From assembly GCA_011390785.1 (NCBI GenBank), contig JAABRR010000009.1:62001-126000 (forward strand): 64,000 nt of DNA, given 5' to 3'. Made by a program: the position numbers and the translations under genes. The DNA is from Sphingobacteriia bacterium. Lineage in GTDB: Bacteria; Bacteroidota; Bacteroidia; Bacteroidales; UBA7960. Of the stretch, positions 1 to 64,000 are shown piece after piece; the first letter of the stretch is position 1; each line of letters opens with the position of its first letter. The notes under the pieces were generated by a model that saw only the letters and a program-made list of their open reading frames with translations, was not told the origin of the DNA and searched no databases.

Positions 1-2
1 AT

Positions 3-725
3 AGTGATATTGAATTTATCACAGAGCTAAACTATATCATTTTCTCTAAACTTATCCGCGATCCCGAATTTTTTGATCTCCAGGAGTTTGTAAACGCATA
101 TCTGACCAACAAATTTGGTAAGGAGTCAGCTGCCGATATTCAGGAATCGCTTGATATACAGGCTGCGGTTTGGTCCGACTTCTTCCTTACCAGAGAACGT
201 GGTGGGTTTGAATTTGCAAATCTTGCACCCTATAGCAACTGGGCTCGGTTTGGCGATTTGTTTGTATCTTTCCCCAATGGGGGAAAATATGCGTTTGAAT
301 GGCTACAGGAGCGATCCGATGATGAATTGAACGAATCACTTATGATGATTAATCAACTACTTCCGTTGCAAATGGAAGCATATACCCTGATTATCAATAC
401 CAAAAACCAAATCTCAACAAAAAGCCAGATAATTTATAATGACTACTTATTACAAACCAGGGGTTATTTATCTTACCTTCAAAGTAGAAAAGCTTTTGTG
501 GATGGTCTTTTGGCTTATCGAAAGGGCTTAAAGGAAGAAAGTCTCACCAAAATCAGAATGACCATTCATTTCAATTCCCAATTGGTAAAGATACTTAAAA
601 ACAAACCCAATAATGTTGGATATGGTGACACCGGCGGAAATATTGCTGAGTGGGAACTCAACCGTGCCATTGAGGGTATTGAAATTGAAAACAATTATCT
701 TGAAAGCTTAATGCATATCTATTAA
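3..725 (+). CDS. C-terminal part of an unrecognised protein (5' end outside window)
   Basis: The reading frame is open from position 3 to the TAA at 723-725, so this is the last 240 codons of a gene that begins before the window; a shorter TTG-initiated version from 258 would discard clearly coding sequence. The product is soluble and probably mostly helical in its second half, rich in Leu, Ile, Asn and Glu, with no membrane segment and no T9SS-type C-terminus. It contains aromatic-rich stretches (SNWARFGD, NIAEWELNRAIEG). I do not recognise the family. It lies 61 bases before a DUF6807 gene on the same strand and is likely part of the same carbohydrate locus, so a carbohydrate-active enzyme is possible, but no catalytic motif is visible. 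Confidence 0.7.
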   Translation, partial: SDIEFITELNYIIFSKLIRDPEFFDLQEFVNAYLTNKFGKESAADIQESLDIQAAVWSDFFLTRERGGFEFANLAPYSNWARFGDLFVSFPNGGKYAFEWLQERSDDELNESLMMINQLLPLQMEAYTLIINTKNQISTKSQIIYNDYLLQTRGYLSYLQSRKAFVDGLLAYRKGLKEESLTKIRMTIHFNSQLVKILKNKPNNVGYGDTGGNIAEWELNRAIEGIEIENNYLESLMHIY

Positions 726-786
726 AAAACCCTTAATTTAGTTGAAAATTACTTTTTGGATGATAGTATTTACAAGATTAGAGTTT

Positions 787-2091
787 ATGTGTCATGGATG
801 GTTTTCTTTTATCAACAATGTTTGCTGCATTGGCTTTCGCCCATCTTATTTCAGGCTGGTTTCTGTTTTGGCGATAGTACTTTTTGCTCCGGCTTTGGTG
901 GGGCAGGAATTAGTACAATTCAGCATAAAACACGAGTTGGAAACTATAAATGCACCTGTTTCCATTCAGCTTGATGGGGTTAACTATAATACCGACAAGG
1001 GCAGCCTGGTACTCTACGAAATAACTCCACAGGGCGAAAAAGTAATCCCCTGTCAGTTGGAAACCGGGCATGGAGCAAGGCTTTGGTTTATCCTGGACGG
1101 TATTACAACCCCAAATACGAACCGGACATATGTTATCAGGCGGCAAGATGTTAACCTTGGGCAAGGGCAGGTGAGCATTAACAAAGATCATAAGGATTTG
1201 AAATTGGGAAAAGGTGACCGACCGGTTTTAAGCTACCGCTATGCAGTTACTTACCCCCCTGATGGTGCTGATCCGCTGTTCCGGCGTTCGGGTTTTGTGC
1301 ATCCCGTATGGTCACCGGGCGGGGAAGTATTATCGCGCATACAACCACCCGATCATTACCATCATTACGGGATCTGGGGGCCATGGACAAAAACCACCAT
1401 CGATGGCCGTGAAGTTGATTTCTGGAATCTTGCCTTTGGGCAGGGAACAGTAAAGTTCGCTGGTTTTCTATCTGAAACGGAAGGCAAGGTGTTTAGCGGA
1501 TTTACAGTTTTGCAACAACATATCGATTTTGGAGCGAAAGGGGAAGATCAGGTGGCTATGAATGAAATTCTCGACCTTAGGGTTTGGAATTCGGCTGATA
1601 GCCTATGGATGGTTGATTACACCACTACTCTCAACAGCCCGCTTCCCAATGGTATTATGCTAAATGCCTACAGATATGGTGGTGGCATTGGCTTTAGGGC
1701 AACCGAAAAATGGCATGCTGATAATTGCACGGTACTTACTTCCGAAGGAAAAACACGGATGGATGCCGATGGATCTTCCGCCCGGTGGTGTATTGTGGAA
1801 GGCGAATCAGATTCCCCTGAAGGACGGTCCGGCATTTTGTTTCTCAGTCATCCATCCAACCGTATGCACCCCGAACCGATGCGCATATGGCCTTTGGATG
1901 CCAATGGAGGCCGGGGAGATATGTTTTTTGAGTTTTGCCCCATAAGGCACAATGACTGGAAACTCGAATCCCGGCAGGATTATACCCTTAAATACAGGAT
2001 GATTGTGTTCGATGGTAAAATGGACCCACAAACAGCAGAAAGATACTGGAATAGTTTTGCGGCAATGCCCCGGGTTGAGATATTGAAATAA
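787..2091 (+). CDS. Secreted DUF6807 (PmoA-like) family protein
   Basis: About 434 residues from the ATG at 787. The frame stays open upstream to a TTG at 742 and an ATG at 760, so the start is not certain; 787 was chosen because a Phe/Arg n-region and a hydrophobic segment (LVSVLAIVLFAPALVG) then make an export signal. The mature part has the DUF6807 hallmarks: HPVWSPGGE, then a His-rich DHYHHYGIWGPW, followed by DFWNLAFGQG and further on GILFLSHPSNRMHPEP. The family's old name PmoA (methane oxygenase) is misleading and its biochemical role is unknown. DUF6807 genes recur in Bacteroidota sugar loci next to Gfo/Idh/MocA oxidoreductases, as here. The conserved His cluster could bind a metal or sugar; that is inference. 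Confidence 0.8.
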   Translation: MCHGWFSFINNVCCIGFRPSYFRLVSVLAIVLFAPALVGQELVQFSIKHELETINAPVSIQLDGVNYNTDKGSLVLYEITPQGEKVIPCQLETGHGARLWFILDGITTPNTNRTYVIRRQDVNLGQGQVSINKDHKDLKLGKGDRPVLSYRYAVTYPPDGADPLFRRSGFVHPVWSPGGEVLSRIQPPDHYHHYGIWGPWTKTTIDGREVDFWNLAFGQGTVKFAGFLSETEGKVFSGFTVLQQHIDFGAKGEDQVAMNEILDLRVWNSADSLWMVDYTTTLNSPLPNGIMLNAYRYGGGIGFRATEKWHADNCTVLTSEGKTRMDADGSSARWCIVEGESDSPEGRSGILFLSHPSNRMHPEPMRIWPLDANGGRGDMFFEFCPIRHNDWKLESRQDYTLKYRMIVFDGKMDPQTAERYWNSFAAMPRVEILK

Positions 2092-2136
2092 TTTTGTCCT
2101 TTATGAGTAATAGGAAACGAATAGAAAACACAAAAA

Positions 2137-3048
2137 ATGGGAGATAAATCTGTATTGAAATACTTCATCATGTTGGCACTGGGTACTTTTTTGAGTATTC
2201 AGTCAGTTTACTCCCAACTTACCGTAACCGCTGAAAGGGTAGGCGATAAAATAGAGTTTCGTTTTGATGGAAAGCTCTTCACGAGTTATATTTTGTCAGA
2301 ATTTGAAAAATATCCTTTCTTTTTCCCTGTCAATGGCCCTTCAAATGCAAGTGTAACTGCCATGAGGAATGCCAATTTTCCGCACCACAGTTCCCTGTTT
2401 TTTGGGTGTGATCATGTAAACGGAGGCAATTACTGGCAGGAGGGACTGGATGCCGGGCAGATAATATCTATCCGTGCTGATATACTCGAAACGGATGGAC
2501 CAAAAGCGGTAATTGAGAATGAATGTATCTGGCGAAGGCCTGGTGCAGATGCTCCTGTTAAGGACAAGCGAAGGATCACCATATCAGCACCTTCAAAAGA
2601 TAAGTACTTCATCGATTTCGATATAACCATGGAAATGTTGATGGATGTTTCCATTGATAAAACCAATCATTCGCTTTTCAGTGTGCGTATGGACCCTGAT
2701 CTGGCAGTAATAAACGGAGGAACAATGATAAATGCCGAAGGAGAAACTTCTGAGCAGGGCACATTTGGTAAGCCATCAGCGTGGATTGATTTTTATAGGC
2801 CAAGGATGGGGAAGACAGAAGGTATTGCCATTCTACAACATCCATCAAACACATGGTATCCTTCACCCTGGTTTACACGCGATTATGGTTTCTTTTCGCC
2901 AACACCTATGTTCTGGCCTGAAAATGACAGCAATACTTTCCTTGAAAAGGGACAGAAGGTAAAACTGAGATACAGGGTGATCGTACATTCAGGGAACCAT
3001 TTAGAAGCCGATATTGCCAGTGAATTTATAAGATACTCCAACGAATAG
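2137..3048 (+). CDS. Second DUF6807 (PmoA-like) family protein
   Basis: 303 residues with an N-terminal export signal ending near VYSQL (residues 1-26). Family features are the FPHHSSLFFGCDHVNGGNYW segment around residues 84-103, the GIAILQHPSNTWYPSPWF stretch near residue 230 and the closing YRVIVHSG. It is shorter than the preceding gene and clearly divergent from it, so the pair are old paralogues rather than a recent duplication. It starts 45 bases after its neighbour and is probably co-transcribed with it and with the two following oxidoreductase genes. Function is unknown; context suggests periplasmic processing or binding of sugars. Confidence 0.82.
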   Translation: MGDKSVLKYFIMLALGTFLSIQSVYSQLTVTAERVGDKIEFRFDGKLFTSYILSEFEKYPFFFPVNGPSNASVTAMRNANFPHHSSLFFGCDHVNGGNYWQEGLDAGQIISIRADILETDGPKAVIENECIWRRPGADAPVKDKRRITISAPSKDKYFIDFDITMEMLMDVSIDKTNHSLFSVRMDPDLAVINGGTMINAEGETSEQGTFGKPSAWIDFYRPRMGKTEGIAILQHPSNTWYPSPWFTRDYGFFSPTPMFWPENDSNTFLEKGQKVKLRYRVIVHSGNHLEADIASEFIRYSNE

Positions 3049-3114
3049 AACCGGTTTAACTTATCGCTCAAAGAATAGCGGCTTAAAATTCAGAAAACAT
3101 AAAACATCTATAAA

Positions 3115-4488
3115 ATGAAAAGAAGAACATTCCTGAAAGGCATATCAACAGCCACCGCCGGTGCAATTATTTTACCCACCATTGTACCATCATCAGTTTT
3201 TGGTAAAAATGCCCCCAGCAATAAAATCCAGATCGGGCAGATTGGTTGTGGCCGCATTGCACGCGATCACGACATGGCTTCCACCTTACGGTTCGATCAG
3301 GCAAGAATCATTGCTGTATGTGATGTTGATAGCAACCGAATGGCCGACGGTAAAAAACTGGTAGAAGATTATTATGCCCAAAAAACTGACAGCAATCATG
3401 CAATGGATGTGAAAATGTATGAAAATTACCAGGAGATGCTTTTAAACAAAGACATCGATGCCGTAATTATTAGTACTCCCGACCATTGGCATGCACAACA
3501 GGCTGTGGAGGCTGCCCTGGCCGGAAAGGATATTTATTTGCAAAAGCCCAATTCACTTACCATCGCTGAGGGGCGGCTTATGAGTGATGTTGTGAAAAAA
3601 CAGGGTGTAATACTTCAGGTTGGCACTCAGCAACGCTCTGATAGTCAGTTTAGAGTAGCTGCTGAACTGGTAAGAAACGGACGGATTGGGAAAATTCACA
3701 CTGTAAAAATTGGTCTTCCCGGCGATCCATCGGGGCCGGTCTTTGAAAAAATGTCCATACCCTCAAATCTTAATTTTGATATGTGGCTCGGATCCACTCC
3801 ATTACTCGATTATACCGAGCAGCTCGTTCATCCACAAAATGGATATGGACGCCCGGGATGGTTGCGCCACGAAAACTACGGTGCCGGAATGATTACCGGG
3901 TGGGGTCAACATCATTACGACTCGGCTGCCTGGGGTATGGATACCGAATTAACAGGGCCTGTTTCGGTACAGGCAGTTGCACAATTTCCCAAATCAGGTA
4001 GCTGGAACGTGCACGGCGATTTTATGGTAAAACATGAATACGAAAATGGTATTAACGTTTATACAAGCGGCGGTTTCCCCAATGGAATCCGCTACGAAGG
4101 TACCGAAGGCTGGATTTTTGTTACCAGGGGTGCATACCGTGCCACCGCCAGCGATCCTATACCCGAAGGAGCTACAAAAGCACTCGATGCCAGCGATCCG
4201 CGAATACTGGAATCAACCATCGGCGAAAATGAAACCCATCTTTACGTCAGCAATAACCAACATGGTAACTGGCTTGATTGCATAAAATCGCGTCAACAAC
4301 CCATTTCTCCTGTCGAGATTGGCCACCGCGCCTGCTCCGTTTGTTTGATCAGCCACATTGCGATGAAAATTCCCGGATTACTAAAATGGGATCCGGTGGC
4401 TGAAAGATTTCTGGACAATGACCTGGCAAATTCCATGTTAAGCAAGCCTCAACGTTTCCCCTACGGAACCGAATACATAAAAATGTAA
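3115..4488 (+). CDS. Gfo/Idh/MocA family oxidoreductase, Tat-exported
   Basis: 457 residues. The N-terminus has a twin-arginine signal (KRRTFLKG followed by a hydrophobic run ending near VFGKN), so the folded, cofactor-loaded enzyme should reach the periplasm. The Rossmann motif IGQIGCGRIARDHD follows directly at about residue 41, and the nicotinamide-site lysine lies in YLQKPNSLT near residue 140, where QKP replaces the EKP of classical members, as is common in exported Bacteroidota homologues. The C-terminal half has the GFO_IDH_MocA barrel-like sheet (GWGQHHYDSAAWGM). The likely reaction is NAD(P)-dependent oxidation or reduction of a sugar hydroxyl; the substrate cannot be told. It sits between the DUF6807 pair and a second oxidoreductase. 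Confidence 0.9.
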   Translation: MKRRTFLKGISTATAGAIILPTIVPSSVFGKNAPSNKIQIGQIGCGRIARDHDMASTLRFDQARIIAVCDVDSNRMADGKKLVEDYYAQKTDSNHAMDVKMYENYQEMLLNKDIDAVIISTPDHWHAQQAVEAALAGKDIYLQKPNSLTIAEGRLMSDVVKKQGVILQVGTQQRSDSQFRVAAELVRNGRIGKIHTVKIGLPGDPSGPVFEKMSIPSNLNFDMWLGSTPLLDYTEQLVHPQNGYGRPGWLRHENYGAGMITGWGQHHYDSAAWGMDTELTGPVSVQAVAQFPKSGSWNVHGDFMVKHEYENGINVYTSGGFPNGIRYEGTEGWIFVTRGAYRATASDPIPEGATKALDASDPRILESTIGENETHLYVSNNQHGNWLDCIKSRQQPISPVEIGHRACSVCLISHIAMKIPGLLKWDPVAERFLDNDLANSMLSKPQRFPYGTEYIKM

Positions 4489-4568
4489 ATGGATGAGGCA
4501 CTATTGCCAGTTCCAGATTGTTTACTTTGTTTTTCAAACTGTCAAATTCATTTTGATCGATTATAAAG

Positions 4569-5978
4569 ATGAAAACATCAACCATTATTATTTTAACACT
4601 CGCTATAGTTACCAACATCCTGGCAGGTTGCAATCAGCCTGGATCAACCCATGAATCAAAATCCAATTTTGTTGGAGAAAAGGGTGAAGTAAAGATCATG
4701 ACCCTTAATCCAGGGCATTTTCACGCCGCACTGGTTCAAAAATCCAATTACCATCAGGTATCACCCGAGGTGTATGTTTATGCACCGAAAGGTGCGGATG
4801 TTGAGAGGCATCAGGCTCTTATCCAAAGCTACAATACCCGAACAAACGACCCAACTGCCTGGGAGCTTAAAGTGTATCTGGGTGATGACTATTTTGAAAA
4901 ACTGCTTGCCGAAAAACCTGGGAACGTATTGGTTACGGCTGGTAATAATGCACTAAAGACCGACTATATTCTTCGGGCCGTGGAAGCAGGAATCAATGTG
5001 CTGGCCGATAAACCTATGGTTATCTCACCCGACGAGTTTCCTAAACTGGAAGAAGCATTTAAGGTAGCTGAAGAGAATCAGGTTCTTTTGTACGACATTA
5101 TGACGGAACGTTATGAGATTTCATCCATCCTACAACGGGAGCTTTCGATGACGGAAAACGTTTTTGGTACCCTGAAAACTGGAACACCCGAAGAGCCGGC
5201 TATTACCAAAGAAAGTGTGCATCATTTTTATAAGTACGTTTCGGGTAGTCCTTTACAGCGTCCGGCGTGGTTTTTTGATACCAGGCAGCAGGGGGAAGGT
5301 ATTGTGGATGTTACCACCCACCTGGTTGATCTTATCCAATGGGAAGCCTTTCCGGAAACCATTCTTTCCAAATCCGATGTGGAAATTGTTTCGGCCCGCA
5401 GATGGACTACCGATCTTACACCTGAAATGTTTGAAAAGGTAACAGGGTTTACCGGTTTTCCTGAGTATTTACAAGAAGATATTGCAGAAAGTGTGCTTCA
5501 GGTATTTAGCAACGGAGAAATCAATTACCGGTTAAAAGGGATTCATGCAAAAGTTTCCGTAATCTGGAATTACCAGGCTCCAGAAGGGGCGGGTGATACA
5601 CACTACTCCATTATGCGCGGAACCAACTGTAACCTTGTAATTAAACAAGGTGAGGAACAAGGCTACAAATCAACATTGTATATTGAAGCCCACGAAAATA
5701 CTGATTTGGCTGTTTTGGAAAGCAATTTACAAAAAACGGTAGCAATCGATTTACAAACCCAATACCCCGGGATTTCGCTCGTAAAAGTAAATGAGAAACT
5801 ATGGCATATTGATGTTCCCAACCAGTTGAGGGTGGGACATGAAGCCCATTTTGCGCAGGTTACTGAAAAATACCTTCAATTCCTGATTGACGGAAAACTG
5901 CCCGATTGGGAAGTGCCCAATATGATTGTAAAGTATTATACCACTACACAGGGCCTGAAAATAGCCAGAGATCAATAA
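4569..5978 (+). CDS. Lipoprotein oxidoreductase with Gfo/Idh-like N-domain and 'oxidoreductase C' domain
   Basis: 469 residues with a lipoprotein signal (lipobox LAGC, Cys21). A Rossmann-like N-domain contains KIMTLNPGHFHAALV near residue 41, an unusual form without the classical GxGxxG, and ADKPMVISPDEF around residue 150 carries the DKP version of the catalytic lysine motif. The C-terminal half matches what I know as the putative oxidoreductase C-terminal domain (WNYQAPEGAGDTHYSIMRGT and the end YYTTTQGL). The two oxidoreductases are neighbours but not close relatives, so they may act in sequence on one substrate. Cofactor binding by the altered N-domain is not assured. The nearest downstream hairpin is at 6034-6058. 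Confidence 0.82.
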   Translation: MKTSTIIILTLAIVTNILAGCNQPGSTHESKSNFVGEKGEVKIMTLNPGHFHAALVQKSNYHQVSPEVYVYAPKGADVERHQALIQSYNTRTNDPTAWELKVYLGDDYFEKLLAEKPGNVLVTAGNNALKTDYILRAVEAGINVLADKPMVISPDEFPKLEEAFKVAEENQVLLYDIMTERYEISSILQRELSMTENVFGTLKTGTPEEPAITKESVHHFYKYVSGSPLQRPAWFFDTRQQGEGIVDVTTHLVDLIQWEAFPETILSKSDVEIVSARRWTTDLTPEMFEKVTGFTGFPEYLQEDIAESVLQVFSNGEINYRLKGIHAKVSVIWNYQAPEGAGDTHYSIMRGTNCNLVIKQGEEQGYKSTLYIEAHENTDLAVLESNLQKTVAIDLQTQYPGISLVKVNEKLWHIDVPNQLRVGHEAHFAQVTEKYLQFLIDGKLPDWEVPNMIVKYYTTTQGLKIARDQ

Positions 5979-6033
5979 TCCTACCTTTTAGCTTAAATTT
6001 TTCAATGAAATACGATTGATAATACAGTTTAAT

Positions 6034-6058
6034 AATACCAGAATCTGGTATTTTAATC
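6034..6058 (+). terminator. Hairpin terminator after the oxidoreductase gene
   Basis: A perfect 8-bp inverted repeat (AATACCAG / CTGGTATT) with a 3-base loop is followed by TTTTAATCT. It separates the DUF6807-oxidoreductase genes from the SusC/SusD genes and could act as a terminator or a partial one. Confidence 0.5.
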
Positions 6059-6218
6059 TGTGTTGAATTGTTGCCACCCTTCTTTCTAAATTGCAAAATA
6101 CTTTCCTGAAAATACCTTTTTGTTAAAATTGTCACTTTGGCCTTTAAAATCGTCCTTATTGAAAGTTTCATTATGGAATTGTGAAATATTTCTTATAGCC
6201 AAAGCCGCCATCTACCAA

Positions 6219-6226
6219 TACATTTG
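6219..6226 (+). promoter_or_regulatory. Bacteroidota -7 box (TACATTTG) before susC
   Basis: TACATTTG fits the TAnnTTTG -7 consensus and lies 46 bases before the susC-like start. No clear TTTG -33 element is seen at the usual spacing, so the call rests on the -7 box alone. Confidence 0.4.
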
Positions 6227-6271
6227 ACCCAATAAGTTAAAGCAACCCAATAAATCTAAAATTTTTCCTAA

Positions 6272-9200
6272 ATGAACCGAATCAACACTATTGTGCTATC
6301 CATGCTTCTTTTAATCGGTACAGCAGGATTTGTAAGTGCACAAAATGCTGTCAGAGTTAAAGGAACCGTAACTGATCATCTCTCAGAAACTCTTGTAGGT
6401 GCCAGTGTAGTGATAGCAGGAACTCAAATTGGTACCGTTACAGATATAAATGGGTATTTTGAAATCACAGTGCCTGCAGAATACAATGAACTGATCATTA
6501 GCTTCATAGGTTATTTGCCTGAAAACGTGGCTATTGATAAATTATCAGGAGTTGAACAATCGATTGCAGTGAGCTTATCGCCCACCATTGAATCGCTGGC
6601 AGAAGTAGTGGTAATCGGTTACGGTACAGTAAAAAAAGAAAACCTTACTGGTTCCGTTTCGGTTGTTACATCAGAGGAATTAACAAGAACCCCAATTCCC
6701 AATGTAAGCCGGGCAATACAGGGTCGTGCTTCAGGGGTTGTTGTTTTCCAGGGTGGCGAACCCGGTGGTGGTGTAAACATGAGGGTAAGAGGTATCGGAT
6801 CAATTACCCGCGACCCCGATCCTATTTTTGTTGTGGATGGTGTTGTGGGAGTGGATATAAATTCCATTTCACCTGAAGATATAGCGTCGGTATCAGTCCT
6901 CAAGGATGCATCCTCTACTGCAATTTATGGTGCCAATGGTGCCAATGGCGTTATCATCATAACCACCAAAAGAGGGAAACCATCTGATACACCCAACATT
7001 AACTTTTCTGCCAGCATGGGTACAAGTTGGGCTCCGCAACGGTTCGACCTTATGAATGCTGATCAATACGCTGCGTTTTTTAATGAGGTCAATGAACTCA
7101 ATAATACTGCATCACACATTGCTTATACCGATAATTTCAGACAACAATATTATAATGGCGACTGGCGCATGGGTACCGATTGGCAAAGTGAAATACTACA
7201 GGAAAACATGACCCAGAGCTATTACTTTAATATTAACCAGGGTACTGAAAGAAGTAATTATAGTCTGTCATTTAACTACCTCGATGAAGAAGGATTACTT
7301 CTAAACTCTATGAGTAACCGGTTTAACATCAGGGCCGTTTCCGATTTCAAGATCAATAATTACTTTAAGATTGGCGAAACCATCAGTCTTACCCGAAAAA
7401 TGAACACTTCCCCCGATAATTCGGCCTGGGGGATGGCACTGGAATCTACTCCACTAATGAACATTTCTAATCCTGATAATAAAGGTGGCTACGAAGGAAC
7501 CCAGATTAACTTTGATTATACCACCGAGGAGGGAGAATCTGCTACAGCGCTGAATACCGGAGGTAACGATAAATTCAACCCTGTTGGGATACTTTCTATT
7601 CCCGAACGAAACCGAACCTATGACAATATTCTGGCCGATGTATATGTTGAATTTAAGCCCCTTCAGAATCTCACCCTTACTTCAACCGGTACAGTAAATG
7701 CTTACTTTAATGAATCGCACAACTGGCTCCCTTCCTATAATATGGGAACCCGCAGTGTTACTTCTACAAGTTTGTCGCAATCCAATTCAAGAGGCCAGAC
7801 ATTTAATCTTAAAAACCAGGTGAATTATTATGCCGATCTGGGTAAGCACTATATCGAAGCCACAGCAGTGCATGATGTAAGCAAAAGCTCATCGAGAAGC
7901 ATTAATGGGAATGCCTCCGATTTTCCATACGAACAACTGGCAGTGATCTCACAGGGTATATTAAGAGATGTTGGAGGGGGCGAATATGAAGGGTCACAAT
8001 TATCCTATCTGGGTAGGATAAACTACAACTACGATTCAAAATATCTCATCTCTGCCAGTATTCGCCGTGATGGTAGCCCTAATTTTATGAAAGGGCGCCG
8101 TTGGGGAACCTTTCCTGCTTTTTCTGTTGCCTGGAAAGTTAATGAAGATTTTCTACAGAATGTAAATGAGATCGATATGCTGAAGGTAAGGTTTGGTTGG
8201 GGAAAAACAGGTAACTCCAGAGTTGGTTCCTTCGCTTATACTACCCGTATCGGCTCTCCCAACTATTTTCGACCCGTTTTCGGACTCACTTCCACACAGG
8301 CGTATGCCCTGAATGAAGATATCTGGACACCTCCCGGCAACCCCTTTATTCAATGGGAAGCTGCCGAAATGACCAATTTTGGGATCGATTTAAATGCCTT
8401 CAACAACAGAATTCAGTTTTCGGCAGAATACTATCTTAAAACCCAGGATCAGTTGATCATGAAAGTTCCTATTTCTCTGGTTCATGGAAAGGGAGTAAAC
8501 TGGAACCCAGGATATCCTGATATCAACATTGCCGAACTTCAGAACAAAGGATTCGAGTTCGACCTCAGATACAATAAAAAGGAGGGTGATTTCAATTACA
8601 AAGTATTTGCTAATCTCTCTACCGTTGATAACAAAGTAATCAGTATTCCATCTTCATTGATCAATAACAACAACATAACCATGGAAGGGCATCCTATTGG
8701 AAGTATTTATGGTTATGTGGCCGAACGGATTCTTCAGGAGTCTGATTTTGATGAACAGGGGAACTACTTGCACGAAATGCCTGCAACCGGAATGCCGCAG
8801 CCCGGCGACCTGAAATTCATGGATGTGAATGGCGATAGCATAATAAATGATGACGACAGAACCATCATAGGTTCACCTATACCTGATTTTACTTATTCTT
8901 TCGGTATAGAAATGTATTACAAAAAATTTGATTTCTCTGTCTTTTTCTATGGTATCCAGAATGCTGAAATACTCAATACCATGCGAAGTAAGGTGGAATC
9001 ATTCCGCTCGCAGGATATGGATCATAATAAAACCGCTGATTGGGCTGCCAATTATTATGGGAAAGACGGAATCCCTTCTACCGAATATGTCAGAGCCGAT
9101 AGGAATGATACCAATCTCAACAGCCGACCATCTTCGTGGTGGGTAGATGACGCTTCCTTCCTGCGCCTTAAGGATGTTCAGATTGGCTATACCCTGCCCC

Positions 9201-9397
9201 GAAGTATTCTTCAAAGAGTTGGATTTAAGAATGCCCGCATCTATGTGAGCGGAATGAATTTATACACCTTTACCCGATATAAAGGGTATGACCCGGAATC
9301 ACCACTAAACTCAGACGATCCGAGAACTCCCGGAGTGGACAATAACAAATACCCTATCCCTCTCACATTCACCGGTGGTATTCAGGTAACTCTGTAG
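6272..9397 (+). CDS. SusC/RagA family TonB-linked outer-membrane transporter
   Basis: 1041 residues, the usual length. Order of domains: signal peptide ending near SAQNA (about residue 24), a carboxypeptidase-regulatory-like beta-sandwich (VRVKGTVTDHLSETLVGASV to GYLPENVAID), the plug (VVVIGYGTVKKENLTGSV, the SusC signature, to YGANGANGVIIITTKRGK) and a 22-strand barrel ending in an aromatic-rich strand. It should bring a glycan oligomer across the outer membrane, powered by TonB, with the SusD-like lipoprotein encoded 156 bases downstream as its lid. The absence of an anti-sigma/sigma pair nearby suggests control by another type of regulator. Confidence 0.95.
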   Translation: MNRINTIVLSMLLLIGTAGFVSAQNAVRVKGTVTDHLSETLVGASVVIAGTQIGTVTDINGYFEITVPAEYNELIISFIGYLPENVAIDKLSGVEQSIAVSLSPTIESLAEVVVIGYGTVKKENLTGSVSVVTSEELTRTPIPNVSRAIQGRASGVVVFQGGEPGGGVNMRVRGIGSITRDPDPIFVVDGVVGVDINSISPEDIASVSVLKDASSTAIYGANGANGVIIITTKRGKPSDTPNINFSASMGTSWAPQRFDLMNADQYAAFFNEVNELNNTASHIAYTDNFRQQYYNGDWRMGTDWQSEILQENMTQSYYFNINQGTERSNYSLSFNYLDEEGLLLNSMSNRFNIRAVSDFKINNYFKIGETISLTRKMNTSPDNSAWGMALESTPLMNISNPDNKGGYEGTQINFDYTTEEGESATALNTGGNDKFNPVGILSIPERNRTYDNILADVYVEFKPLQNLTLTSTGTVNAYFNESHNWLPSYNMGTRSVTSTSLSQSNSRGQTFNLKNQVNYYADLGKHYIEATAVHDVSKSSSRSINGNASDFPYEQLAVISQGILRDVGGGEYEGSQLSYLGRINYNYDSKYLISASIRRDGSPNFMKGRRWGTFPAFSVAWKVNEDFLQNVNEIDMLKVRFGWGKTGNSRVGSFAYTTRIGSPNYFRPVFGLTSTQAYALNEDIWTPPGNPFIQWEAAEMTNFGIDLNAFNNRIQFSAEYYLKTQDQLIMKVPISLVHGKGVNWNPGYPDINIAELQNKGFEFDLRYNKKEGDFNYKVFANLSTVDNKVISIPSSLINNNNITMEGHPIGSIYGYVAERILQESDFDEQGNYLHEMPATGMPQPGDLKFMDVNGDSIINDDDRTIIGSPIPDFTYSFGIEMYYKKFDFSVFFYGIQNAEILNTMRSKVESFRSQDMDHNKTADWAANYYGKDGIPSTEYVRADRNDTNLNSRPSSWWVDDASFLRLKDVQIGYTLPRSILQRVGFKNARIYVSGMNLYTFTRYKGYDPESPLNSDDPRTPGVDNNKYPIPLTFTGGIQVTL

Positions 9398-9552
9398 AAA
9401 TATAATAATTGCCATGAAACGAGCAAGTATTGTCAAACTCAAAGGGCCAGCGAGCTCAAAGTAATTAAACAGAATAGAAATAAAACAGAGATCATGCGGG
9501 TTCTCCCGTTTTTGCGAGACAAGCTAACAATCCTTAACAACCAAACTTAATT

Positions 9553-11253
9553 ATGATGAAACGATTTATAATTCTTTTCTTTATTTCTCTGGGTTTTTTT
9601 CAATCATGCACAGATGATGTGCTTGATATAGAGAATAAAAATAACCTGACCATGGAAAACTGGTACCAAACGGCGGATGATTTCCAGGCAGCAATTAACT
9701 CGTGTTATGTCCATTTTATGTCAAGAGGCATGTTTGCCTTGAGATACAATAACTCGGTAAGCACATGGGAAGATCGCACCCTGTTTGAAACAACAGGTAA
9801 CGACAGGCTTTTGGAGATGACACCCTCAAGCGAACTGGTTACAGATATTTACCAATCGCTTTACCATGGTGTTTATCGTACAACCCAGGTACTAATAAAA
9901 CTGAATGAAAAAGGGGTGGCCGGTATTGAAAACATGACCCAGGATAATTACAACTACATTGCTGCACAGGCAAAAGCCTTAAGAGGTATGTCTTATTTCT
10001 ACCTTGTAGTGTTTTTTGATACACCCATACTTTACAATGAGACCACTTATTCCGATGAATACATGGCCGATCTGAGCAATGGTGATCGTGAAGAATTGTG
10101 GGCTCAGATTGAAAAAGACCTAAGCGAGGCGGCAGTGCATCTGAAATTACGCAGTGAGCTAACACCCGATGAATTTGGCCGGATTACCAAAGGGGGTGCA
10201 CTTGCTCAGTTGGGCAAATCATTGCTTTACAAGCATTATCATTTGTATGAGAGATTTGGTAATGGTAGCTCGGCAGAAGCTCAGGCCGATCTTCAACGAG
10301 CCCGGGATGCCTTTCAGCAGGTGATCAACTCCAATGAGTATATGCTCATACAACCCCAGGAACCCAAAACCGAACTGGATTATCTCTATGCACTTTTATC
10401 CAATACATCATTTGTTGATCTGGTCTCAGAGAATAACACCTATATGGCAGAAAACAACCGTGAGTCGGTATGGGAAGTTCAGTTTGATGATGCTATGGCA
10501 CAGGGAAACAATCAGTGGTTTAGCGGCTACTACAGCAGTGGAGCACTCAACTCACAATGGTATTCACCCCTTCCTTCCAGCTACAAAAACTGGGAAGTAC
10601 ACCCCGCCATGTACCACGCTTTCGAAACCGAAGGGGCACCCGAAGGCTTCGATGCTGATCCCCGCCGAAAGGGTTCAATATATTCCAACGGTGATCTGCT
10701 GGATTTTGATCCCGCATCGCAATATTACAAACCCTTCAATGGTGTAACTATGGTTAAAAGGGTTGCTTTGTTGCGCAACCTGCCAAACCGGATTGGTTTT
10801 GGCGTAGGAGTAAAGAAAAGCCACTTCCCGGTTTATTATGATGGAAACCAGGCTCCTTTTAACGACCCGGTAAACAAAAGGGTAATCAGGTATGCCGATG
10901 TGTTGCTCATGTATGCTGAGGTGATGTACCTGCTGGGTGATGATGGCACGGGATTAAATGCCCTCAACGAGGTGCGCCAGAGAGTTGATATGCCCGTGAT
11001 AAGTGCACTCACTACCGAAGCAATTATTCACGAAAGAGATATTGAGCTCTGCTTCGAAGGCCTCAGATGGCTCGACCTGGTTAGGTGGAGTTTTTCCTCA
11101 CAATGGAATATCAACTGGAATAATATTGATTGGGGTATTGATGCCACCAATTCAGTTAACCCGTTTGTGGTTGGCCGAAATGAATACCTCCCCTTCCCGG
11201 TTTCAGAAATTGATGTAAACGGAGGGGGGCTAAAGCAAAATTCTGGTTATTAA
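9553..11253 (+). CDS. SusD/RagB family nutrient-binding lipoprotein
   Basis: 566 residues with a lipoprotein signal (Cys19 in FFQSC). The helical TPR-like fold of SusD is seen in ADDFQAAINSCYVHF, AAQAKALRGMSYFYLV (residues 135-150) and the family end motif with ERDIELCFEGLRWLDLVRW near residue 494, then NEYLPFPVSEIDVNGG close to the C-terminus. It partners the SusC-like transporter just upstream and sits on the cell surface to capture the glycan. The glycan is not known; the SusC/SusD pair has no sequence feature that tells me the sugar. Confidence 0.95.
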   Translation: MMKRFIILFFISLGFFQSCTDDVLDIENKNNLTMENWYQTADDFQAAINSCYVHFMSRGMFALRYNNSVSTWEDRTLFETTGNDRLLEMTPSSELVTDIYQSLYHGVYRTTQVLIKLNEKGVAGIENMTQDNYNYIAAQAKALRGMSYFYLVVFFDTPILYNETTYSDEYMADLSNGDREELWAQIEKDLSEAAVHLKLRSELTPDEFGRITKGGALAQLGKSLLYKHYHLYERFGNGSSAEAQADLQRARDAFQQVINSNEYMLIQPQEPKTELDYLYALLSNTSFVDLVSENNTYMAENNRESVWEVQFDDAMAQGNNQWFSGYYSSGALNSQWYSPLPSSYKNWEVHPAMYHAFETEGAPEGFDADPRRKGSIYSNGDLLDFDPASQYYKPFNGVTMVKRVALLRNLPNRIGFGVGVKKSHFPVYYDGNQAPFNDPVNKRVIRYADVLLMYAEVMYLLGDDGTGLNALNEVRQRVDMPVISALTTEAIIHERDIELCFEGLRWLDLVRWSFSSQWNINWNNIDWGIDATNSVNPFVVGRNEYLPFPVSEIDVNGGGLKQNSGY

Positions 11254-11262
11254 TGTTTTCGC

Positions 11263-11300
11263 ATGCAGGGTTTTGCAATTGCAGGGCCCTGCTTTATTAT
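11263..11300 (+). terminator. Probable hairpin terminator after susD
   Basis: GCAGGG at 11265-11270 can pair with CCCTGC at 11287-11292, just before a TTTATTATT run. An alternative 12-bp palindrome (GCAGGGCCCTGC) overlaps it. Either form would end or attenuate transcription between susD and the CBM9-like gene. Confidence 0.4.
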
Positions 11301-11424
11301 TCTAATGTTTTAAGCACACAAAAACTGTAATTCATAAAGCAAAATACGATAACCCTAAAGTTGAATAGCAAATATTCAATGAGTTTTATTAATCTTTATT
11401 TATCAATCTTTAAAAGTTACAATT

Positions 11425-12546
11425 ATGAAGAAAAGAATCTTTACTTTTTTAATGTTTGGCCTTTTGGCTGCTAATTTAATGGCGCAACCTTTTACTTGCG
11501 TTAACTGGGTAAACATGGCTGATGAGCCTGATTATGCTGCTACCCCTTTTGACAAACCCACCTATTCTGCTTTACCAACCCCTGCAGATTGGACTTTCAA
11601 TGCTGAAACACTTGATTTTGATGCCGCATGGGCTGCTGCCGGTGATGAAGCGTTTATTTCCAAGGCAACCAACGTAGTTGGTGGCGACCCTTATGATTTA
11701 GGTGATGGAGATACCTACGGTGCAAGCTGGAAAGCCATGTACGATGAAACCAACCTTTACGTTTTGATCAAGTGGATCGGCGTTGATTTAGGTACCGATG
11801 GATTTACCAATTTAGAGATCATGTTCCAACCCACGGCAATTGATCGTTACGAACCTGATTTTACTGCTGCTGCCGGTGATGTTGTGCTTCAAAACCATTC
11901 CTATGCCCGTTATCTGGAACTTGGTGGCGGCAAGGCTGTATTTAAGGATGCACTCGTTACCGAAGTTGCAGCATCAAAGGGGCTGACAGCTCAATGGAGT
12001 GCCAATGAACATGCTCTCACCGAACTGGCTCTGGCTACCCACTATTGGGTTAAAGATGGCAATATGATTAAAGCCGTTATGGTACTCCCATTAAACGCCC
12101 TTTCCATTCCAGATGCTCCATTTGAAGATCTTTCAGTTAGAACTCCATTGGAAATTGTTCCCAATGAAACAAAAATTGCCTGGGATATGAAATCCAATCA
12201 AAGAATTAACGAAGGTACAAACGACGATAAGATTGAATATTGCTGGTCTTCAAATGCCAACAATGTTTACGCCGTTAATTATTATGCCGGTTACCTTTTG
12301 TTTGCTCAGGATAACACATCTGTAACCGATATTTCAAAAGAAGAAGTGTTGGTCTATTATGCAAACAACAATCTTACTATCAGCGGAATTGAACCAACTG
12401 ATGTAAAGATTTACAATCTGGCCGGTATGCTGGTTGGCTCATATAAAAATGTGACATCCGGTATCAACCTTGGTGATCTGAACAATGGTATTTACATTGT
12501 ACAGTTGAACAACAGTAACAAAGCTCACAAAATTGTTAAGTTCTGA
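11425..12546 (+). CDS. Secreted CBM9-like domain protein with T9SS type A sorting signal
   Basis: 373 residues. A signal peptide (residues 1-20, ending LMAQP) is followed by a single beta-sandwich domain of the CBM9 / DOMON-like type: WAAAGDEAF, then SWKAMYDETNLYVLIKWIG around residues 107-125, typical of the family. The last 75 residues are a T9SS type A C-terminal domain (VKIYNLAGMLVGS, then LNNGIYIVQLNN and KIVKF at the end), so the protein is exported by type IX secretion and probably anchored on the surface. With SusC and SusD upstream it is likely a surface glycan-binding protein of this locus, a SusE-like role; no catalytic residues are evident. Confidence 0.85.
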   Translation: MKKRIFTFLMFGLLAANLMAQPFTCVNWVNMADEPDYAATPFDKPTYSALPTPADWTFNAETLDFDAAWAAAGDEAFISKATNVVGGDPYDLGDGDTYGASWKAMYDETNLYVLIKWIGVDLGTDGFTNLEIMFQPTAIDRYEPDFTAAAGDVVLQNHSYARYLELGGGKAVFKDALVTEVAASKGLTAQWSANEHALTELALATHYWVKDGNMIKAVMVLPLNALSIPDAPFEDLSVRTPLEIVPNETKIAWDMKSNQRINEGTNDDKIEYCWSSNANNVYAVNYYAGYLLFAQDNTSVTDISKEEVLVYYANNNLTISGIEPTDVKIYNLAGMLVGSYKNVTSGINLGDLNNGIYIVQLNNSNKAHKIVKF

Positions 12547-12978
12547 CCAGGGTTTGGGAGTATTGACAATACTCCTCTTTACTTTAGGCATTTTTAATGC
12601 ACATTTTCATAGAATGTAATGTTTGGGAGGCTGTTGCGAAACATCCTCCCTTTTTTATCGTCTTTCTGGTATTTCTTCCAGAAGGATTAGCGTAGGTTAA
12701 AATTTCTCATTTCCTTCTTTTTTTTATCCCAAAGCTACATTTATTCAGAAAAGAACAGACTACGAGGCACTTTGAGATATTTTTACAATGCCCTGTAATT
12801 CTGCCGGTTGTATTTTCTTCGCAAAACATCATCCGGTAATACGTTTTGCTGGCCCGGAGGTTATTGCAATATTTGGAGTAGTCTCAAATGCCATATTTGT
12901 GCTATTTTTTGTAATATTTCAAAACCAATTCCCGAATTAAAATTGGAATGTTTATCTTCGTAAGCGATCACTTAAAGT
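12547..12978. other. Intergenic region between locus 1 and the regulator gene
   Basis: Besides the two terminators this stretch is AT-rich and shows no coding frame. TATCTTCG at 12953-12960 is a one-mismatch fit to the TAnnTTTG -7 box, but it is only 18 bases from the regulator ATG. Confidence 0.5.
12556..12657 (+). terminator. Two consecutive terminator hairpins
   Basis: The first is an 8-bp stem (GGAGTATT / AATACTCC, 12557-12575) followed by TCTTTACTTT. The second pairs GGGAGG (12625-12630) with CCTCCC (12645-12650) and is followed by six T. Together they insulate locus 1 from the regulator gene downstream. Confidence 0.65.
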
Positions 12979-15900
12979 ATGTTCCGATTTGCCATCTCTT
13001 TTGTGTTGTCTTTTTTTGCCTCCTTTGTTGGGGGGCAGGAGGATATTCGGTTTAGTCATCTTACCACAAAGGATGGGATGAGCCAAAACTCTGTGCTTTG
13101 CATTCACCAGGATGATTACGGGTTTATGTGGTTCGGAACAAGGGATGGCCTCAATTTGTATGATGGTGTTGGCTTTAAAACGTTTTATCACAGCTATACC
13201 AATGAAAGCTCCCTAAGTAATAGCTATATCAACCATATTGCCGAAGATGCAAATGGCGATCTATGGATCAGTACAACCAACGGATTGAATCGTTATAAGC
13301 GTGATGCCGAAAGGTTTGAACGATATTATATTCCTGGAATTGACGGAGAAAGCCCTATGTTTTTTTCTTTTCAGGACTCTTACGGAACACTATGGATTGG
13401 TGCCAGTGACGGGCTTTTTATATTCGACTGGGAAACAGAAACCCTGAAACCTTATGAGTTTAAAAATATATCGGGTTCATTTCCCGACAGACAAGTCTCC
13501 TACATTTTACAGGACCATAAGGGATCAATAATATTTGGGACATACTCCAATGGAATTTTTATTTATGATCCGGTAAACTCTGCAATTAAGAATCTGAATA
13601 CCCATTCCGAACCCTCTCTAAGCAGCAACAATGTTCAATCAATCGTTGAAGACAATGACCATAATATATGGATAGCATCCGATGGCGGAGGTGTAAATAT
13701 CTGGAACAGATCTGCCAATGAAATCACTAAAATGAATTTGGAATCCCATCCTGAACTTAGCAGCAATGTAGTTCGCACATTGTTGAGTGATGGAGATCAG
13801 AATATCTGGATTGGTTCTTTCAACGGACTATCTGTTTTTAACCGGGAAACCCAAAAACTGAGTATTGTTGAAAGCAATGAGCACAACCCCTACAGTTTAA
13901 ATAACAATGCTATACGATCTCTTTTTCAGGATAATAAAGGTACTGTGTGGGTAGGCACTTATTTTGGCGGGGTGAATATATATGATCATGTAAATCAAAG
14001 GTTTAAGCATCACAATTATACCCCCGAGCTGGAAGTGCCACTCGACTATAATGCCATAAGCGCTATTGTGGAAGCCCCAAATCTTAGCCTATGGATCGGA
14101 ACGGATCGCGGCGGACTAAACCATTACAACTACACCACCCGAAGATACAGTTATTATTTACCTGATGACGAGATCAGTGATGCCGAACCCATGTTTACCA
14201 TCAAATCGTTGTTGCAACAGGATGAAAATACTTTATGGGTGGGCACACACCGCCGGGGATTGTACCGGTTTGACATCCCAAACAGAAGGTTCAGAAGAAT
14301 ACCCTTACCTGTTTCAGAAGAATCAACCACGTCGTCGCTTACCAATTCCGTAATCAACTCCATGCATTGGGATTCTAAGGGCCACATCTGGTTGTGTACA
14401 AGAAGCTATGGTGGTTTGTATAAGTTTGATCCGGTAAGTGAGATGATAGTCCCCTTCGTAATGCAGGAAAAGATACATAAACTGCTGGGCAGCACGCACG
14501 TGAGATCGGTATTTCAGGATAATTTCGGTAATGTGTGGATTGCAACCCGTGGCAAAGGGATCATTATTTTTAATGAAGAGAATAGATTTTTAGACCATTT
14601 CTATCATGATCCTTTACAACCAGGCAGTTTACGGTCTAATCATATCTATCAGATTGAACAGGACAACAACGGGGAAATATGGGTGGCTACCGATGGCGCA
14701 GGAATAGCACGATTCGACAGGCTGTCAGGAAGTTTTGATTTTTCCGTATCAGATGAAGGGTTACTCAATAACAAGGTGCTGGGGATCCTGGTTGATGATT
14801 ATGACAATCTGTGGTTCAGCACCATTAAGGGTATTTCAAGGTATCAAAAAGGGGACTCGCTGTTTAAAAACTATGACTTTGCAGCCGGCTTGCCCATTTC
14901 AGAGCTTGCTGAAGGAGCATTTCATAAAGGTAGATACTCAGGCAAACTCTACTTCGGCGGAGTGGATGGATTTATTGAGATCAGCCCCCAATCCTTTATT
15001 GACAACGACCATATTCCTCCGGTAATCATCAGTGGCTTCAAACTGTTTTCTGAAGAAATAAAACCCAGTGATGGCAGCGGTATAATGCAGAAGTCAATTC
15101 TTCACACCAATGAAATCAGGTTGAAGTATAATCAATCCATTTTTACCATTGATTTTGTTGCGCTCAATTTTACCCACCCCGCCAGCAACCAGTATGCCTA
15201 CATGCTCGAAGGGCTTGAGAACTCATGGAACTATGTTGGTTCTCAGAACTTTGCCACCTACACCCTGTTGAATTCGGGTAAATACACATTTAAGGTAAAA
15301 GCGGCCAATAATGATGGATTATGGAATGATGAGCCTGCAACCCTCGATATTATTATTTTGCCTCCACCCTGGCAAACATGGTGGGCCTATCTTATTTATT
15401 GTTTGCTTATTGCTGTGATTTTGTACTTTATTCGGTTTTTCATCCTGAAAAATGAGCAATATAAAAACAGTACCATCATTAATGAAATGCAAAAGGCCAA
15501 ATTGCAGGAGATCAACGAAGCAAAAATTGATTTCTTTACACAGGTTTCCTATGAGCTCCGAACGCCTCTTACCCTTATTATTGCCCCCATAAAAGAGCTC
15601 GTAAAAACCCGCGGAATGAAACATGAAGTTCGTGAAAAGATCAGCCTTATCAGAGACAATGCTCAGCTACTCAATCAACTGGTAGATCAAATCCTGGATT
15701 TCAGGAAGCTGGAGACCGGGAAGGAGAAGCTAAGAGTATCTCACGAAGATTGGGTTTCCCATATCAGAAACATTACTTCCCATTTTACAAGCTATTCTAC
15801 TTACAGAAACATCAGTTTCAGTTTCAGATCAGCCAAACGAAATATTTTTGGAATGATTGATACAGCGCTGGTAGGTAAAGTTCTTTTCAATCTTATTTCC

Positions 15901-17139
15901 CACGCTTTTAAAAACACACCTGACAAGGGAAAAATTAAACTAACGGTAGCAGAAGCAAACCTGAACGAGGCTCCGGAGCGACTAACCGATAAGTACCAGA
16001 ATTACAAACAAACAGGAAATGCTTTTCCGGCAGGCCAGGATATAATCATCATTACCATTGAAGACAACGGCATCGGCTATACCAGGGAGGAGATGGAGAG
16101 TATATTCGCCAAGTTTTATGATATGCAGGGGGCCAATTCTGCCCGCACGGGTATTGGGCTTTACATCGTAAATAATATTGTACATCTGCACAGGGGATTT
16201 ATTGAAGTAAGCAGTGAAAAGCACAAAGGAACAGTTTTTAGCCTTGTTTTTCCACTTGCAAAGGGCAGCTATTCTCAGAGTGAGATAATTGACAAGCCAT
16301 CAACCGAACTTTCAGACATCTACAAACCACTGATGCCCACAACCCTGGAAATTACAAGCCAGCAAACAACCTTAGACGAAAATGCCCCTAAGCTATTGGT
16401 GATTGAAGACCAGCCGGAGCTTTCAAATTACATGAATTCGATTTTGCGAAACGAGTATCATATTCGTTCCGCCACCGCCGTGAACGATGCATTTTCTATC
16501 ATGCGCACTGCATTGCCTGATATAATTCTATGCGATATTAACCAGAAACCTTCTGATGTAATTAAGCTTTGCTTAAGGCTGAAAAGGATAAAAGTACTGG
16601 AGTCGGTACCCATTGTAATAATTTCTGCAAATCAATCGGAAGAGTTCAGGATACAAAGCTATGAAGCCGGCGCCAATGCATTTATTCTAAAGCCTTTTAC
16701 CCCTGATCTGTTAAAGGTTAGAATTAAAAGCCTGCTTACAGATAAGAAGAATGAAAAGATTCAGGGCGAAATTGATCTGGCTTCAAAATTTATTTCAGGT
16801 GCCGATGAGAAACTATTGCGAAACATCGATTCTATTATCAGAAAAAGTTTATCTGATCCCCGTTTAAGTGTTGAAACCCTCAGCAAAATGATCGGACTAA
16901 GCCGCGCCCAGTTTTACAGAAAAATAAAGGAACTCACAGGGCTTACCGTGGTGGAATACATCAGATCAAAAAGATTGGATGAAGCAGCATTTTTGCTTAG
17001 GCAGGATAAACTCAGCATAAAGGAAGTTGTTGGACTTACCGGTTTTGGCGATATGGATTATTTCAGAACCCATTTTAAGAAAAAATTTGGAACCACTCCA
17101 TCCAATTATATGGAACAGGAAAGAAATAAGAAGCAATAA
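12979..17139 (+). CDS. Hybrid two-component system regulator (HTCS) with altered kinase residues
   Basis: 1386 residues. Order: signal peptide (1-20), some 14 propeller repeats of the Reg_prop type (repeated WIGT/WVGT and GLNxYD/GGVNIYD motifs), a Y_Y_Y domain (YMLEGLENSWNYVG, about 735-790), one membrane helix (801-825), HisKA, HATPase_c, receiver (1140-1252) and an AraC-type DNA-binding end (1290-1386). HTCS proteins sense an oligosaccharide in the periplasm and switch on the adjacent PUL. Here the HisKA motif reads FFTQVSYELRTP, with Tyr858 where the phospho-accepting His belongs, and the ATPase N-box reads NLISHAFK, with His975 for the usual second Asn. G1 (DNGIGY), G2 (GIGLYIV) and the receiver residues Glu1143, Asp1144, Asp1186 and Lys1238 are present. 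It likely controls the uronic-acid genes downstream. Confidence 0.93.
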   Translation: MFRFAISFVLSFFASFVGGQEDIRFSHLTTKDGMSQNSVLCIHQDDYGFMWFGTRDGLNLYDGVGFKTFYHSYTNESSLSNSYINHIAEDANGDLWISTTNGLNRYKRDAERFERYYIPGIDGESPMFFSFQDSYGTLWIGASDGLFIFDWETETLKPYEFKNISGSFPDRQVSYILQDHKGSIIFGTYSNGIFIYDPVNSAIKNLNTHSEPSLSSNNVQSIVEDNDHNIWIASDGGGVNIWNRSANEITKMNLESHPELSSNVVRTLLSDGDQNIWIGSFNGLSVFNRETQKLSIVESNEHNPYSLNNNAIRSLFQDNKGTVWVGTYFGGVNIYDHVNQRFKHHNYTPELEVPLDYNAISAIVEAPNLSLWIGTDRGGLNHYNYTTRRYSYYLPDDEISDAEPMFTIKSLLQQDENTLWVGTHRRGLYRFDIPNRRFRRIPLPVSEESTTSSLTNSVINSMHWDSKGHIWLCTRSYGGLYKFDPVSEMIVPFVMQEKIHKLLGSTHVRSVFQDNFGNVWIATRGKGIIIFNEENRFLDHFYHDPLQPGSLRSNHIYQIEQDNNGEIWVATDGAGIARFDRLSGSFDFSVSDEGLLNNKVLGILVDDYDNLWFSTIKGISRYQKGDSLFKNYDFAAGLPISELAEGAFHKGRYSGKLYFGGVDGFIEISPQSFIDNDHIPPVIISGFKLFSEEIKPSDGSGIMQKSILHTNEIRLKYNQSIFTIDFVALNFTHPASNQYAYMLEGLENSWNYVGSQNFATYTLLNSGKYTFKVKAANNDGLWNDEPATLDIIILPPPWQTWWAYLIYCLLIAVILYFIRFFILKNEQYKNSTIINEMQKAKLQEINEAKIDFFTQVSYELRTPLTLIIAPIKELVKTRGMKHEVREKISLIRDNAQLLNQLVDQILDFRKLETGKEKLRVSHEDWVSHIRNITSHFTSYSTYRNISFSFRSAKRNIFGMIDTALVGKVLFNLISHAFKNTPDKGKIKLTVAEANLNEAPERLTDKYQNYKQTGNAFPAGQDIIIITIEDNGIGYTREEMESIFAKFYDMQGANSARTGIGLYIVNNIVHLHRGFIEVSSEKHKGTVFSLVFPLAKGSYSQSEIIDKPSTELSDIYKPLMPTTLEITSQQTTLDENAPKLLVIEDQPELSNYMNSILRNEYHIRSATAVNDAFSIMRTALPDIILCDINQKPSDVIKLCLRLKRIKVLESVPIVIISANQSEEFRIQSYEAGANAFILKPFTPDLLKVRIKSLLTDKKNEKIQGEIDLASKFISGADEKLLRNIDSIIRKSLSDPRLSVETLSKMIGLSRAQFYRKIKELTGLTVVEYIRSKRLDEAAFLLRQDKLSIKEVVGLTGFGDMDYFRTHFKKKFGTTPSNYMEQERNKKQ

Positions 17140-17650
17140 TTTGCGGTTTTTCTGACTCCATTCTTGCCTGTTTCCCCAACAAAGATGAATTTAACATACC
17201 CTGTTTTTTTAATCTTAAGCATCATCGTTTTGGGGAAAGTAGTACATATTTCTAAAAGTATTTATGAGTTTGTTTAACAGTAAGTTATAATTGATGGTTG
17301 AAAATTGACTGCATCAATTATCACCCACAATCATGCAACATTTGTGGGGTATGTCTCTGTTATTTTTACACCTTTTTAGTAAACCACCCTGTGTTTTTGA
17401 AACAACTTCGTAATGATTGTTTCTGGGCTTAGCAGTAGTTTAGCGTAATGAAATATTTACTACATGAGTGGATTGTTAAATTCAGACATATTAATAAGCA
17501 AAATAAATATTTTATTATAGAAATGGTCCTTTCATTGCTCTTAATTGGAATGTTGATAGTGTTTATTAATATCTTAAAAATAATCTGAAGTCTTCATCTT
17601 TTTAATAGAACGAATTAATCAATCTCAACCCAAAAATAATATTATCCGAA
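17140..17650. other. Long intergenic region between HTCS and TonB receptor genes
   Basis: About 510 AT-rich bases. HTCS regulators usually bind upstream of their target genes, so the operator for the following locus is expected here, but I see no clear direct repeat. The one coding candidate is the 46-codon frame at 17448-17588, listed separately. Confidence 0.4.
17448..17588 (+). CDS. Possible small membrane protein (46 aa)
   Basis: An ATG-started frame encodes 46 residues with a basic N-terminus (KYLLHEWIVKFRHINKQNK) and one strongly hydrophobic helix (FIIEMVLSLLLIGMLIVFI), ending in ILKII and TGA. The charge pattern predicts a single-pass protein with its N-terminus in the cytoplasm. It ends 62 bases before the TonB receptor gene. 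There is no recognisable homologue or Shine-Dalgarno sequence, the region is AT-rich, and hydrophobic frames arise by chance in such DNA, so this is tentative. Confidence 0.25.
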   Translation: MKYLLHEWIVKFRHINKQNKYFIIEMVLSLLLIGMLIVFINILKII

Positions 17651-20605
17651 ATGAAAAAAGCTGTCACCTTTTTACTATTAATAACAATATCTGCTTTATC
17701 AAGCTATTTATCGGCACAGGGAGGTACGGCCAGTTTGATCGGTCAGATTACCGATACAGATGGCAATACGCTAATTGGAGCAACCGTTTATATTGAAGAA
17801 GTAAACAAAGGAACGATTGCTGATGTAAATGGCAACTACCAGTTTGTGGGGATTGCTGCAGGGGAATATACGGTAACATTTAGTTATATTGGTTATCAGG
17901 AGGAAAAAAGAAATATTTCTCTGGAAAGATGGGATGTAATAAGACTTGATGTAAAGATGCAAATTTCTGCCATGGGTCTTGACGAAGTAGTAATAACCGG
18001 CCAGGCGGTTGGTCAGCATGCAGCTATTCAGCAGCAGCGCAATGCAAGCGGAATCATGAATGTGGTTTCATCGGAAAAGCTGCAGGAGTTGCCCGATGTT
18101 AATGTGGCTGAAGCAGTGGGGCGCTTGCCCGGATTGATGGTTGAACGTAACCGTGGCGAAGGGCAGAAAATCATTATCAGAGGCTTACAGCCAAAATACA
18201 ATACAATTTCCATTGGTGGAAATATGATGCCATCTACGTCAACAGATGACAGAAGTACCGACCTTAATATGATTGCACCCGAAATACTGGGTGGTGTTGA
18301 AGTAATGAAGGCAAACACTGCCGACAAAGATGCTGACGGACTGGGAGGTACAGTAAATCTGATTTTACGCGAAGCCCCATCGGGTCTTGAATTGAACCTG
18401 GGAATAATGACCGGTTACAGTGGGCATTCAAATGAATTGAATAACTATAAATTTAATTTCCATGCCAGCAATCGGTTTTTTAATAATAAGCTCGGTATTA
18501 TGCTATCCAGCAATGCAGAAATGGCCGAGCGAAATTCCGACCGCTTCAGAGCAAATTATGATGTACAGGGTGTGCCCGATTATGAAGCCGGCGAAACCTT
18601 CATTACTCCCTGGGTAAGTAGTACCGAAATTCAGGCAAACATTGAAGACCGAACAAGGGCTGGTGGTAGCATTTTGATGGATTGGAAGCCAAACACCAAA
18701 ACAACCATCAAGTCAAATAATTTTGTGGGTTACTTAAATCGCGATATTTACGACCGCACCAAAAATTACTCATTATCTAACAACTACATCAGCATAAGGC
18801 AGTACCAGAACCAGATATCTCAGTTGTTATACTCCAACTCACTTGAAGGAGAACATTTGCTGTTGGGCTCGGTATTTAATTGGGGAGCATCGCGCGCCCA
18901 GGCCTTAAATGAAAGACCATATGATCACAGAGTTGATTTCCGAACCCTTTCGGCATTCAATGGGTATTCGCAGGGCAATTCTTTTGATATAGAGCCCCCG
19001 GAGCAGATTCCCAATCCCGAGAATCTCAACGAGTTTATTGACAGGTATTATTTCTATAATGGCAGGACATCTCTTTATCAATCAAATGAGATCGAATATG
19101 GCATCTTTGGTGATTGGACAACCCCCTTTAAAATAGGTGACTTCGTTTCCGGGAATGTGAAAGCCGGAGCAAAATTACGCTATAAAGACCGAGACCGCAC
19201 CAATGATCTTTATTCCCGCCGGCTCGATTATCCGGGCAGTGTCAACTCATTTCTTGAACAATACCCTGACTATGCGCTTACTACCGAAGGCGTGGTAGGC
19301 AGGATATCCATCCTTAATTTCCTTGATCAAAACTACGAACCCGGTACCTTCCTTAATGATCAGTTCCAATACCTGAATGTAAATGAAGTACTTGATATTG
19401 ATAAGATCTCCCAGGTTTACGATGATTACCTTAAAGATTATTACCACTTTATTCCGGCAGGAGCACAGAACGATTATCTAACCCGGGAGTCTATATTTGC
19501 ATACTATGCGATGTCTGAAATTAATATCGGGAAATACATCACCTTCATTCCCGGGGTGCGAATTGAGCAAACCGATATTGAATATGAAGCCTATATAGCC
19601 GATGCAATCCCTGATGATCTGGGTTTACCCAGTGAGGTCAATTTTCGTGATACCCTTGCTACAAATTCTTACCGCAATATACTGCCCCAAATTCATTTGC
19701 GCATAATGCCCACCGATTGGTTTGATATTCGCCTGGCCTACACCAACACTCTGTCGCGCCCTGACTATAATCAGCTGGCACCCAAGAAGATCATCAACCC
19801 AACAGGAAGAACCGTAGAATTGGGCAATACAAATCTTAACCCGGCTAAATCTGAGAACTTTGATGCGATCTTCACCATATTCCGACCCAACTTTGGTCTT
19901 TTTACTATTGGGGGATTTTACAAGGAAATTGAAGGCTTTCTTTGGAATAGACAAGCCATAGTTGTTGCAGGTACTGAAACAGCACCCGATGTTTTGGCCT
20001 TGCCGGAGAGTACAAGAGGTTTTGAAGTACGGTATCCGCTCAATAATACGAATCTTTCAACCATAAAGGGTCTTGAAATTGATCTTCAGTCGAACATGAA
20101 TTTTTTACCGGTAAAGGGATTTGTTTTCAACTTTAATTTTACTCTTATGGAGTCGGAAACAAAGTATAACGAAGCACTCATTATCAGAACCCTAAACCCC
20201 GACTTTGGTGTAGTGCCAGGGGCTCCACGAATTCTTCTGGTGAATCAGGATACTGCTTATGTTGACCGTTTGCTGCAACAACCCAGCTATCTGCTTAATA
20301 CCGGTATTGGGTATGATAACCGTAAGTGGGGCCTTTCGGTAAGGCTCTCATTCAATTACCAGGACGATATTCTGATACGCGAGCAAAGAAGACCCGACGG
20401 AGCCGATAGGGAAGGAACGGTTGAGTTTTACAGATGGGATTTCCAGCTCAACCAGAAAATTACCAAAAGACTTTCTGTTAATGCCAATGTTGCCAATATC
20501 TTCAATCAACCCGATAAATCAGTACGATTGATCACCGGGTACATCAGAGATCTTGAATACTATGGCCTGATGGCGCAGGTAGGGCTTAGATATAACCTGT
20601 TCTGA
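17651..20605 (+). CDS. TonB-dependent receptor, not of SusC type, with carboxypeptidase-like N-domain
   Basis: 984 residues: signal peptide (1-22), carboxypeptidase-regulatory-like domain (ASLIGQITDTDGNTLIGATV to YIGYQEEKRNI), plug (QQRNASGIMNVVSSEKL, then LPDVNVAEAVGRLPG and IIIRGLQPKYNTI), and a beta barrel ending with a terminal strand MAQVGLRYNLF. The plug wording matches the Caulobacter-type TonB receptors, not the SusC/RagA signature, and no SusD-like gene follows, so it should import a ligand without a surface lipoprotein lid. Position next to the HTCS, lyase and GH88 genes suggests the ligand is a uronic-acid oligosaccharide. Confidence 0.92.
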   Translation: MKKAVTFLLLITISALSSYLSAQGGTASLIGQITDTDGNTLIGATVYIEEVNKGTIADVNGNYQFVGIAAGEYTVTFSYIGYQEEKRNISLERWDVIRLDVKMQISAMGLDEVVITGQAVGQHAAIQQQRNASGIMNVVSSEKLQELPDVNVAEAVGRLPGLMVERNRGEGQKIIIRGLQPKYNTISIGGNMMPSTSTDDRSTDLNMIAPEILGGVEVMKANTADKDADGLGGTVNLILREAPSGLELNLGIMTGYSGHSNELNNYKFNFHASNRFFNNKLGIMLSSNAEMAERNSDRFRANYDVQGVPDYEAGETFITPWVSSTEIQANIEDRTRAGGSILMDWKPNTKTTIKSNNFVGYLNRDIYDRTKNYSLSNNYISIRQYQNQISQLLYSNSLEGEHLLLGSVFNWGASRAQALNERPYDHRVDFRTLSAFNGYSQGNSFDIEPPEQIPNPENLNEFIDRYYFYNGRTSLYQSNEIEYGIFGDWTTPFKIGDFVSGNVKAGAKLRYKDRDRTNDLYSRRLDYPGSVNSFLEQYPDYALTTEGVVGRISILNFLDQNYEPGTFLNDQFQYLNVNEVLDIDKISQVYDDYLKDYYHFIPAGAQNDYLTRESIFAYYAMSEINIGKYITFIPGVRIEQTDIEYEAYIADAIPDDLGLPSEVNFRDTLATNSYRNILPQIHLRIMPTDWFDIRLAYTNTLSRPDYNQLAPKKIINPTGRTVELGNTNLNPAKSENFDAIFTIFRPNFGLFTIGGFYKEIEGFLWNRQAIVVAGTETAPDVLALPESTRGFEVRYPLNNTNLSTIKGLEIDLQSNMNFLPVKGFVFNFNFTLMESETKYNEALIIRTLNPDFGVVPGAPRILLVNQDTAYVDRLLQQPSYLLNTGIGYDNRKWGLSVRLSFNYQDDILIREQRRPDGADREGTVEFYRWDFQLNQKITKRLSVNANVANIFNQPDKSVRLITGYIRDLEYYGLMAQVGLRYNLF

Positions 20606-20721
20606 CCCATTGGAATTTTAACTTGAACTTCACGTGAATCTTTTATTAAATACAGCTGTTATCATTGTTTTTTAACTTAAATCTAATTTTTATACTTAAC
20701 AAAAATCAAAAATCAAACATC

Positions 20722-22338
20722 ATGAAAAAAAATCTTTACATGTTAATTATTGGGGCATTGGTTCTGCTATCAGTACCTGCTTTTGCCCAACAAGTTCTTA
20801 TTGTTGAACCCGATGAAGGTATTAACATAGGAGCCTTAAATGCAGCCATTGAAAATGCACCCGATCCTGGAAATACCATTTTTGAATTAAAAAGAGGAGG
20901 TATTTATTACCTCAATGGTACCATTTCTTTTTCCGATTTTAATCTTCACATAAGAGCAGAAGAAGGAGATGGCCCAAGACCCGTGCTACAACCTGCTGTA
21001 GATGAGCAAGGGAATGTTGGTCGCCACTTTTCCAGCAGTGGTAATCTTACCCTCGAAGGCCTTTACCTTCAGGGTACCAGTGAGCTGGGATCAATCATTG
21101 ACCAACCTGTGCGTGTGACAGGCGATGATACAAGAGTTATTATTGATGATTGCCTGTTTGACTATGCTACTTCCAGTATGGTACGATTGAATGCTTCGGG
21201 CACAAAGCTTTACATTTCAAATTCGATTTTCCGTAATGCCCTGTTGGCAGATAATCCTGACAATGGCCGTTTGGTTGATACCCGCAGCAATCCTACCGAT
21301 ACCATCTGGGTTGTAAATTCTACTATATACAACGGTGGTTCAAGGCTCATCAGAACATCGGGAGCGAACATTAATTATATGGAGCTGAACCAAAACACTG
21401 TTTTCCAGCTTAGCTTCAAGGAAAATTTTATGCTGGATGCAACAAAAACAGCCAAGATCACCAATAATATTTTCTACAATTTCAGCTACCGGGTAGATAA
21501 TACACAGCATGACCCAATGTTTACAGTTGACTCAATTGGTGAAGGTGGACCCTGGACGGATGCCGAGAGATACTTTGACCTGAGCAACAACAATATTTAT
21601 CAGCAGCAGGAAATTATTGATGTATTTAATAATTTTGGCCCTGATGACCTGGTTCGTTTTAATGCATGGGATACCCTGGAAGTGAATCCAATACCCTATA
21701 GTTGGGAAGTAAACACCAGCCAGTTATTTGCAAATCAGAATATTTTGGATACTGCAACCTGGACTCCAAAACCGGTTCTGCTTCATTTTATCGATAACGG
21801 ACAGGTGGATACAACCAATATTTTCAGCGAAGAACTTGTGTTTGACAATCCACCGCCATTAAACCTCGAATATTTGCAGTTTTACGTTGAAAATAACTTT
21901 TCAATTGGTGGCACAAACCCACCCAACCCCTATGCTGATGAAGATCCTTCTGTAGTGGGAGAAGTTGCTGTTGGCTACTCGTTTGGGTATTCATCAGTTA
22001 GCAGATCCGCTACCGCCGGAAGCGACGGACAAGCCCTGGGAGATCCGAGATGGGAATTCACTGACGTAAGTACCGATGATATTACCGCTGTCACCAGGAT
22101 AAAAGCATATCCTAATCCTACCAATGGATTGGTAACATTGGAATATCCTGGAAACAACATCGGGAACACTACAATTGATGTTTTAAATATTACCGGGCAG
22201 GTAGTATATACCAAACCAGCAACAGGAGAAAGATCCGGATTGGTTACCCTCGACCTGCAACACCTTAACGGTGGTATCTATTTTATAGTACTCCGTCAGG
22301 CTCAAGAATCAAATGCGATTAGATTGGTTATTCAATAG
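20722..22338 (+). CDS. Secreted parallel beta-helix protein with T9SS type A sorting signal
   Basis: 538 residues from the ATG at 20722; an in-frame upstream extension to 20665 is rejected because the signal peptide (MKKNLYMLIIGALVLLSVPAFAQ) begins at this ATG. The middle has repeating coils typical of right-handed beta-helices of the DUF4957/DUF5123 or PL6-like kind (NLTLEGLYLQG, VIIDDCLFDYA, LYISNSIFRN, IWVVNSTIYN, AKITNNIFYNF). The last 80 residues are a T9SS type A domain (VYPNP-like AYPNPTNGLVTLEYPG, then LNGGIYFIVLRQ). In this context it may be a polyuronide lyase or a binding protein; I see no securely assignable catalytic residues. Confidence 0.85.
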   Translation: MKKNLYMLIIGALVLLSVPAFAQQVLIVEPDEGINIGALNAAIENAPDPGNTIFELKRGGIYYLNGTISFSDFNLHIRAEEGDGPRPVLQPAVDEQGNVGRHFSSSGNLTLEGLYLQGTSELGSIIDQPVRVTGDDTRVIIDDCLFDYATSSMVRLNASGTKLYISNSIFRNALLADNPDNGRLVDTRSNPTDTIWVVNSTIYNGGSRLIRTSGANINYMELNQNTVFQLSFKENFMLDATKTAKITNNIFYNFSYRVDNTQHDPMFTVDSIGEGGPWTDAERYFDLSNNNIYQQQEIIDVFNNFGPDDLVRFNAWDTLEVNPIPYSWEVNTSQLFANQNILDTATWTPKPVLLHFIDNGQVDTTNIFSEELVFDNPPPLNLEYLQFYVENNFSIGGTNPPNPYADEDPSVVGEVAVGYSFGYSSVSRSATAGSDGQALGDPRWEFTDVSTDDITAVTRIKAYPNPTNGLVTLEYPGNNIGNTTIDVLNITGQVVYTKPATGERSGLVTLDLQHLNGGIYFIVLRQAQESNAIRLVIQ

Positions 22339-22370
22339 TTGATTTAGGTGCGATTAGTAAGTTTGGTAAA

Positions 22371-22403
22371 ACTGGTTGGTATTTCGGTACCAATCAGTTT
22401 TTT
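22371..22403 (+). terminator. Strong hairpin terminator or attenuator
   Basis: An 11-bp stem (ACTGGTTGGTA / TACCAATCAGT, one G-T pair) with the stable TTTCGG loop is followed by six T. It lies between the beta-helix gene and the first lyase gene and would lower or end read-through. Confidence 0.7.
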
Positions 22404-22477
22404 AACCCAAATGGCAGAAATCCAACTAATTAAGAAATTATAATACATAGTAACTTCTTTAAAATAAATTCATTGCC

Positions 22478-24670
22478 ATGCGATTATTAACGATTCTTTT
22501 TGCCTTGATCTTTGTTGGCGGCTACGGCTCATTGGCCCAACCTTTTCCCCATTCGCCGCAGCCCTGGCAGGATGCCTACAATATAAGCATGGCAGATTTT
22601 GAGTTTTCTCATCCTGCCACAGTGTTTAATGCTGTGCAAAGGGATACCATCATTAACCGGATTGCCAACCAGAAAGAGCCTCAATATTTAACCTATCAAC
22701 AATTGATGGGTGAAGCTGAAAATTTGCTGCTTTATACTCCCCAGCCACCTGCCAACATGAATATTATGGGCGGATACGAACCCGGTAGCAACCTGGTAGA
22801 GATGAGAGAGATTCTCTGGACCAACTCCTATGCTGCCTATACTACTGCACTGGCATACAACATTTCAGAAGACATCCGGTTTGCAGAAAAAGCGGTCGAA
22901 ATTCTGAACGCCTGGGCATCAACCGGAACCACCTTTACCGGTGCCGATCGGGGTTTGCAGTTAGGCAGTTTTTTCAACTCCATGCTTTACGCAGCTGATC
23001 TGCTTCATGACCTTGAAAGCTGGCAACCAACCGACAGAGAAGCCTTTGAAGCATGGTGGCGAAACAACATCCTTGATGAAGGCGATGTACTCAACGTAAT
23101 GCGAACCCGCGACAACAACTGGAAAGATGCCGGAGCACTGGGGGTAATCTCTGCAGCTGTGGTATTTGAAGATACTTTGTTGCTTAAGGAAGCGGTGATA
23201 CAACTTACCAGTTATTTTTATGAAAGAACAGATGAAAATGTTGATAACCCGGGTGTAGCCTGGAAAATTACCCATGATAACCTGGGAACCTATTTGCTTC
23301 GGGAAGTGGTGCGTAATGAGGGCAAAAGCGGCCTTACCTATACTGCCTATTCTCTTACAACAATGGTTCAGGCCATGGAGATTGCCAGAAATGCCGGATT
23401 TGATTTGTGGGAAAAGGAAACTGCCCAGGGAGCGAACATGCAAAAACTTATTTCACAATACTTTGATTGGTCGGTGCTCAATCTCCCATTTCCATGGAAT
23501 AGCAACCCGAATAAAACCTCTGCCCGAAGAAATGCCTTCGAAATAGCCAACAACTATTTTGATATGGGCGAAACCTTCCGAAACTGGATAGCCGTGAATA
23601 GACCTTTGAATGGACAACAAGGCGACGCATGGACTACTTTTACCAAAGGACTTACAGGTGAAACAGTAGCCGGAGGTACCGACTCGCTCAAATTCGAAAG
23701 AATTTATCTTGAGGCAGAAAATGCCGAAGTTGAAGCACCCATGGTTATCCAAACCGATACTCTTGCATCTGCAGACCAATATGTAATTGTACCAGCCGGC
23801 AACAGATCAACAGGAAGTGTTCCGGAAGCAGGAAAAACAACCTTCACTGTTTATCTGAAAGGAGGAACTTACCGCATGTGGGCAAGGGTTATTGCCCCGA
23901 ATCCCGAAAGTGATTCATATTGGGTGCAGTTAAATAACCAGCCGGCTTTCTTCTGGAATCAGATCACCAACTCCGGTTCATGGATATGGGTACCCGTGCA
24001 CGTGAATAATGATACCAATGCACCCTGGAGCTTTTCGGTAACGGAAGATGAACACAATATTACCATCCACCTTAGAGAAGATGATGCCCAATTGGATATG
24101 ATTTTCATCTCCAACGATGGTAGTTTACCCAACGACAATGATCCTGAAGTAGATGTAGTAGTACCCCAACAATATGAATTAAGTATCACTGTAGATCCGC
24201 CCAATGCAGGATTCACTTCCGGGGCCGGATTATACTATCCAGGTACTGAAATTACCCTTATCCCTTATGCTTACCAGGGTTATGCATTTATGAACTGGAC
24301 CGATGAGAACCAAAACCCGGTTGTTTTATCCAATAACGTGTTTACCATGCCTGGAAACGATGTGGTACTTACCGCAAACTTTCAGTCAACAACAAGCATA
24401 ATAAACCCACAGGCAAATGCATCAAACCTTAAGGTTTACCCGAACCCTACCAATGGTTTAACTACCATCGATTTTCCCGGATCAACCATCAGTTCTGCCA
24501 CAATTGAACTGTTCAATATGATGGGGCAAACGGTATATTCCAAAGAAATTGAAAGCAATAATTCAGGGCAGGAGACTTTTGATCTTTCACACCTTGAAAA
24601 GGGACTGTATTGGGTGCTGTTCCGAACCAGGGAGCAAATTTTTTCAACACCACTACAAATAGTTAATTGA
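22478..24670 (+). CDS. Alginate-lyase-family polysaccharide lyase with carbohydrate-binding, InlB-like and T9SS domains
   Basis: 730 residues. After a signal peptide (1-20) comes a helical toroid of the alginate_lyase (PF05426) type, about residues 22-390, with MGGYEPGSNLVEMREILW, GTTFTGADRGLQLGSFF and DNNWKDAGALGVISAA. The family includes PL5 and PL38, so mannuronate- and glucuronate-containing polymers are both candidates. A beta-sandwich (about 410-550, EAENAEVEAPM to LDMIFISND) looks like a carbohydrate-binding module, then a divergent InlB B-repeat (YELSITVDPPNAGF to VVLTANF) and a T9SS type A tail (VYPNPTNGLTTIDFPG). It is probably displayed on the surface. A paralogue without the C-terminal domains follows directly. 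Confidence 0.88.
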   Translation: MRLLTILFALIFVGGYGSLAQPFPHSPQPWQDAYNISMADFEFSHPATVFNAVQRDTIINRIANQKEPQYLTYQQLMGEAENLLLYTPQPPANMNIMGGYEPGSNLVEMREILWTNSYAAYTTALAYNISEDIRFAEKAVEILNAWASTGTTFTGADRGLQLGSFFNSMLYAADLLHDLESWQPTDREAFEAWWRNNILDEGDVLNVMRTRDNNWKDAGALGVISAAVVFEDTLLLKEAVIQLTSYFYERTDENVDNPGVAWKITHDNLGTYLLREVVRNEGKSGLTYTAYSLTTMVQAMEIARNAGFDLWEKETAQGANMQKLISQYFDWSVLNLPFPWNSNPNKTSARRNAFEIANNYFDMGETFRNWIAVNRPLNGQQGDAWTTFTKGLTGETVAGGTDSLKFERIYLEAENAEVEAPMVIQTDTLASADQYVIVPAGNRSTGSVPEAGKTTFTVYLKGGTYRMWARVIAPNPESDSYWVQLNNQPAFFWNQITNSGSWIWVPVHVNNDTNAPWSFSVTEDEHNITIHLREDDAQLDMIFISNDGSLPNDNDPEVDVVVPQQYELSITVDPPNAGFTSGAGLYYPGTEITLIPYAYQGYAFMNWTDENQNPVVLSNNVFTMPGNDVVLTANFQSTTSIINPQANASNLKVYPNPTNGLTTIDFPGSTISSATIELFNMMGQTVYSKEIESNNSGQETFDLSHLEKGLYWVLFRTREQIFSTPLQIVN

Positions 24671-24675
24671 AATCA

Positions 24676-25968
24676 ATGAAATTTTATATTACACAATATC
24701 AGTTGATTGAGAACTCCCTTTTCCTGTGGGGGCGGGGGTACTACCATATTTGGAACAGACCCATAATAATCAGAAATATTTTTATTAACATCCTTTTCTT
24801 TTTGCCGGTTTTGCTATATGCAAATTCTTATCCCCATTCACCCGAACCCTGGCAGCAAAAGTACAATATTGATGTAAGTGATGTTGTATTTGAGCAATAT
24901 ATGACCGTTTATAATGCTAAGGAAAGGGCTATTATTCTTGATCGGATCAACAAAAAACAAGAGCCTCAGTATTCCGCCTATCAGGAACTTCTGACGGAAG
25001 CTGACAGGCAATTGGAGTTTACCCCATCTCACCACAAAACCCTCCATATCATGGGTGGTTACGAACCCAGCAGCAATCTTACAGAGATCAGGGAAATCCT
25101 TTGGCAAAACGCTTATGCCGCATATACCTGTGCCCTGGCCTGGGATCTGTCCGATGATATAAAGTATGCACAAAAAGCTACAGATATTCTTATGGCCTGG
25201 ACAAATGCCGGGACTACATTCACAGGTGATGATCGTGGGTTGCAACTGGGTAGCTTCTTCAATCCTATGCTATATGCTGCTGATCTGCTTGGCCATTACT
25301 CTGGCTGGAAAGAAAAAGAAAGAGCTCAATTTGAATCATGGTGGCGACAGGAAGTGCTAATCAACGGCGCTGTGTTGCAAACCCTGCGCGTTAAGGATAA
25401 CAACTGGAAAGATGCCGGTTTGCTGGGTGTAATTTCTGCTGCGGTGGTATTTGAAGACAGCGATTTGCTCAAAGAAGCCCTGATTCAACAAGCCAGCTAC
25501 TTTTATCCCCGCAAAGACTCAAGTGTAAGATTAAAGGGAGAAGATTGGAAATTTGAAAAGAATGAGAAGGGAGAATTCCTGCCAAGAGAAGTGGTGCGAA
25601 ACAACGGCAGAAGTGGCTTAACTTACACCGGATATGCCCTTACCACTATGGTTCAGCATTTTGAAATTGCGCGCTATTGCGGATTTAACAATTGGCATAA
25701 AGTAGCTGAAAATGGCGCATCAATGTATGGTATCATCAACCAGTTTTTTAGGTGGGACATAAATAATGATCCGTTTTTCTGGCACAACAACCCCGGTAAA
25801 AATTCCACAAGAAAAAATACTTACGAAATTGCCAACAACCATTTTAATCTAAGCACTGAATTTAAGGACTGGATCATAAACAACCGGCCTCTTTACGGTG
25901 AACAGGGAGACCCTTGGGTTACGCTTACAAAAGGAGATATTCCGACCCGATATAATGAAAACGAATAA
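24676..25968 (+). CDS. Second alginate-lyase-family polysaccharide lyase, catalytic domain only
   Basis: 430 residues from the ATG at 24676; a TTG at 24667 would overlap the preceding stop and adds nothing. The N-terminus has a long n-region then a hydrophobic segment (NIFINILFFLPVLLYANS), which serves as signal peptide or anchor. The rest is collinear with the first lyase (MGGYEPSSNLTEIREILW, GTTFTGDDRGLQLGSFF, DNNWKDAGLLGVISAA, then PLYGEQGDPWVTLTKG at the end) but lacks the binding module, InlB-like repeat and T9SS tail. It therefore stays in the periplasm and should act on imported oligomers, while its paralogue attacks polymer outside. Tandem duplication is clear from shared wording. Confidence 0.88.
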   Translation: MKFYITQYQLIENSLFLWGRGYYHIWNRPIIIRNIFINILFFLPVLLYANSYPHSPEPWQQKYNIDVSDVVFEQYMTVYNAKERAIILDRINKKQEPQYSAYQELLTEADRQLEFTPSHHKTLHIMGGYEPSSNLTEIREILWQNAYAAYTCALAWDLSDDIKYAQKATDILMAWTNAGTTFTGDDRGLQLGSFFNPMLYAADLLGHYSGWKEKERAQFESWWRQEVLINGAVLQTLRVKDNNWKDAGLLGVISAAVVFEDSDLLKEALIQQASYFYPRKDSSVRLKGEDWKFEKNEKGEFLPREVVRNNGRSGLTYTGYALTTMVQHFEIARYCGFNNWHKVAENGASMYGIINQFFRWDINNDPFFWHNNPGKNSTRKNTYEIANNHFNLSTEFKDWIINNRPLYGEQGDPWVTLTKGDIPTRYNENE

Positions 25969-26003
25969 ATAAACTCAAATCAATTACCATTAAAATCAAT
26001 ATT

Positions 26004-27203
26004 ATGACCAGGTATTTTCGGCCACTCAGTTTTATCCTGCCAATGATGCTTTTTCTAACTCCATCGTGCTCGGAGAAATCAAACCAGTTGGATGTGGAAA
26101 GTGTTTTAAACCAAGCAGTAGAGAAAGTATTTCAGGCTCAGCAATTGCAAGCGAATAACGAGCAAATACCAAGAAATATAGAACCCGGCGATGAATTCTG
26201 GAGTACTCAATCATACACTTCGTGGACATCTGGTTTTTGGCCTGGTATCCTCTGGTACATTTACGATTATACCGGAGATGAAAAATGGAGGCAGATAGCA
26301 CATGAAAAGAACCTGCCGGTAGCCAATATACTTGAAGGCGACAAAAAGGATCATGATTTGGGGTTCCAGTTTTTTTGCTCCTTTGGCAATGGCTACAGGC
26401 TCACCAACAATCCGCAATACAAAGAATACATTCTTACTGCCGCCGATCAGCTGGCCGATATGTACCACCCAACGGTGGGTACCATTTTATCATGGCCCCA
26501 TGCCCGCGACCGATACAAAGCGCCACACAACACCATCATTGACAACATGATGAACCTGGAGTTACTCTTCTGGGCTGCCAAAAATGGTGGCAACCCCGAT
26601 TATTATGATATGGCGGTACGTCATGCCACCGTTACCCTTGAAAATCAGATACGACCCGACTTTACCCAGTGGCACGTAGTGGCATACGATACCATTACCG
26701 GCGAAGCGGTGCAAAAGGTTACCCGCCAGGGGTATTCCGACGAATCGTTTTGGGCACGTGGGCAAGCCTGGGGAATATATGGCTTTACCATGGTTTACCG
26801 GGAAACCGGCGAAGCAAAATTTCTGGAAGCAGCTCAAAATATGGCCAATGTTTTTCTTGAGCGGCTCCCCGATGACCATGTTCCTTACTGGGATTTTGAT
26901 ACTCCCGACATCCCCGATGCTCCGCGCGATGCATCGGCAGCTGCCATTGCCGCTTCCGCTCTGCTTGAATTATCCGGTTTGGTAAAAGATCCGCAACAAT
27001 CAGAATATTACTTCACTTCAGCCGGCAACATCCTGAAGTCACTTTCAGAGAACTACCGGTCCGGCTCCGAAAATTTGGCCATCCTGAACCACTCGGTTGG
27101 CAATTTCAACACCGGCTCCGAAATTGACATCCCCATCATCTATGCCGACTACTATTTTATTGAAGCATTGCTCAGGAAAAGAGCTATTGACAGTAAGAAG
27201 TAG
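26004..27203 (+). CDS. GH88 unsaturated glucuronyl hydrolase lipoprotein
   Basis: 399 residues with a lipoprotein signal (Cys22 in LTPSC). The alpha6/alpha6 barrel of GH88 is recognised by WTSGFWPGILWYIYDYTG (around residue 75), the paired acidic sites DHDLGF (about residue 117) and Asp180 in HNTIIDNMMN, and SDESFWARGQAWGIYGF. The enzyme hydrates and releases the 4,5-unsaturated uronic acid left at the non-reducing end by polysaccharide lyases, so it completes the pathway of the two lyases upstream and argues for a uronic-acid polymer with a neutral or uronate neighbour. It acts in the periplasm, or on the outer-membrane inner leaflet. It is the last gene of locus 2, followed by a terminator. 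Confidence 0.93.
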   Translation: MTRYFRPLSFILPMMLFLTPSCSEKSNQLDVESVLNQAVEKVFQAQQLQANNEQIPRNIEPGDEFWSTQSYTSWTSGFWPGILWYIYDYTGDEKWRQIAHEKNLPVANILEGDKKDHDLGFQFFCSFGNGYRLTNNPQYKEYILTAADQLADMYHPTVGTILSWPHARDRYKAPHNTIIDNMMNLELLFWAAKNGGNPDYYDMAVRHATVTLENQIRPDFTQWHVVAYDTITGEAVQKVTRQGYSDESFWARGQAWGIYGFTMVYRETGEAKFLEAAQNMANVFLERLPDDHVPYWDFDTPDIPDAPRDASAAAIAASALLELSGLVKDPQQSEYYFTSAGNILKSLSENYRSGSENLAILNHSVGNFNTGSEIDIPIIYADYYFIEALLRKRAIDSKK

Positions 27204-27227
27204 GTATAGAAATCTTTTTTTACGCAA

Positions 27228-27270
27228 AAAAAATAACCCGCTAATCAAACTGAATAAGCGGGTTATTTTG
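27228..27270. terminator. Bidirectional terminator between GH88 gene and tRNA-Arg
   Basis: AAATAACCCGCT pairs with AGCGGGTTATTT across a 14-base loop, flanked by an A-run on the left and T-run on the right. It can stop transcripts of the GH88 gene (+) and of the tRNA (-). Confidence 0.85.
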
Positions 27271-27303
27271 CTTAAAAAAGGCCTTAATTGCCTGTTCGTC
27301 AGG

Positions 27304-27377
27304 TGACTCCGGGGAGACTCGAACTCCCAACCGACAGAACCGGAATCTGCTATTCTATCCAATTGAACTACGGAGCC
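27304..27377 (-). tRNA. tRNA-Arg (anticodon CCG)
   Basis: The minus strand folds into a complete cloverleaf: acceptor GGCTCCG/CGGAGTC, D-stem GTTC/GAAT, anticodon stem GCAGA/TCTGT with loop TTCCGGT (anticodon CCG, reads CGG), T-stem GGGAG/CTCCC with loop TTCGAGT. The discriminator is A and CCA is not encoded. It marks the junction of locus 2 and the housekeeping genes. Confidence 0.95.
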
Positions 27378-27433
27378 GTAAAGTGTTGCAAATTTACTGT
27401 TTTTTTCTTTCGAATATGTTCTTTTACCAATTA

Positions 27434-27760
27434 TCGTATTACCTGAATTTTTTGTTCGTAACTACCTTAATTGGTTTGTGCACGTATTATATGCAACCCT
27501 GATTCCAGACCGGAAGTATTGAAAACCATTTCATTTTGCAGTGGAAAAATTTCTTTGACAATGGCACCGTTAACATTGATAAGTTGTACCCGAAACGGGC
27601 TTTTAGCTGTGCTCCTGATAAGGCAGAAAAACAAGGTTGATGCTAATGGCGCCCGGGCTGTAAACACCTGTTTGCCATATTTGTCCCTTGTCGGCAGTAA
27701 TTTGCCATGTCCCTGAATTGTTGGAGTTTATATCTGTTGGAATGTTTTACCAAAATACGA
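27434..27760 (-). pseudogene. Decayed 3' end of a T9SS cargo gene
   Basis: On the minus strand one frame reads IPTDINSNNSGTWQITADKG and continues to LVFLPYQEHS before a stop (about 27600-27750). A second frame then continues with SPFRVQLINVNGAIVKE and VFNTSGLESGLHIIRAQTN to a TAA at 27467-27469, followed in the same frame by GSYEQKIQVIR and a second stop near 27434. The second part is a T9SS type A C-terminal domain, so the remnant carries one frameshift and one in-frame nonsense change close to the end. Nothing upstream of about 27760 is readable because the RNase H gene starts its 3' end there. The original product is not identifiable. Confidence 0.6.
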
Positions 27761-27775
27761 CGAAAATTTCTGATC

Positions 27776-28402
27776 TTACTTTCTTCCGAAATCAGCGGGT
27801 ATTTCACCCCAGTTGCGGGTGTCCCATTTCAGTATTTTATTTTTCCAGGTGTTTTCTTTGAGCCAGTTCTCTGCTCTTTCAATAAATTCGAATAATCTTT
27901 CGTTGCTGGGTTCTTCGGCAAGAGTAGTTTTCGCCTTTTTATTATTTACCCAGGCCATGGCAGTTTGACTGTCAGTGTAGATAGGAAGATCGATGTTTTG
28001 TTGTTTACAAAGTGCCAATGCATGAACAATGGCCAGAAACTCGCCCACATTGTTGGTCCCTTTGGGTAGTGGACCTCGCTTAAACCAAACCGATTTGTCG
28101 GCAGTATAAACCCCCTGGTATTCCATGTTTTTGGATGCTGAGCTATAGGCGGCATCTACTGAAATACTTTTCATGATGGGGCCACCACCTGCGTTTTGAT
28201 TAGATGTGGAAGCAGATGCCGGTTTTTTGTTCACATATTTCCAGTAGTTTTCATTGATGGCCCTGTGGGCAAGGGCTTCATTTTCAAATGATTTATATTT
28301 GGCGCCGGCATATCCTTTAATGGCCGTTTCACAGGTTTTCCAATTGTCGAAAACTCCTGTTTTGTGACCTTCCCAAACTACGTAAAATTTTTTCTTTGCC
28401 AA
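27776..28402 (-). CDS. rnhA: Ribonuclease HI with N-terminal viroplasmin (caulimovirus VI-like) domain
   Basis: 208 residues. The first 50 residues (KKFYVVWEGHKTGVFDNWKTC, FENEALAHRA) are the hybrid-binding viroplasmin domain found in many RNase HI proteins. A short Ala/Ser/Asn linker leads to the nuclease domain with its acidic residues visible in SVDAAYSS, NNVGEFLAIVHAL, IYTDSQTAMAWV and the last Asp in PADFGRK. It removes RNA from RNA-DNA hybrids in the cytoplasm. It is a single gene on the minus strand, flanked by the T9SS gene remnant and a hairpin-rich intergenic region. Confidence 0.93.
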   Translation of the reverse strand: MAKKKFYVVWEGHKTGVFDNWKTCETAIKGYAGAKYKSFENEALAHRAINENYWKYVNKKPASASTSNQNAGGGPIMKSISVDAAYSSASKNMEYQGVYTADKSVWFKRGPLPKGTNNVGEFLAIVHALALCKQQNIDLPIYTDSQTAMAWVNNKKAKTTLAEEPSNERLFEFIERAENWLKENTWKNKILKWDTRNWGEIPADFGRK

Positions 28403-28721
28403 TCGGTTAGTTGTTTTAGGGTTTGAGAATCAATATCGTTTATTTAAGGTTTTTGCACTGCCTGATTCCCCCTTCAAAGGGGGAGTTGGACCTACAAATA
28501 AATAATGTAATTACTATATTTTTAGCTATGGTTATTAATGTGGATTAAATATTTCTAATTCAATGCCGTTTAGTTTGGTAAATTGGTTTGACTCCTTAGG
28601 AGTCACATGTTTATTGAAGAAGCCATTGTTTTTTATAAACATGCGACCCCATTCGGGGTCGAATAATCTTAACTAAACGACAATAATTTCTGATTCGCTA
28701 TTTCTTTCCTGATCGCTCAGG
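28403..28721. other. Intergenic region with hairpin-rich repeat elements
   Basis: There is no coding frame. It holds a GC-rich near-palindrome at 28466-28481 (CCCCCTTCAAAGGGGG) and the structured element at 28567-28679 listed separately. Confidence 0.6.
28567..28679. repeat. REP-like multi-hairpin element
   Basis: An outer inverted repeat, CGTTTAGTT (28567-28575) with AACTAAACG (28671-28679), encloses a palindrome GACTCCTTAGGAGTC (28590-28604), an inner pair CATGTTTA (28606-28613) with TAAACATG (28636-28643), and a 7-bp hairpin CGACCCC-ATTC-GGGGTCG (28644-28661). All four pairings are compatible in one cruciform or multi-branched RNA. The layout resembles dispersed REP/BIME elements of Bacteroidota; a related layout occurs at 60885-60971. 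No transposase lies nearby. Confidence 0.65.
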
Positions 28722-29759
28722 TTATTCCTTCCTGAACGAATCCCACCCTTGTGCCCGCAAAGTAACAATATTACCCGATGTGGCTACCAGGTCTCTTTGT
28801 GCCGGATTTTCTGTTATATGACCAATGATGCTTATAATTTCCTGGTCTTTGATTTTTTCGTAATCGCTTTGATTGATGGTAAAGAGCAACTCATAGTCTT
28901 CGCCCCCATTAAGGGCAAATGTAGTAGGGTCTATTTTGAATTCGTGGCCTACTGCAGCGGTTTGCATATCGATGGGTATTTTTTCTTCATAGAGTACCGC
29001 ACCTTTTTCTGATGCTTTGGTAATATGCATAATTTCAGATGCCAATCCATCGGAAATGTCAATCATGGCAGTGGGAATTATCTCAAGTTTTTTCAATAAT
29101 TCAACCACATCTTTGCCTGGTTCCGGTTTTAATTGTCTTTCCACCACATAGCTGTAACCTGAAATATCGGGTTGCATGTCGGGGTTGGCTTTAAAAACTT
29201 CTTTTTCGCGCTCCAGTACCAGCAGTCCTGAGTAGGCAGAACCGAGATTTCCGCTAACGCATATCAAATCTCCGGGTTGGGCACCTGAGCGGTAAGCGAT
29301 CTTGTCTTTGTTTACTGTGCCAAATGCCGTTACCGACAGCATCAATCCTGAAATGCTGCTGGTAGTATCGCCTCCCACCATATCAACATTGTATTTGTTA
29401 CAGGCAAGCAACATCCCTTCATAAATTTCTTCAAGTGCTTCAACCGTGTATTTACTCGAAACGGCAATACCCACCACCACATGGGTTGGTGTGCCATTCA
29501 TAGCATAAATATCTGAAAGATTTACCGCAATTGCTTTATAGCCCAAATGTTTCAGTGGTGTGTACATAATATTAAAATGAACACCTTCTACCAGCAGATC
29601 TTTAGTTATGAGATTGTAAATATCTTTATCAGGGCTGGCTATAACAGCGGTATCATCGCCAACACCCTTAATGGTTTGTTGATGATGATGCTTTATTTGG
29701 GATGTAAGTTTGTCTATCAGGCCAAATTCTCCAAGTTCGGTTACCGGGGTTGCGCTCAT
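28722..29759 (-). CDS. thiL: Thiamine-monophosphate kinase
   Basis: 345 residues, the usual length. The PurM/AIRS-like N-domain shows VGDDTAVI near residue 34 and KDLLVEGVHFN around residue 53, both metal and ATP binding in ThiL, then GGDTTSS and SVTAFGTV. The C-domain has MIDISDGLASEI and NGGEDYELLFTI. The enzyme phosphorylates thiamine monophosphate to the active cofactor thiamine diphosphate in the cytosol. The gene stands alone on the minus strand without other thi genes in the window. Confidence 0.95.
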   Translation of the reverse strand: MSATPVTELGEFGLIDKLTSQIKHHHQQTIKGVGDDTAVIASPDKDIYNLITKDLLVEGVHFNIMYTPLKHLGYKAIAVNLSDIYAMNGTPTHVVVGIAVSSKYTVEALEEIYEGMLLACNKYNVDMVGGDTTSSISGLMLSVTAFGTVNKDKIAYRSGAQPGDLICVSGNLGSAYSGLLVLEREKEVFKANPDMQPDISGYSYVVERQLKPEPGKDVVELLKKLEIIPTAMIDISDGLASEIMHITKASEKGAVLYEEKIPIDMQTAAVGHEFKIDPTTFALNGGEDYELLFTINQSDYEKIKDQEIISIIGHITENPAQRDLVATSGNIVTLRAQGWDSFRKE

Positions 29760-29977
29760 ATTTGGATTTTAAGATTTTTTTTATGAAATACTGCAATATT
29801 TTTTAGAAATGCAAAGTTATGAAAGTTGAATAAGATGACTAATTTAAAAAGGTCGGCAGGCTCATTCTTTATGAGTATTGGGCTGCTTTTGGTAGTGCTG
29901 TTTGATTTGTTGGGCTAATTTAACATTTAGCAAGCTTCATTAAGGGTTTAACGTAGAAAAAATACATCTAAAACTAT

Positions 29978-29985
29978 TAGTTTTG
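29978..29985 (+). promoter_or_regulatory. -7 box (TAGTTTTG) before the transglycosylase gene
   Basis: TAGTTTTG fits TAnnTTTG and lies 50 bases before the start at 30036. No convincing -33 box was found. Confidence 0.45.
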
Positions 29986-30035
29986 CATGGTTCATAGTCC
30001 TTAGGAAATATTTATCATATTATATACATCTGTAA

Positions 30036-31037
30036 ATGTCAAAAAGAATATATTTCGTTTTTGCGATACCCGTTATTTTTATCTTTCTTCTTAAATTATT
30101 TTCCTCCGGAACAACAAATAATGAACAACCTGGCAATGTTGTGTCAGAGCCAGATCATGACTATCGTGTTTATGCCTTGCCTATTCCCCAGGGTTTGAAT
30201 CTGGCAGGAGAAGAAGTGCCGGTGCACAATTTCGATATCAGGGAACGCTTTGATCGTGAACTGCTTGTTAACAGCTACTGGCAGTCGCAAACCCTGCTTT
30301 TTATAAAACGGGCCAACCGTTGGTTCCCCCTTATAGAACCTATACTTGCAGAAGAAGGTGTTCCCGATGATTTTAAATACCTGGCACTGATTGAAAGCGG
30401 ACTCACAGATGTTGTTTCTCCCGCCGGTGCAGCTGGGTTCTGGCAAATTATGAAAGCCACTGGCAGGGAGTTGGGCCTTGAAGTTAATAATGAAGTGGAT
30501 GAGCGCTATCATTTGGAAAAGTCAACCCGTGCTGCTGCAAAATTTCTTCATAAAGCTTATGAATTATATAATAACTGGACTCTCGCTGCAGCTTCCTACA
30601 ATATGGGCAGAACAGGGTTAAACCGCCAGTTGTCAGCACAAAATGAAAATAATTATTACGATTTGTGGCTCAACGAAGAAACATCAAGATATGTTTTTCG
30701 AATTCTGGCCATAAAAGCGATTATAGAAAATCCGGTGATGTATGGTTTTAATCTTAATGCCGATGATCTGTATGCACCACTCGATTATTATACCGTTAAA
30801 GTAGATACTTCTATTACAAATCTGGTTGAATTTGCCCGCCTTCACCAAATTACTTACAAAGAGCTACGTACACTTAATCCCTGGATTCTTCAATCAGGTA
30901 TTACCAACAGTTCGGGTAAAGTTTATGAGATCAAAATTGCCAAGGAATCTCTTTTTGGCTATGCCTACGCTCAGCCTGAATCGCCTGTTTTACCCATTAG
31001 CCATGATGCTGATCCACAAAAGGATACCGATTTATAG
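30036..31037 (+). CDS. Lytic murein transglycosylase (SLT / MltD-like)
   Basis: 333 residues. An N-terminal hydrophobic segment (IYFVFAIPVIFIFLLKLF) acts as signal or anchor. The SLT domain runs from about residue 95 to 220, with the catalytic Glu in ALIESGLTDVVSPAGA, the FWQIMKATGRELGL motif and AAASYNMGRTGLNRQL. A LysM-like end (YYTVKVDTSITNLVEFAR to VYEIKIAK) probably binds peptidoglycan. It cleaves the glycan strand with formation of 1,6-anhydro-muramic acid in the periplasm. It precedes uvrA by 138 bases but has no functional link with it. Confidence 0.92.
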   Translation: MSKRIYFVFAIPVIFIFLLKLFSSGTTNNEQPGNVVSEPDHDYRVYALPIPQGLNLAGEEVPVHNFDIRERFDRELLVNSYWQSQTLLFIKRANRWFPLIEPILAEEGVPDDFKYLALIESGLTDVVSPAGAAGFWQIMKATGRELGLEVNNEVDERYHLEKSTRAAAKFLHKAYELYNNWTLAAASYNMGRTGLNRQLSAQNENNYYDLWLNEETSRYVFRILAIKAIIENPVMYGFNLNADDLYAPLDYYTVKVDTSITNLVEFARLHQITYKELRTLNPWILQSGITNSSGKVYEIKIAKESLFGYAYAQPESPVLPISHDADPQKDTDL

Positions 31038-31143
31038 GGGTTCTACAATATTAATCGGGCAATGCCAAATCCTTAACTAATCGACATTGCATAGCCTGTA
31101 ATAATTTTCCTGCTTGCGGCAAACAATTTCCGATCTGAATACT

Positions 31144-31151
31144 TACCTTTG
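31144..31151 (+). promoter_or_regulatory. -7 box (TACCTTTG) before uvrA
   Basis: TACCTTTG is a full match to TAnnTTTG, 24 bases before the uvrA ATG, which implies a very short leader. Confidence 0.5.
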
Positions 31152-31175
31152 CAGGTTCGGTTTAACACATAAATA

Positions 31176-34016
31176 ATGCAGCAGATATCTCCTCAGGATT
31201 ACAAAGAATGGCTCGAAGTATTCGGAGCCAGAGAACACAATCTTAAGAATGTTGACATACAAATACCCCGCAATACCTTAACGGTAATAACTGGTTTGAG
31301 TGGTAGCGGAAAATCATCGCTGGCTTTTGATACCATTTACGCCGAAGGACAAAGGCGCTACATAGAAACCTTTTCTGCTTATGCAAGGCAGTTTTTAGGC
31401 AGCCTGGAGCGCCCCGATGTGGATAAGATCAGCGGATTAAGTCCGGTAATTAGTATTGAACAGAAAACCACCGGAAAAAATCCCCGTTCTACCGTAGGCA
31501 CAGTCACCGAGATATACGATTTTCTCCGGTTATTGTTTGCCCGCGCTGCCGACGCCCACTCTTATGTGACCGGAGAAAAAATGGTTCGATACAATGAAGG
31601 GCAGATACTGGATCTTATCATCGAAAAGTTTTCAGGAAAGAATATGCTTATGCTCGCCCCCCTTGTAAAAGGGAGAAAAGGCCATTACCGCGAATTGTTC
31701 GACTATATGCAACGACAGGGTTTCCTGCGTGCACGTGTTGATGGTAAAGTTCGGGAAATAATACCCAACATGAAAGTAGACCGTTACAAAATTCATGATA
31801 TTGAGCTGGTTGTCGATAAAATAGCTGTAAAGGCGGAACATCTTAAACGGATTGATGAATCCGTAAAGGTAGGTATGAAGTATGGTAAAGGTATGATCAT
31901 GCTGCTTGATGAAACTACCGATGATGTATTTCATTTTAGCAGAAACCTTATGTGCCCTGTTTCTGGTATTGCCTATAAGGACCCGGAACCCAATACTTTC
32001 TCGTTTAACTCCCCATACGGAGCATGTCCGGTATGTAACGGTCTTGGGCATATCAGTGAGATGGATCTTGACAAGATCATCCCTGATAAAAACCTTTCCA
32101 TAAACAAAGGAGGGTTAGCGCCACTGGCAGAGACAAAAAATCCATGGATTATTAAGCAGCTGGAAGCTATCGGGCATAAATACAATTTTAATCTCGATAC
32201 ACCTATTAAGGATATTTCAGACGAAGGTATAAGCGATATTCTATATGGATCAAACGATGTGTTCAGGGTAAAGAATACAAATTTGGGTATCACTCAAACA
32301 TACAATCTAAATTTTGATGGGATAGTCAATTTCATTTCTGCCCAATATGATGAAAGCCCTTCGCGAAATGTAAGGAAATGGGCGGGCGAATTTATGCAGC
32401 AGAAGATTTGTCCCGAATGCGAGGGTCAAAGGTTGAAAAAAGAATCTCTCCATTATAAATTGGGGGGCTTTAACATTGCTGATCTGGCAAAGTTAGACCT
32501 TACAAGCCTGAAGGAAAACATTGCAAAACTTCAGCAAACCCTTGACGACCGAAAACTCCATATTGCCAACGAAATTCTTCGCGAGATTAACACCCGTCTT
32601 GGTTTTATGCTCGATGTTGGATTGGATTATCTCTCTCTTGACCGGCCAGCCCGATCTCTTTCCGGCGGCGAAAGCCAGCGAATTCGTCTGGCTACCCAGA
32701 TTGGTTCTCAGCTTACAGGTGTGCTTTATATCCTCGATGAACCCAGTATTGGCCTCCATCAACGGGATAATCACAAGCTTATAGAGTCTTTAAAAAATCT
32801 GCGTGATATTGGCAATTCTGTTATAGTGGTAGAACATGACCGCGATATGATTATGGCTGCTGATTATGTTATAGATATGGGACCGGGTGCCGGCTTGCAT
32901 GGCGGTAAAATTGTGGCAGAAGGCACCCCTCTGGAGATAATGCAGAAAGGTTCTCTTACCGCTCAATATCTGCGCATGGAAAAGGATGTGCCTGTCCCTG
33001 AAATATTGCGGAAAGGAAACGGTAAAAAACTCATCCTAAAGGGAGCTACTGGCCATAACCTTAAAAATGTTGATGTGGAAATTCCGCTGGGTATGCTTAT
33101 TTGTGTTACAGGTGTTTCAGGAAGTGGTAAGTCAAGTCTTATTAATGAAACGCTGTATCCCATTTTGAGCAGCCATTTTTACCGTTCAGAAAAGAAACCT
33201 TTACCTTACAAAGATCTTAAGGGAATTGAGAATATTGATAAAGTGGTAGAGATTGATCAGTCGCCCATTGGTCGCACACCAAGGTCAAATCCGGCTACCT
33301 ACACCAAAGTTTTTGATGAAATACGAAAACTGTATGCATCTCTTCCGGAAGCCGCAATCAGAGGATATAAACCCGGAAGGTTTTCTTTTAATGTAAAGGG
33401 TGGGCGTTGCGAAACATGCCAGGGTGCCGGTGTAAAGGTGATAGAGATGAATTTTCTACCCGATGTGCATGTTGAGTGTGAAGATTGCCAGGGAAAACGC
33501 TATAACCGCGAAACTCTCGAAGTACGTTACAAAAGCAAATCCATCAATGATGTACTAAATCTGAATATAGACCAGGCGCTTGAATTTTTTGAAAATCTTC
33601 CGGCAATTGTACAAAAAATAAGGACACTTCGCGATGTGGGTCTTGGCTACATTACCCTGGGGCAAAGCAGCACTACTTTGTCGGGTGGAGAGGCGCAGCG
33701 GGTTAAGCTGGCTGCTGAACTATCGCGCCGGGATACCGGGCAAACCTTCTACATCCTCGACGAGCCTACTACGGGGCTGCATTTTGAAGATGTAAGGGTA
33801 CTGATGGATGTGCTCAACCGGTTAGCAAACAGAGGTAATACCGTGCTTATTATTGAGCACAATCTTGATGTAATAAAGGTTGCTGATTATATTATTGATC
33901 TCGGGCCTGATGGTGGCCACAGGGGTGGGCAGATCATATGCAGAGGAACACCAGAGCAAATAGTGAAAAACAGCTGTGGCTACACGGCCGAATTTTTAAA
34001 ACCGTTGTTAACCTGA
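31176..34016 (+). CDS. uvrA: UvrABC excinuclease subunit A
   Basis: 946 residues, the usual length. It shows two ABC ATPase modules: Walker [16 protein letters not shown] (about residue 40) and [15 protein letters not shown] (about 650), signatures [14 protein letters not shown] and [14 protein letters not shown], Walker [12 protein letters not shown] and [11 protein letters not shown]. Zinc modules are seen at [10 protein letters not shown] to CPVCNGLG, and at CETCQGAG to CEDCQGKRY. UvrA dimers find bulky DNA lesions and load UvrB in nucleotide excision repair. The 3' end converges on the PKD protein gene with only 31 bases between the stops and no clear terminator. Confidence 0.98.
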
Positions 34017-34047
34017 GTAATTAACCAGATTTATTTTGCCTTTTCCC

Positions 34048-37000
34048 TTAGCGATATAGGGTAACATCGCCTGTAAGCGTAAAACTTCTACCATTGGTGC
34101 ATCGGCCGGTAGCTTTCCAAACATAAACATCCATTTGAGAAAGCCTTCCTTTGTGATAGCCATCCCAGCCAATATTGATATCGTCTGAACGGTATATCAA
34201 TTCACCCCAGCGGGTGTAAATTTCCAGTGCATAGTCATCAACCCCTTCATATACAGGGTGGAAAACACTTGTGGAAGGATTGTTAACATCAAAGCCACCA
34301 CCTGATGGGCCTGCTTTGTCAGGAATAAAGGCATCGGGAAAAATAATCTTACAACTTTCGTCAACACGAAGAGAATTATTTAATACCAAAGTATCATAGC
34401 ACATAGGCAGGGTGTTGCTGGTGGCTATAAGCATAATATCATAAACCCCGGCTTCAGTATAATAATATTCAGGTTCAAATTCGTAACTTGTGCTGCCATC
34501 ACCAAAATCCCAGAAATAAAAATCGGCCAGCAATGAATTATTGATTACCTGCAGGGGTTCTTCCGGTATGCTTATATGGGGTGCTACAAGTTCGAAACTG
34601 GCAATGGGGTTTTCGATTACTTCTACCTGTTGAAATGTAGTATCGCGGCCGCCATCTCCCAGAGCTACCATATAAACATTATAAATTCCATGATCTATAA
34701 AGGTATGTTCAGGTGCCGGGTCGGTAGACATACTTTCGTCGTCGAAGTTCCACCGGAAGCTGTGAGCATACATACTATGGTTGGAAAACTGAACGGTAAA
34801 GGGGGCGCAACCCGATGTTACCGATGAAAATTCTGCTTTGGGAACAGGCGATGTAATGGTTACAACCTGTGTATGTAGGTCAGAACAATGTTCATTCTCT
34901 GCAATCAGGGCTACTACATATTCTTTGGTACTCATATCATTTTCATCCCAGATATAGGAATGGTCAACTGGATTGAAGTTATCGGTTTCAACACTGTTTT
35001 CATCGCCAAAATGCCAGGTGAAATCCCAGTAACCCGGATTGGTATTATTGGTAAAGGTTACAGTTGTGTTTGGATAAGGTTGTATTTCTGGTTGCGCCGA
35101 AAAATCTGCTATCGGCGAAGGATACACGCTTACTTCACGGGTAACTGTATCCGAGCAACCGTAAACAGATTTGGCGATCATTTCCACAGGATAGATCCGG
35201 GGATCCAAATCTTCATTGAAAAACACATGCAGGGGTGCTGCACTGTTGGATGTGTTTTCATCAGAAAAATTCCATTTGTAAGATTCGGCTAACAGAGAGT
35301 TGTTGACAAATTTTAATGTTAAAGGAGAACAGCCTTCCCAGCTATTATCTTCTGTACTGAAACCGGCTGTTACTTCCGGAAAAACAGTAGTAGTTTGCAT
35401 GTTAACTGCCTCGCAGCCAAATTCGTTGCTCACTGTCAGACTAACAGGTATTTGCATAGGAATGGTTCCCTGGTTATTCCATGTGTAGTAAAACGTACTG
35501 TCCGAAGTGTCTGATAAAGAATCGCCCAAATTCCATTCGAATGTGGTGGCTCCTGTTGAGAGATTTCTGATTTCAGGAGTAAACGGAGAACATCCTGAAT
35601 ATGGGGTTATCGCAAATAAAGGTTCCGGAATGGGTCTTACGGTAATCTCCTGCATGGTTTGGGCTTCACAACCCCATGATGATTCTACCAGCAGAGTAAC
35701 CTGAAATACATTACTTTCCGTGTGGCTGTAATTGGTAAATGTTTGTTGAGGATGGGCTGCTTGAGATGTGTTTCCGTTACTGAAATTCCAGGAAAAGATT
35801 TCACCACCCTGGCTAAGATTATCAAAAACTGCGGTATGTGGATGGCAGCCTTCATTATTGGTGGAAAATTCTGGTATAATTTCAGGATAAATAACGACTT
35901 GCTGCGAATGAGTATTTTGGCAAAGGTGATTGTTTTCGGTGGTTAAGGTGATGGTGAAGGTACCCGGGCCCTGATCAGCAGGTTGATAATACAGGTGAGT
36001 GAAAGATGCATCATGAGTATAAAGCGTATCGCCATCACCCATTTCCCATGTTAGCTGATCGGCTCCTTCTGTAAAATTCTGGATGATAATATCATAAGGG
36101 GCACAGCCCGGTGTGTTGGGAACTGAAAAAAATGCTTTAGGTTGTGGCAAAACCCTTATGAAAAGCGTGTCCTGATGCAAGCATCCATTTTCGTTGAAAG
36201 CGGTTAACAATACCTCGTAAATCGTGTCATGTGTATGGCTAAAATTATGGAAGGTATGGATATGCTTATCGTTCATGTTTTGAGAAGAGTTGCCGTCGCC
36301 ATAATTCCAGAGATAGGCAGCTGCAGCAGTGGCACCATATGAATGGTTGGTAAACTCAACAGTAAGAGGATGGCATCCTTCCTCAATATCAGCGTCAAAT
36401 TCTGCCTTAATGTTTGGATAAATAATGGCTTGTTGTATAAGGGTGTCCTGGCATGAAAAACTATTTTCAGTTATCAGGTTTATAGAAAAATAGCCGGGTC
36501 CACTACCGGGTTCTACGTTGTAAGCATGTGTTACCACTGCAGAGTCATAATGCATTATTCCACTTCCATCATCAAAATCCCATGAATAGCTTGTAGCACC
36601 TAGAGAATTTTGTTCGATTATGATTTCATAAGGTGAGCATCCGGGTGTATTAATAATGCTAAAACTGCTGTTGGGTTTGGGGAAGATCTCTACATGTGAT
36701 GTAGAATCAGCAAAACAACCATAAACGGAAGACGCAAAAAGGTGAATATTGTAAGATACAGGGGCTAAATGATCAAAGTTGTGAAATGTGTGTTGGGGGC
36801 TATATTGGTCGCTTACTATACCATCACCAAAATTCCAGTCAAAATAGTTGGCATTTTCTGTTGTGTTCTCAACAGGAAACGGCAGAGGATGGCAACCCTG
36901 CTCCGGATGAGTGTAAGCAATGTTTACTTCAGGAAAAACGGTAATAATTCTTACCAGGGTATCTAAACATCCATCACTATTGGCGGCTGTTAATTTTATC

Positions 37001-40000
37001 GAAAATTCCTGTACCTGATCGGTTTTGTTTTCATAAATGTGGGTTAAAATCGACCCGGTATCATTGCCTGTATCACCATCGCCAAAATCCCAGTTCTGGG
37101 TTAAAGCCCCTTTGGTTTTGTTATCAATAGTTACGATAAATGGTGAGCAACCCTGATTTTCTTCAACAGTAAAATTTGCCTTTACCACAGGGAAAAGTGT
37201 AATGGTATGGCTTACACTGTCGCGACACAGATATTCCGACTCTGTATAGAGCCACACATCAAAAACTGTATCATTAATAAAAGAAGTGTTGGTAAAGGTA
37301 TGGGAAACAACTTCCTGGTTGGAGGATGATCCATCGCCAAACTCCCATTGATGTTTAAATACGCCGTTGGATTGATTGTTGAAATCTATTTCAAGAGGCG
37401 AACACCCAATATCTGCTGAAGGGGTAAATGCTGCGTTTATTTTCGGGTATACAGTAATTGGACGATTCAGTGTGTCGATACAACCCTGATTGTTGGAAAT
37501 GGTTAGTAAAATGTCGTAAACAACCGGAGTAGTTTCATTATGATCAAAAAGGTGCTGAAACTGCAGAGAATCTGCACCATAGTTGTAAATAGTTCCATCA
37601 CCCATATTCCATTCATAATTAATAGCTCCGTAAGCCTGGTTAAAGATGGTTATCTCTTCCGGATTACAAATTTGGGCAGGATTAAAATCAAAATCTGCCT
37701 TCAGGTAAGGATTTACGGTAATATCGACAAAGGCAGAATCACGACAGAAGTTGTCTGTTCGGGCTTTTAACCATACTGTATAGGTTATGGGGGCATCGGT
37801 ATTGTTTTCGAAAATGTAAACAGGATCTGTTTCTGAAGAAGTGGCACCATCGCCAAAATCCCATTCAAAGTGTGAAGCAGTAATCGTAGAATTGTTGGAG
37901 AAATTTACTTCTACAGGGCTGCAGCCGTCTGTAACCGACGCATTAAATGCAGCAATTATTTCAGGATAAACCTGCAGCTCCTGGGATGATGTGCTGCTGC
38001 AATGCTCATTTCGGGCTATCTGGGTTATGGTGTAACTGACAATGGTATCGGTTGAATTGGAAAATGTTACAATGCCGGGGTCTTCATCTGTTGATGTTGT
38101 TCCATCGCCAAAATCCCACTCATAATCGGTAGCTCCGGTGGCCATATTGGTTATTTCTACTTCCAGTGGATGGCAACCTGCAATAGGTGCCATGCCAAAT
38201 CCTGATTCTATGGCCGGGTAAACAGTAATGGGAATGGTATCGGTTGACATACAAAAATAGTTTACCGACATCACCGAAAGGACTGCATAAAAGGTAGTGT
38301 CTGCATCCGAATTATTCACATACGTTTTCTCAGGGCTTTCTTCAATAGAAAAGGTTCCATCACCAAAATCCCAGAAATGAAAAAGAATGGGCCCTTCAGA
38401 GTTGGTTGTAAAGTCTACTGTTAACTCAGAGCATCCTTCCGTAACTGATGCAGTAAAATCTGCCACTACAGGTGGATAAACTTTTACAGTACGTTGGCGA
38501 ATATCTGAACAACCAGCGGCATTTGTGGCTTTTAGGGTAATGGTGTAATCTTCAATGCCGGCTACTATAGGGTAGGTATACAAAAAAACCGGAGCGGCTT
38601 CAGTATCTGAAAATCCATCCCCATAATTCCACTCGTAATTAAGGGCTCCCACCGAATGATTAGCGATATTTACATCATTAGATATGCAAATATCATCACG
38701 GCTTGTATAAAACTGTGCCTGAACGTAAGGCAATATTGTTAAGGGCTGAAAAGCATAGTTGGTACATCCGGTAACCGGATCGTTAAATTCATACATCACT
38801 TCATATACTCCTTCTCCAATATCGTGGGGCAGGAAGTTTGAGAAATCTATATAGGGAAGGTCCAGAACATTTCCGAGATGGTCGAGCAGGTAATAGGTGC
38901 CTCCTGCAGGAGCACCGCCACTTAGAGCAAACCCTGGTGTGTTGGCACATACAGTGTTTGGCATAGTCAGGGATATTCCGGGCAGTGGATTCACATTTAA
39001 CACAACCGATGCTGATGCAGGGGTTGCTCCCGGATTTAAGGCATCCCCCACTTCAACAGTATAAGTGGTTGTTTGAGATGGACTGGCCACTGGTGATGCC
39101 AGAGCTGATGGGAAATCGGGTGCATCGGCTGGGTTTGCCGTCCAGTTATAAGTGTAACTACCTGAGCCACCACCCGGCAATACCCATAATTGAGATGAAT
39201 CGCCCTGGCAAATAGTATTGGGTAATCCTGCTAATTCAGAAATGTGGATGTTCCCTCCCTGAATATTAACCACAACATTATCTGTTGCTATACAACCGGT
39301 TAAGATATTGGTTACTGTAAGGGTAAACTGGGTAGATGTATTTAGATTTATCGTAGTTGGATTTTGCACATTGGCATTAATAAACAAATGGGCAGGTTCC
39401 CACGAATAACTGTAGGTATCCGGGCCGGCGTTTTGAGCTGTTAATACTGTGGGATTGCCCGCCAGAAGAACCTGATCAGCGCCGGCATCAGCCAATGGCA
39501 ATTCATTAATCACAATCAGTCCGGTATCAGAAGATGCACATCCGTAGGCATTTATAAAAGTGTATTGTATTTCATAATTTCCCGGGATGGCTGCATCTGT
39601 GTTGAAGTTTCCTGCTGAAATGAAATTGCCGGAATACACTCCTCCCGGTGGACTGGCCCCCCCTAAGGCTTGCCACCCCTCGTTGTTACAAAAGTTATCT
39701 GTTGCCCAGGTAATAGTGGGTAATGGAACTATTGTAATTGTCTGATTGGCAAAGCCCAAACATCCGCTAGTGGGGTCTTCATATTTATAGGTAACTTCAT
39801 GGTTGCCCGCACCCAGATTGGCAACATTAAAAAAGGGCGAATAGTTACCATTTACGTAGTAAACCCCACCTAATGGAGTACCTCCTGTAAGTAAAAATCC
39901 CGGAGTATCTTCACAAACCGGATCAAAAGTATCAAGGTTAACGTTTAAATCGTTTTGCGTAGAATAAACGGTAAATTCAAAAGATGGGGTTCCGCTTTGA

Positions 40001-40374
40001 CAAAAAGAAATGGAGTGTGGGCCAGGGTCGCCCTGATCAAAACAAATATTGATTAGGTTTGATGTGGCAAATTGTGACGGTCCGCAATTAACAGTGTAAT
40101 AAACACTTCCTATGGGTGCGGTAAAAACAACGCTTACACCATTGGCATCCGGATGCAGGTTAACAAGAAATTCCATACACTGATGGTTGGCCGGTGCACC
40201 ACAGCATTGACCATTGGGCATAACAGGCCCGGATGTTTGCCAGGTTGCATCGGCAGAAGCACTTAAATCAATATTAAATGTAGTGGTTCCATCGGTGCAG
40301 TTTTGACCATAGGAAGTAGTAGTAGATAGCAATATTCCTATCATAAAAATCATGATTCTAAACCATGAACGCAT
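34048..40374 (-). CDS. Giant PKD-repeat surface protein with gliding-motility-type (T9SS type B) C-terminus
   Basis: 2108 residues from the ATG at 40374; the frame is open upstream to 40524 but the signal peptide (MRSWFRIMIFMIGILLSTTTSYGQ) sets the start here. The N-terminal 500 residues are adhesin-like beta domains with Ser/Thr/Pro-rich linkers. Then come 17 PKD-type repeats of 80-95 residues, each with a WDFGDG-like core (for example WNYGDGFSD, WDFGDGTTS, WEFGDGSSS), the later ones degenerate (WNFSDENTS, WHFGDENSV). The C-terminus (FIPDKAGPSGGGFDV, then IYTRWGELIYRSDD, WDGYHKG, DVYVWKATG) is the CHU_C gliding-motility domain that directs type IX secretion. It probably works as a surface adhesin or polymer-binding protein. 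Confidence 0.92.
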   Translation of the reverse strand: MRSWFRIMIFMIGILLSTTTSYGQNCTDGTTTFNIDLSASADATWQTSGPVMPNGQCCGAPANHQCMEFLVNLHPDANGVSVVFTAPIGSVYYTVNCGPSQFATSNLINICFDQGDPGPHSISFCQSGTPSFEFTVYSTQNDLNVNLDTFDPVCEDTPGFLLTGGTPLGGVYYVNGNYSPFFNVANLGAGNHEVTYKYEDPTSGCLGFANQTITIVPLPTITWATDNFCNNEGWQALGGASPPGGVYSGNFISAGNFNTDAAIPGNYEIQYTFINAYGCASSDTGLIVINELPLADAGADQVLLAGNPTVLTAQNAGPDTYSYSWEPAHLFINANVQNPTTINLNTSTQFTLTVTNILTGCIATDNVVVNIQGGNIHISELAGLPNTICQGDSSQLWVLPGGGSGSYTYNWTANPADAPDFPSALASPVASPSQTTTYTVEVGDALNPGATPASASVVLNVNPLPGISLTMPNTVCANTPGFALSGGAPAGGTYYLLDHLGNVLDLPYIDFSNFLPHDIGEGVYEVMYEFNDPVTGCTNYAFQPLTILPYVQAQFYTSRDDICISNDVNIANHSVGALNYEWNYGDGFSDTEAAPVFLYTYPIVAGIEDYTITLKATNAAGCSDIRQRTVKVYPPVVADFTASVTEGCSELTVDFTTNSEGPILFHFWDFGDGTFSIEESPEKTYVNNSDADTTFYAVLSVMSVNYFCMSTDTIPITVYPAIESGFGMAPIAGCHPLEVEITNMATGATDYEWDFGDGTTSTDEDPGIVTFSNSTDTIVSYTITQIARNEHCSSTSSQELQVYPEIIAAFNASVTDGCSPVEVNFSNNSTITASHFEWDFGDGATSSETDPVYIFENNTDAPITYTVWLKARTDNFCRDSAFVDITVNPYLKADFDFNPAQICNPEEITIFNQAYGAINYEWNMGDGTIYNYGADSLQFQHLFDHNETTPVVYDILLTISNNQGCIDTLNRPITVYPKINAAFTPSADIGCSPLEIDFNNQSNGVFKHQWEFGDGSSSNQEVVSHTFTNTSFINDTVFDVWLYTESEYLCRDSVSHTITLFPVVKANFTVEENQGCSPFIVTIDNKTKGALTQNWDFGDGDTGNDTGSILTHIYENKTDQVQEFSIKLTAANSDGCLDTLVRIITVFPEVNIAYTHPEQGCHPLPFPVENTTENANYFDWNFGDGIVSDQYSPQHTFHNFDHLAPVSYNIHLFASSVYGCFADSTSHVEIFPKPNSSFSIINTPGCSPYEIIIEQNSLGATSYSWDFDDGSGIMHYDSAVVTHAYNVEPGSGPGYFSINLITENSFSCQDTLIQQAIIYPNIKAEFDADIEEGCHPLTVEFTNHSYGATAAAAYLWNYGDGNSSQNMNDKHIHTFHNFSHTHDTIYEVLLTAFNENGCLHQDTLFIRVLPQPKAFFSVPNTPGCAPYDIIIQNFTEGADQLTWEMGDGDTLYTHDASFTHLYYQPADQGPGTFTITLTTENNHLCQNTHSQQVVIYPEIIPEFSTNNEGCHPHTAVFDNLSQGGEIFSWNFSNGNTSQAAHPQQTFTNYSHTESNVFQVTLLVESSWGCEAQTMQEITVRPIPEPLFAITPYSGCSPFTPEIRNLSTGATTFEWNLGDSLSDTSDSTFYYTWNNQGTIPMQIPVSLTVSNEFGCEAVNMQTTTVFPEVTAGFSTEDNSWEGCSPLTLKFVNNSLLAESYKWNFSDENTSNSAAPLHVFFNEDLDPRIYPVEMIAKSVYGCSDTVTREVSVYPSPIADFSAQPEIQPYPNTTVTFTNNTNPGYWDFTWHFGDENSVETDNFNPVDHSYIWDENDMSTKEYVVALIAENEHCSDLHTQVVTITSPVPKAEFSSVTSGCAPFTVQFSNHSMYAHSFRWNFDDESMSTDPAPEHTFIDHGIYNVYMVALGDGGRDTTFQQVEVIENPIASFELVAPHISIPEEPLQVINNSLLADFYFWDFGDGSTSYEFEPEYYYTEAGVYDIMLIATSNTLPMCYDTLVLNNSLRVDESCKIIFPDAFIPDKAGPSGGGFDVNNPSTSVFHPVYEGVDDYALEIYTRWGELIYRSDDINIGWDGYHKGRLSQMDVYVWKATGRCTNGRSFTLTGDVTLYR

Positions 40375-40859
40375 TTTGCTAACCCGGTAAATTTCTGATG
40401 GAGCAGGAAATCCATTTACAACCAAAGGTTCATAAGCTTTATTAGATATGGGAGCTAAGGGGCAATAATGAATAAGGCTACCACACCATTGACAAAGGCA
40501 TAAAAATTTATGATAAAAATCCATTAGTTGTATTTTAACGAAAAGTCTGCAATTCTTTTATTTCGCTGAGTTGACAATAATTATTTAGTCACGAATTTAC
40601 TAATTAATAAATTGGTCAACCATCGTTAAAACAACCAATTTTTACAGGTGTTTTTACCTACTTGTAATGGCAAATTTTTTTATAAGGCAAAATGGAAAAT
40701 AATATCTCTTTCAGCCAAACAAGAAAATTTAATTTATAATCTGAAAATTCATTAATATTGTAGTCTGATATTCAGTTGTTTGTAATTGATTTTAATACCT
40801 TTCTTATCTTTTTTCAAACCTATGTACTCACTTATTGTTTCAAGTAATAATTAATTCAG
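40375..40859. other. Divergent intergenic region, AT-rich
   Basis: This holds the promoters of the minus-strand PKD gene and the plus-strand peptidase gene. The 150 bases next to the PKD start are open in frame but lack signal-peptide character and are taken as leader. TACCTTTC at 40796-40803 is a near match to the -7 box, 57 bases before the peptidase ATG. I see no RNA gene. Confidence 0.4.
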
Positions 40860-42965
40860 ATGAAAACTATAATAAATGTAATTAGTACAGCAATGATTTT
40901 ATTAACCTTGAATTCCTGCAACACCGAAACCAACCCCTTGTTGCAAACTTTTAATACCCCATTCGAAACTCCTCCATTTGATAAAATCAAACATGAGCAT
41001 TACAAACCTGCTTTTGAAGCTGCTATTGCAGATGCCCGGGATGAAGTGGATGCAATAGCCACCCAGGCATCAATTCCTGATTTTGAAAATACAATCGAAG
41101 CTTTGGCTTATTCCGGAGAACGGCTTGATTTGATCAGTGGTATTTTTTATAACATCCTGCATGCTGAAACCGATGAAACGATGCAGCAAATTGCCCGCGA
41201 CATCTCTCCGATGGTAACCGATTTTCAGAATGATATTCGGTTTAATGAAGCTCTTTTTCAGCGTGTTAAATCAGTATATGATCAAAAAGACCAGCTAAAC
41301 CTTACCACAGAACAAGAAATGCTTCTCGAAAAAACATTCAAAGGGTTTTCACGAAATGGTGCCAATTTATCTACAAATGATAAAGAAAAGATGCGCGGCA
41401 TTTCTCGTGAGTTGTCAGAACTTTCGCTAAAATTTAGCGATAATGTGCTGGCTGAAACCAACGGCTGGTTTTTGCACATTACCGATGAAGCTGATTTAGC
41501 TGGATTGCCGCAATCTGCCTTAGACGCCGCGTTACAAGCTGCCAAATCAAAGGACCTGGAGGGTTGGGTTATTACCCTTGATGCCCCCAGTTTTGGCCCA
41601 TTTTTGCGATATTCTGAAAAGCGTGACTTAAGAGAAAAAGTTTACATGGCCTACTCTACAAGGGGTTACCAAAATAACGAACACAACAATTCTGAAATCA
41701 TAAAACGAATAGCCAATTTAAGACTGGAACGGGCCAATCTGTTAGGCTATCCTTCGCACGCAGATTTTGTACTAGAAGAAACCATGGCGCAAAGTGCTGG
41801 TAATGTAAACAACTTTTTAAAGGATCTTGCAGATGCTTCTCTGCCTTTAGCAAAAAATGAATTGGTAGAGGTGCAAAAATTCGCTGCACAAAAAGGCTTT
41901 AAAGAAGAGATAAAACCCTGGGACTGGAGTTTCTGGGCTGAAAAACTGAGAAAAGAAAAATATGATTTCGACGAAGAGATTACCCGCCCCTATTTCCAGC
42001 TTGAAAAAGTAAAGCAAGGAATTTTTGATCTTACCGGAAAACTTTTCGGAATCACTTACAAAGAAAATACTGAAATACCCGTTTATCATGAAGATGTAAA
42101 GGTTTTTGAAGTGTATGATGCCGATGGAAGTTTTCTCTCTTTGCTCTATCTTGATTTCTTTCCACGGGAAGGCAAAAGCGGCGGTGCCTGGATGACCAGC
42201 TTCCGCGAACAATACGTTGAAAATGGAACTGACTACCGCCCGCAGGTATCCATTGTTTGTAATTTTTCCAAACCTACAGACACGAAACCCTCCTTGCTAA
42301 CTTTTAATGAAGTAACCACTTTTTTGCATGAATTCGGACATGCACTTCATGGTATGCTATCAAAAGTTACTTACAGTAATCTTTCAGGAACCAGTGTTTA
42401 CCGTGATTTTGTAGAGCTCCCATCCCAGATCATGGAGAACTGGGCGGTTGAACGGGAATTTCTTGATATGTTTGCACGTCATTACGAAACCGGAGAACCC
42501 ATCCCATCTGAACTGGTAGATAAAATTATCAAAACAGAGCGTTTCCATGCTGCCTATGCCGCGGTTCGTCAGTTAAGTTTTGGTTTAAACGATATGGCAT
42601 GGCATAGCATTACGGAACCTGTTTCTATGGATCCTGAACAATTTGAAATCCATGCCATGCAACCCGTACAGCTTTTTAAACGCATAGAAGGCACGATGAT
42701 GAGTGCTGCTTTTTCTCATATTTTTGCCGGCGGTTATTCTGCCGGATATTATGGTTATAAATGGGCAGAAGTTCTTGATGCTGATGCCTTTAAAGCTTTT
42801 AAAGAAAATGGTATTTTTAATGTTGCCACATCAAAATCTTTCCGCGACAATGTTTTATCAAAAGGTGGAACCGAGCACCCCATGAATCTCTACGTGAAAT
42901 TCAGGGGTAAGCAACCCACCATTGATGCTTTGCTGGAAAGAGAAGGTCTGAAGGAAACGATTTAA
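40860..42965 (+). CDS. M3 family metallopeptidase lipoprotein (Dcp-type peptidyl-dipeptidase)
   Basis: 701 residues with a lipoprotein signal (Cys20 in TLNSC). The zinc motif HEFGH is at residues 490-494 (FLHEFGHALHG) and the third ligand region ELPSQIMENW follows about 28 residues later; both are typical of M3A peptidases such as Dcp and oligopeptidase A. The C-terminal YSAGYYGYKWAEVLDADAF stretch is also family-typical. It should remove dipeptides or trim oligopeptides in the periplasm. The gene is monocistronic. Confidence 0.93.
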   Translation: MKTIINVISTAMILLTLNSCNTETNPLLQTFNTPFETPPFDKIKHEHYKPAFEAAIADARDEVDAIATQASIPDFENTIEALAYSGERLDLISGIFYNILHAETDETMQQIARDISPMVTDFQNDIRFNEALFQRVKSVYDQKDQLNLTTEQEMLLEKTFKGFSRNGANLSTNDKEKMRGISRELSELSLKFSDNVLAETNGWFLHITDEADLAGLPQSALDAALQAAKSKDLEGWVITLDAPSFGPFLRYSEKRDLREKVYMAYSTRGYQNNEHNNSEIIKRIANLRLERANLLGYPSHADFVLEETMAQSAGNVNNFLKDLADASLPLAKNELVEVQKFAAQKGFKEEIKPWDWSFWAEKLRKEKYDFDEEITRPYFQLEKVKQGIFDLTGKLFGITYKENTEIPVYHEDVKVFEVYDADGSFLSLLYLDFFPREGKSGGAWMTSFREQYVENGTDYRPQVSIVCNFSKPTDTKPSLLTFNEVTTFLHEFGHALHGMLSKVTYSNLSGTSVYRDFVELPSQIMENWAVEREFLDMFARHYETGEPIPSELVDKIIKTERFHAAYAAVRQLSFGLNDMAWHSITEPVSMDPEQFEIHAMQPVQLFKRIEGTMMSAAFSHIFAGGYSAGYYGYKWAEVLDADAFKAFKENGIFNVATSKSFRDNVLSKGGTEHPMNLYVKFRGKQPTIDALLEREGLKETI

Positions 42966-43154
42966 CCTTTTTTGTTACGAAATTTGTTAGGAATATTTTC
43001 CTTCTTGTTGCAGAACAAATTTAGATGTGAATGTCATGCTGCGCCCACTGATTATTATCTTCACTGAGTTCATTTTTTATTATTGGTTTCCAAATATCTG
43101 AAAATGTTACAGATAAAGGAGATATAGAGTATGGGAAATAATGTGTAAAAGCCG

Positions 43155-43162
43155 TATCTTTG
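43155..43162 (+). promoter_or_regulatory. -7 box (TATCTTTG) before the HicB-like gene
   Basis: A full match to TAnnTTTG, 47 bases before the start at 43210. Confidence 0.5.
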
Positions 43163-43209
43163 AATGAATATCATTTCGCAAAAAAATATTAGACAATAAA
43201 AATTCTGAG

Positions 43210-43434
43210 ATGGAACGATTGTTAAATTTACACATTGAAAAATTGCCTGTAGGATTTTATCTGGCAACTTCTGATAGTATCCAGGGACTTGTTGCCCAAG
43301 GTAGAACCATTGCTGAAACAATTGAAATTGCGAAGGATGTAGCAAAAAAATTGATTGAAGCTCAGGAGGATAATATTCCAAAGTTAGAATCTATTGATGA
43401 TAGTTTTGATTACCCTATAGTTATTGGAGTATAA
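43210..43434 (+). CDS. Orphan HicB-like antitoxin-fold protein
   Basis: 74 residues. The sequence has the partial RNase H-like HicB fold (EKLPVGFYLATSDSIQGLVAQGRTIAETIEIAKDVAKKLIEAQ). The DNA-binding end of full HicB proteins is absent, which is usual for the short class. A hicA toxin gene, normally adjacent and often overlapping, is not found: the bases after the stop give only a two-codon frame, and upstream DNA is non-coding. It may regulate a distant HicA or be a relic. A good -7 box and a terminator at 43488-43524 suggest it is still expressed as a single gene. Confidence 0.7.
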   Translation: MERLLNLHIEKLPVGFYLATSDSIQGLVAQGRTIAETIEIAKDVAKKLIEAQEDNIPKLESIDDSFDYPIVIGV

Positions 43435-43487
43435 TGGGCTGATTATCAATGATTAAAAAAACCTAAGAACAAAAACAATAACCCAAT

Positions 43488-43524
43488 AAACAGCCTGTTG
43501 AGTGATTTTCAGCAGGCTGTTTTG
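43488..43524 (+). terminator. Hairpin terminator after the HicB-like gene
   Basis: A perfect 10-bp stem, AAACAGCCTG (43488-43497) with CAGGCTGTTT (43513-43522), is followed by a short T-run and GCATTTA. Confidence 0.75.
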
Positions 43525-43661
43525 CATTTAGTAATTTACAGAGGATGGGGTTCTATGCTATTTTCAAATTCAGGAATTTACATCATACTATTTCTTAAAA
43601 GATTCAATTAAAGATTTTGAGTATTCAATCCATAAAATGCGGTTTTAGACTAAATTATTTA

Positions 43662-43669
43662 TACATTTG
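43662..43669 (+). promoter_or_regulatory. -7 box (TACATTTG) before the carboxylase operon
   Basis: Full match to TAnnTTTG, 115 bases before the carboxyltransferase gene, with a TTTTAG stretch about 14 bases further upstream. Confidence 0.4.
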
Positions 43670-43784
43670 TTATGGAAAGTTTATGTTTTGTTTAATTTTT
43701 TGGGCACATGGATAAACATTACTATGCTCATTCTGTTTGAAATAAATAAGAATAGTCAAAAAAAAGCAAAAAATACAGTTTAAC

Positions 43785-45380
43785 ATGTCCGATTCTGTTA
43801 CCAATACTGAAGAAAAAGATTCTACCCCATCTAAACAGTCTTTTCAGGAAGTACTAAAGAACTTTTATTCTCTTTATCAAAAAGTACTTAATGGGGGATC
43901 GGAAAAGGCAGTTGCTTTACACAGAAGCCGTGGAAAACTTACAGCCCGGGAACGTATTGATATTTTGCTTGATACGAATTCTCCATTTCTCGAATTTTCT
44001 GCTCTTGCTGCCAATGGGCAATACAATGATCAGTTTCCTTCAGCCGGCATTATCACCGGTATTGGTAAGGTAAATGGTCGTTTTGTTGTTGTGGTAGCCA
44101 ATGATGCTACCGTAAAAGGGGGTACTTATATTCGGGAAACCATCCGCAAGCACATTCGGGCTCAGGAGATTGCTACCGAAAATCATTTACCAGCCATTTA
44201 CCTGGTTGATAGTGGCGGGATTTTCCTTCCAGAACAGGCCCGGGTTTTTCCCGATAAAGAAGATTTCGGACGTATTTTCAGCAACCAGGCGCGCATGTCG
44301 GCCCTGGGCATACCCCAAATTGCTGTTGTGATGGGTTCCTGTACTGCCGGGGGCGCTTACATCCCGGCCATGAGCGATGAAAGTATCATCGTAAAAAACC
44401 AGGGAACCATCTTTATCGGCGGTCCACCATTGGTTAAAGCGGCAACGGGGGAAGAAGTAACCGATGAGGAGCTCGGTGGTGGCGAAGTTCATGCACGCAT
44501 TTCGGGTGTTGTAGATCATCTTGCCATTGATGATGTGCATGCCCTTAAAATTTGCCGTGATATTGTTTCTGGTTTTTCATCATCTGAAAAACAGCCGGTT
44601 AACAGAATAGAGCCTTCTGAACCCTTACATCCCGCAGAAGGATTACATAATCTGGCTCTTACTGATTCTACACAGTTGATTGATCACGTAAGGGTTATCG
44701 AACATATTGTTGATGGAAGTATTTTTCATCCCTTTAAAGCAGAATATGCCAAAACCATCATAACCGGTTTTGCCCGTATTAATGGTTACCAGGTGGGAAT
44801 CATTGCCAACAACGGAGTAGTTTTTGGCGAAACAGCACGCAAAGCTGCCCATTTTGTCCAGTTGTGCAATTTTCGGAAAATTCCGATGGTTTTTCTGCAA
44901 AACATTACTGGTTTTGTTGTAGGTAAGAAATATGAACACGATGGCATTGCCCGCGATGGCGCCAAATGGATTCATGCTGTTTCTACCAGTGCGGTTCCCA
45001 TAATAAATATCGTTACCGGTGGTTCCTATGGTGCTGGCAATTATGCTATGGCTGGTCGTGCTTTCGATCCAAGATTCCTGTTTATGTGGCCCAACGCCAG
45101 AATTGGAGTAATGGGTGGTGAACAGGCAGCCAGAGTATTGGTGCAGATAAGAAAGGCAAAAGGCCCCAATGGAGTAAACAATGAAAAATCGCCGGAAGAA
45201 TTATTTAACGAAATAAAGGCCAGATACGACTATGAAAGCTCTGCTTTGTATGCTACCAGCCGAATTTGGGATGATGGCATTATTGATCCGGTCAATACAC
45301 GGAAGATTTTATCGCTGACGTTGGATATAGTTGCTCATAAAAAATGGCCTGAGTTTAAACCAGGTATTTACAGGATGTAA
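43785..45380 (+). CDS. Methylcrotonyl-CoA carboxylase, carboxyltransferase (beta) subunit
   Basis: 531 residues with the two crotonase-like lobes of acyl-CoA carboxyltransferases. Visible markers are RGKLTARERIDILLD (N-lobe), MGSCTAGGAYIPAMSDE, the methylcrotonyl-type GGGEVHARISGVVDHLA, and in the C-lobe NITGFVVGKKYEHDGI and NIVTGGSYGAGNYAM. It transfers the carboxyl group from biotin to 3-methylcrotonyl-CoA, giving 3-methylglutaconyl-CoA in leucine breakdown. The substrate call rests on both motif and context: the hydratase of the next step follows 28 bases later and the biotin subunit after that. It is equivalent to LiuB/MccB. Confidence 0.9.
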   Translation: MSDSVTNTEEKDSTPSKQSFQEVLKNFYSLYQKVLNGGSEKAVALHRSRGKLTARERIDILLDTNSPFLEFSALAANGQYNDQFPSAGIITGIGKVNGRFVVVVANDATVKGGTYIRETIRKHIRAQEIATENHLPAIYLVDSGGIFLPEQARVFPDKEDFGRIFSNQARMSALGIPQIAVVMGSCTAGGAYIPAMSDESIIVKNQGTIFIGGPPLVKAATGEEVTDEELGGGEVHARISGVVDHLAIDDVHALKICRDIVSGFSSSEKQPVNRIEPSEPLHPAEGLHNLALTDSTQLIDHVRVIEHIVDGSIFHPFKAEYAKTIITGFARINGYQVGIIANNGVVFGETARKAAHFVQLCNFRKIPMVFLQNITGFVVGKKYEHDGIARDGAKWIHAVSTSAVPIINIVTGGSYGAGNYAMAGRAFDPRFLFMWPNARIGVMGGEQAARVLVQIRKAKGPNGVNNEKSPEELFNEIKARYDYESSALYATSRIWDDGIIDPVNTRKILSLTLDIVAHKKWPEFKPGIYRM

Positions 45381-45408
45381 GTTTTGATTTTACTTTTTTA
45401 GCAGGATA

Positions 45409-46191
45409 GTGAAGGATTATAGGCACATAGAAACAAAGTTGGAAGAAGGAGTTTTTACCCTGACGCTAAATCGCCCTGAAAAGCGAAATTCTATAAATGA
45501 ACAAACCATGGATGAGTTGCTCAGCGCCATGGAAAGTATACCCGTTGACGGAAGTGTCAAAATTGCAGTGATCGATTCTAAGGGGAAAGATTTTTGTGCC
45601 GGTGCCGATCTCGAATGGATGCGCAATACACAGCAAATGAATGAGATGCAGCTTCAGGAGCAAAATATGAAGCTGCAACGTGTTTTTCAAAGGTGGTTTG
45701 ATTTGCCCGTTTTTACCATTGCCCTTACCCATGGAAATATTGTGGGCGGTGCATTGGGAATAGTAGCCGCCGCCAATTTGGTTATCGCTGCACCCGACAG
45801 TAAATTCAGGTTTTCGGAAGTTACCCTGGGTCTTCTTCCTGCCACCATAGCCCCCTTTGTTTTGCAACGTACCCAAAGCAGTACTATCAGGAATGCTATG
45901 CTCACTGCCATGCCTTTCAATTCGAAAGAAGCCCTTGACGCTGGTTTGGTTGATATAATTGCCAGCACCAGCGATCATCAGCACTATGTTAATGAAAATT
46001 TAACGGCTCTGAACAAAACGGAAAACGTGGCTGTTGGTAAAACAAAAAATCTCTTAAACGATTTGATTTTTAATCGTATCGATGAAAATATTGCTCTGCA
46101 TACTACCCGGTTGCTGGCTCAGGTGCGAAAATCTGAAGCAGCGTCAAAAAGAATAAAAGCATTTTTTGAATCAATAGATAAAAAAGCATGA
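45409..46191 (+). CDS. Enoyl-CoA hydratase family, probable methylglutaconyl-CoA hydratase
   Basis: 260 residues with a GTG start at 45409, the only start that keeps the N-terminal strand. Crotonase motifs: oxyanion-hole segment KDFCAGADLEWM near residue 62, GNIVGGALGIVAAANLVIA near residue 108, and SEVTLGLLPATIAPFVL, where the Glu is the catalytic acid/base and the PATI form is typical of methylglutaconyl-CoA hydratase (LiuC). It hydrates 3-methylglutaconyl-CoA to HMG-CoA. It lies between the two carboxylase subunits and its end overlaps the next gene by 4 bases, so translation is coupled. Confidence 0.87.
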   Translation: MKDYRHIETKLEEGVFTLTLNRPEKRNSINEQTMDELLSAMESIPVDGSVKIAVIDSKGKDFCAGADLEWMRNTQQMNEMQLQEQNMKLQRVFQRWFDLPVFTIALTHGNIVGGALGIVAAANLVIAAPDSKFRFSEVTLGLLPATIAPFVLQRTQSSTIRNAMLTAMPFNSKEALDAGLVDIIASTSDHQHYVNENLTALNKTENVAVGKTKNLLNDLIFNRIDENIALHTTRLLAQVRKSEAASKRIKAFFESIDKKA

Positions 46192-48131
46192 TGATAAAAA
46201 AAGTTCTTATTGCCAATCGGGGTGAAATAGCCATAAGAATTATTCAAACCCTCAATAAGATGCAGATTCAAAGTGTAGCACTGTATACATCTATGGAATC
46301 TGACGATCTTCATGTTAAGGCTGCAGGCGAATCTGTTTTGTTGGGCAATGGCACTTTGGTAGAAACCTGGCTCAACATCCCACTGATTATCAATATTGCT
46401 AAAGAATATGGAGCTGATGCCATTCATCCCGGATATGGCTTTTTATCTGAAAATGCACGTTTTGCAAGGGCTTGCGAAGATGCTGGAATTATTTTTATAG
46501 GACCAACTAGCGCCGTTATTGAAAAAATGGGTAGCAAAATAATGGCTTCTGCTACTGCCCGCGAAGAAGGAATTCCCCTTTTGCCCAGGTTGGAAGGAAG
46601 TCCTGCCGATTTATTAAAACAGGGTGCTGGTCTTGGATTTCCCCTTTTGGTAAAAGCCGCTGCAGGTGGTGGTGGTAAAGGTATGATTCGTATCGATGAT
46701 GCAGAAATGCTCGAACAGGCAGTTTTTTCTGCCGCCGATCAGGCAAAAAGATATTTTGATGATGACAAGGTATTCCTGGAAAGGTATGTGCAAAACCCCC
46801 GTCACATTGAAGTACAGATTCTGGCTGATAAACATGGAAATGTAATCCACCTCCACGAGCGTGAATGTACAATTCAGCGAAACCACCAAAAAGTGATTGA
46901 AGAAGCCCCTTCTGTTTCGTTAAATCCCGAAAACCGGGCCGAGCTTCATAAGGCAGCTGTAAAACTGGCTTCTGCTGTTGGGTATCAAAGTGCTGGTACC
47001 GTCGAATTTATTTTGGATGAAGATGGCAGGTTTTATTTTCTGGAAATGAATACCCGCATTCAGGTTGAACACCCGGTTACAGAAATTATTACGGGTATTG
47101 ATATCGTAAAGGAACAAATGCTCATTGCTATGGGAAAACCACTTTCCTATACACAAAATCAGGTAAAAGTAAACGGACATGCCCTCGAAGTACGTTTGTA
47201 TGCTGAAGACCCGGCTAATCAGTTTCGACCATCAGCCGGAAAAATAAAGAAGATTATCTTCCCTCAAAATAAATTTCTGCGGGTAGATAGCGCTATAAAT
47301 AGCCAAGGTAAAGTTCATTCGAGTTTTGATGCCATGATTGCCAAATTGATTGTTTCTGGTGAAGACAGAAAGAAGGCTGCTGAAAGAATGAAAGATATAC
47401 TTGCTGATGTTTTGGTTCATGGCATTACTACCAACATTCATTTGTTATCAAATATCGTTGCTGATAAACTTTTTCTCCAAAACAAACTTAGCACGCATAC
47501 CCTTTCAGATAATCTTAGCAAATGGTCGGTTTTACGCGGGAATGATACTGCTGATGTAATGACGGCCGCTCTTTTCGTTTGGCTGGAAAGGTTTTATGCA
47601 CCCCACGGAGCAAGCGCATGGAGAATGGCTGCTCATGAAAAAGTTTTGGTTAACAACAAAGAGATCAGCTTGTTTTATTACCCGCTGGGAGATGCAGGCC
47701 TGATGATTACTTTGCATGAAAATGAAGAAAAATTTATAGATATTTCTGTTAAAGGCAACAAAATAGATTTTTTATGGAACAATAGGCCCTTGAGTGTTGT
47801 TTTTAGTTATCACCAGCGCAGTGCTATGTTTCTTGTAAATGGTATTCACTACCACGCTATCTTGCCCGAAACGAAACCTCTTCCCAAAGCTTTGGTTAAT
47901 GGAGCTGTAAGAAAAATGCCCGATGTAAAGGCATCGTTATTTGGCAGGGTATTAAAGGTGAATGTTTCGGAAAAGCAGAGTGTTAAATCTGGTGAAACAC
48001 TAATGGTAATTGAATCAATGAAAATGGAAAATACGATTCTTGCACCTGATGATAATGTTATTTCACGTATAAATGTTAAAGAAGGCGACCAAATCAGTGA
48101 TGGCCAGGTCTTAGTCAGTTTTGAGACCTGA
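46188..48131 (+). CDS. Methylcrotonyl-CoA carboxylase, biotin carboxylase / biotin carrier (alpha) subunit
   Basis: 647 residues. The biotin carboxylase part has KKVLIANRGEIAIRI at the start, the glycine-rich KAAAGGGGKGMIRI (about 155-168), HIEVQILADKHGN, ECTIQRNHQKVIEEAPS and NTRIQVEHPVTE. A linker leads to the biotin-carrier domain at the C-terminus, with the biotinylated Lys612 in ESMKMEN. It carboxylates its own biotin with bicarbonate and ATP and works in a complex with the beta subunit two genes upstream. It overlaps the hydratase gene by 4 bases (ATGA-type junction). Equivalent to LiuD/MccA. Confidence 0.92.
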   Translation: MMIKKVLIANRGEIAIRIIQTLNKMQIQSVALYTSMESDDLHVKAAGESVLLGNGTLVETWLNIPLIINIAKEYGADAIHPGYGFLSENARFARACEDAGIIFIGPTSAVIEKMGSKIMASATAREEGIPLLPRLEGSPADLLKQGAGLGFPLLVKAAAGGGGKGMIRIDDAEMLEQAVFSAADQAKRYFDDDKVFLERYVQNPRHIEVQILADKHGNVIHLHERECTIQRNHQKVIEEAPSVSLNPENRAELHKAAVKLASAVGYQSAGTVEFILDEDGRFYFLEMNTRIQVEHPVTEIITGIDIVKEQMLIAMGKPLSYTQNQVKVNGHALEVRLYAEDPANQFRPSAGKIKKIIFPQNKFLRVDSAINSQGKVHSSFDAMIAKLIVSGEDRKKAAERMKDILADVLVHGITTNIHLLSNIVADKLFLQNKLSTHTLSDNLSKWSVLRGNDTADVMTAALFVWLERFYAPHGASAWRMAAHEKVLVNNKEISLFYYPLGDAGLMITLHENEEKFIDISVKGNKIDFLWNNRPLSVVFSYHQRSAMFLVNGIHYHAILPETKPLPKALVNGAVRKMPDVKASLFGRVLKVNVSEKQSVKSGETLMVIESMKMENTILAPDDNVISRINVKEGDQISDGQVLVSFET

Positions 48132-48166
48132 TTGGTATTAATGATCATTAAAAAAAGCACAACAGT

Positions 48167-49318
48167 ATGAGTAGTCCTTATTTTACTGCCTCGCACGAGG
48201 AATTCCGGCTCAAAGTAAGAAAATTTGCCGAAGAGCATGTCAGGCCTGTAGCCGCAGAGCTGGATCGAACAGAGAAATTCTCTGAAGAGTTAACCAAAGC
48301 CATGGGGCATAATGGTTTGTTTGGCATCAATATTCCTGCAGAGTATGGCGGGCATGGAAAAGATTATCGCTCCCTGGTACTGGCAGTAGAAGAAATTGCC
48401 CGCGTAGATGGAAGTCAGGCAGCAACTCTTGCTGCTCATAATTCATTGGGAATAGGTCCTATTTATATGTTTGGAACCGAAGAACAGAAGAAAAATCTGA
48501 TTCCAAAACTTACATCAGGCGAACATACATGGGCATTTGCCCTCACAGAGCCCAATGCAGGTAGCGATGCCATGGGAACAGATACCCGTGCCGAACTGGT
48601 TGATGGCAATTGGGTTATCAACGGCCAAAAGATATTTATTTCCAATGCCGCTGCTGATATGTCTCTGGGTGCTACCATCCAGGCCATTACCGGCGAAAAA
48701 GATGGAAAAAAGCTCCTTTCTACCATTATTGTTGATAGCTCCACCCCGGGCTATACCCGCGAACGAATCACCAATAAAATGATGTGGCGTTCTGCCGATA
48801 CCGGCAAACTGAAATTTGACAATGTAAAAGTTCCCGAAGCCAGTCTTTTAGGAGAGTTAGGTAAAGGGGGACGACAGATGTTGCAAACACTCGACAGTGG
48901 CCGCCTTACTATCGGTGCTATGGGCCTTGGTCTTGCAAGGGGTGCATTTGAAATGGCCATGGATTATGCCAACAAAAGAGAACAATTTGGTAAACCCATA
49001 AAGCATTTTCAGGCAATTGCCTTTAAACTGGCCGATATGGCTCTTAAAATTGAACTCGCAGCCAATACACTTTATAACGCTGTATGGCTTAAGGATAATG
49101 GGTTTCCATTTGGCAAAGAAGCTGCCATGGCAAAGCTTTACACTTCAGAAATTGCCCGTGAAGTAGCAGACGAAGCTGTTCAGATTCACGGCGCTTATGG
49201 CCTTGTAACAGATAATGATATTGAGCGTTTCTATCGCGATCAAAGAATTTTACAAATTGGTGAAGGCACCAGCGAAATACTAAGGCTGGTAATCTCACGA
49301 CACATTGATAATAAATAA
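48167..49318 (+). CDS. Acyl-CoA dehydrogenase
   Basis: 383 residues, full length. FAD- and substrate-site motifs are WAFALTEPNAGSDAM (about residue 123) and the IHGAYGLVTDNDIERFYRD helix. Near the end, LQIGEGTSEI has the Glu at the usual catalytic-base position of short- and medium-chain dehydrogenases; isovaleryl-CoA dehydrogenases have a small residue here and their Glu elsewhere. The operon context predicts isovaleryl-CoA oxidation to 3-methylcrotonyl-CoA, but this residue makes a broader or different branched/short acyl-CoA substrate possible. It follows the carboxylase alpha gene by 35 bases and precedes the isomerase gene by 12. Confidence 0.92.
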   Translation: MSSPYFTASHEEFRLKVRKFAEEHVRPVAAELDRTEKFSEELTKAMGHNGLFGINIPAEYGGHGKDYRSLVLAVEEIARVDGSQAATLAAHNSLGIGPIYMFGTEEQKKNLIPKLTSGEHTWAFALTEPNAGSDAMGTDTRAELVDGNWVINGQKIFISNAAADMSLGATIQAITGEKDGKKLLSTIIVDSSTPGYTRERITNKMMWRSADTGKLKFDNVKVPEASLLGELGKGGRQMLQTLDSGRLTIGAMGLGLARGAFEMAMDYANKREQFGKPIKHFQAIAFKLADMALKIELAANTLYNAVWLKDNGFPFGKEAAMAKLYTSEIAREVADEAVQIHGAYGLVTDNDIERFYRDQRILQIGEGTSEILRLVISRHIDNK

Positions 49319-49330
49319 ATTGCCCCAACT

Positions 49331-50326
49331 ATGGAAGACCGTAAAAAAGATCATATAAACTTAGCTCTTTCAAACAGGACCGGCTCTGTGGATAAAGACA
49401 CCCGGTTTGTTTATGAACCTCTTTTATCCGGTCATTTCGTTCCTGATATACCGCAGGTTGCACTGGCCGGTAAATCAATGAAAGTGCCCGTTTGGATATC
49501 GAGCATGACCGGTGGTAGCGGCATTGCCAGGCATATCAACACTAATCTTGCTATGGCGGCCAACGAATTTGGTCTGGGTATGGGGCTTGGCTCTTGTAGA
49601 ATACTACTGGAGTCGGAAAAACATCTTCCGGATTTTAATATGCGGAAAGTTATCGGAAACGATTTGCCATTTTGGGCCAATCTGGGTATTGCGCAGCTGG
49701 AAGAAATGATTGAAAAGGGTACCTTAAACGAGGTTACCGATATGGTAAATCTCCTACAGTGCGATGGTCTTATTATTCATGTTAATCCGCTACAGGAGTG
49801 GTTTCAGCCCGAAGGCGACAAGTTAAAACATTCCCCTCTGGATATAATAAAGGAAGTATTAAAGCAACTCGAAATGCCTGTTATTGTTAAGGAAGTAGGG
49901 CAGGGAATGGGTCGTGAGAGTTTAAGGGCACTTATGGCTCTGCCATTGGCGGCAATTGAGTTTGCTGCATTTGGGGGTACCAATTTCGCCCGCGTTGAAA
50001 TGATGCGACGACCCAGTACCGATCATGAGCTTTTTGAACCAATGGTTTATGTTGGTCAAACAGCAGCAGATATGCTTAAAGATGTGAAGGAACTTTTGTA
50101 TTATGGCGTTGAATGTAAAGCTCCCGCACTAATCATAAGTGGTGGCATAAGGAATTATCTGGATGGTTATTACTATATTAAAACAAGTCCAATACCTGCA
50201 GTATATGGCATGGCCTCAGGATTCCTTAAACATGCCCGTGACAGTTATTCAACACTTAAAGATTGGGCTTCAGCCCATATTGACGGACTCAAAATGGCAC
50301 ATGCATATCTGCGGGTGAACGAGTAA
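49331..50326 (+). CDS. fni: Isopentenyl-diphosphate delta-isomerase, type 2 (FMN-dependent)
   Basis: 331 residues forming an FMN-binding TIM barrel. Motifs: DRKKDHINLAL at the N-terminus, ISSMTGGSG near residue 58, GLGSCRILLE, LIIHVNPLQEWFQPEGD around residue 138, VIVKEVGQGMGRE and FGGTNFARVE. It interconverts IPP and DMAPP using reduced FMN. The gene begins 12 bases after the acyl-CoA dehydrogenase gene, so it is likely transcribed with leucine catabolism rather than with the mevalonate genes, which start after a 156-base gap. Confidence 0.93.
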   Translation: MEDRKKDHINLALSNRTGSVDKDTRFVYEPLLSGHFVPDIPQVALAGKSMKVPVWISSMTGGSGIARHINTNLAMAANEFGLGMGLGSCRILLESEKHLPDFNMRKVIGNDLPFWANLGIAQLEEMIEKGTLNEVTDMVNLLQCDGLIIHVNPLQEWFQPEGDKLKHSPLDIIKEVLKQLEMPVIVKEVGQGMGRESLRALMALPLAAIEFAAFGGTNFARVEMMRRPSTDHELFEPMVYVGQTAADMLKDVKELLYYGVECKAPALIISGGIRNYLDGYYYIKTSPIPAVYGMASGFLKHARDSYSTLKDWASAHIDGLKMAHAYLRVNE

Positions 50327-50482
50327 ATATCTGGTCTTTAAAATAGAAACATTATAACTTTCTGAAATTAGAGAAACCTAAAATAATTGTTTAACATCTT
50401 TTTTAGTTAAAAGAATAATAAAAGATATTTTTTGAAAAAAGTCATATTCTCTTTACAATCTTCAAATAAATTTACATAATAG

Positions 50483-51799
50483 ATGATTACGCATAGTCAG
50501 CAACCTGTTAAAGGATTTTCCAAATTAAACAGGGACGAAAAAATTAAATGGCTTTCAGAATTATTGTCGGATAATGAGACAGCTTCATTTCTTCAAAACT
50601 TTAGATATTCAGATGCATCCTTACAAAAAAAATTTGAAAGCTTCTCTGAAAATACGATGTCAAATTACCATCTTCCATGGGGGATTGTTCCAAATGTTAT
50701 GGTAGATGGGACAATATTTCATGTGCCGGTTGTAATTGAAGAAAGTTCTGTGGTGGCGGCAGCATCTAAAGCCGCTTCATTTTGGGCAAACAGAGGTGGT
50801 TTTGAAACCCTTTTTATCTCTACATTAAAAAAAGGTCAGTTGCATTTTCTTTTTTCGGGCGACCAGGAAAGATTGAAAATGAACTGGGGTTTAATTGCTG
50901 AGGCGTTAAAAGCCTCTGTAAGTTATCTTACAGATAGTATGCGTAAGCGCGGGGGAGGTATTACAGCTTTAAGGCTTAAGAAAATCAAAGGGCTTGCTTC
51001 CGATTATAGCCAGATTGATCTTGAAGCCAAAACTGCCGACAGTATGGGGGCCAATTTTATCAACTCTTTGCTGGAAGAAATGAGCAGGGTACTTCCTGAT
51101 CTTATCAATAAGCATGCAGGAGCCGGGAATGTGGAAATACTCATGTCCATCTTGTCGAATTATACGCCAGAAAGCATCGTTAAAATGCAAATACAAGCCC
51201 CCATTGAAACACTAACATGGGACAAGAACATGGATCCTTTTAAATTTGCTGAACGGATGAAATGGGCTTCTGATATTGCCTGGCATGACAAGGGCAGGGC
51301 TGTTACGCATAACAAAGGTATTTATAATGGTGTTGATGCCGTTGTGCTGGCTACAGGGAATGATTTCAGAGCAGTTGAAGCTGCAGGACATGCATTTGCA
51401 TCACGAAAGGGGAGTAAATACAGATCGCTGAGCAGCGTTACCCTTTCTAACAATATGTTTACTCTTGAAATGGAGATTCCCTTATCTCTTGGAACTGTTG
51501 GTGGTCTGACCAATCTGCATCCTTTAGCGGCAAAATCTCTTCAAATACTGGGTAATCCTGATGCTAAAACCCTTATGAAGCTATCTACTGCCGTTGGTCT
51601 TGCAAACAATTTTGCAGCTATGGCTTCGCTCGTTACCACAGGTATCCAACAGGGGCACATGAAAATGCATCTAAAAAATATTTTAAATTCGTTGAATGTG
51701 CCTGAGAGCAAACATGTTGATGCAGAAAAATATTTTAGCAACAAAACGGTTAGCGTAGCAGCAGTAAAAAAATATATAGGTTATACTGGCAAAGCTTAA
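50483..51799 (+). CDS. mvaA: Hydroxymethylglutaryl-CoA reductase, degradative-type (class II) fold
   Basis: 438 residues. Class II features: WGIVPNVMVDGTIFHVPVV, catalytic Glu in EESSVVAAASKAASFW (about residue 89), catalytic Lys in HNKGIYNG (about 278), Asp in ATGNDFRAVEAAGHAFASR (about 292) and the IPLSLGTVGGLTNLHP segment. The C-terminal His of the flap is expected in the GIQQGHMKMH stretch. It reduces HMG-CoA to mevalonate, or runs in reverse. It stands between IDI-2 and the GHMP kinase genes. Start at the ATG 50483, with a strongly AT-rich leader upstream that may hold its own promoter. Confidence 0.93.
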   Translation: MITHSQQPVKGFSKLNRDEKIKWLSELLSDNETASFLQNFRYSDASLQKKFESFSENTMSNYHLPWGIVPNVMVDGTIFHVPVVIEESSVVAAASKAASFWANRGGFETLFISTLKKGQLHFLFSGDQERLKMNWGLIAEALKASVSYLTDSMRKRGGGITALRLKKIKGLASDYSQIDLEAKTADSMGANFINSLLEEMSRVLPDLINKHAGAGNVEILMSILSNYTPESIVKMQIQAPIETLTWDKNMDPFKFAERMKWASDIAWHDKGRAVTHNKGIYNGVDAVVLATGNDFRAVEAAGHAFASRKGSKYRSLSSVTLSNNMFTLEMEIPLSLGTVGGLTNLHPLAAKSLQILGNPDAKTLMKLSTAVGLANNFAAMASLVTTGIQQGHMKMHLKNILNSLNVPESKHVDAEKYFSNKTVSVAAVKKYIGYTGKA

Positions 51800-51849
51800 T
51801 TAAAATCGAATTAGTTCCTAAAACCCTCTAAAGTGATTCCAGAAGATTT

Positions 51850-52761
51850 ATGGAAGAACATTTTTCAAAAGGCAAACTAATCCTCATGGGTGAGTATGCC
51901 GTGCTTCATGGAGCTGATGCTCTTTGTCTTCCCCTGGAAACAGGTCAGAAGCTAATGGTTGATAAATCTGATGATGGTCTTATTCATTGGAAATGGAGTT
52001 ACCGAGATATTATTCTGGCCGATTTCTCCCTTATTGCTTCTACCCTAAAAGTTTTTAAACAGCGAACCGGACAAGCAGAATGGGCAGTAAAGCTATTAAG
52101 TCTTATAAGAAACGATGTGGACGGTTTTCTTCTTAATGGCGCTAATCTTCATTTTGTCAATCTTTTTCCTGCAGAGTGGGGGTTGGGTAGTAGCTCAGCT
52201 TCCATTGCATCTCTATGTCGTATGGCACGAACAGATCCTTTCGTTGTTAATCAAACTCTGATGGGAGGTTCCGGTGCTGATATTGCTGCAACTACAGCCA
52301 GCAAATGGTTTATTTACCGAAAATCTCCGTCCCGGCAAAAAAACTGGGAACTCCCTTTTCAATATCATTTCACCGAAAATACCTATTTTATTTATACGGG
52401 GAAAAAACAGGCAACAGCCAGCCATCTGGCCGAAGTTGATCAAAGGCTAAGCCGCCAGGCCATTTCATGGATGCAGGCCAACGAATATGTCTATCGTTTT
52501 CTTGCGGTTCCACCAATTTCTGAAGCCATGAAAATAATGCACGAACATGAATTGTTCGTTTCTAAAGCAATTGGGAAAACTCCTGTTGGCAATGGATTCA
52601 ATGATTTTCCAGGACAAATAAAATCGCTGGGTGCCTGGGGAGGTGACTTTATTATGGCTTTAACACAGCAATCGGACGAATTTGTTAAAAAATATTTCCA
52701 ACAAAAGGGCTTTCAGAATGTTTTTAGCTGGAAAGAACTTGTTGAAACCAAAGTTTTTTAA
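51850..52761 (+). CDS. GYDIA-family GHMP kinase, candidate phosphomevalonate kinase
   Basis: 303 residues. The GHMP motif 1 region is GKLILMGEYAVLHGADAL (residues 7-24), the glycine-rich ATP loop is WGLGSSSASIASL (about 112-124), and the segment that names the family, normally GSGYDIA, reads GSGADIA (141-147). C-terminal features include GLGAWGGDFIMA-like LGAWGGDFIMA. In Bacteroidota this family travels with mevalonate genes, and as the window has mevalonate kinase and decarboxylase but no other phosphomevalonate kinase, this is the natural candidate for that step. That is inference from context. It lies 50 bases after mvaA and 102 before mvaD. Confidence 0.82.
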   Translation: MEEHFSKGKLILMGEYAVLHGADALCLPLETGQKLMVDKSDDGLIHWKWSYRDIILADFSLIASTLKVFKQRTGQAEWAVKLLSLIRNDVDGFLLNGANLHFVNLFPAEWGLGSSSASIASLCRMARTDPFVVNQTLMGGSGADIAATTASKWFIYRKSPSRQKNWELPFQYHFTENTYFIYTGKKQATASHLAEVDQRLSRQAISWMQANEYVYRFLAVPPISEAMKIMHEHELFVSKAIGKTPVGNGFNDFPGQIKSLGAWGGDFIMALTQQSDEFVKKYFQQKGFQNVFSWKELVETKVF

Positions 52762-52791
52762 TTTTGTTTAAACTTATATTTCGATTAAGAT

Positions 52792-52799
52792 TACTTTTG
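52792..52799 (+). promoter_or_regulatory. -7 box (TACTTTTG) before mvaD
   Basis: Full match to TAnnTTTG, 64 bases before the mvaD ATG, in the largest gap of the mevalonate run. It suggests that mvaD and the following kinase have a separate promoter. Confidence 0.45.
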
Positions 52800-52863
52800 C
52801 AAGGATTTAATAGAGGTATGAAAAAGACCTGTTTATTGCCATAACTTCAAAATAAGATATAAA

Positions 52864-53907
52864 ATGTGTATTAAAGGAAAAGTAAGATTTAGCAGTCCGT
52901 CGAATATTGCGATTGTGAAATATTGGGGAAAAGAACCCGGAGATCAGATCCCCATGAATCCTTCGTTGAGTATGACGCTTGATCACTGCAGAAGTTTTAC
53001 TACAATAGATTATGTAATTAAAAAGGGTTACGAACCTCATATTGAAGTTGTTTTTGAAGGCAAAAGATCTATAGATATTGAGGCTAAATTACAGCGTTGG
53101 TTTACCAAAATATCCTATTTTTTTTCCTGGCTAAATTATGCAAGTTTGAAAGTGGAAAGTCACAATAATTTTCCCCACTCTGCCGGTATTGCATCTTCGG
53201 CCAGTGGAATGAGCACTATGGCCATGTGTTTATCTGCCATTGATGCCCATTTGAATAACGGACAAATGCCTGGTTTGGATGTTCAAAGCAATATTTCACG
53301 GTTAGGATCAGGCAGTGCTTCGCGCTCTGTCATGGGCCCCTGGGTTTTATGGGGTAAAACTGATCTCGTTGATGGCGCTTGCAACGAGCATGCCGTGGTA
53401 GTTCCCGATGTACATTCTTATTTTCATAATCTGAAAGATACCATTATTGTTGTAGATAAAGAGCCCAAACGCATAAGCAGTCGTGATGGGCATACCTTCA
53501 TGGAATTGCACCCATGGCGCAAAGGGCGTATTGAACAAGCCCATCAAAACCTTGAATTGCTTATAAATGCCATGAAAAAAGGCGATTGGTCTTTGTTTCA
53601 AAAGGTAACAGAAAATGAAGCCCTGAGTCTTCATGCTCTTATGCTTGCCTCTGAAGGAGGAATTCTGCTATGGAAAGGGAATACTGTTGATTGGATGCAT
53701 TATATACGCGATCAGCGTAAGAGAACAAGCTTGCCACTAACATTTACCCTTGATGCAGGAGCAAATCTGCATCTATTATATCCTGCTGAAGTTAAAGATC
53801 AGGTTATGGATATTATTGAATCATCGCCTGTACCGCGTTTGGAAATTCTTCATGACCAAACTGGCAAAGGGCCTTTAATGTTGTTGGACGAATATGATCA
53901 TTGCTGA
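52864..53907 (+). CDS. mvaD: Diphosphomevalonate decarboxylase
   Basis: 347 residues. Family motifs: SSPSNIAIVKYWGKEP (residues 9-24), the ATP loop FPHSAGIASSASGMSTMA, RLGSGSASRSVMGPWVLW with the conserved catalytic-site Arg, and FTLDAGANLHLLYP with the catalytic Asp. It phosphorylates mevalonate diphosphate at the tertiary hydroxyl and decarboxylates it to isopentenyl diphosphate. The stop overlaps the start of the following mevalonate kinase gene by 14 bases, so the two are translationally coupled. Confidence 0.93.
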   Translation: MCIKGKVRFSSPSNIAIVKYWGKEPGDQIPMNPSLSMTLDHCRSFTTIDYVIKKGYEPHIEVVFEGKRSIDIEAKLQRWFTKISYFFSWLNYASLKVESHNNFPHSAGIASSASGMSTMAMCLSAIDAHLNNGQMPGLDVQSNISRLGSGSASRSVMGPWVLWGKTDLVDGACNEHAVVVPDVHSYFHNLKDTIIVVDKEPKRISSRDGHTFMELHPWRKGRIEQAHQNLELLINAMKKGDWSLFQKVTENEALSLHALMLASEGGILLWKGNTVDWMHYIRDQRKRTSLPLTFTLDAGANLHLLYPAEVKDQVMDIIESSPVPRLEILHDQTGKGPLMLLDEYDHC

Positions 53908-54838
53908 GAAAAGAGATTTTTTTGCCAAGATTCTTCTGTTTGGCGAGTATAGTATTATTGATGGTGGACAGGCTCTAATCCTTCCGCTCAAGAAATTCTC
54001 AGGCCATATCGATTTTTTTGCCGAAAACTCTAATAATAGAAATACAGCAGCAGATTCAAACGATTCTATCCGTAGATACCTAAAGTATTTGCAGGAATTA
54101 GATAAATTAAAAAAATTTACCTTTCCTCTCGATCTGGAATCCCTGGAAAGCGATCTTGCCAAAGGTTTGTTTTTCAAAAGTAATATTCCTCAGGGCTATG
54201 GTGCAGGAAGCAGCGGGTCTTTGGTAGCAGCTTTGTTTTATCACTACTCCTTGTCAGGGATTGAACTAAATTTCCGTAAGTTCAATATTGATTTTGATAA
54301 TCTCCGGAAACAACTGGCTTTGATGGAATCATGGTTTCATGGTAACTCGTCGGGCCTTGACCCCCTGAGCAGCCTGATGGGAAAGCCATTTATTCTGGAT
54401 GTCAATAAAAAAATCCGGTTCCAGAAAATATCTGTTAACTCAAACGGCTCACGCCCTGCAGTTTTTTTGGTTGATACCGGCCAACCAGGTAAAACCAAAC
54501 CCCTTGTAGATTGGTTCCGAAAAGAAAAATTACATAAAAGGCTTAATGCCCTTCTGTTAAATGATCTGAGTAACGAAACACTTACTGCATTCTTAGATAA
54601 GGATGACTGGCTTTTCTGGAATTATCTGGCCCAATTGTCTATTTTTCAACTTGAAAACATGAAACCCATGATCCCTGAAACTATTCGTGAATTGTGGGAT
54701 GAAGGCCTTTACAGTAAGCAATACAATTTAAAGCTTTGCGGCTCAGGCGGTGGAGGTTTTGTTTTGGGTTTTTGCAAAGATTATCCCTTTGTAAAAGAGA
54801 TGTTCGATAAGTCGGGTTTTCGATCTTTTTTGATGTAA
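53894..54838 (+). CDS. mvk: Mevalonate kinase
   Basis: 314 residues of the GHMP superfamily. Motif 1 is AKILLFGEYSIIDGGQAL (residues 11-28), the phosphate loop is PQGYGAGSSGSLVAAL, the substrate-binding stretch is FHGNSSGLDPLSSLMGKP with the catalytic Asp, and motif 3 near the C-terminus is LKLCGSGGGGFVLGF. It makes 5-phosphomevalonate from mevalonate. It overlaps mvaD by 14 bases and converges on the minus-strand ATPase gene with 19 bases between stops. Assignment over phosphomevalonate kinase rests on the FHGNSSGLDPL motif. Confidence 0.88.
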   Translation: MIIAEKRDFFAKILLFGEYSIIDGGQALILPLKKFSGHIDFFAENSNNRNTAADSNDSIRRYLKYLQELDKLKKFTFPLDLESLESDLAKGLFFKSNIPQGYGAGSSGSLVAALFYHYSLSGIELNFRKFNIDFDNLRKQLALMESWFHGNSSGLDPLSSLMGKPFILDVNKKIRFQKISVNSNGSRPAVFLVDTGQPGKTKPLVDWFRKEKLHKRLNALLLNDLSNETLTAFLDKDDWLFWNYLAQLSIFQLENMKPMIPETIRELWDEGLYSKQYNLKLCGSGGGGFVLGFCKDYPFVKEMFDKSGFRSFLM

Positions 54839-54857
54839 TATTTCCAGCAAAACCTTC

Positions 54858-57800
54858 TTAATTCCATGCAAATATTTCCCTGTTCAGGGGTACTTTCTCC
54901 ATAAACGTGCTTTTAAGTTGCTCATCCTGAATTTTTTCAGCCCGTTCGGTTATAATGGATTTTGCCTTTTCTGCAAACTCTTTGGCTTTTTGGCTATCTC
55001 CCAAAGCATTTAAAATTATGGCATGATTAAACCAGGCCCGTTGCAGGTCTTCCACAACATCATAGCCGGATAGGATTTCGATTGCCTTTGATGAGAGTTC
55101 CATTGCGGAGTCTTTATTTCCCAATTCCAGTTCGGCCCTGGCCAGACCCGAAACATCCATCATTTCAAAGCTTTCTGTTTTTAGTTGCTGTCGAATAGCA
55201 ATTCCTTTTTTAAATTCTTTTCTGGCATCATCAGGTCTGTTCATTTCCAAAAATATATAACCTTTGTTGTTACACGTAAGTCCCATAATATAAGGCTGAC
55301 GGATAGTTTCGTTGATTGCATTGGCCTGTTGGTAAAACTCAAGTGCTTTTTCAGGATTACCACTCCACCATGATGCGGTTCCCAGGCTGTTGAGTGCTTT
55401 TCCCAGCCCTTTCTGGTCGTTGAGTTGGGTAAGAATTTGCCTGGTTTTGTTGAGATGGATAAAAGCTTCTTCTGACAAGCCCAGGCCCCGAAGGATTATG
55501 CCCATGTGGTTGTGAGCTTCAGCCAGATTGCGCGGGCTATTTGCCTTTTCAAACAGGATAAGAGCCTGCTTCAGACTTTCCATAGCAGGGATGTCCTGAA
55601 ATTTTTGCCATTGATTAATACCCATAGCCGAATAGCATCTGGCCATTTGTGCCGGCAAATGAACCTTTTCAAATAATGGGATGGCTTTTTTGAAAGAGTC
55701 AATAGCTTCATCAAATTGATCAATATGTCGCAAACACCATCCTTTGGCAACAGCTACTGATGCAAGGGCTGCATAGTCGTTGGGGTTGGTAAAATGATCC
55801 GATTTTTCGAAGTACCATAGTGCTTCTGCATATTCACCTTCATGCTGAAAAATTTCGCCAACATAAACAAGCATTTTCCAGGGTTGTACCGGCAGATCTT
55901 CATATTGAAGATATTTTTCGGCACTTTTTCGCGTAAGGGTTTTTAAGATATCTGCTTTTTCAGCACTACGGTAAGCCACCAGATCAAAATGACGGGCATC
56001 TTTACCACATAGAGAAATAAACAACGTATTGGTAACGAGCTCATCCAGTTCATTGGCAAGATTAGCCTGCTGAAGGTGTTGGGGCAGCATTTTCAGGGCA
56101 TAGGTTTGTTCAAAACCCTGCATATCGGGCCAGGATGAAAGGTAAGCTGCCCATTTTTCTGCGTATAAACGAGTGGATGTGATTATTGATAGTTGCAGGT
56201 ATTCTGCAAAACTAAAATGAAACAACCGGTAAAAAACAACGGAATCATCATCTTTATAATCGATCCCTTTTTCGTTTACGGGGATGGTATCAAGATACTG
56301 GCCTATGTAGCGGATACACCAATCGAAACGTAATGGACTTAGATTCAGGCATTCGCAAAGCTGATTGCGGGTAACAGGTTCCCGGGCGGTAAGAATGGCT
56401 CCCAAAACATCGTATATGTCTTGCAGTTTGTCAGGATCATCGGTAAATTTTTCTTTGAGCCTTTCAAAGTTGCCGTGATACCATTGGTTAAGGCTTTTGT
56501 TTTCCTTCAGGTAATTACTTATTTGATCTGCCGGCAAGTCATCTTCCAACATTGAAGTGCAGATTTGTTTTAAGAAGAGAAAATTCCATCGGGCCAGATC
56601 GGCTATTTCCTTTTGTTTGCTTAACGGAATTTTTTCACCCAGTTTTTCGGCCACAAACTGGTAAGCATCCTGTTTGTTTTCTTCGGTATCGGCTTTTAAA
56701 ACAAAGCTCTGATAATCTTCCCTTTGCGATAATTTCCCGGTAATGGTACTCTGTGGCCTGGTGCTTACAGCAAAATAGATTTGCGGGGGAATAAAACCGG
56801 GTAATATATCGGTAATGGTTTGTCCATCGCTGGCTGGCAAGGCTTCATCAATAGCATCGAGTACAATGTATTCTCTTTGCCCGGGTTTGAGCATGGCAGA
56901 GATGGTGTGAAGAAGATTTTCGAACTGCATGCGGGTATCTTTGGCACCGGTAGGTGGATTCTCATTTTCTATGTTGTATTTTTTAAGCAGGAAATGAAAC
57001 AGGCTCGATATACATTCATCAGGATCAGTTACATTGGAAGAAGCCCTGAAGAAGAAGTGTGGCGTACCTTGAGTCGGATCAATAAGATTGGCCATGACGG
57101 CTGATTTTCCAATGCCCGGTTCGCCCAGCAAAGTAAATACCCCTTTGTCGTTTTGGGCAAAAAACTCTTCAAAGCGCTCAAATACAAATTTCCGTCCGGT
57201 AATGTGTGAATATGAGTCGAGCAAAGCAGAAAAATTCCGTACATGTTTGTCTATCGATAGTACCGATGCATGAAAAGCATTAAAAACCTTAAGCAACATG
57301 GATTCCTGAAAAATTTTCTCGAGAATGACTATGGGTTTATCACTTGCTGTCCGCACACCAAGTTCATAATCAAGCATGTAAAGGTTTCTCTTTTTTTTGT
57401 TTTTCGAATAACTCTTCTGGCTGTCATAATACAGGAATGTGGGTTGGTTTTGCTCGTTACCGTTTTCAAGCATAAAAAACGGTTCTACTCCTAAAAACTT
57501 ATTTTGCAAAACAAAACCGGGCTTTCCAATATTTTCCGGGTTGTATTTTCCTTCAATAATAGAATGATTGATACCACTCCATTTTTTTGCAGAAGCTTCA
57601 TTCAATGGCTCAACAACTGGAAAATCGCCAAGAAACCGGGTTTGCAGCATAAGTTCCTGGAAAGGTTGTATCCTTTGTCCGAGTTCTTTTTTGTATTGTT
57701 TTTCTGAAAGTCTTGCTCCGTGGTGTATTTCATTTCGAAACTTCACAAAATCTATAAGCTGAAGCAGATGGGACGTTGGAGTTATTTTCTCTCCCTTGAT

Positions 57801-58385
57801 ATTGAAGAAAGTACCGAAAAGCTTTTGCGTTAATATATTGTCATCTTTTATTATATGCATTAACTGGTCGAGCATTGTAACCCAGGTTCCTGATGAAGGC
57901 CTGGCAAGATTTCGCAACAAAGCAATGTCATTATCATTACTTCTTTTGGGCGATTGCAAGTAAAGGCTCAGCCCGTATATCACGAAGCTTTTTAAACTCG
58001 CTTCAATAGCATCTTTATAGAAGGAAACCCTGTCCCACCAGGAGAAATTTCCCTTTAAACTTTCTTCCAGTTGCTTTATACGCCATGCTGCCGGATAGGG
58101 AAACTGATCGTACATGAATTCTTTTTTTTGTGGTTTTGCACCTGTCTTTCCGGGAATCGAAATGTCTTCTTCCAAGGTTTCCAATTGGGAAGTATCTCCT
58201 GAATTCCTTTTTAGCCAATCAATCTGCTCCATCAGGTATTTTCTGTCGGGTAAGGATTCAATACCCATTTCCAACAGATCGTATCTGTCTATATGTGGAA
58301 GGTATTCAAAAGTTACCTGGTGGTTGTTAAAATATTTGGCATATTTTTCTTTCCCGATTTGGGTGAGCCATTGGTAGATATCCAT
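54858..58385 (-). CDS. STAND ATPase: SAM, HEPN-like, NACHT and TPR domains
   Basis: 1175 residues, no signal or membrane segment. Residues 1-62 form a SAM domain (YQWLTQIGKEKYAKYF, YDLLEMGIESLPDRKYLME). Residues 95-255 are helical and contain RPSSGTW and FRNEIHHGA (217-222, RNxxxH), the catalytic pattern of HEPN ribonucleases. A beta-rich linker (280-380) precedes a NACHT/AAA ATPase with Walker A GEPGIGKS (421-428), Walker B EYIVLDAIDEA (505-515) and STRP (541-544). A winged-helix region follows (about 640-730), then six or more TPR repeats (840-1150). STAND proteins are switched on when the repeat end binds a ligand, and many prokaryotic ones defend against phage. Start: ATG at 58385, 143 bases from a divergent gene. 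The HEPN assignment is from a short motif. Confidence 0.8.
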   Translation of the reverse strand: MDIYQWLTQIGKEKYAKYFNNHQVTFEYLPHIDRYDLLEMGIESLPDRKYLMEQIDWLKRNSGDTSQLETLEEDISIPGKTGAKPQKKEFMYDQFPYPAAWRIKQLEESLKGNFSWWDRVSFYKDAIEASLKSFVIYGLSLYLQSPKRSNDNDIALLRNLARPSSGTWVTMLDQLMHIIKDDNILTQKLFGTFFNIKGEKITPTSHLLQLIDFVKFRNEIHHGARLSEKQYKKELGQRIQPFQELMLQTRFLGDFPVVEPLNEASAKKWSGINHSIIEGKYNPENIGKPGFVLQNKFLGVEPFFMLENGNEQNQPTFLYYDSQKSYSKNKKKRNLYMLDYELGVRTASDKPIVILEKIFQESMLLKVFNAFHASVLSIDKHVRNFSALLDSYSHITGRKFVFERFEEFFAQNDKGVFTLLGEPGIGKSAVMANLIDPTQGTPHFFFRASSNVTDPDECISSLFHFLLKKYNIENENPPTGAKDTRMQFENLLHTISAMLKPGQREYIVLDAIDEALPASDGQTITDILPGFIPPQIYFAVSTRPQSTITGKLSQREDYQSFVLKADTEENKQDAYQFVAEKLGEKIPLSKQKEIADLARWNFLFLKQICTSMLEDDLPADQISNYLKENKSLNQWYHGNFERLKEKFTDDPDKLQDIYDVLGAILTAREPVTRNQLCECLNLSPLRFDWCIRYIGQYLDTIPVNEKGIDYKDDDSVVFYRLFHFSFAEYLQLSIITSTRLYAEKWAAYLSSWPDMQGFEQTYALKMLPQHLQQANLANELDELVTNTLFISLCGKDARHFDLVAYRSAEKADILKTLTRKSAEKYLQYEDLPVQPWKMLVYVGEIFQHEGEYAEALWYFEKSDHFTNPNDYAALASVAVAKGWCLRHIDQFDEAIDSFKKAIPLFEKVHLPAQMARCYSAMGINQWQKFQDIPAMESLKQALILFEKANSPRNLAEAHNHMGIILRGLGLSEEAFIHLNKTRQILTQLNDQKGLGKALNSLGTASWWSGNPEKALEFYQQANAINETIRQPYIMGLTCNNKGYIFLEMNRPDDARKEFKKGIAIRQQLKTESFEMMDVSGLARAELELGNKDSAMELSSKAIEILSGYDVVEDLQRAWFNHAIILNALGDSQKAKEFAEKAKSIITERAEKIQDEQLKSTFMEKVPLNREIFAWN

Positions 58386-58528
58386 ATTTATTGGTATTTA
58401 TTTTCCTTAATTGGCGTTTTTTTGCAAGCATTAATTAACAAATTTACACAACTAATAAAATATAAGTGCCGTTAAGCAAAGTTTTTTGTAATTTGGGCAA
58501 AAAATATTCTGTTAATAAAAGAAATGTG
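58386..58528. promoter_or_regulatory. Shared divergent promoter region of the ATPase and membrane-protein genes
   Basis: 143 AT-rich bases lie between the start of the minus-strand STAND ATPase and that of the plus-strand membrane protein. Promoters of both must lie here or overlap the gene starts. No clean TAnnTTTG box is evident on the plus strand. Confidence 0.4.
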
Positions 58529-59815
58529 ATGGATCAGGTAGCTGAAACGATTCCCAAACAGGCCTATACAATTTTTTGCAGTGCTTTCCGGTACAATGAG
58601 AAAAACTCACGTACCGCAGAACCTGAGTGTTTGATGCCCTGGCAGGCCCATGTATTCAGAGATAATCAGCCTAATACCCGCTATGATGATATTTCTGCTC
58701 TTAAAAGCAAGGAACTGGAGGCTGATTTTCGCGATTATTTTTATGGATCCTTCACTGATTGTTTGCTTGGGAAAAGCTTTAAACTTCCCGAGTCTTTACT
58801 TCCCGCCTATACATGCCCGGTAAAGCAGATACTGGCCACCTGTTCGCATGAGATGGAAGTAAGTTATATTGACTATTATTTGTTTCCTAATAATATAGGT
58901 ATAGTTGCATTCAAGGTGAATTATCAGCAGAAGTCTTTCGATGATATATCTTTTCTTATCAATAAAATCCGCTCATTAGATCATTCGGATATGTTATTTG
59001 CCCGTAAAAATCTCCCCTTTATTGTGGAAGAAGCGCTAATGAATGGCAATAAGTTCAAATCTTTTACGGTAATTGAACATGATCTGAACTTTTCTTCAAA
59101 TTATTCTGCTGATCAATTGTTGTTTGATATGGCTACCTGCTCGCCGGTGGGTGCCGCCGCAGGTAAAGGGAAAGTTCCATTGCTGCAGCCATCCGAACAG
59201 TATTTTAATGAAACAATCACCAACAACAAGATATCAGTATTTGAAAATTGGTCAGCATTGGCATTGTTCGATACCTTTACTGTTTTGCATAAGGGAAGCG
59301 TTTACAATTATAACTGGGAAACCAAATATTTCAGGTTTATTTATGTATTAACACTTTATGCCAAGAATTATCTGATAGAATTGAACCGGGTTTTTCATGA
59401 TCCTTTGGATAATAATCTTTATGAGAATGATTTTTATACCTTCGACAGGGATTTCAATTTTGATCAGATTTCCTATAACTTTCTTCCCCAATACATTTAT
59501 GAGCAAATCAGAAAAAGCTTAAACCTTGATAAGGAATCAGAAAAGCTAAAAATTGCTATTGATCGCGACACAGCGGTAAAGGATAAAATACACAAGGCAA
59601 GGGAAGAAGAGAATGAAAAACGGATTAATACGGCTCTTTTAATCGTTGCTTTTTTGGCCATAGTTTCTGCCGTTTGGGATGGCTCAGAATGGGCTGCCAG
59701 TGTGTTTGGCCTGGAAAGAAGCTTGTTGTACAGTGCCCTAAGCAGTGCTTTTATGGTAGTTATTGTTGTAACGATAATTATTCTGTTGAGAAGGAAATAT
59801 GGAAAAGCAAAATAG
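58529..59815 (+). CDS. Unrecognised protein with CorA-like C-terminal topology (two membrane helices)
   Basis: 428 residues from the ATG at 58529; GTG codons at 58526 and 58466 are alternative starts. A large soluble part (1-325) mixes strands and helices (QAYTIFCSAFRYNEKN, SYIDYYLFPNNIGIVAFKV). A long charged helix (325-367, ending REEENEKR) runs into TM1 (about 368-384), a short loop (WDGSEWAASVFGLER) and TM2 (402-421) with a basic RRKYGKAK tail. This is the layout of CorA-type channels, but the GMN signature of Mg2+ transporters is absent. The gene overlaps the next one by 17 bases and is divergent from the STAND ATPase. It could be a membrane effector; no function is established. Confidence 0.75.
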   Translation: MDQVAETIPKQAYTIFCSAFRYNEKNSRTAEPECLMPWQAHVFRDNQPNTRYDDISALKSKELEADFRDYFYGSFTDCLLGKSFKLPESLLPAYTCPVKQILATCSHEMEVSYIDYYLFPNNIGIVAFKVNYQQKSFDDISFLINKIRSLDHSDMLFARKNLPFIVEEALMNGNKFKSFTVIEHDLNFSSNYSADQLLFDMATCSPVGAAAGKGKVPLLQPSEQYFNETITNNKISVFENWSALALFDTFTVLHKGSVYNYNWETKYFRFIYVLTLYAKNYLIELNRVFHDPLDNNLYENDFYTFDRDFNFDQISYNFLPQYIYEQIRKSLNLDKESEKLKIAIDRDTAVKDKIHKAREEENEKRINTALLIVAFLAIVSAVWDGSEWAASVFGLERSLLYSALSSAFMVVIVVTIIILLRRKYGKAK

Positions 59816-60380
59816 GATTTTTACCCCTGAACGGCAATATCATTGTTTATTGCATTTTTCGGAAGTTCCGGAAGATTATTTGATCGAATTGTGCAAAATC
59901 ACCGGCCATTCGCTTGCAGAAGCTCATGAACTGATGAATGCACCCGGCAGTAAATTTCAGGTCAATTGGATTGAGAGCCCCCTTTCTCTCTGGGAAAAGC
60001 TACCTGAGTTCGCTCAATTTATTGTAAGAGAGCAGGTTCGAAAAGATGGAAACAAGCATATTGCGTTTAATTTTCCTAAAAAGTTATACCCCACCGGTAT
60101 TGGGTTTGACGGTATTATTGCCAAAGATCAACTCCCTTCCAACTTGCTTACGCGTATTCAGTATGTGCTACGCAATGGTTTTGAAGTTGCTACTGTTAAA
60201 ATAGATAACACGCCAGTAACTTATGAGTTGCATCTGATAATGGGTTCTGGAAATCCGGAATCTGTAATCACTATGTTTCCCGGAACCTATGCCCCTCCTT
60301 TTCCCAAAAAGGAGTTTCAAACAGAAGAGGATTTTTTGAATAACATGTCCTTCTGGGAAAATCATTTGATGGTTTTATAG
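59799..60380 (+). CDS. Unrecognised 193-aa protein, possible BECR-type RNase domain at the C-terminus
   Basis: 193 residues, overlapping the membrane-protein gene by 17 bases, so the two are translationally coupled. The N-half is helical (EDYLIELCKITGHSLAEAHELM, PEFAQFIVREQVRK). The C-half (about 98-170) reads PTGIGFDGIIAKDQL, then ELHLIMGSG and SVITMFPGTYAPPFP. The ending T-x-F/Y-P-G and its position after two strands remind me of Barnase-EndoU-ColicinE5/D-RelE-like toxins, but no catalytic set can be assigned by eye. It has no signal or membrane segment. It may be the toxin, the inhibitor or an accessory part of the cluster. Confidence 0.6.
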   Translation: MEKQNRIFTPERQYHCLLHFSEVPEDYLIELCKITGHSLAEAHELMNAPGSKFQVNWIESPLSLWEKLPEFAQFIVREQVRKDGNKHIAFNFPKKLYPTGIGFDGIIAKDQLPSNLLTRIQYVLRNGFEVATVKIDNTPVTYELHLIMGSGNPESVITMFPGTYAPPFPKKEFQTEEDFLNNMSFWENHLMVL

Positions 60381-60601
60381 AAATTGGCCCTGAACTAATA
60401 CTTTTCGAAGACTTGTCCCGCTAAGAATAAACTGAGTTTGGTACATGGTAATCAATCAAGGTGCTTTTCCCGGTTTGCCTGGCGCCTCAGAAGAAAATGC
60501 TTTCTGCATCCGAATTTATAAATATTTGCTTTTTGGTGCACATACCAGAATAGTGAAAGGGTATTAGAATTATTCAAAATACTATGCAAATTTAAAACCA
60601 T

Positions 60602-60629
60602 ACTTTAAATATACATGTGAATTTAAAGT
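60602..60629. repeat. Inverted repeat, possible operator
   Basis: ACTTTAAAT and ATTTAAAGT are perfect 9-base inverted arms with a 10-base spacer, a geometry suited to a dimeric regulator. An ACTTTAGA half-like site follows at 60633. It is AT-only in most positions, so chance is possible. Confidence 0.35.
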
Positions 60630-60799
60630 AGCACTTTAGATTTTCATGATTTAAATGATCCGGAATTATTTTGTAAGTGGATTTGTATAAACCGGATTTT
60701 TTTGGGGGCTGAATGAAATTTAGCTTCGCTGAGCTCCCTTTGGTTGTTTTCAATTTCGCTTTTTTTATGATGTAGCACGAATCAAAATTTATTTTTATT

Positions 60800-60847
60800 G
60801 CGCTGTCACCAGATTATTTCCTCCGGTTTGCCTTTCGTGGACAGCGC
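60800..60847. repeat. Long-loop inverted repeat
   Basis: GCGCTGTC (60800-60807) and GACAGCGC (60840-60847) are perfect inverted arms enclosing 32 bases, GC-rich within AT-rich DNA. Confidence 0.5.
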
Positions 60848-60884
60848 ACTGTTCACATTGTTCGCCATTAACTAAAAAGATTAT

Positions 60885-60971
60885 CACCCCTAACGGGGCT
60901 GGGAGCAATGAATTACAGAACAAGTCAGTCAAATTGGTTTTCTTTTCCATTGCCGTCAGTTTTAACTGACG
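60885..60971. repeat. Second REP-like two-hairpin element
   Basis: Hairpin CCCC-TAAC-GGGG (60887-60898) is followed by GCAATG (60905-60910), which pairs with CATTGC (60948-60953), and then by a perfect 8-bp hairpin CGTCAGTT-TT-AACTGACG (60954-60971). The order hairpin, inner stem, hairpin is the same as in the element at 28567-28679 although the bases differ. Confidence 0.55.
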
Positions 60972-61205
60972 AATTAAAATGTGCACAACACCAGAGCGGG
61001 ACTTTTGTCCCATTACAAATAAGTTTATCAAAAAAAAGCCATAAATAAATATCTTTTATTTTTCAAAAGTCATTTTTTACTGTATCATTGTGTTCGTTTT
61101 GACGGCAGATCATAAATGCCAGTTAAACAGAATAAATAAGATTAGGGTTCGTCTTATAGGAAATAATTTCTTTTACTTCAATGATGACAAAAAACAGCCA
61201 ACAAA

Positions 61206-62009
61206 ATGATCAACAAACAAAAATGGTACGATATTATCTTCGGAAGTGACACCCCGGCTGGTAAGAGGTTTGATGTAATATTGCTTTGGGTGATCGCATT
61301 AAGTGTTCTTACGGCCATGTTTTAAAGTGTGCCCGGCATGTCTTCCCAACTGAAAAGAGTGCTTTTGATTGCTGAATGGTTTTTTACTATACTTTTCAGC
61401 ATCGAGTATTTTGTGCGTATATACATAAGTCGCAAACCACACAAATATATTTTCAGCTTTTGGGGTATTATCGATTTTGTGGCTATTCTGCCTTCCTACA
61501 TCAGCTTGTTCTTTTTTGGCTATCAGTACCTGCTGATTGTGCGTATTGTTCGCATGCTCAGGGTATTTCGGGTTTTAAGGATGGTAAGGTTTAGCAGCGA
61601 AGCACAAACCTTGCTCACTGCCCTGAGGGCAAGCATGTACAAAATTGGAATATTCTTTTTTGCAGTCATTTGTATTGTTGTAATTCTTGGTACGTTGATG
61701 TATGTGGTAGAAGGGCCGGAGAACGGCTTTATCAGTATTTTCCAGGGAATCTACTGGGCTATTATCACTATTACTACTGTGGGGTATGGTGATATTGTTC
61801 CCACTACAGTGTTGGGTAAGGTCATATCATCGGTTTCCATGATGATTGGCTACGCCATTTTAGCTGTGCCCACCGGCATAGTAACGGTGGAAATGTCGCG
61901 CAGTGTAAACAACAGCAACACTTGCTCCCATTGTGGCTTTGGAAACAGTCCGGTTGCCAACTACTGTAACCACTGCGGAACGCAGCTTAATACAGAAAAG
62001 AGTGAATGA
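61206..62009 (+). pseudogene. Voltage-gated K+ channel gene interrupted by an in-frame stop
   Basis: The frame from ATG 61206 reads MINKQKWYDIIFGSDTPAG, then the S1 helix FDVILLWVIALSVLTAMF, then TAA at 61323-61325, and continues SVPGMSSQLKRVLLIAEWFF in the same frame to 62009. Homologous channels have LESVP-type wording here, so a Glu codon to TAA change explains it. Downstream are S2-S4 with regularly spaced Arg (RIVRMLRVFRVLRMVRF), the pore with selectivity filter TVGYGD, S6, and a C-terminal zinc ribbon (CSHCGFGN, CNHCGTQL). A restart at GTG 61329 would make a 226-residue protein lacking S1. It is a recent pseudogene, a read-through gene or a sequencing error. Confidence 0.8.
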
Positions 62010-62065
62010 TTTATCGTTTATTTTCAACTATCATTGTTGTCGGATTGCTTGTTATAACTTGCAGG

Positions 62066-62100
62066 CCCTACTCTCCCTTTGAAGGGGGACTGGGGGGATG
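62066..62100. repeat. Short GC-rich dispersed repeat
   Basis: CCCTTTGAAGGGGGA here matches the reverse complement of the near-palindrome at 28466-28481. Such CCCTTTGAAGGGGG elements in intergenic DNA are common in Bacteroidota; two copies in one window fit a dispersed repeat. Confidence 0.45.
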
Positions 62101-62228
62101 TTTTTCACACGTAGAAATTCTTAATACATCCTCTGACCCCGTTGGCTTCGCAAAAAGTTACGGTTCAAAACAATACCTTTTGCCTGCGTGTTACCAATTT
62201 GATTAATTCGCAACAAAATCACCAGGCA

Positions 62229-64000
62229 TTGAAAACCAAAACACCATCAACCCACGGTTACCAGATTATCTCTGATTGGATGAATTCCAGCTCTATAAAA
62301 CCGTTTCCCTACCAGCAAAAAACATGGGAGTTGTTCGCCGGTGGGTATTCCGGACTGGTAGTGGCGCCCACAGGTTTTGGTAAAACGTTCTCGGTATTTC
62401 TGGCTTTGGTGATTGACTATCTGAATCATCCCCAAAAGTATAAGCCTGGATTGAAAATGCTCTGGATCACTCCGCTGCGATCACTTTCCAAAGATCTTAC
62501 CCGCGCCATGCAATCGGCAGTGGAAGAAATCGGGCTCGACTGGACAGTGGGCCTTCGCAATGGCGACCTTACCCCGGCTGAGAAACAACGCCAGACCCGA
62601 AATCTGCCCGAAATACTGGTCATAACCCCCGAGAGTCTGCACCTTTTGCTGGCACAGAAAGCCAAATCATCTTTTTTTCGCAATCTGCATTGTGTGGTGG
62701 CCGACGAATGGCATGAGCTTCTGGGCAGCAAAAGGGGTGTTCTTACGGAACTTGCCATTGCCCATCTGCGAAGCATAGCACCCGGACTTAAAGTTTGGGG
62801 ACTTACCGCTACCATTGGAAACCTGGATGAAGCATTGCAGGTGCTGGTCCCCTGGCAAACTCCCAAAACCCTTGTAGAAGCCGGGATGAAAAAGAAGATC
62901 GAAATTACCCCGGTAATACCTGATGAGTTGGACGTATTGCCCTGGGGCGGACATATGGGCAGCAGCATGGTAAGCAAGATTCTGCCCATTATTAATCAGA
63001 GCAAAACCACCCTCGTTTTTACCAACACCCGCGCCCAGGCCGAAACGTGGTATATGAACCTTATCGATGCCGACCCGATGCTGGCCGGGTTGATAGCCAT
63101 CCATCACAGTTCCATTGATGCCCATCTGCGCACCTGGATAGAAGATAACCTGGCTTCAGGATATCTTAAGGTGGTGGTTTCTACTTCGTCACTCGATCTG
63201 GGTGTCGATTTCAAACCCGTAGATACCGTTATTCAGATCGGTTCGCCAAAAGGTGTTGCACGGTTTCTGCAAAGAGCGGGCAGAAGCGGGCACTCGCCGT
63301 TCGAAACATCCCGTATCTTTTTTGTGCCAACTCACTCGCTGGAGCTGATTGAAGCAGCAGCCCTGAAAAAGGCATGGAAGGAGCAACAATTTGAGAAGCG
63401 AATACCCGTGGTGCTGAGTTTCGATGTGTTGGTGCAGTTTCTTGTTACCCTTGCCGTGGGTGAAGGATTTCGGGTTGACGAATTGAAAGAGCAGGTAAAA
63501 TCCACCTTTGCCTTTGGCGCCATTACTGATGACGAATGGAGCTGGGCCATGATGTTTATTACCCGGGGTGGTTCATCATTACAAAACTATGAAGAGTATC
63601 ACAAGGTTGTTTTGGATGATGATGGTATGCACCGGGTTAAAAGCCGCAAGGTGGCCATGCTGCACCGAATGAATATCGGCGCCATTGTAAGTGATGCCAT
63701 GATGCGGGTAAAATTTTTCAGTGGTGGATATATTGGAATGCTCGAAGAATATTTCCTTACCCGGTTACAAAAAGGGGATGCTTTTATTCTGGCGGGTAGG
63801 GTGGTAGAGCTGGTTGCCATTCGAGAGGCAGAAGCTTTGGTAAGATTAAGCAAGAAGAAAAATGCCCGGGCAGTAAGCTATATGGGCGGACGTCTTCCTT
63901 TGTCGTCTCAGTTGAGTTTTTATTTACGTCAGAAGTTGGGTGAGTCTCTCCTGGCTGATGTGCGTGACAAAGAGTTGAAATTTCTGCAGCCCCTTTTGAA
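62229..64000 (+). CDS. Lhr-like, ligase-associated DEXH-box helicase (3' end outside window)
   Basis: At least 590 residues, still open at the window end. Superfamily 2 motifs: Q/I region with PTGFGKT (47-53), Ib TPESLHLLL, II DEWH (159-162), III GLTATIGN, IV VFTNTRAQAE, V STSSLDLGVDF and VI QRAGRSGHS. This wording is that of ligase-associated DNA-damage-response helicases, which act with an ATP-dependent ligase, a nuclease and a phosphoesterase in DNA repair; those genes are not upstream, so may lie downstream. No ATG precedes the conserved N-terminus (HGYQIISDWM); TTG at 62229 is the best start, while the first ATG, 62280, would cut conserved residues. Confidence 0.88.
   Translation, partial: MKTKTPSTHGYQIISDWMNSSSIKPFPYQQKTWELFAGGYSGLVVAPTGFGKTFSVFLALVIDYLNHPQKYKPGLKMLWITPLRSLSKDLTRAMQSAVEEIGLDWTVGLRNGDLTPAEKQRQTRNLPEILVITPESLHLLLAQKAKSSFFRNLHCVVADEWHELLGSKRGVLTELAIAHLRSIAPGLKVWGLTATIGNLDEALQVLVPWQTPKTLVEAGMKKKIEITPVIPDELDVLPWGGHMGSSMVSKILPIINQSKTTLVFTNTRAQAETWYMNLIDADPMLAGLIAIHHSSIDAHLRTWIEDNLASGYLKVVVSTSSLDLGVDFKPVDTVIQIGSPKGVARFLQRAGRSGHSPFETSRIFFVPTHSLELIEAAALKKAWKEQQFEKRIPVVLSFDVLVQFLVTLAVGEGFRVDELKEQVKSTFAFGAITDDEWSWAMMFITRGGSSLQNYEEYHKVVLDDDGMHRVKSRKVAMLHRMNIGAIVSDAMMRVKFFSGGYIGMLEEYFLTRLQKGDAFILAGRVVELVAIREAEALVRLSKKKNARAVSYMGGRLPLSSQLSFYLRQKLGESLLADVRDKELKFLQPLL

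Follow-up and report, generated by a model that had tools for sequence, protein, structure and literature searches.

The window, a stretch of 64,000 nucleotides, carries a gene on its forward strand (12979..17139, +) for a 1386-amino-acid regulator which, as judged from sequence comparison and structure modelling, appears on balance to descend from a hybrid two-component system (HTCS) and to work without a His-to-Asp phosphorelay of its own. In Bacteroides, HTCSs are described as one of the main groups of polysaccharide-use regulators, with a phosphorelay as the model of their action (PMC11253607). A relay-free regulator of this kind would probably be a rare but precedented variant, the precedents being BT4236 (Gln848) and DivL (Tyr550).

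The gene is a single open reading frame, and the continuity over 4.1 kb claimed in an earlier, sequence-only reading of this DNA was thus borne out. Its product combines a sensor, HisKA, HATPase_c, a receiver and an AraC-type HTH in one chain, i.e., the architecture of an HTCS, and the Pfam domains Reg_prop, Y_Y_Y, HisKA, HATPase_c, Response_reg, HTH_18 and HTH_AraC all score above their own cut-offs (41.2 bits for HisKA, with a cut-off of 26.9). The Pfam matches, all encoded on the + strand, delimit a periplasmic Reg_prop propeller (residues ~25-725; 13051..15153), a Y_Y_Y domain (residues 730-794; 15166..15360), the HisKA domain (residues 849-914; 15523..15720), the HATPase_c domain (residues 963-1094; 15865..16260), the receiver (residues 1140-1249; 16396..16725) and the HTH_18 DNA-binding domain (residues 1301-1379; 16879..17115). 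No PAS domain is listed among the Pfam matches with E up to 0.001. PDB entries 4a2l and 12aw_A, whose titles name two-component or hybrid two-component proteins, match residues 9-799 and 1138-1382, respectively, and entry 4q20 (DivL) matches residues 839-993 (E 9.5e-13).

Sequence and alignments place Tyr858 (TAT; 15550..15552, +) at the position of the phospho-accepting His, within the HisKA motif FFTQVSYELRTP (residues 852-863). In the N-box (NLISHAFKNTP, residues 971-981) Asn971 is kept, and the second Asn, which binds Mg, is replaced by His975 (CAC; 15901..15903, +). Both losses had been noted in the sequence-only reading and are confirmed by comparison with other HTCSs. The homologous kinase-core rows, duplicates included, have His in 85/85 and Asn in 85/85 at the two sites. 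From 276 HTCS hits, 75 were dropped (52 without the HTH end and 23 without the HisKA start), and the remaining 201 cytoplasmic parts were reduced to 181 once duplicates and copies of the query itself had been taken out. Among these, 179 have the His and 179 the second N-box Asn, the same two proteins being the exceptions at both sites; since the sample required profile-matching HisKA and HTH ends and may miss very decayed kinases, the resulting rate of His loss is a lower bound. The state of Tyr858 or of His975 was found in 0 of the 181. The surrounding HisKA domain is well preserved, with 1 of 13 conserved columns changed, namely the phospho-acceptor. The G2 box, previously taken as intact, is so only in part: it reads RTGIGL, with Arg in place of the first Gly. 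This Arg was rejected as a diagnostic mark, because it also occurs in 4 of the 179 His-bearing HTCSs. It is very improbable that the TAT codon is a CAT altered by an assembly or sequencing error. A single transition would suffice and the genome was assembled in 158 contigs, but the same gene, in an open frame, also departs from the family at His975 and at 11 conserved receiver columns, more than one error could produce.

The receiver presents a mixed picture. Its phospho-acceptor position, Asp1186 (GAT; 16534..16536, +), is kept, and all five catalytic positions are filled (E1143, D1144, D1186, S1216 and K1238); it is therefore not a pseudo-receiver in the sense of PMC12632262, where the term is defined by the absence of any one of five conserved residues. 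Nevertheless, 11 of its 24 columns with at least 85% conservation in the family are changed, compared with a mean of 1.15 and a maximum of 4 among 67 homologues (rank 1 of 68), so that the earlier description of the receiver as intact holds for the catalytic positions and fails for the conserved columns, including the S/CHIP His. The changes include H1209S and I1210V (S/CHIP), D1233N and Y1235F (strand 5) and G1194V; near the acceptor, the positions of Met1189, Pro1190 and Gly1194 are affected, as are the strand-5 Tyr and the interface. The S/CHIP-DK interface is reported to occur in most HTCSs and to act as a lock keeping the DNA-binding domain off, and replacement of its S/C-H residues relieved the inhibition, so that DNA was bound without phosphorylation (PMC11253607). 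At the S/CHIP site of this inhibitory REC-DBD interface, with the motif taken from that study, the regulator has ESVP (residues 1208-1211; 16600..16611, +), while on the DNA-binding-domain side of the lock both D1276 and K1315 are retained, giving ESVP-DK. The S/CHIP-DK motif is not universal, since it is complete in just 109 of the 179 His-bearing HTCSs.

Because all five catalytic positions are filled, the receiver could be phosphorylated from elsewhere, by another kinase (e.g., a second HTCS paired with it in a mixed dimer) or by a phosphodonor of low molecular weight such as acetyl phosphate, with the kinase part serving only as dimer scaffold and sensor; we consider this unlikely. It would account for the retention of these five positions in a receiver altered at other conserved columns. 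The genome does encode other HTCSs (10 of the 10 with a compared cytoplasmic part have both the His and the N-box Asn), and receivers are reported to accept phosphate from phosphoramidate in vitro (PMC11253607). However, the changes next to the acceptor (at Met1189, Pro1190 and Gly1194), in the strand-5 Tyr and at the interface fit a relaxed use of the phospho-switch, and no partner kinase was found among the annotated neighbours of the regulator gene.

Structure prediction for a fragment of the regulator gave a pTM of 0.52 and a mean pLDDT of 90.2, and that for the His-bearing relative L027 (CHIP-DK), made with the same 23 sequences, gave 0.77 and 89.1, the pTM contrast being that of this one pair. 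HTCSs in which a position of the domains is not conserved are reported to have a lower pTM in most cases (PMC11253607). In fold searches, the best match of the regulator fragment had a Z of 20.6 (rmsd 1.3, 119 aligned) and the best match of L027 a Z of 22.4; the best 50 rows all fall on the receiver half, so that the domain pose is unreadable from them, and 12aw_A is absent among these 50 for the regulator. As the matches cover the receiver half, the receiver would still fold as a receiver.

The rates of evolution differ strongly along the chain. On a fixed tree, the tip branch of the regulator is 1.08x the median for the propeller (rank 31 of 68) and 0.93x for Y_Y_Y plus TM, and rises to 1.93x for HisKA, 2.45x for HATPase, 4.11x for the receiver and 2.10x for HTH; of the conserved columns, the propeller has 3 of 40 altered and HTH 0 of 10. 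This contrast (1.08x in the sensor vs. 4.1x in the receiver) points to the parts of the regulator that are still needed. It also bears on whether the regulator is simply being lost, long inactivated or drifting, with its neighbours unregulated or under another factor, which seems to us rather unlikely. In favour of such a loss, an HTCS deprived of its phosphorelay no longer acts in the way known for the family, branches above the median length are seen for receiver, ATPase and HTH, and the sensors of two other His-less HTCSs are also fast. The open frame of 1386 codons and the normal rate of the sensor (both propeller and Y_Y_Y being near the median) weaken the case for a dead gene, as do the few conserved columns changed in HTH and HisKA; by a back-of-envelope estimate, the receiver excess of ~1.2 replacements per site over 119 sites should have brought stops in a dead gene.

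The two trees differ on the nearest relative of the regulator: its sisters are L027 and L052 in the full-length tree (support 0.995) and L226 and L192 in the cytoplasmic tree (support 0.79), and all four have the His. Orthologs were searched in 59 genomes of relatives, 12 of the genus, 393 of the order, 395 of the class and 395 of the phylum (overlapping sets, the last of which are samples of larger groups), and by peptide patterns in the genome_contigs collection of 84,980 species (78 loci). Among the matches listed within the E-value limit, no full-length relative above ~35% identity to the regulator was found in any genome set. The neighbours of the regulator gene include SusC, SusD, alginate-lyase-fold and GH88 genes, and the L027 and L052 loci share only HTCS matches with this cluster. 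The best match of SusC among 98 relatives is a paralogue in its own genome (50%), the others reaching 41-43%. A triple imperfect direct repeat with spacings of 24 and 21, detected by repeat analysis upstream of the regulator gene (12864..12919, +), is a candidate regulatory site; repeats upstream of SusC are weak, and those upstream of the TonB receptor (17140-17650) are at chance level. No sigma-70-like promoter was found at 12500-13000, the consensus being one that does not cover this phylum.

Two His-less HTCSs were found besides the regulator, L183/L232 and L190/L233, both in genome G057 and both placed elsewhere in the tree. They carry Asn and Arg, respectively, at the His site and Arg and Tyr at the second N-box Asn, and their receivers depart from the conserved state at 9 and 12 of 26 columns. 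They thus resemble the regulator in lacking the phospho-His and the second N-box Asn and in their decayed receivers. Unlike the regulator, they have also lost the first N-box Asn, a Gly of the ATP lid or box and catalytic receiver residues (D1144A; D1186T and K1238L), so that L183 and L190 do qualify as pseudo-receivers in the sense of PMC12632262, and their propellers are fast (~2.5x the median), in keeping with general decay. The second N-box Asn is missing in 3/3 His-less and 0/179 His-bearing HTCSs, two of the three being from one genome. A coupling of His loss to loss of the complete S/CHIP motif, an idea prompted by PMC11253607, was not borne out: the complete motif occurs in 0/3 His-less vs. 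109/179 His-bearing HTCSs (Fisher p 0.063, not significant), and both other His-less proteins retain the S/CHIP His (FHIP-DR and THIP-DR).

Of the three options raised in the sequence-only reading, signalling by conformation is favoured, because the losses extend beyond the His to the lock between receiver and DNA-binding domain and the sensor evolves at a normal rate; the idea of a recent inactivation is not supported, as a receiver branch of ~4x the median indicates that change had time to accumulate. In a relay-free regulator of this kind, the kinase part would be unable to autophosphorylate on His and the DNA-binding domain would no longer be held off by the receiver. The protein may sit on DNA as a membrane-tethered dimer, with ligand binding reaching the DNA by a shape change through the kept HisKA dimer; alternatively, it could act constitutively on the uronate-polysaccharide genes nearby, as an activator or a repressor. 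The filled catalytic positions of the receiver, the retention of D1276 and K1315, the roughly doubled HTH rate, and the S/CHIP His and fast propellers of the two other His-less HTCSs count against a relay-free regulator. More generally, we tentatively propose, as a possibility well short of an expectation, that HTCSs can become membrane-tethered one-component regulators by losing the phospho-His and then also the Asn of the ATP site and the switch and lock of the receiver; ligand binding at the propeller would reach the AraC domain as a shape change relayed by the kept HisKA dimer. This may have happened several independent times, the regulator being the case with a fully constrained sensor. 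Its sensor is constrained and its frame open, and its receiver lacks switch and lock; this combination would make it a natural test of phosphate-free HTCS signalling.

Like the typical HTCSs BT4663, BT4124 and BT1754, the regulator unites Reg_prop, Y_Y_Y, HisKA, HATPase_c, receiver and HTH_18 in a single chain, but these HTCSs are reported to depend on His-to-Asp phosphotransfer; the fragments tested of typical HTCSs bind DNA better, or only, if phosphorylated (PMC11253607). Another known system is BT4236 of Bacteroides thetaiotaomicron, an HTCS that carries Gln848 where the phospho-His is expected and has the motif CSIP-EK, and for which a phosphorylation-independent mode was proposed (PMC11253607). 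Both have the HTCS architecture, a replaced phospho-accepting His and Ser at the His position of the motif (CSIP there, ESVP here), and they differ in the substituting residue, Gln vs. Tyr. Most non-consensus HTCSs are tied to host-glycan genes in that account (PMC11253607), whereas the regulator lies amid alginate-lyase-fold and GH88 genes. The single remark on BT4236 in the cited study is extended here by three more His-less proteins, all without the second N-box Asn. With Tyr at the His site, the regulator also resembles DivL of Caulobacter, a pseudo-histidine kinase (Tyr550) reportedly without kinase activity and repurposed (PMC4211667), and in both the HisKA fold is kept. However, DivL has PAS domains, is fused to neither a receiver nor a DNA-binding domain and responds to DivK~P, a layout different from the propeller, receiver and HTH of the regulator, and the DivL Tyr is conserved in most homologues, whereas no orthologue of the regulator is known.

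The Tyr858 regulator (1386 aa; 12979-17139, + strand) contains a Reg_prop propeller, Y_Y_Y, HisKA, HATPase_c, receiver and AraC-type HTH domain (Pfam), the domain set of a hybrid two-component system regulator (HTCS). One flank of the gene is occupied by a SusC/SusD pair (6272-9397 and 9553-11253) with a small T9SS-tailed protein; on the other, a TonB receptor gene precedes genes for a T9SS-tailed protein, two proteins with the alginate-lyase fold and a GH88 protein. Further upstream, at the start of the cluster (742-3048), two adjoining DUF6807 genes lie next to two genes encoding GFO/IDH/MocA oxidoreductases. These genes appear to serve the use of a polysaccharide containing uronate. A SusC/SusD pair approximately 48/46% identical to that of the window is present elsewhere in the same genome (contig C92, 7894-17429), together with a gene whose product is homologous to, but larger than, the 373-aa T9SS-tailed protein; no HTCS match was found within the 20 kb examined there.

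Upstream of the regulator gene there is a triple imperfect direct repeat (12864-12919), composed of TTGCAATATTT, ATGCCATATTT and TTGTAATATTT with a spacing of 24 and 21. Its score was equalled by none of 60 shuffles and is the highest among 148 tiles of the window (27 vs 23 for the runner-up), and BLAST found no second good copy of the stretch in the same genome. The repeat may be a candidate binding site, either of the Tyr858 regulator or of another regulator.

The sequence-only reading, which had reported an unbroken frame, a tyrosine at the phospho-accepting histidine site and a histidine in place of the N-box asparagine, was confirmed on all three points; the codons, taken from the genome assembly, are TAT (Tyr858; 15550-15552) and CAC (His975; 15901-15903). 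Both residues were conserved in all 85 homologous kinase cores of a first set (rows not de-duplicated) and each in 179 of 181 non-redundant HTCS cytoplasmic parts of a second set, in which the same two proteins, both from genome G057, are the exceptions at both sites: L183 (with Asn and Arg replacing the His and the Asn, respectively) and L190 (with Arg and Tyr). Thus, 3 of 182 proteins, including the Tyr858 regulator, lack both residues, and none lacks just one. All 10 other comparable HTCSs of the window's own genome carry both. Two of the loci compared (L048 and L049) have identical HTCS-type kinase-core motifs and come from different uncultured Bacteroidales genomes.

In a comparison with 67 non-redundant full-length HTCSs (the best full-length relative among the matches listed is approximately 35% identical), the numbers of changed conserved columns were ordinary in the propeller (3/40), Y_Y_Y (0/5), HisKA (1/13, only the phospho-accepting His), HATPase (3/20) and HTH (0/10). 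The receiver had been described as looking intact, which holds for its five catalytic positions, all filled (E1143, D1144, D1186, S1216 and K1238), but not for its conserved columns, 11 of 24 of which are changed (G1168V, M1189Q, P1190K, G1194V, H1209S, I1210V, L1215I, T1216S, G1227S, D1233N and Y1235F; rank 1 of 68), compared with a mean of 1.15 (sd 1.21, maximum 4) in the other HTCSs. In the wider set (80% threshold) the count is 12 of 26, matched by none of 179 His-bearing proteins (maximum 7). Since the catalytic positions are filled, this is not a pseudo-receiver as defined in PMC12632262; Asp1186 may, less probably, be phosphorylated by another source. The predicted structure of the domain still has the receiver fold.

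With the topology held to that of the full-length tree, the tip branch of the Tyr858 regulator was 1.08 times the median tip in the propeller and 0.93 times in Y_Y_Y plus the membrane part. The ratio rose to 1.93 in HisKA, 2.10 in the HTH and 2.45 in HATPase, and was highest in the receiver (4.11; rank 1 of 68). The sensor is therefore as constrained as those of other HTCSs, whereas the phosphorelay parts, most of all the receiver, are not. The HTH is also faster than the median, which counts against a wholly unchanged output.

According to PMC11253607, the S/CHIP-DK motif found in most HTCSs lies where the receiver touches the DNA-binding domain and keeps the latter off, and a fragment with altered S/C-H residues binds DNA without phosphorylation. 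The Tyr858 regulator has ESVP-DK instead, and Phe1235 and Asn1233 where the switch discussed there has a strand-5 Tyr and an Asp two positions earlier. Its 255-residue regulator fragment (receiver and HTH part), predicted with 22 relatives, gave a pTM of 0.52 (mean pLDDT 90.2), compared with 0.77 (89.1) for the His-bearing relative L027 (CHIP-DK) in a rerun of the same 23 sequences with L027 first, a contrast resting on this one pair. The model suggests two well-folded domains of uncertain mutual pose, which PMC11253607 also describes for the majority of HTCSs whose domain position is not conserved.

Both G057 proteins, L183 (locus L232, 4568-8893) and L190 (locus L233, 6700-10785), have lost ATP-site glycines and receiver catalytic residues; of 26 conserved receiver columns, 9 are changed in L183 and 12 in L190. 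In the three cases found, loss of the phospho-accepting His is accompanied by loss of the N-box Asn and by decay of the receiver. In the tree, L183 and L190 each stand apart from the Tyr858 regulator and next to His-bearing proteins, so their losses look independent of the one in that regulator. Their propellers evolve approximately 2.5 times faster than the median, and these proteins may therefore be decaying as a whole. None of the 3 His-less proteins has the full S/CHIP motif, compared with 109 of the 179 that bear the His (p 0.063), and the His of this motif is retained in L183 (FHIP-DR) and L190 (THIP-DR); a coupled loss of lock and phospho-His is thus not claimed.

Beyond the residues, the rates and the predicted loose domain pose documented for the Tyr858 regulator, a mechanism can be proposed in which the kinase would not autophosphorylate on His, the unphosphorylated receiver would no longer keep the DNA-binding domain off, and output would come from a ligand-driven shape change or from standing DNA binding. 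The protein is a real, unusual, HTCS-derived regulator of a kind that already has named precedents. Among HTCSs the one named precedent is BT4236 (CSIP-EK), which has Gln848 in place of the phospho-His and was put forward as possibly working without phosphorylation (PMC11253607), and outside HTCSs it is DivL, with Tyr550 at the phospho-His position (PMC4211667).
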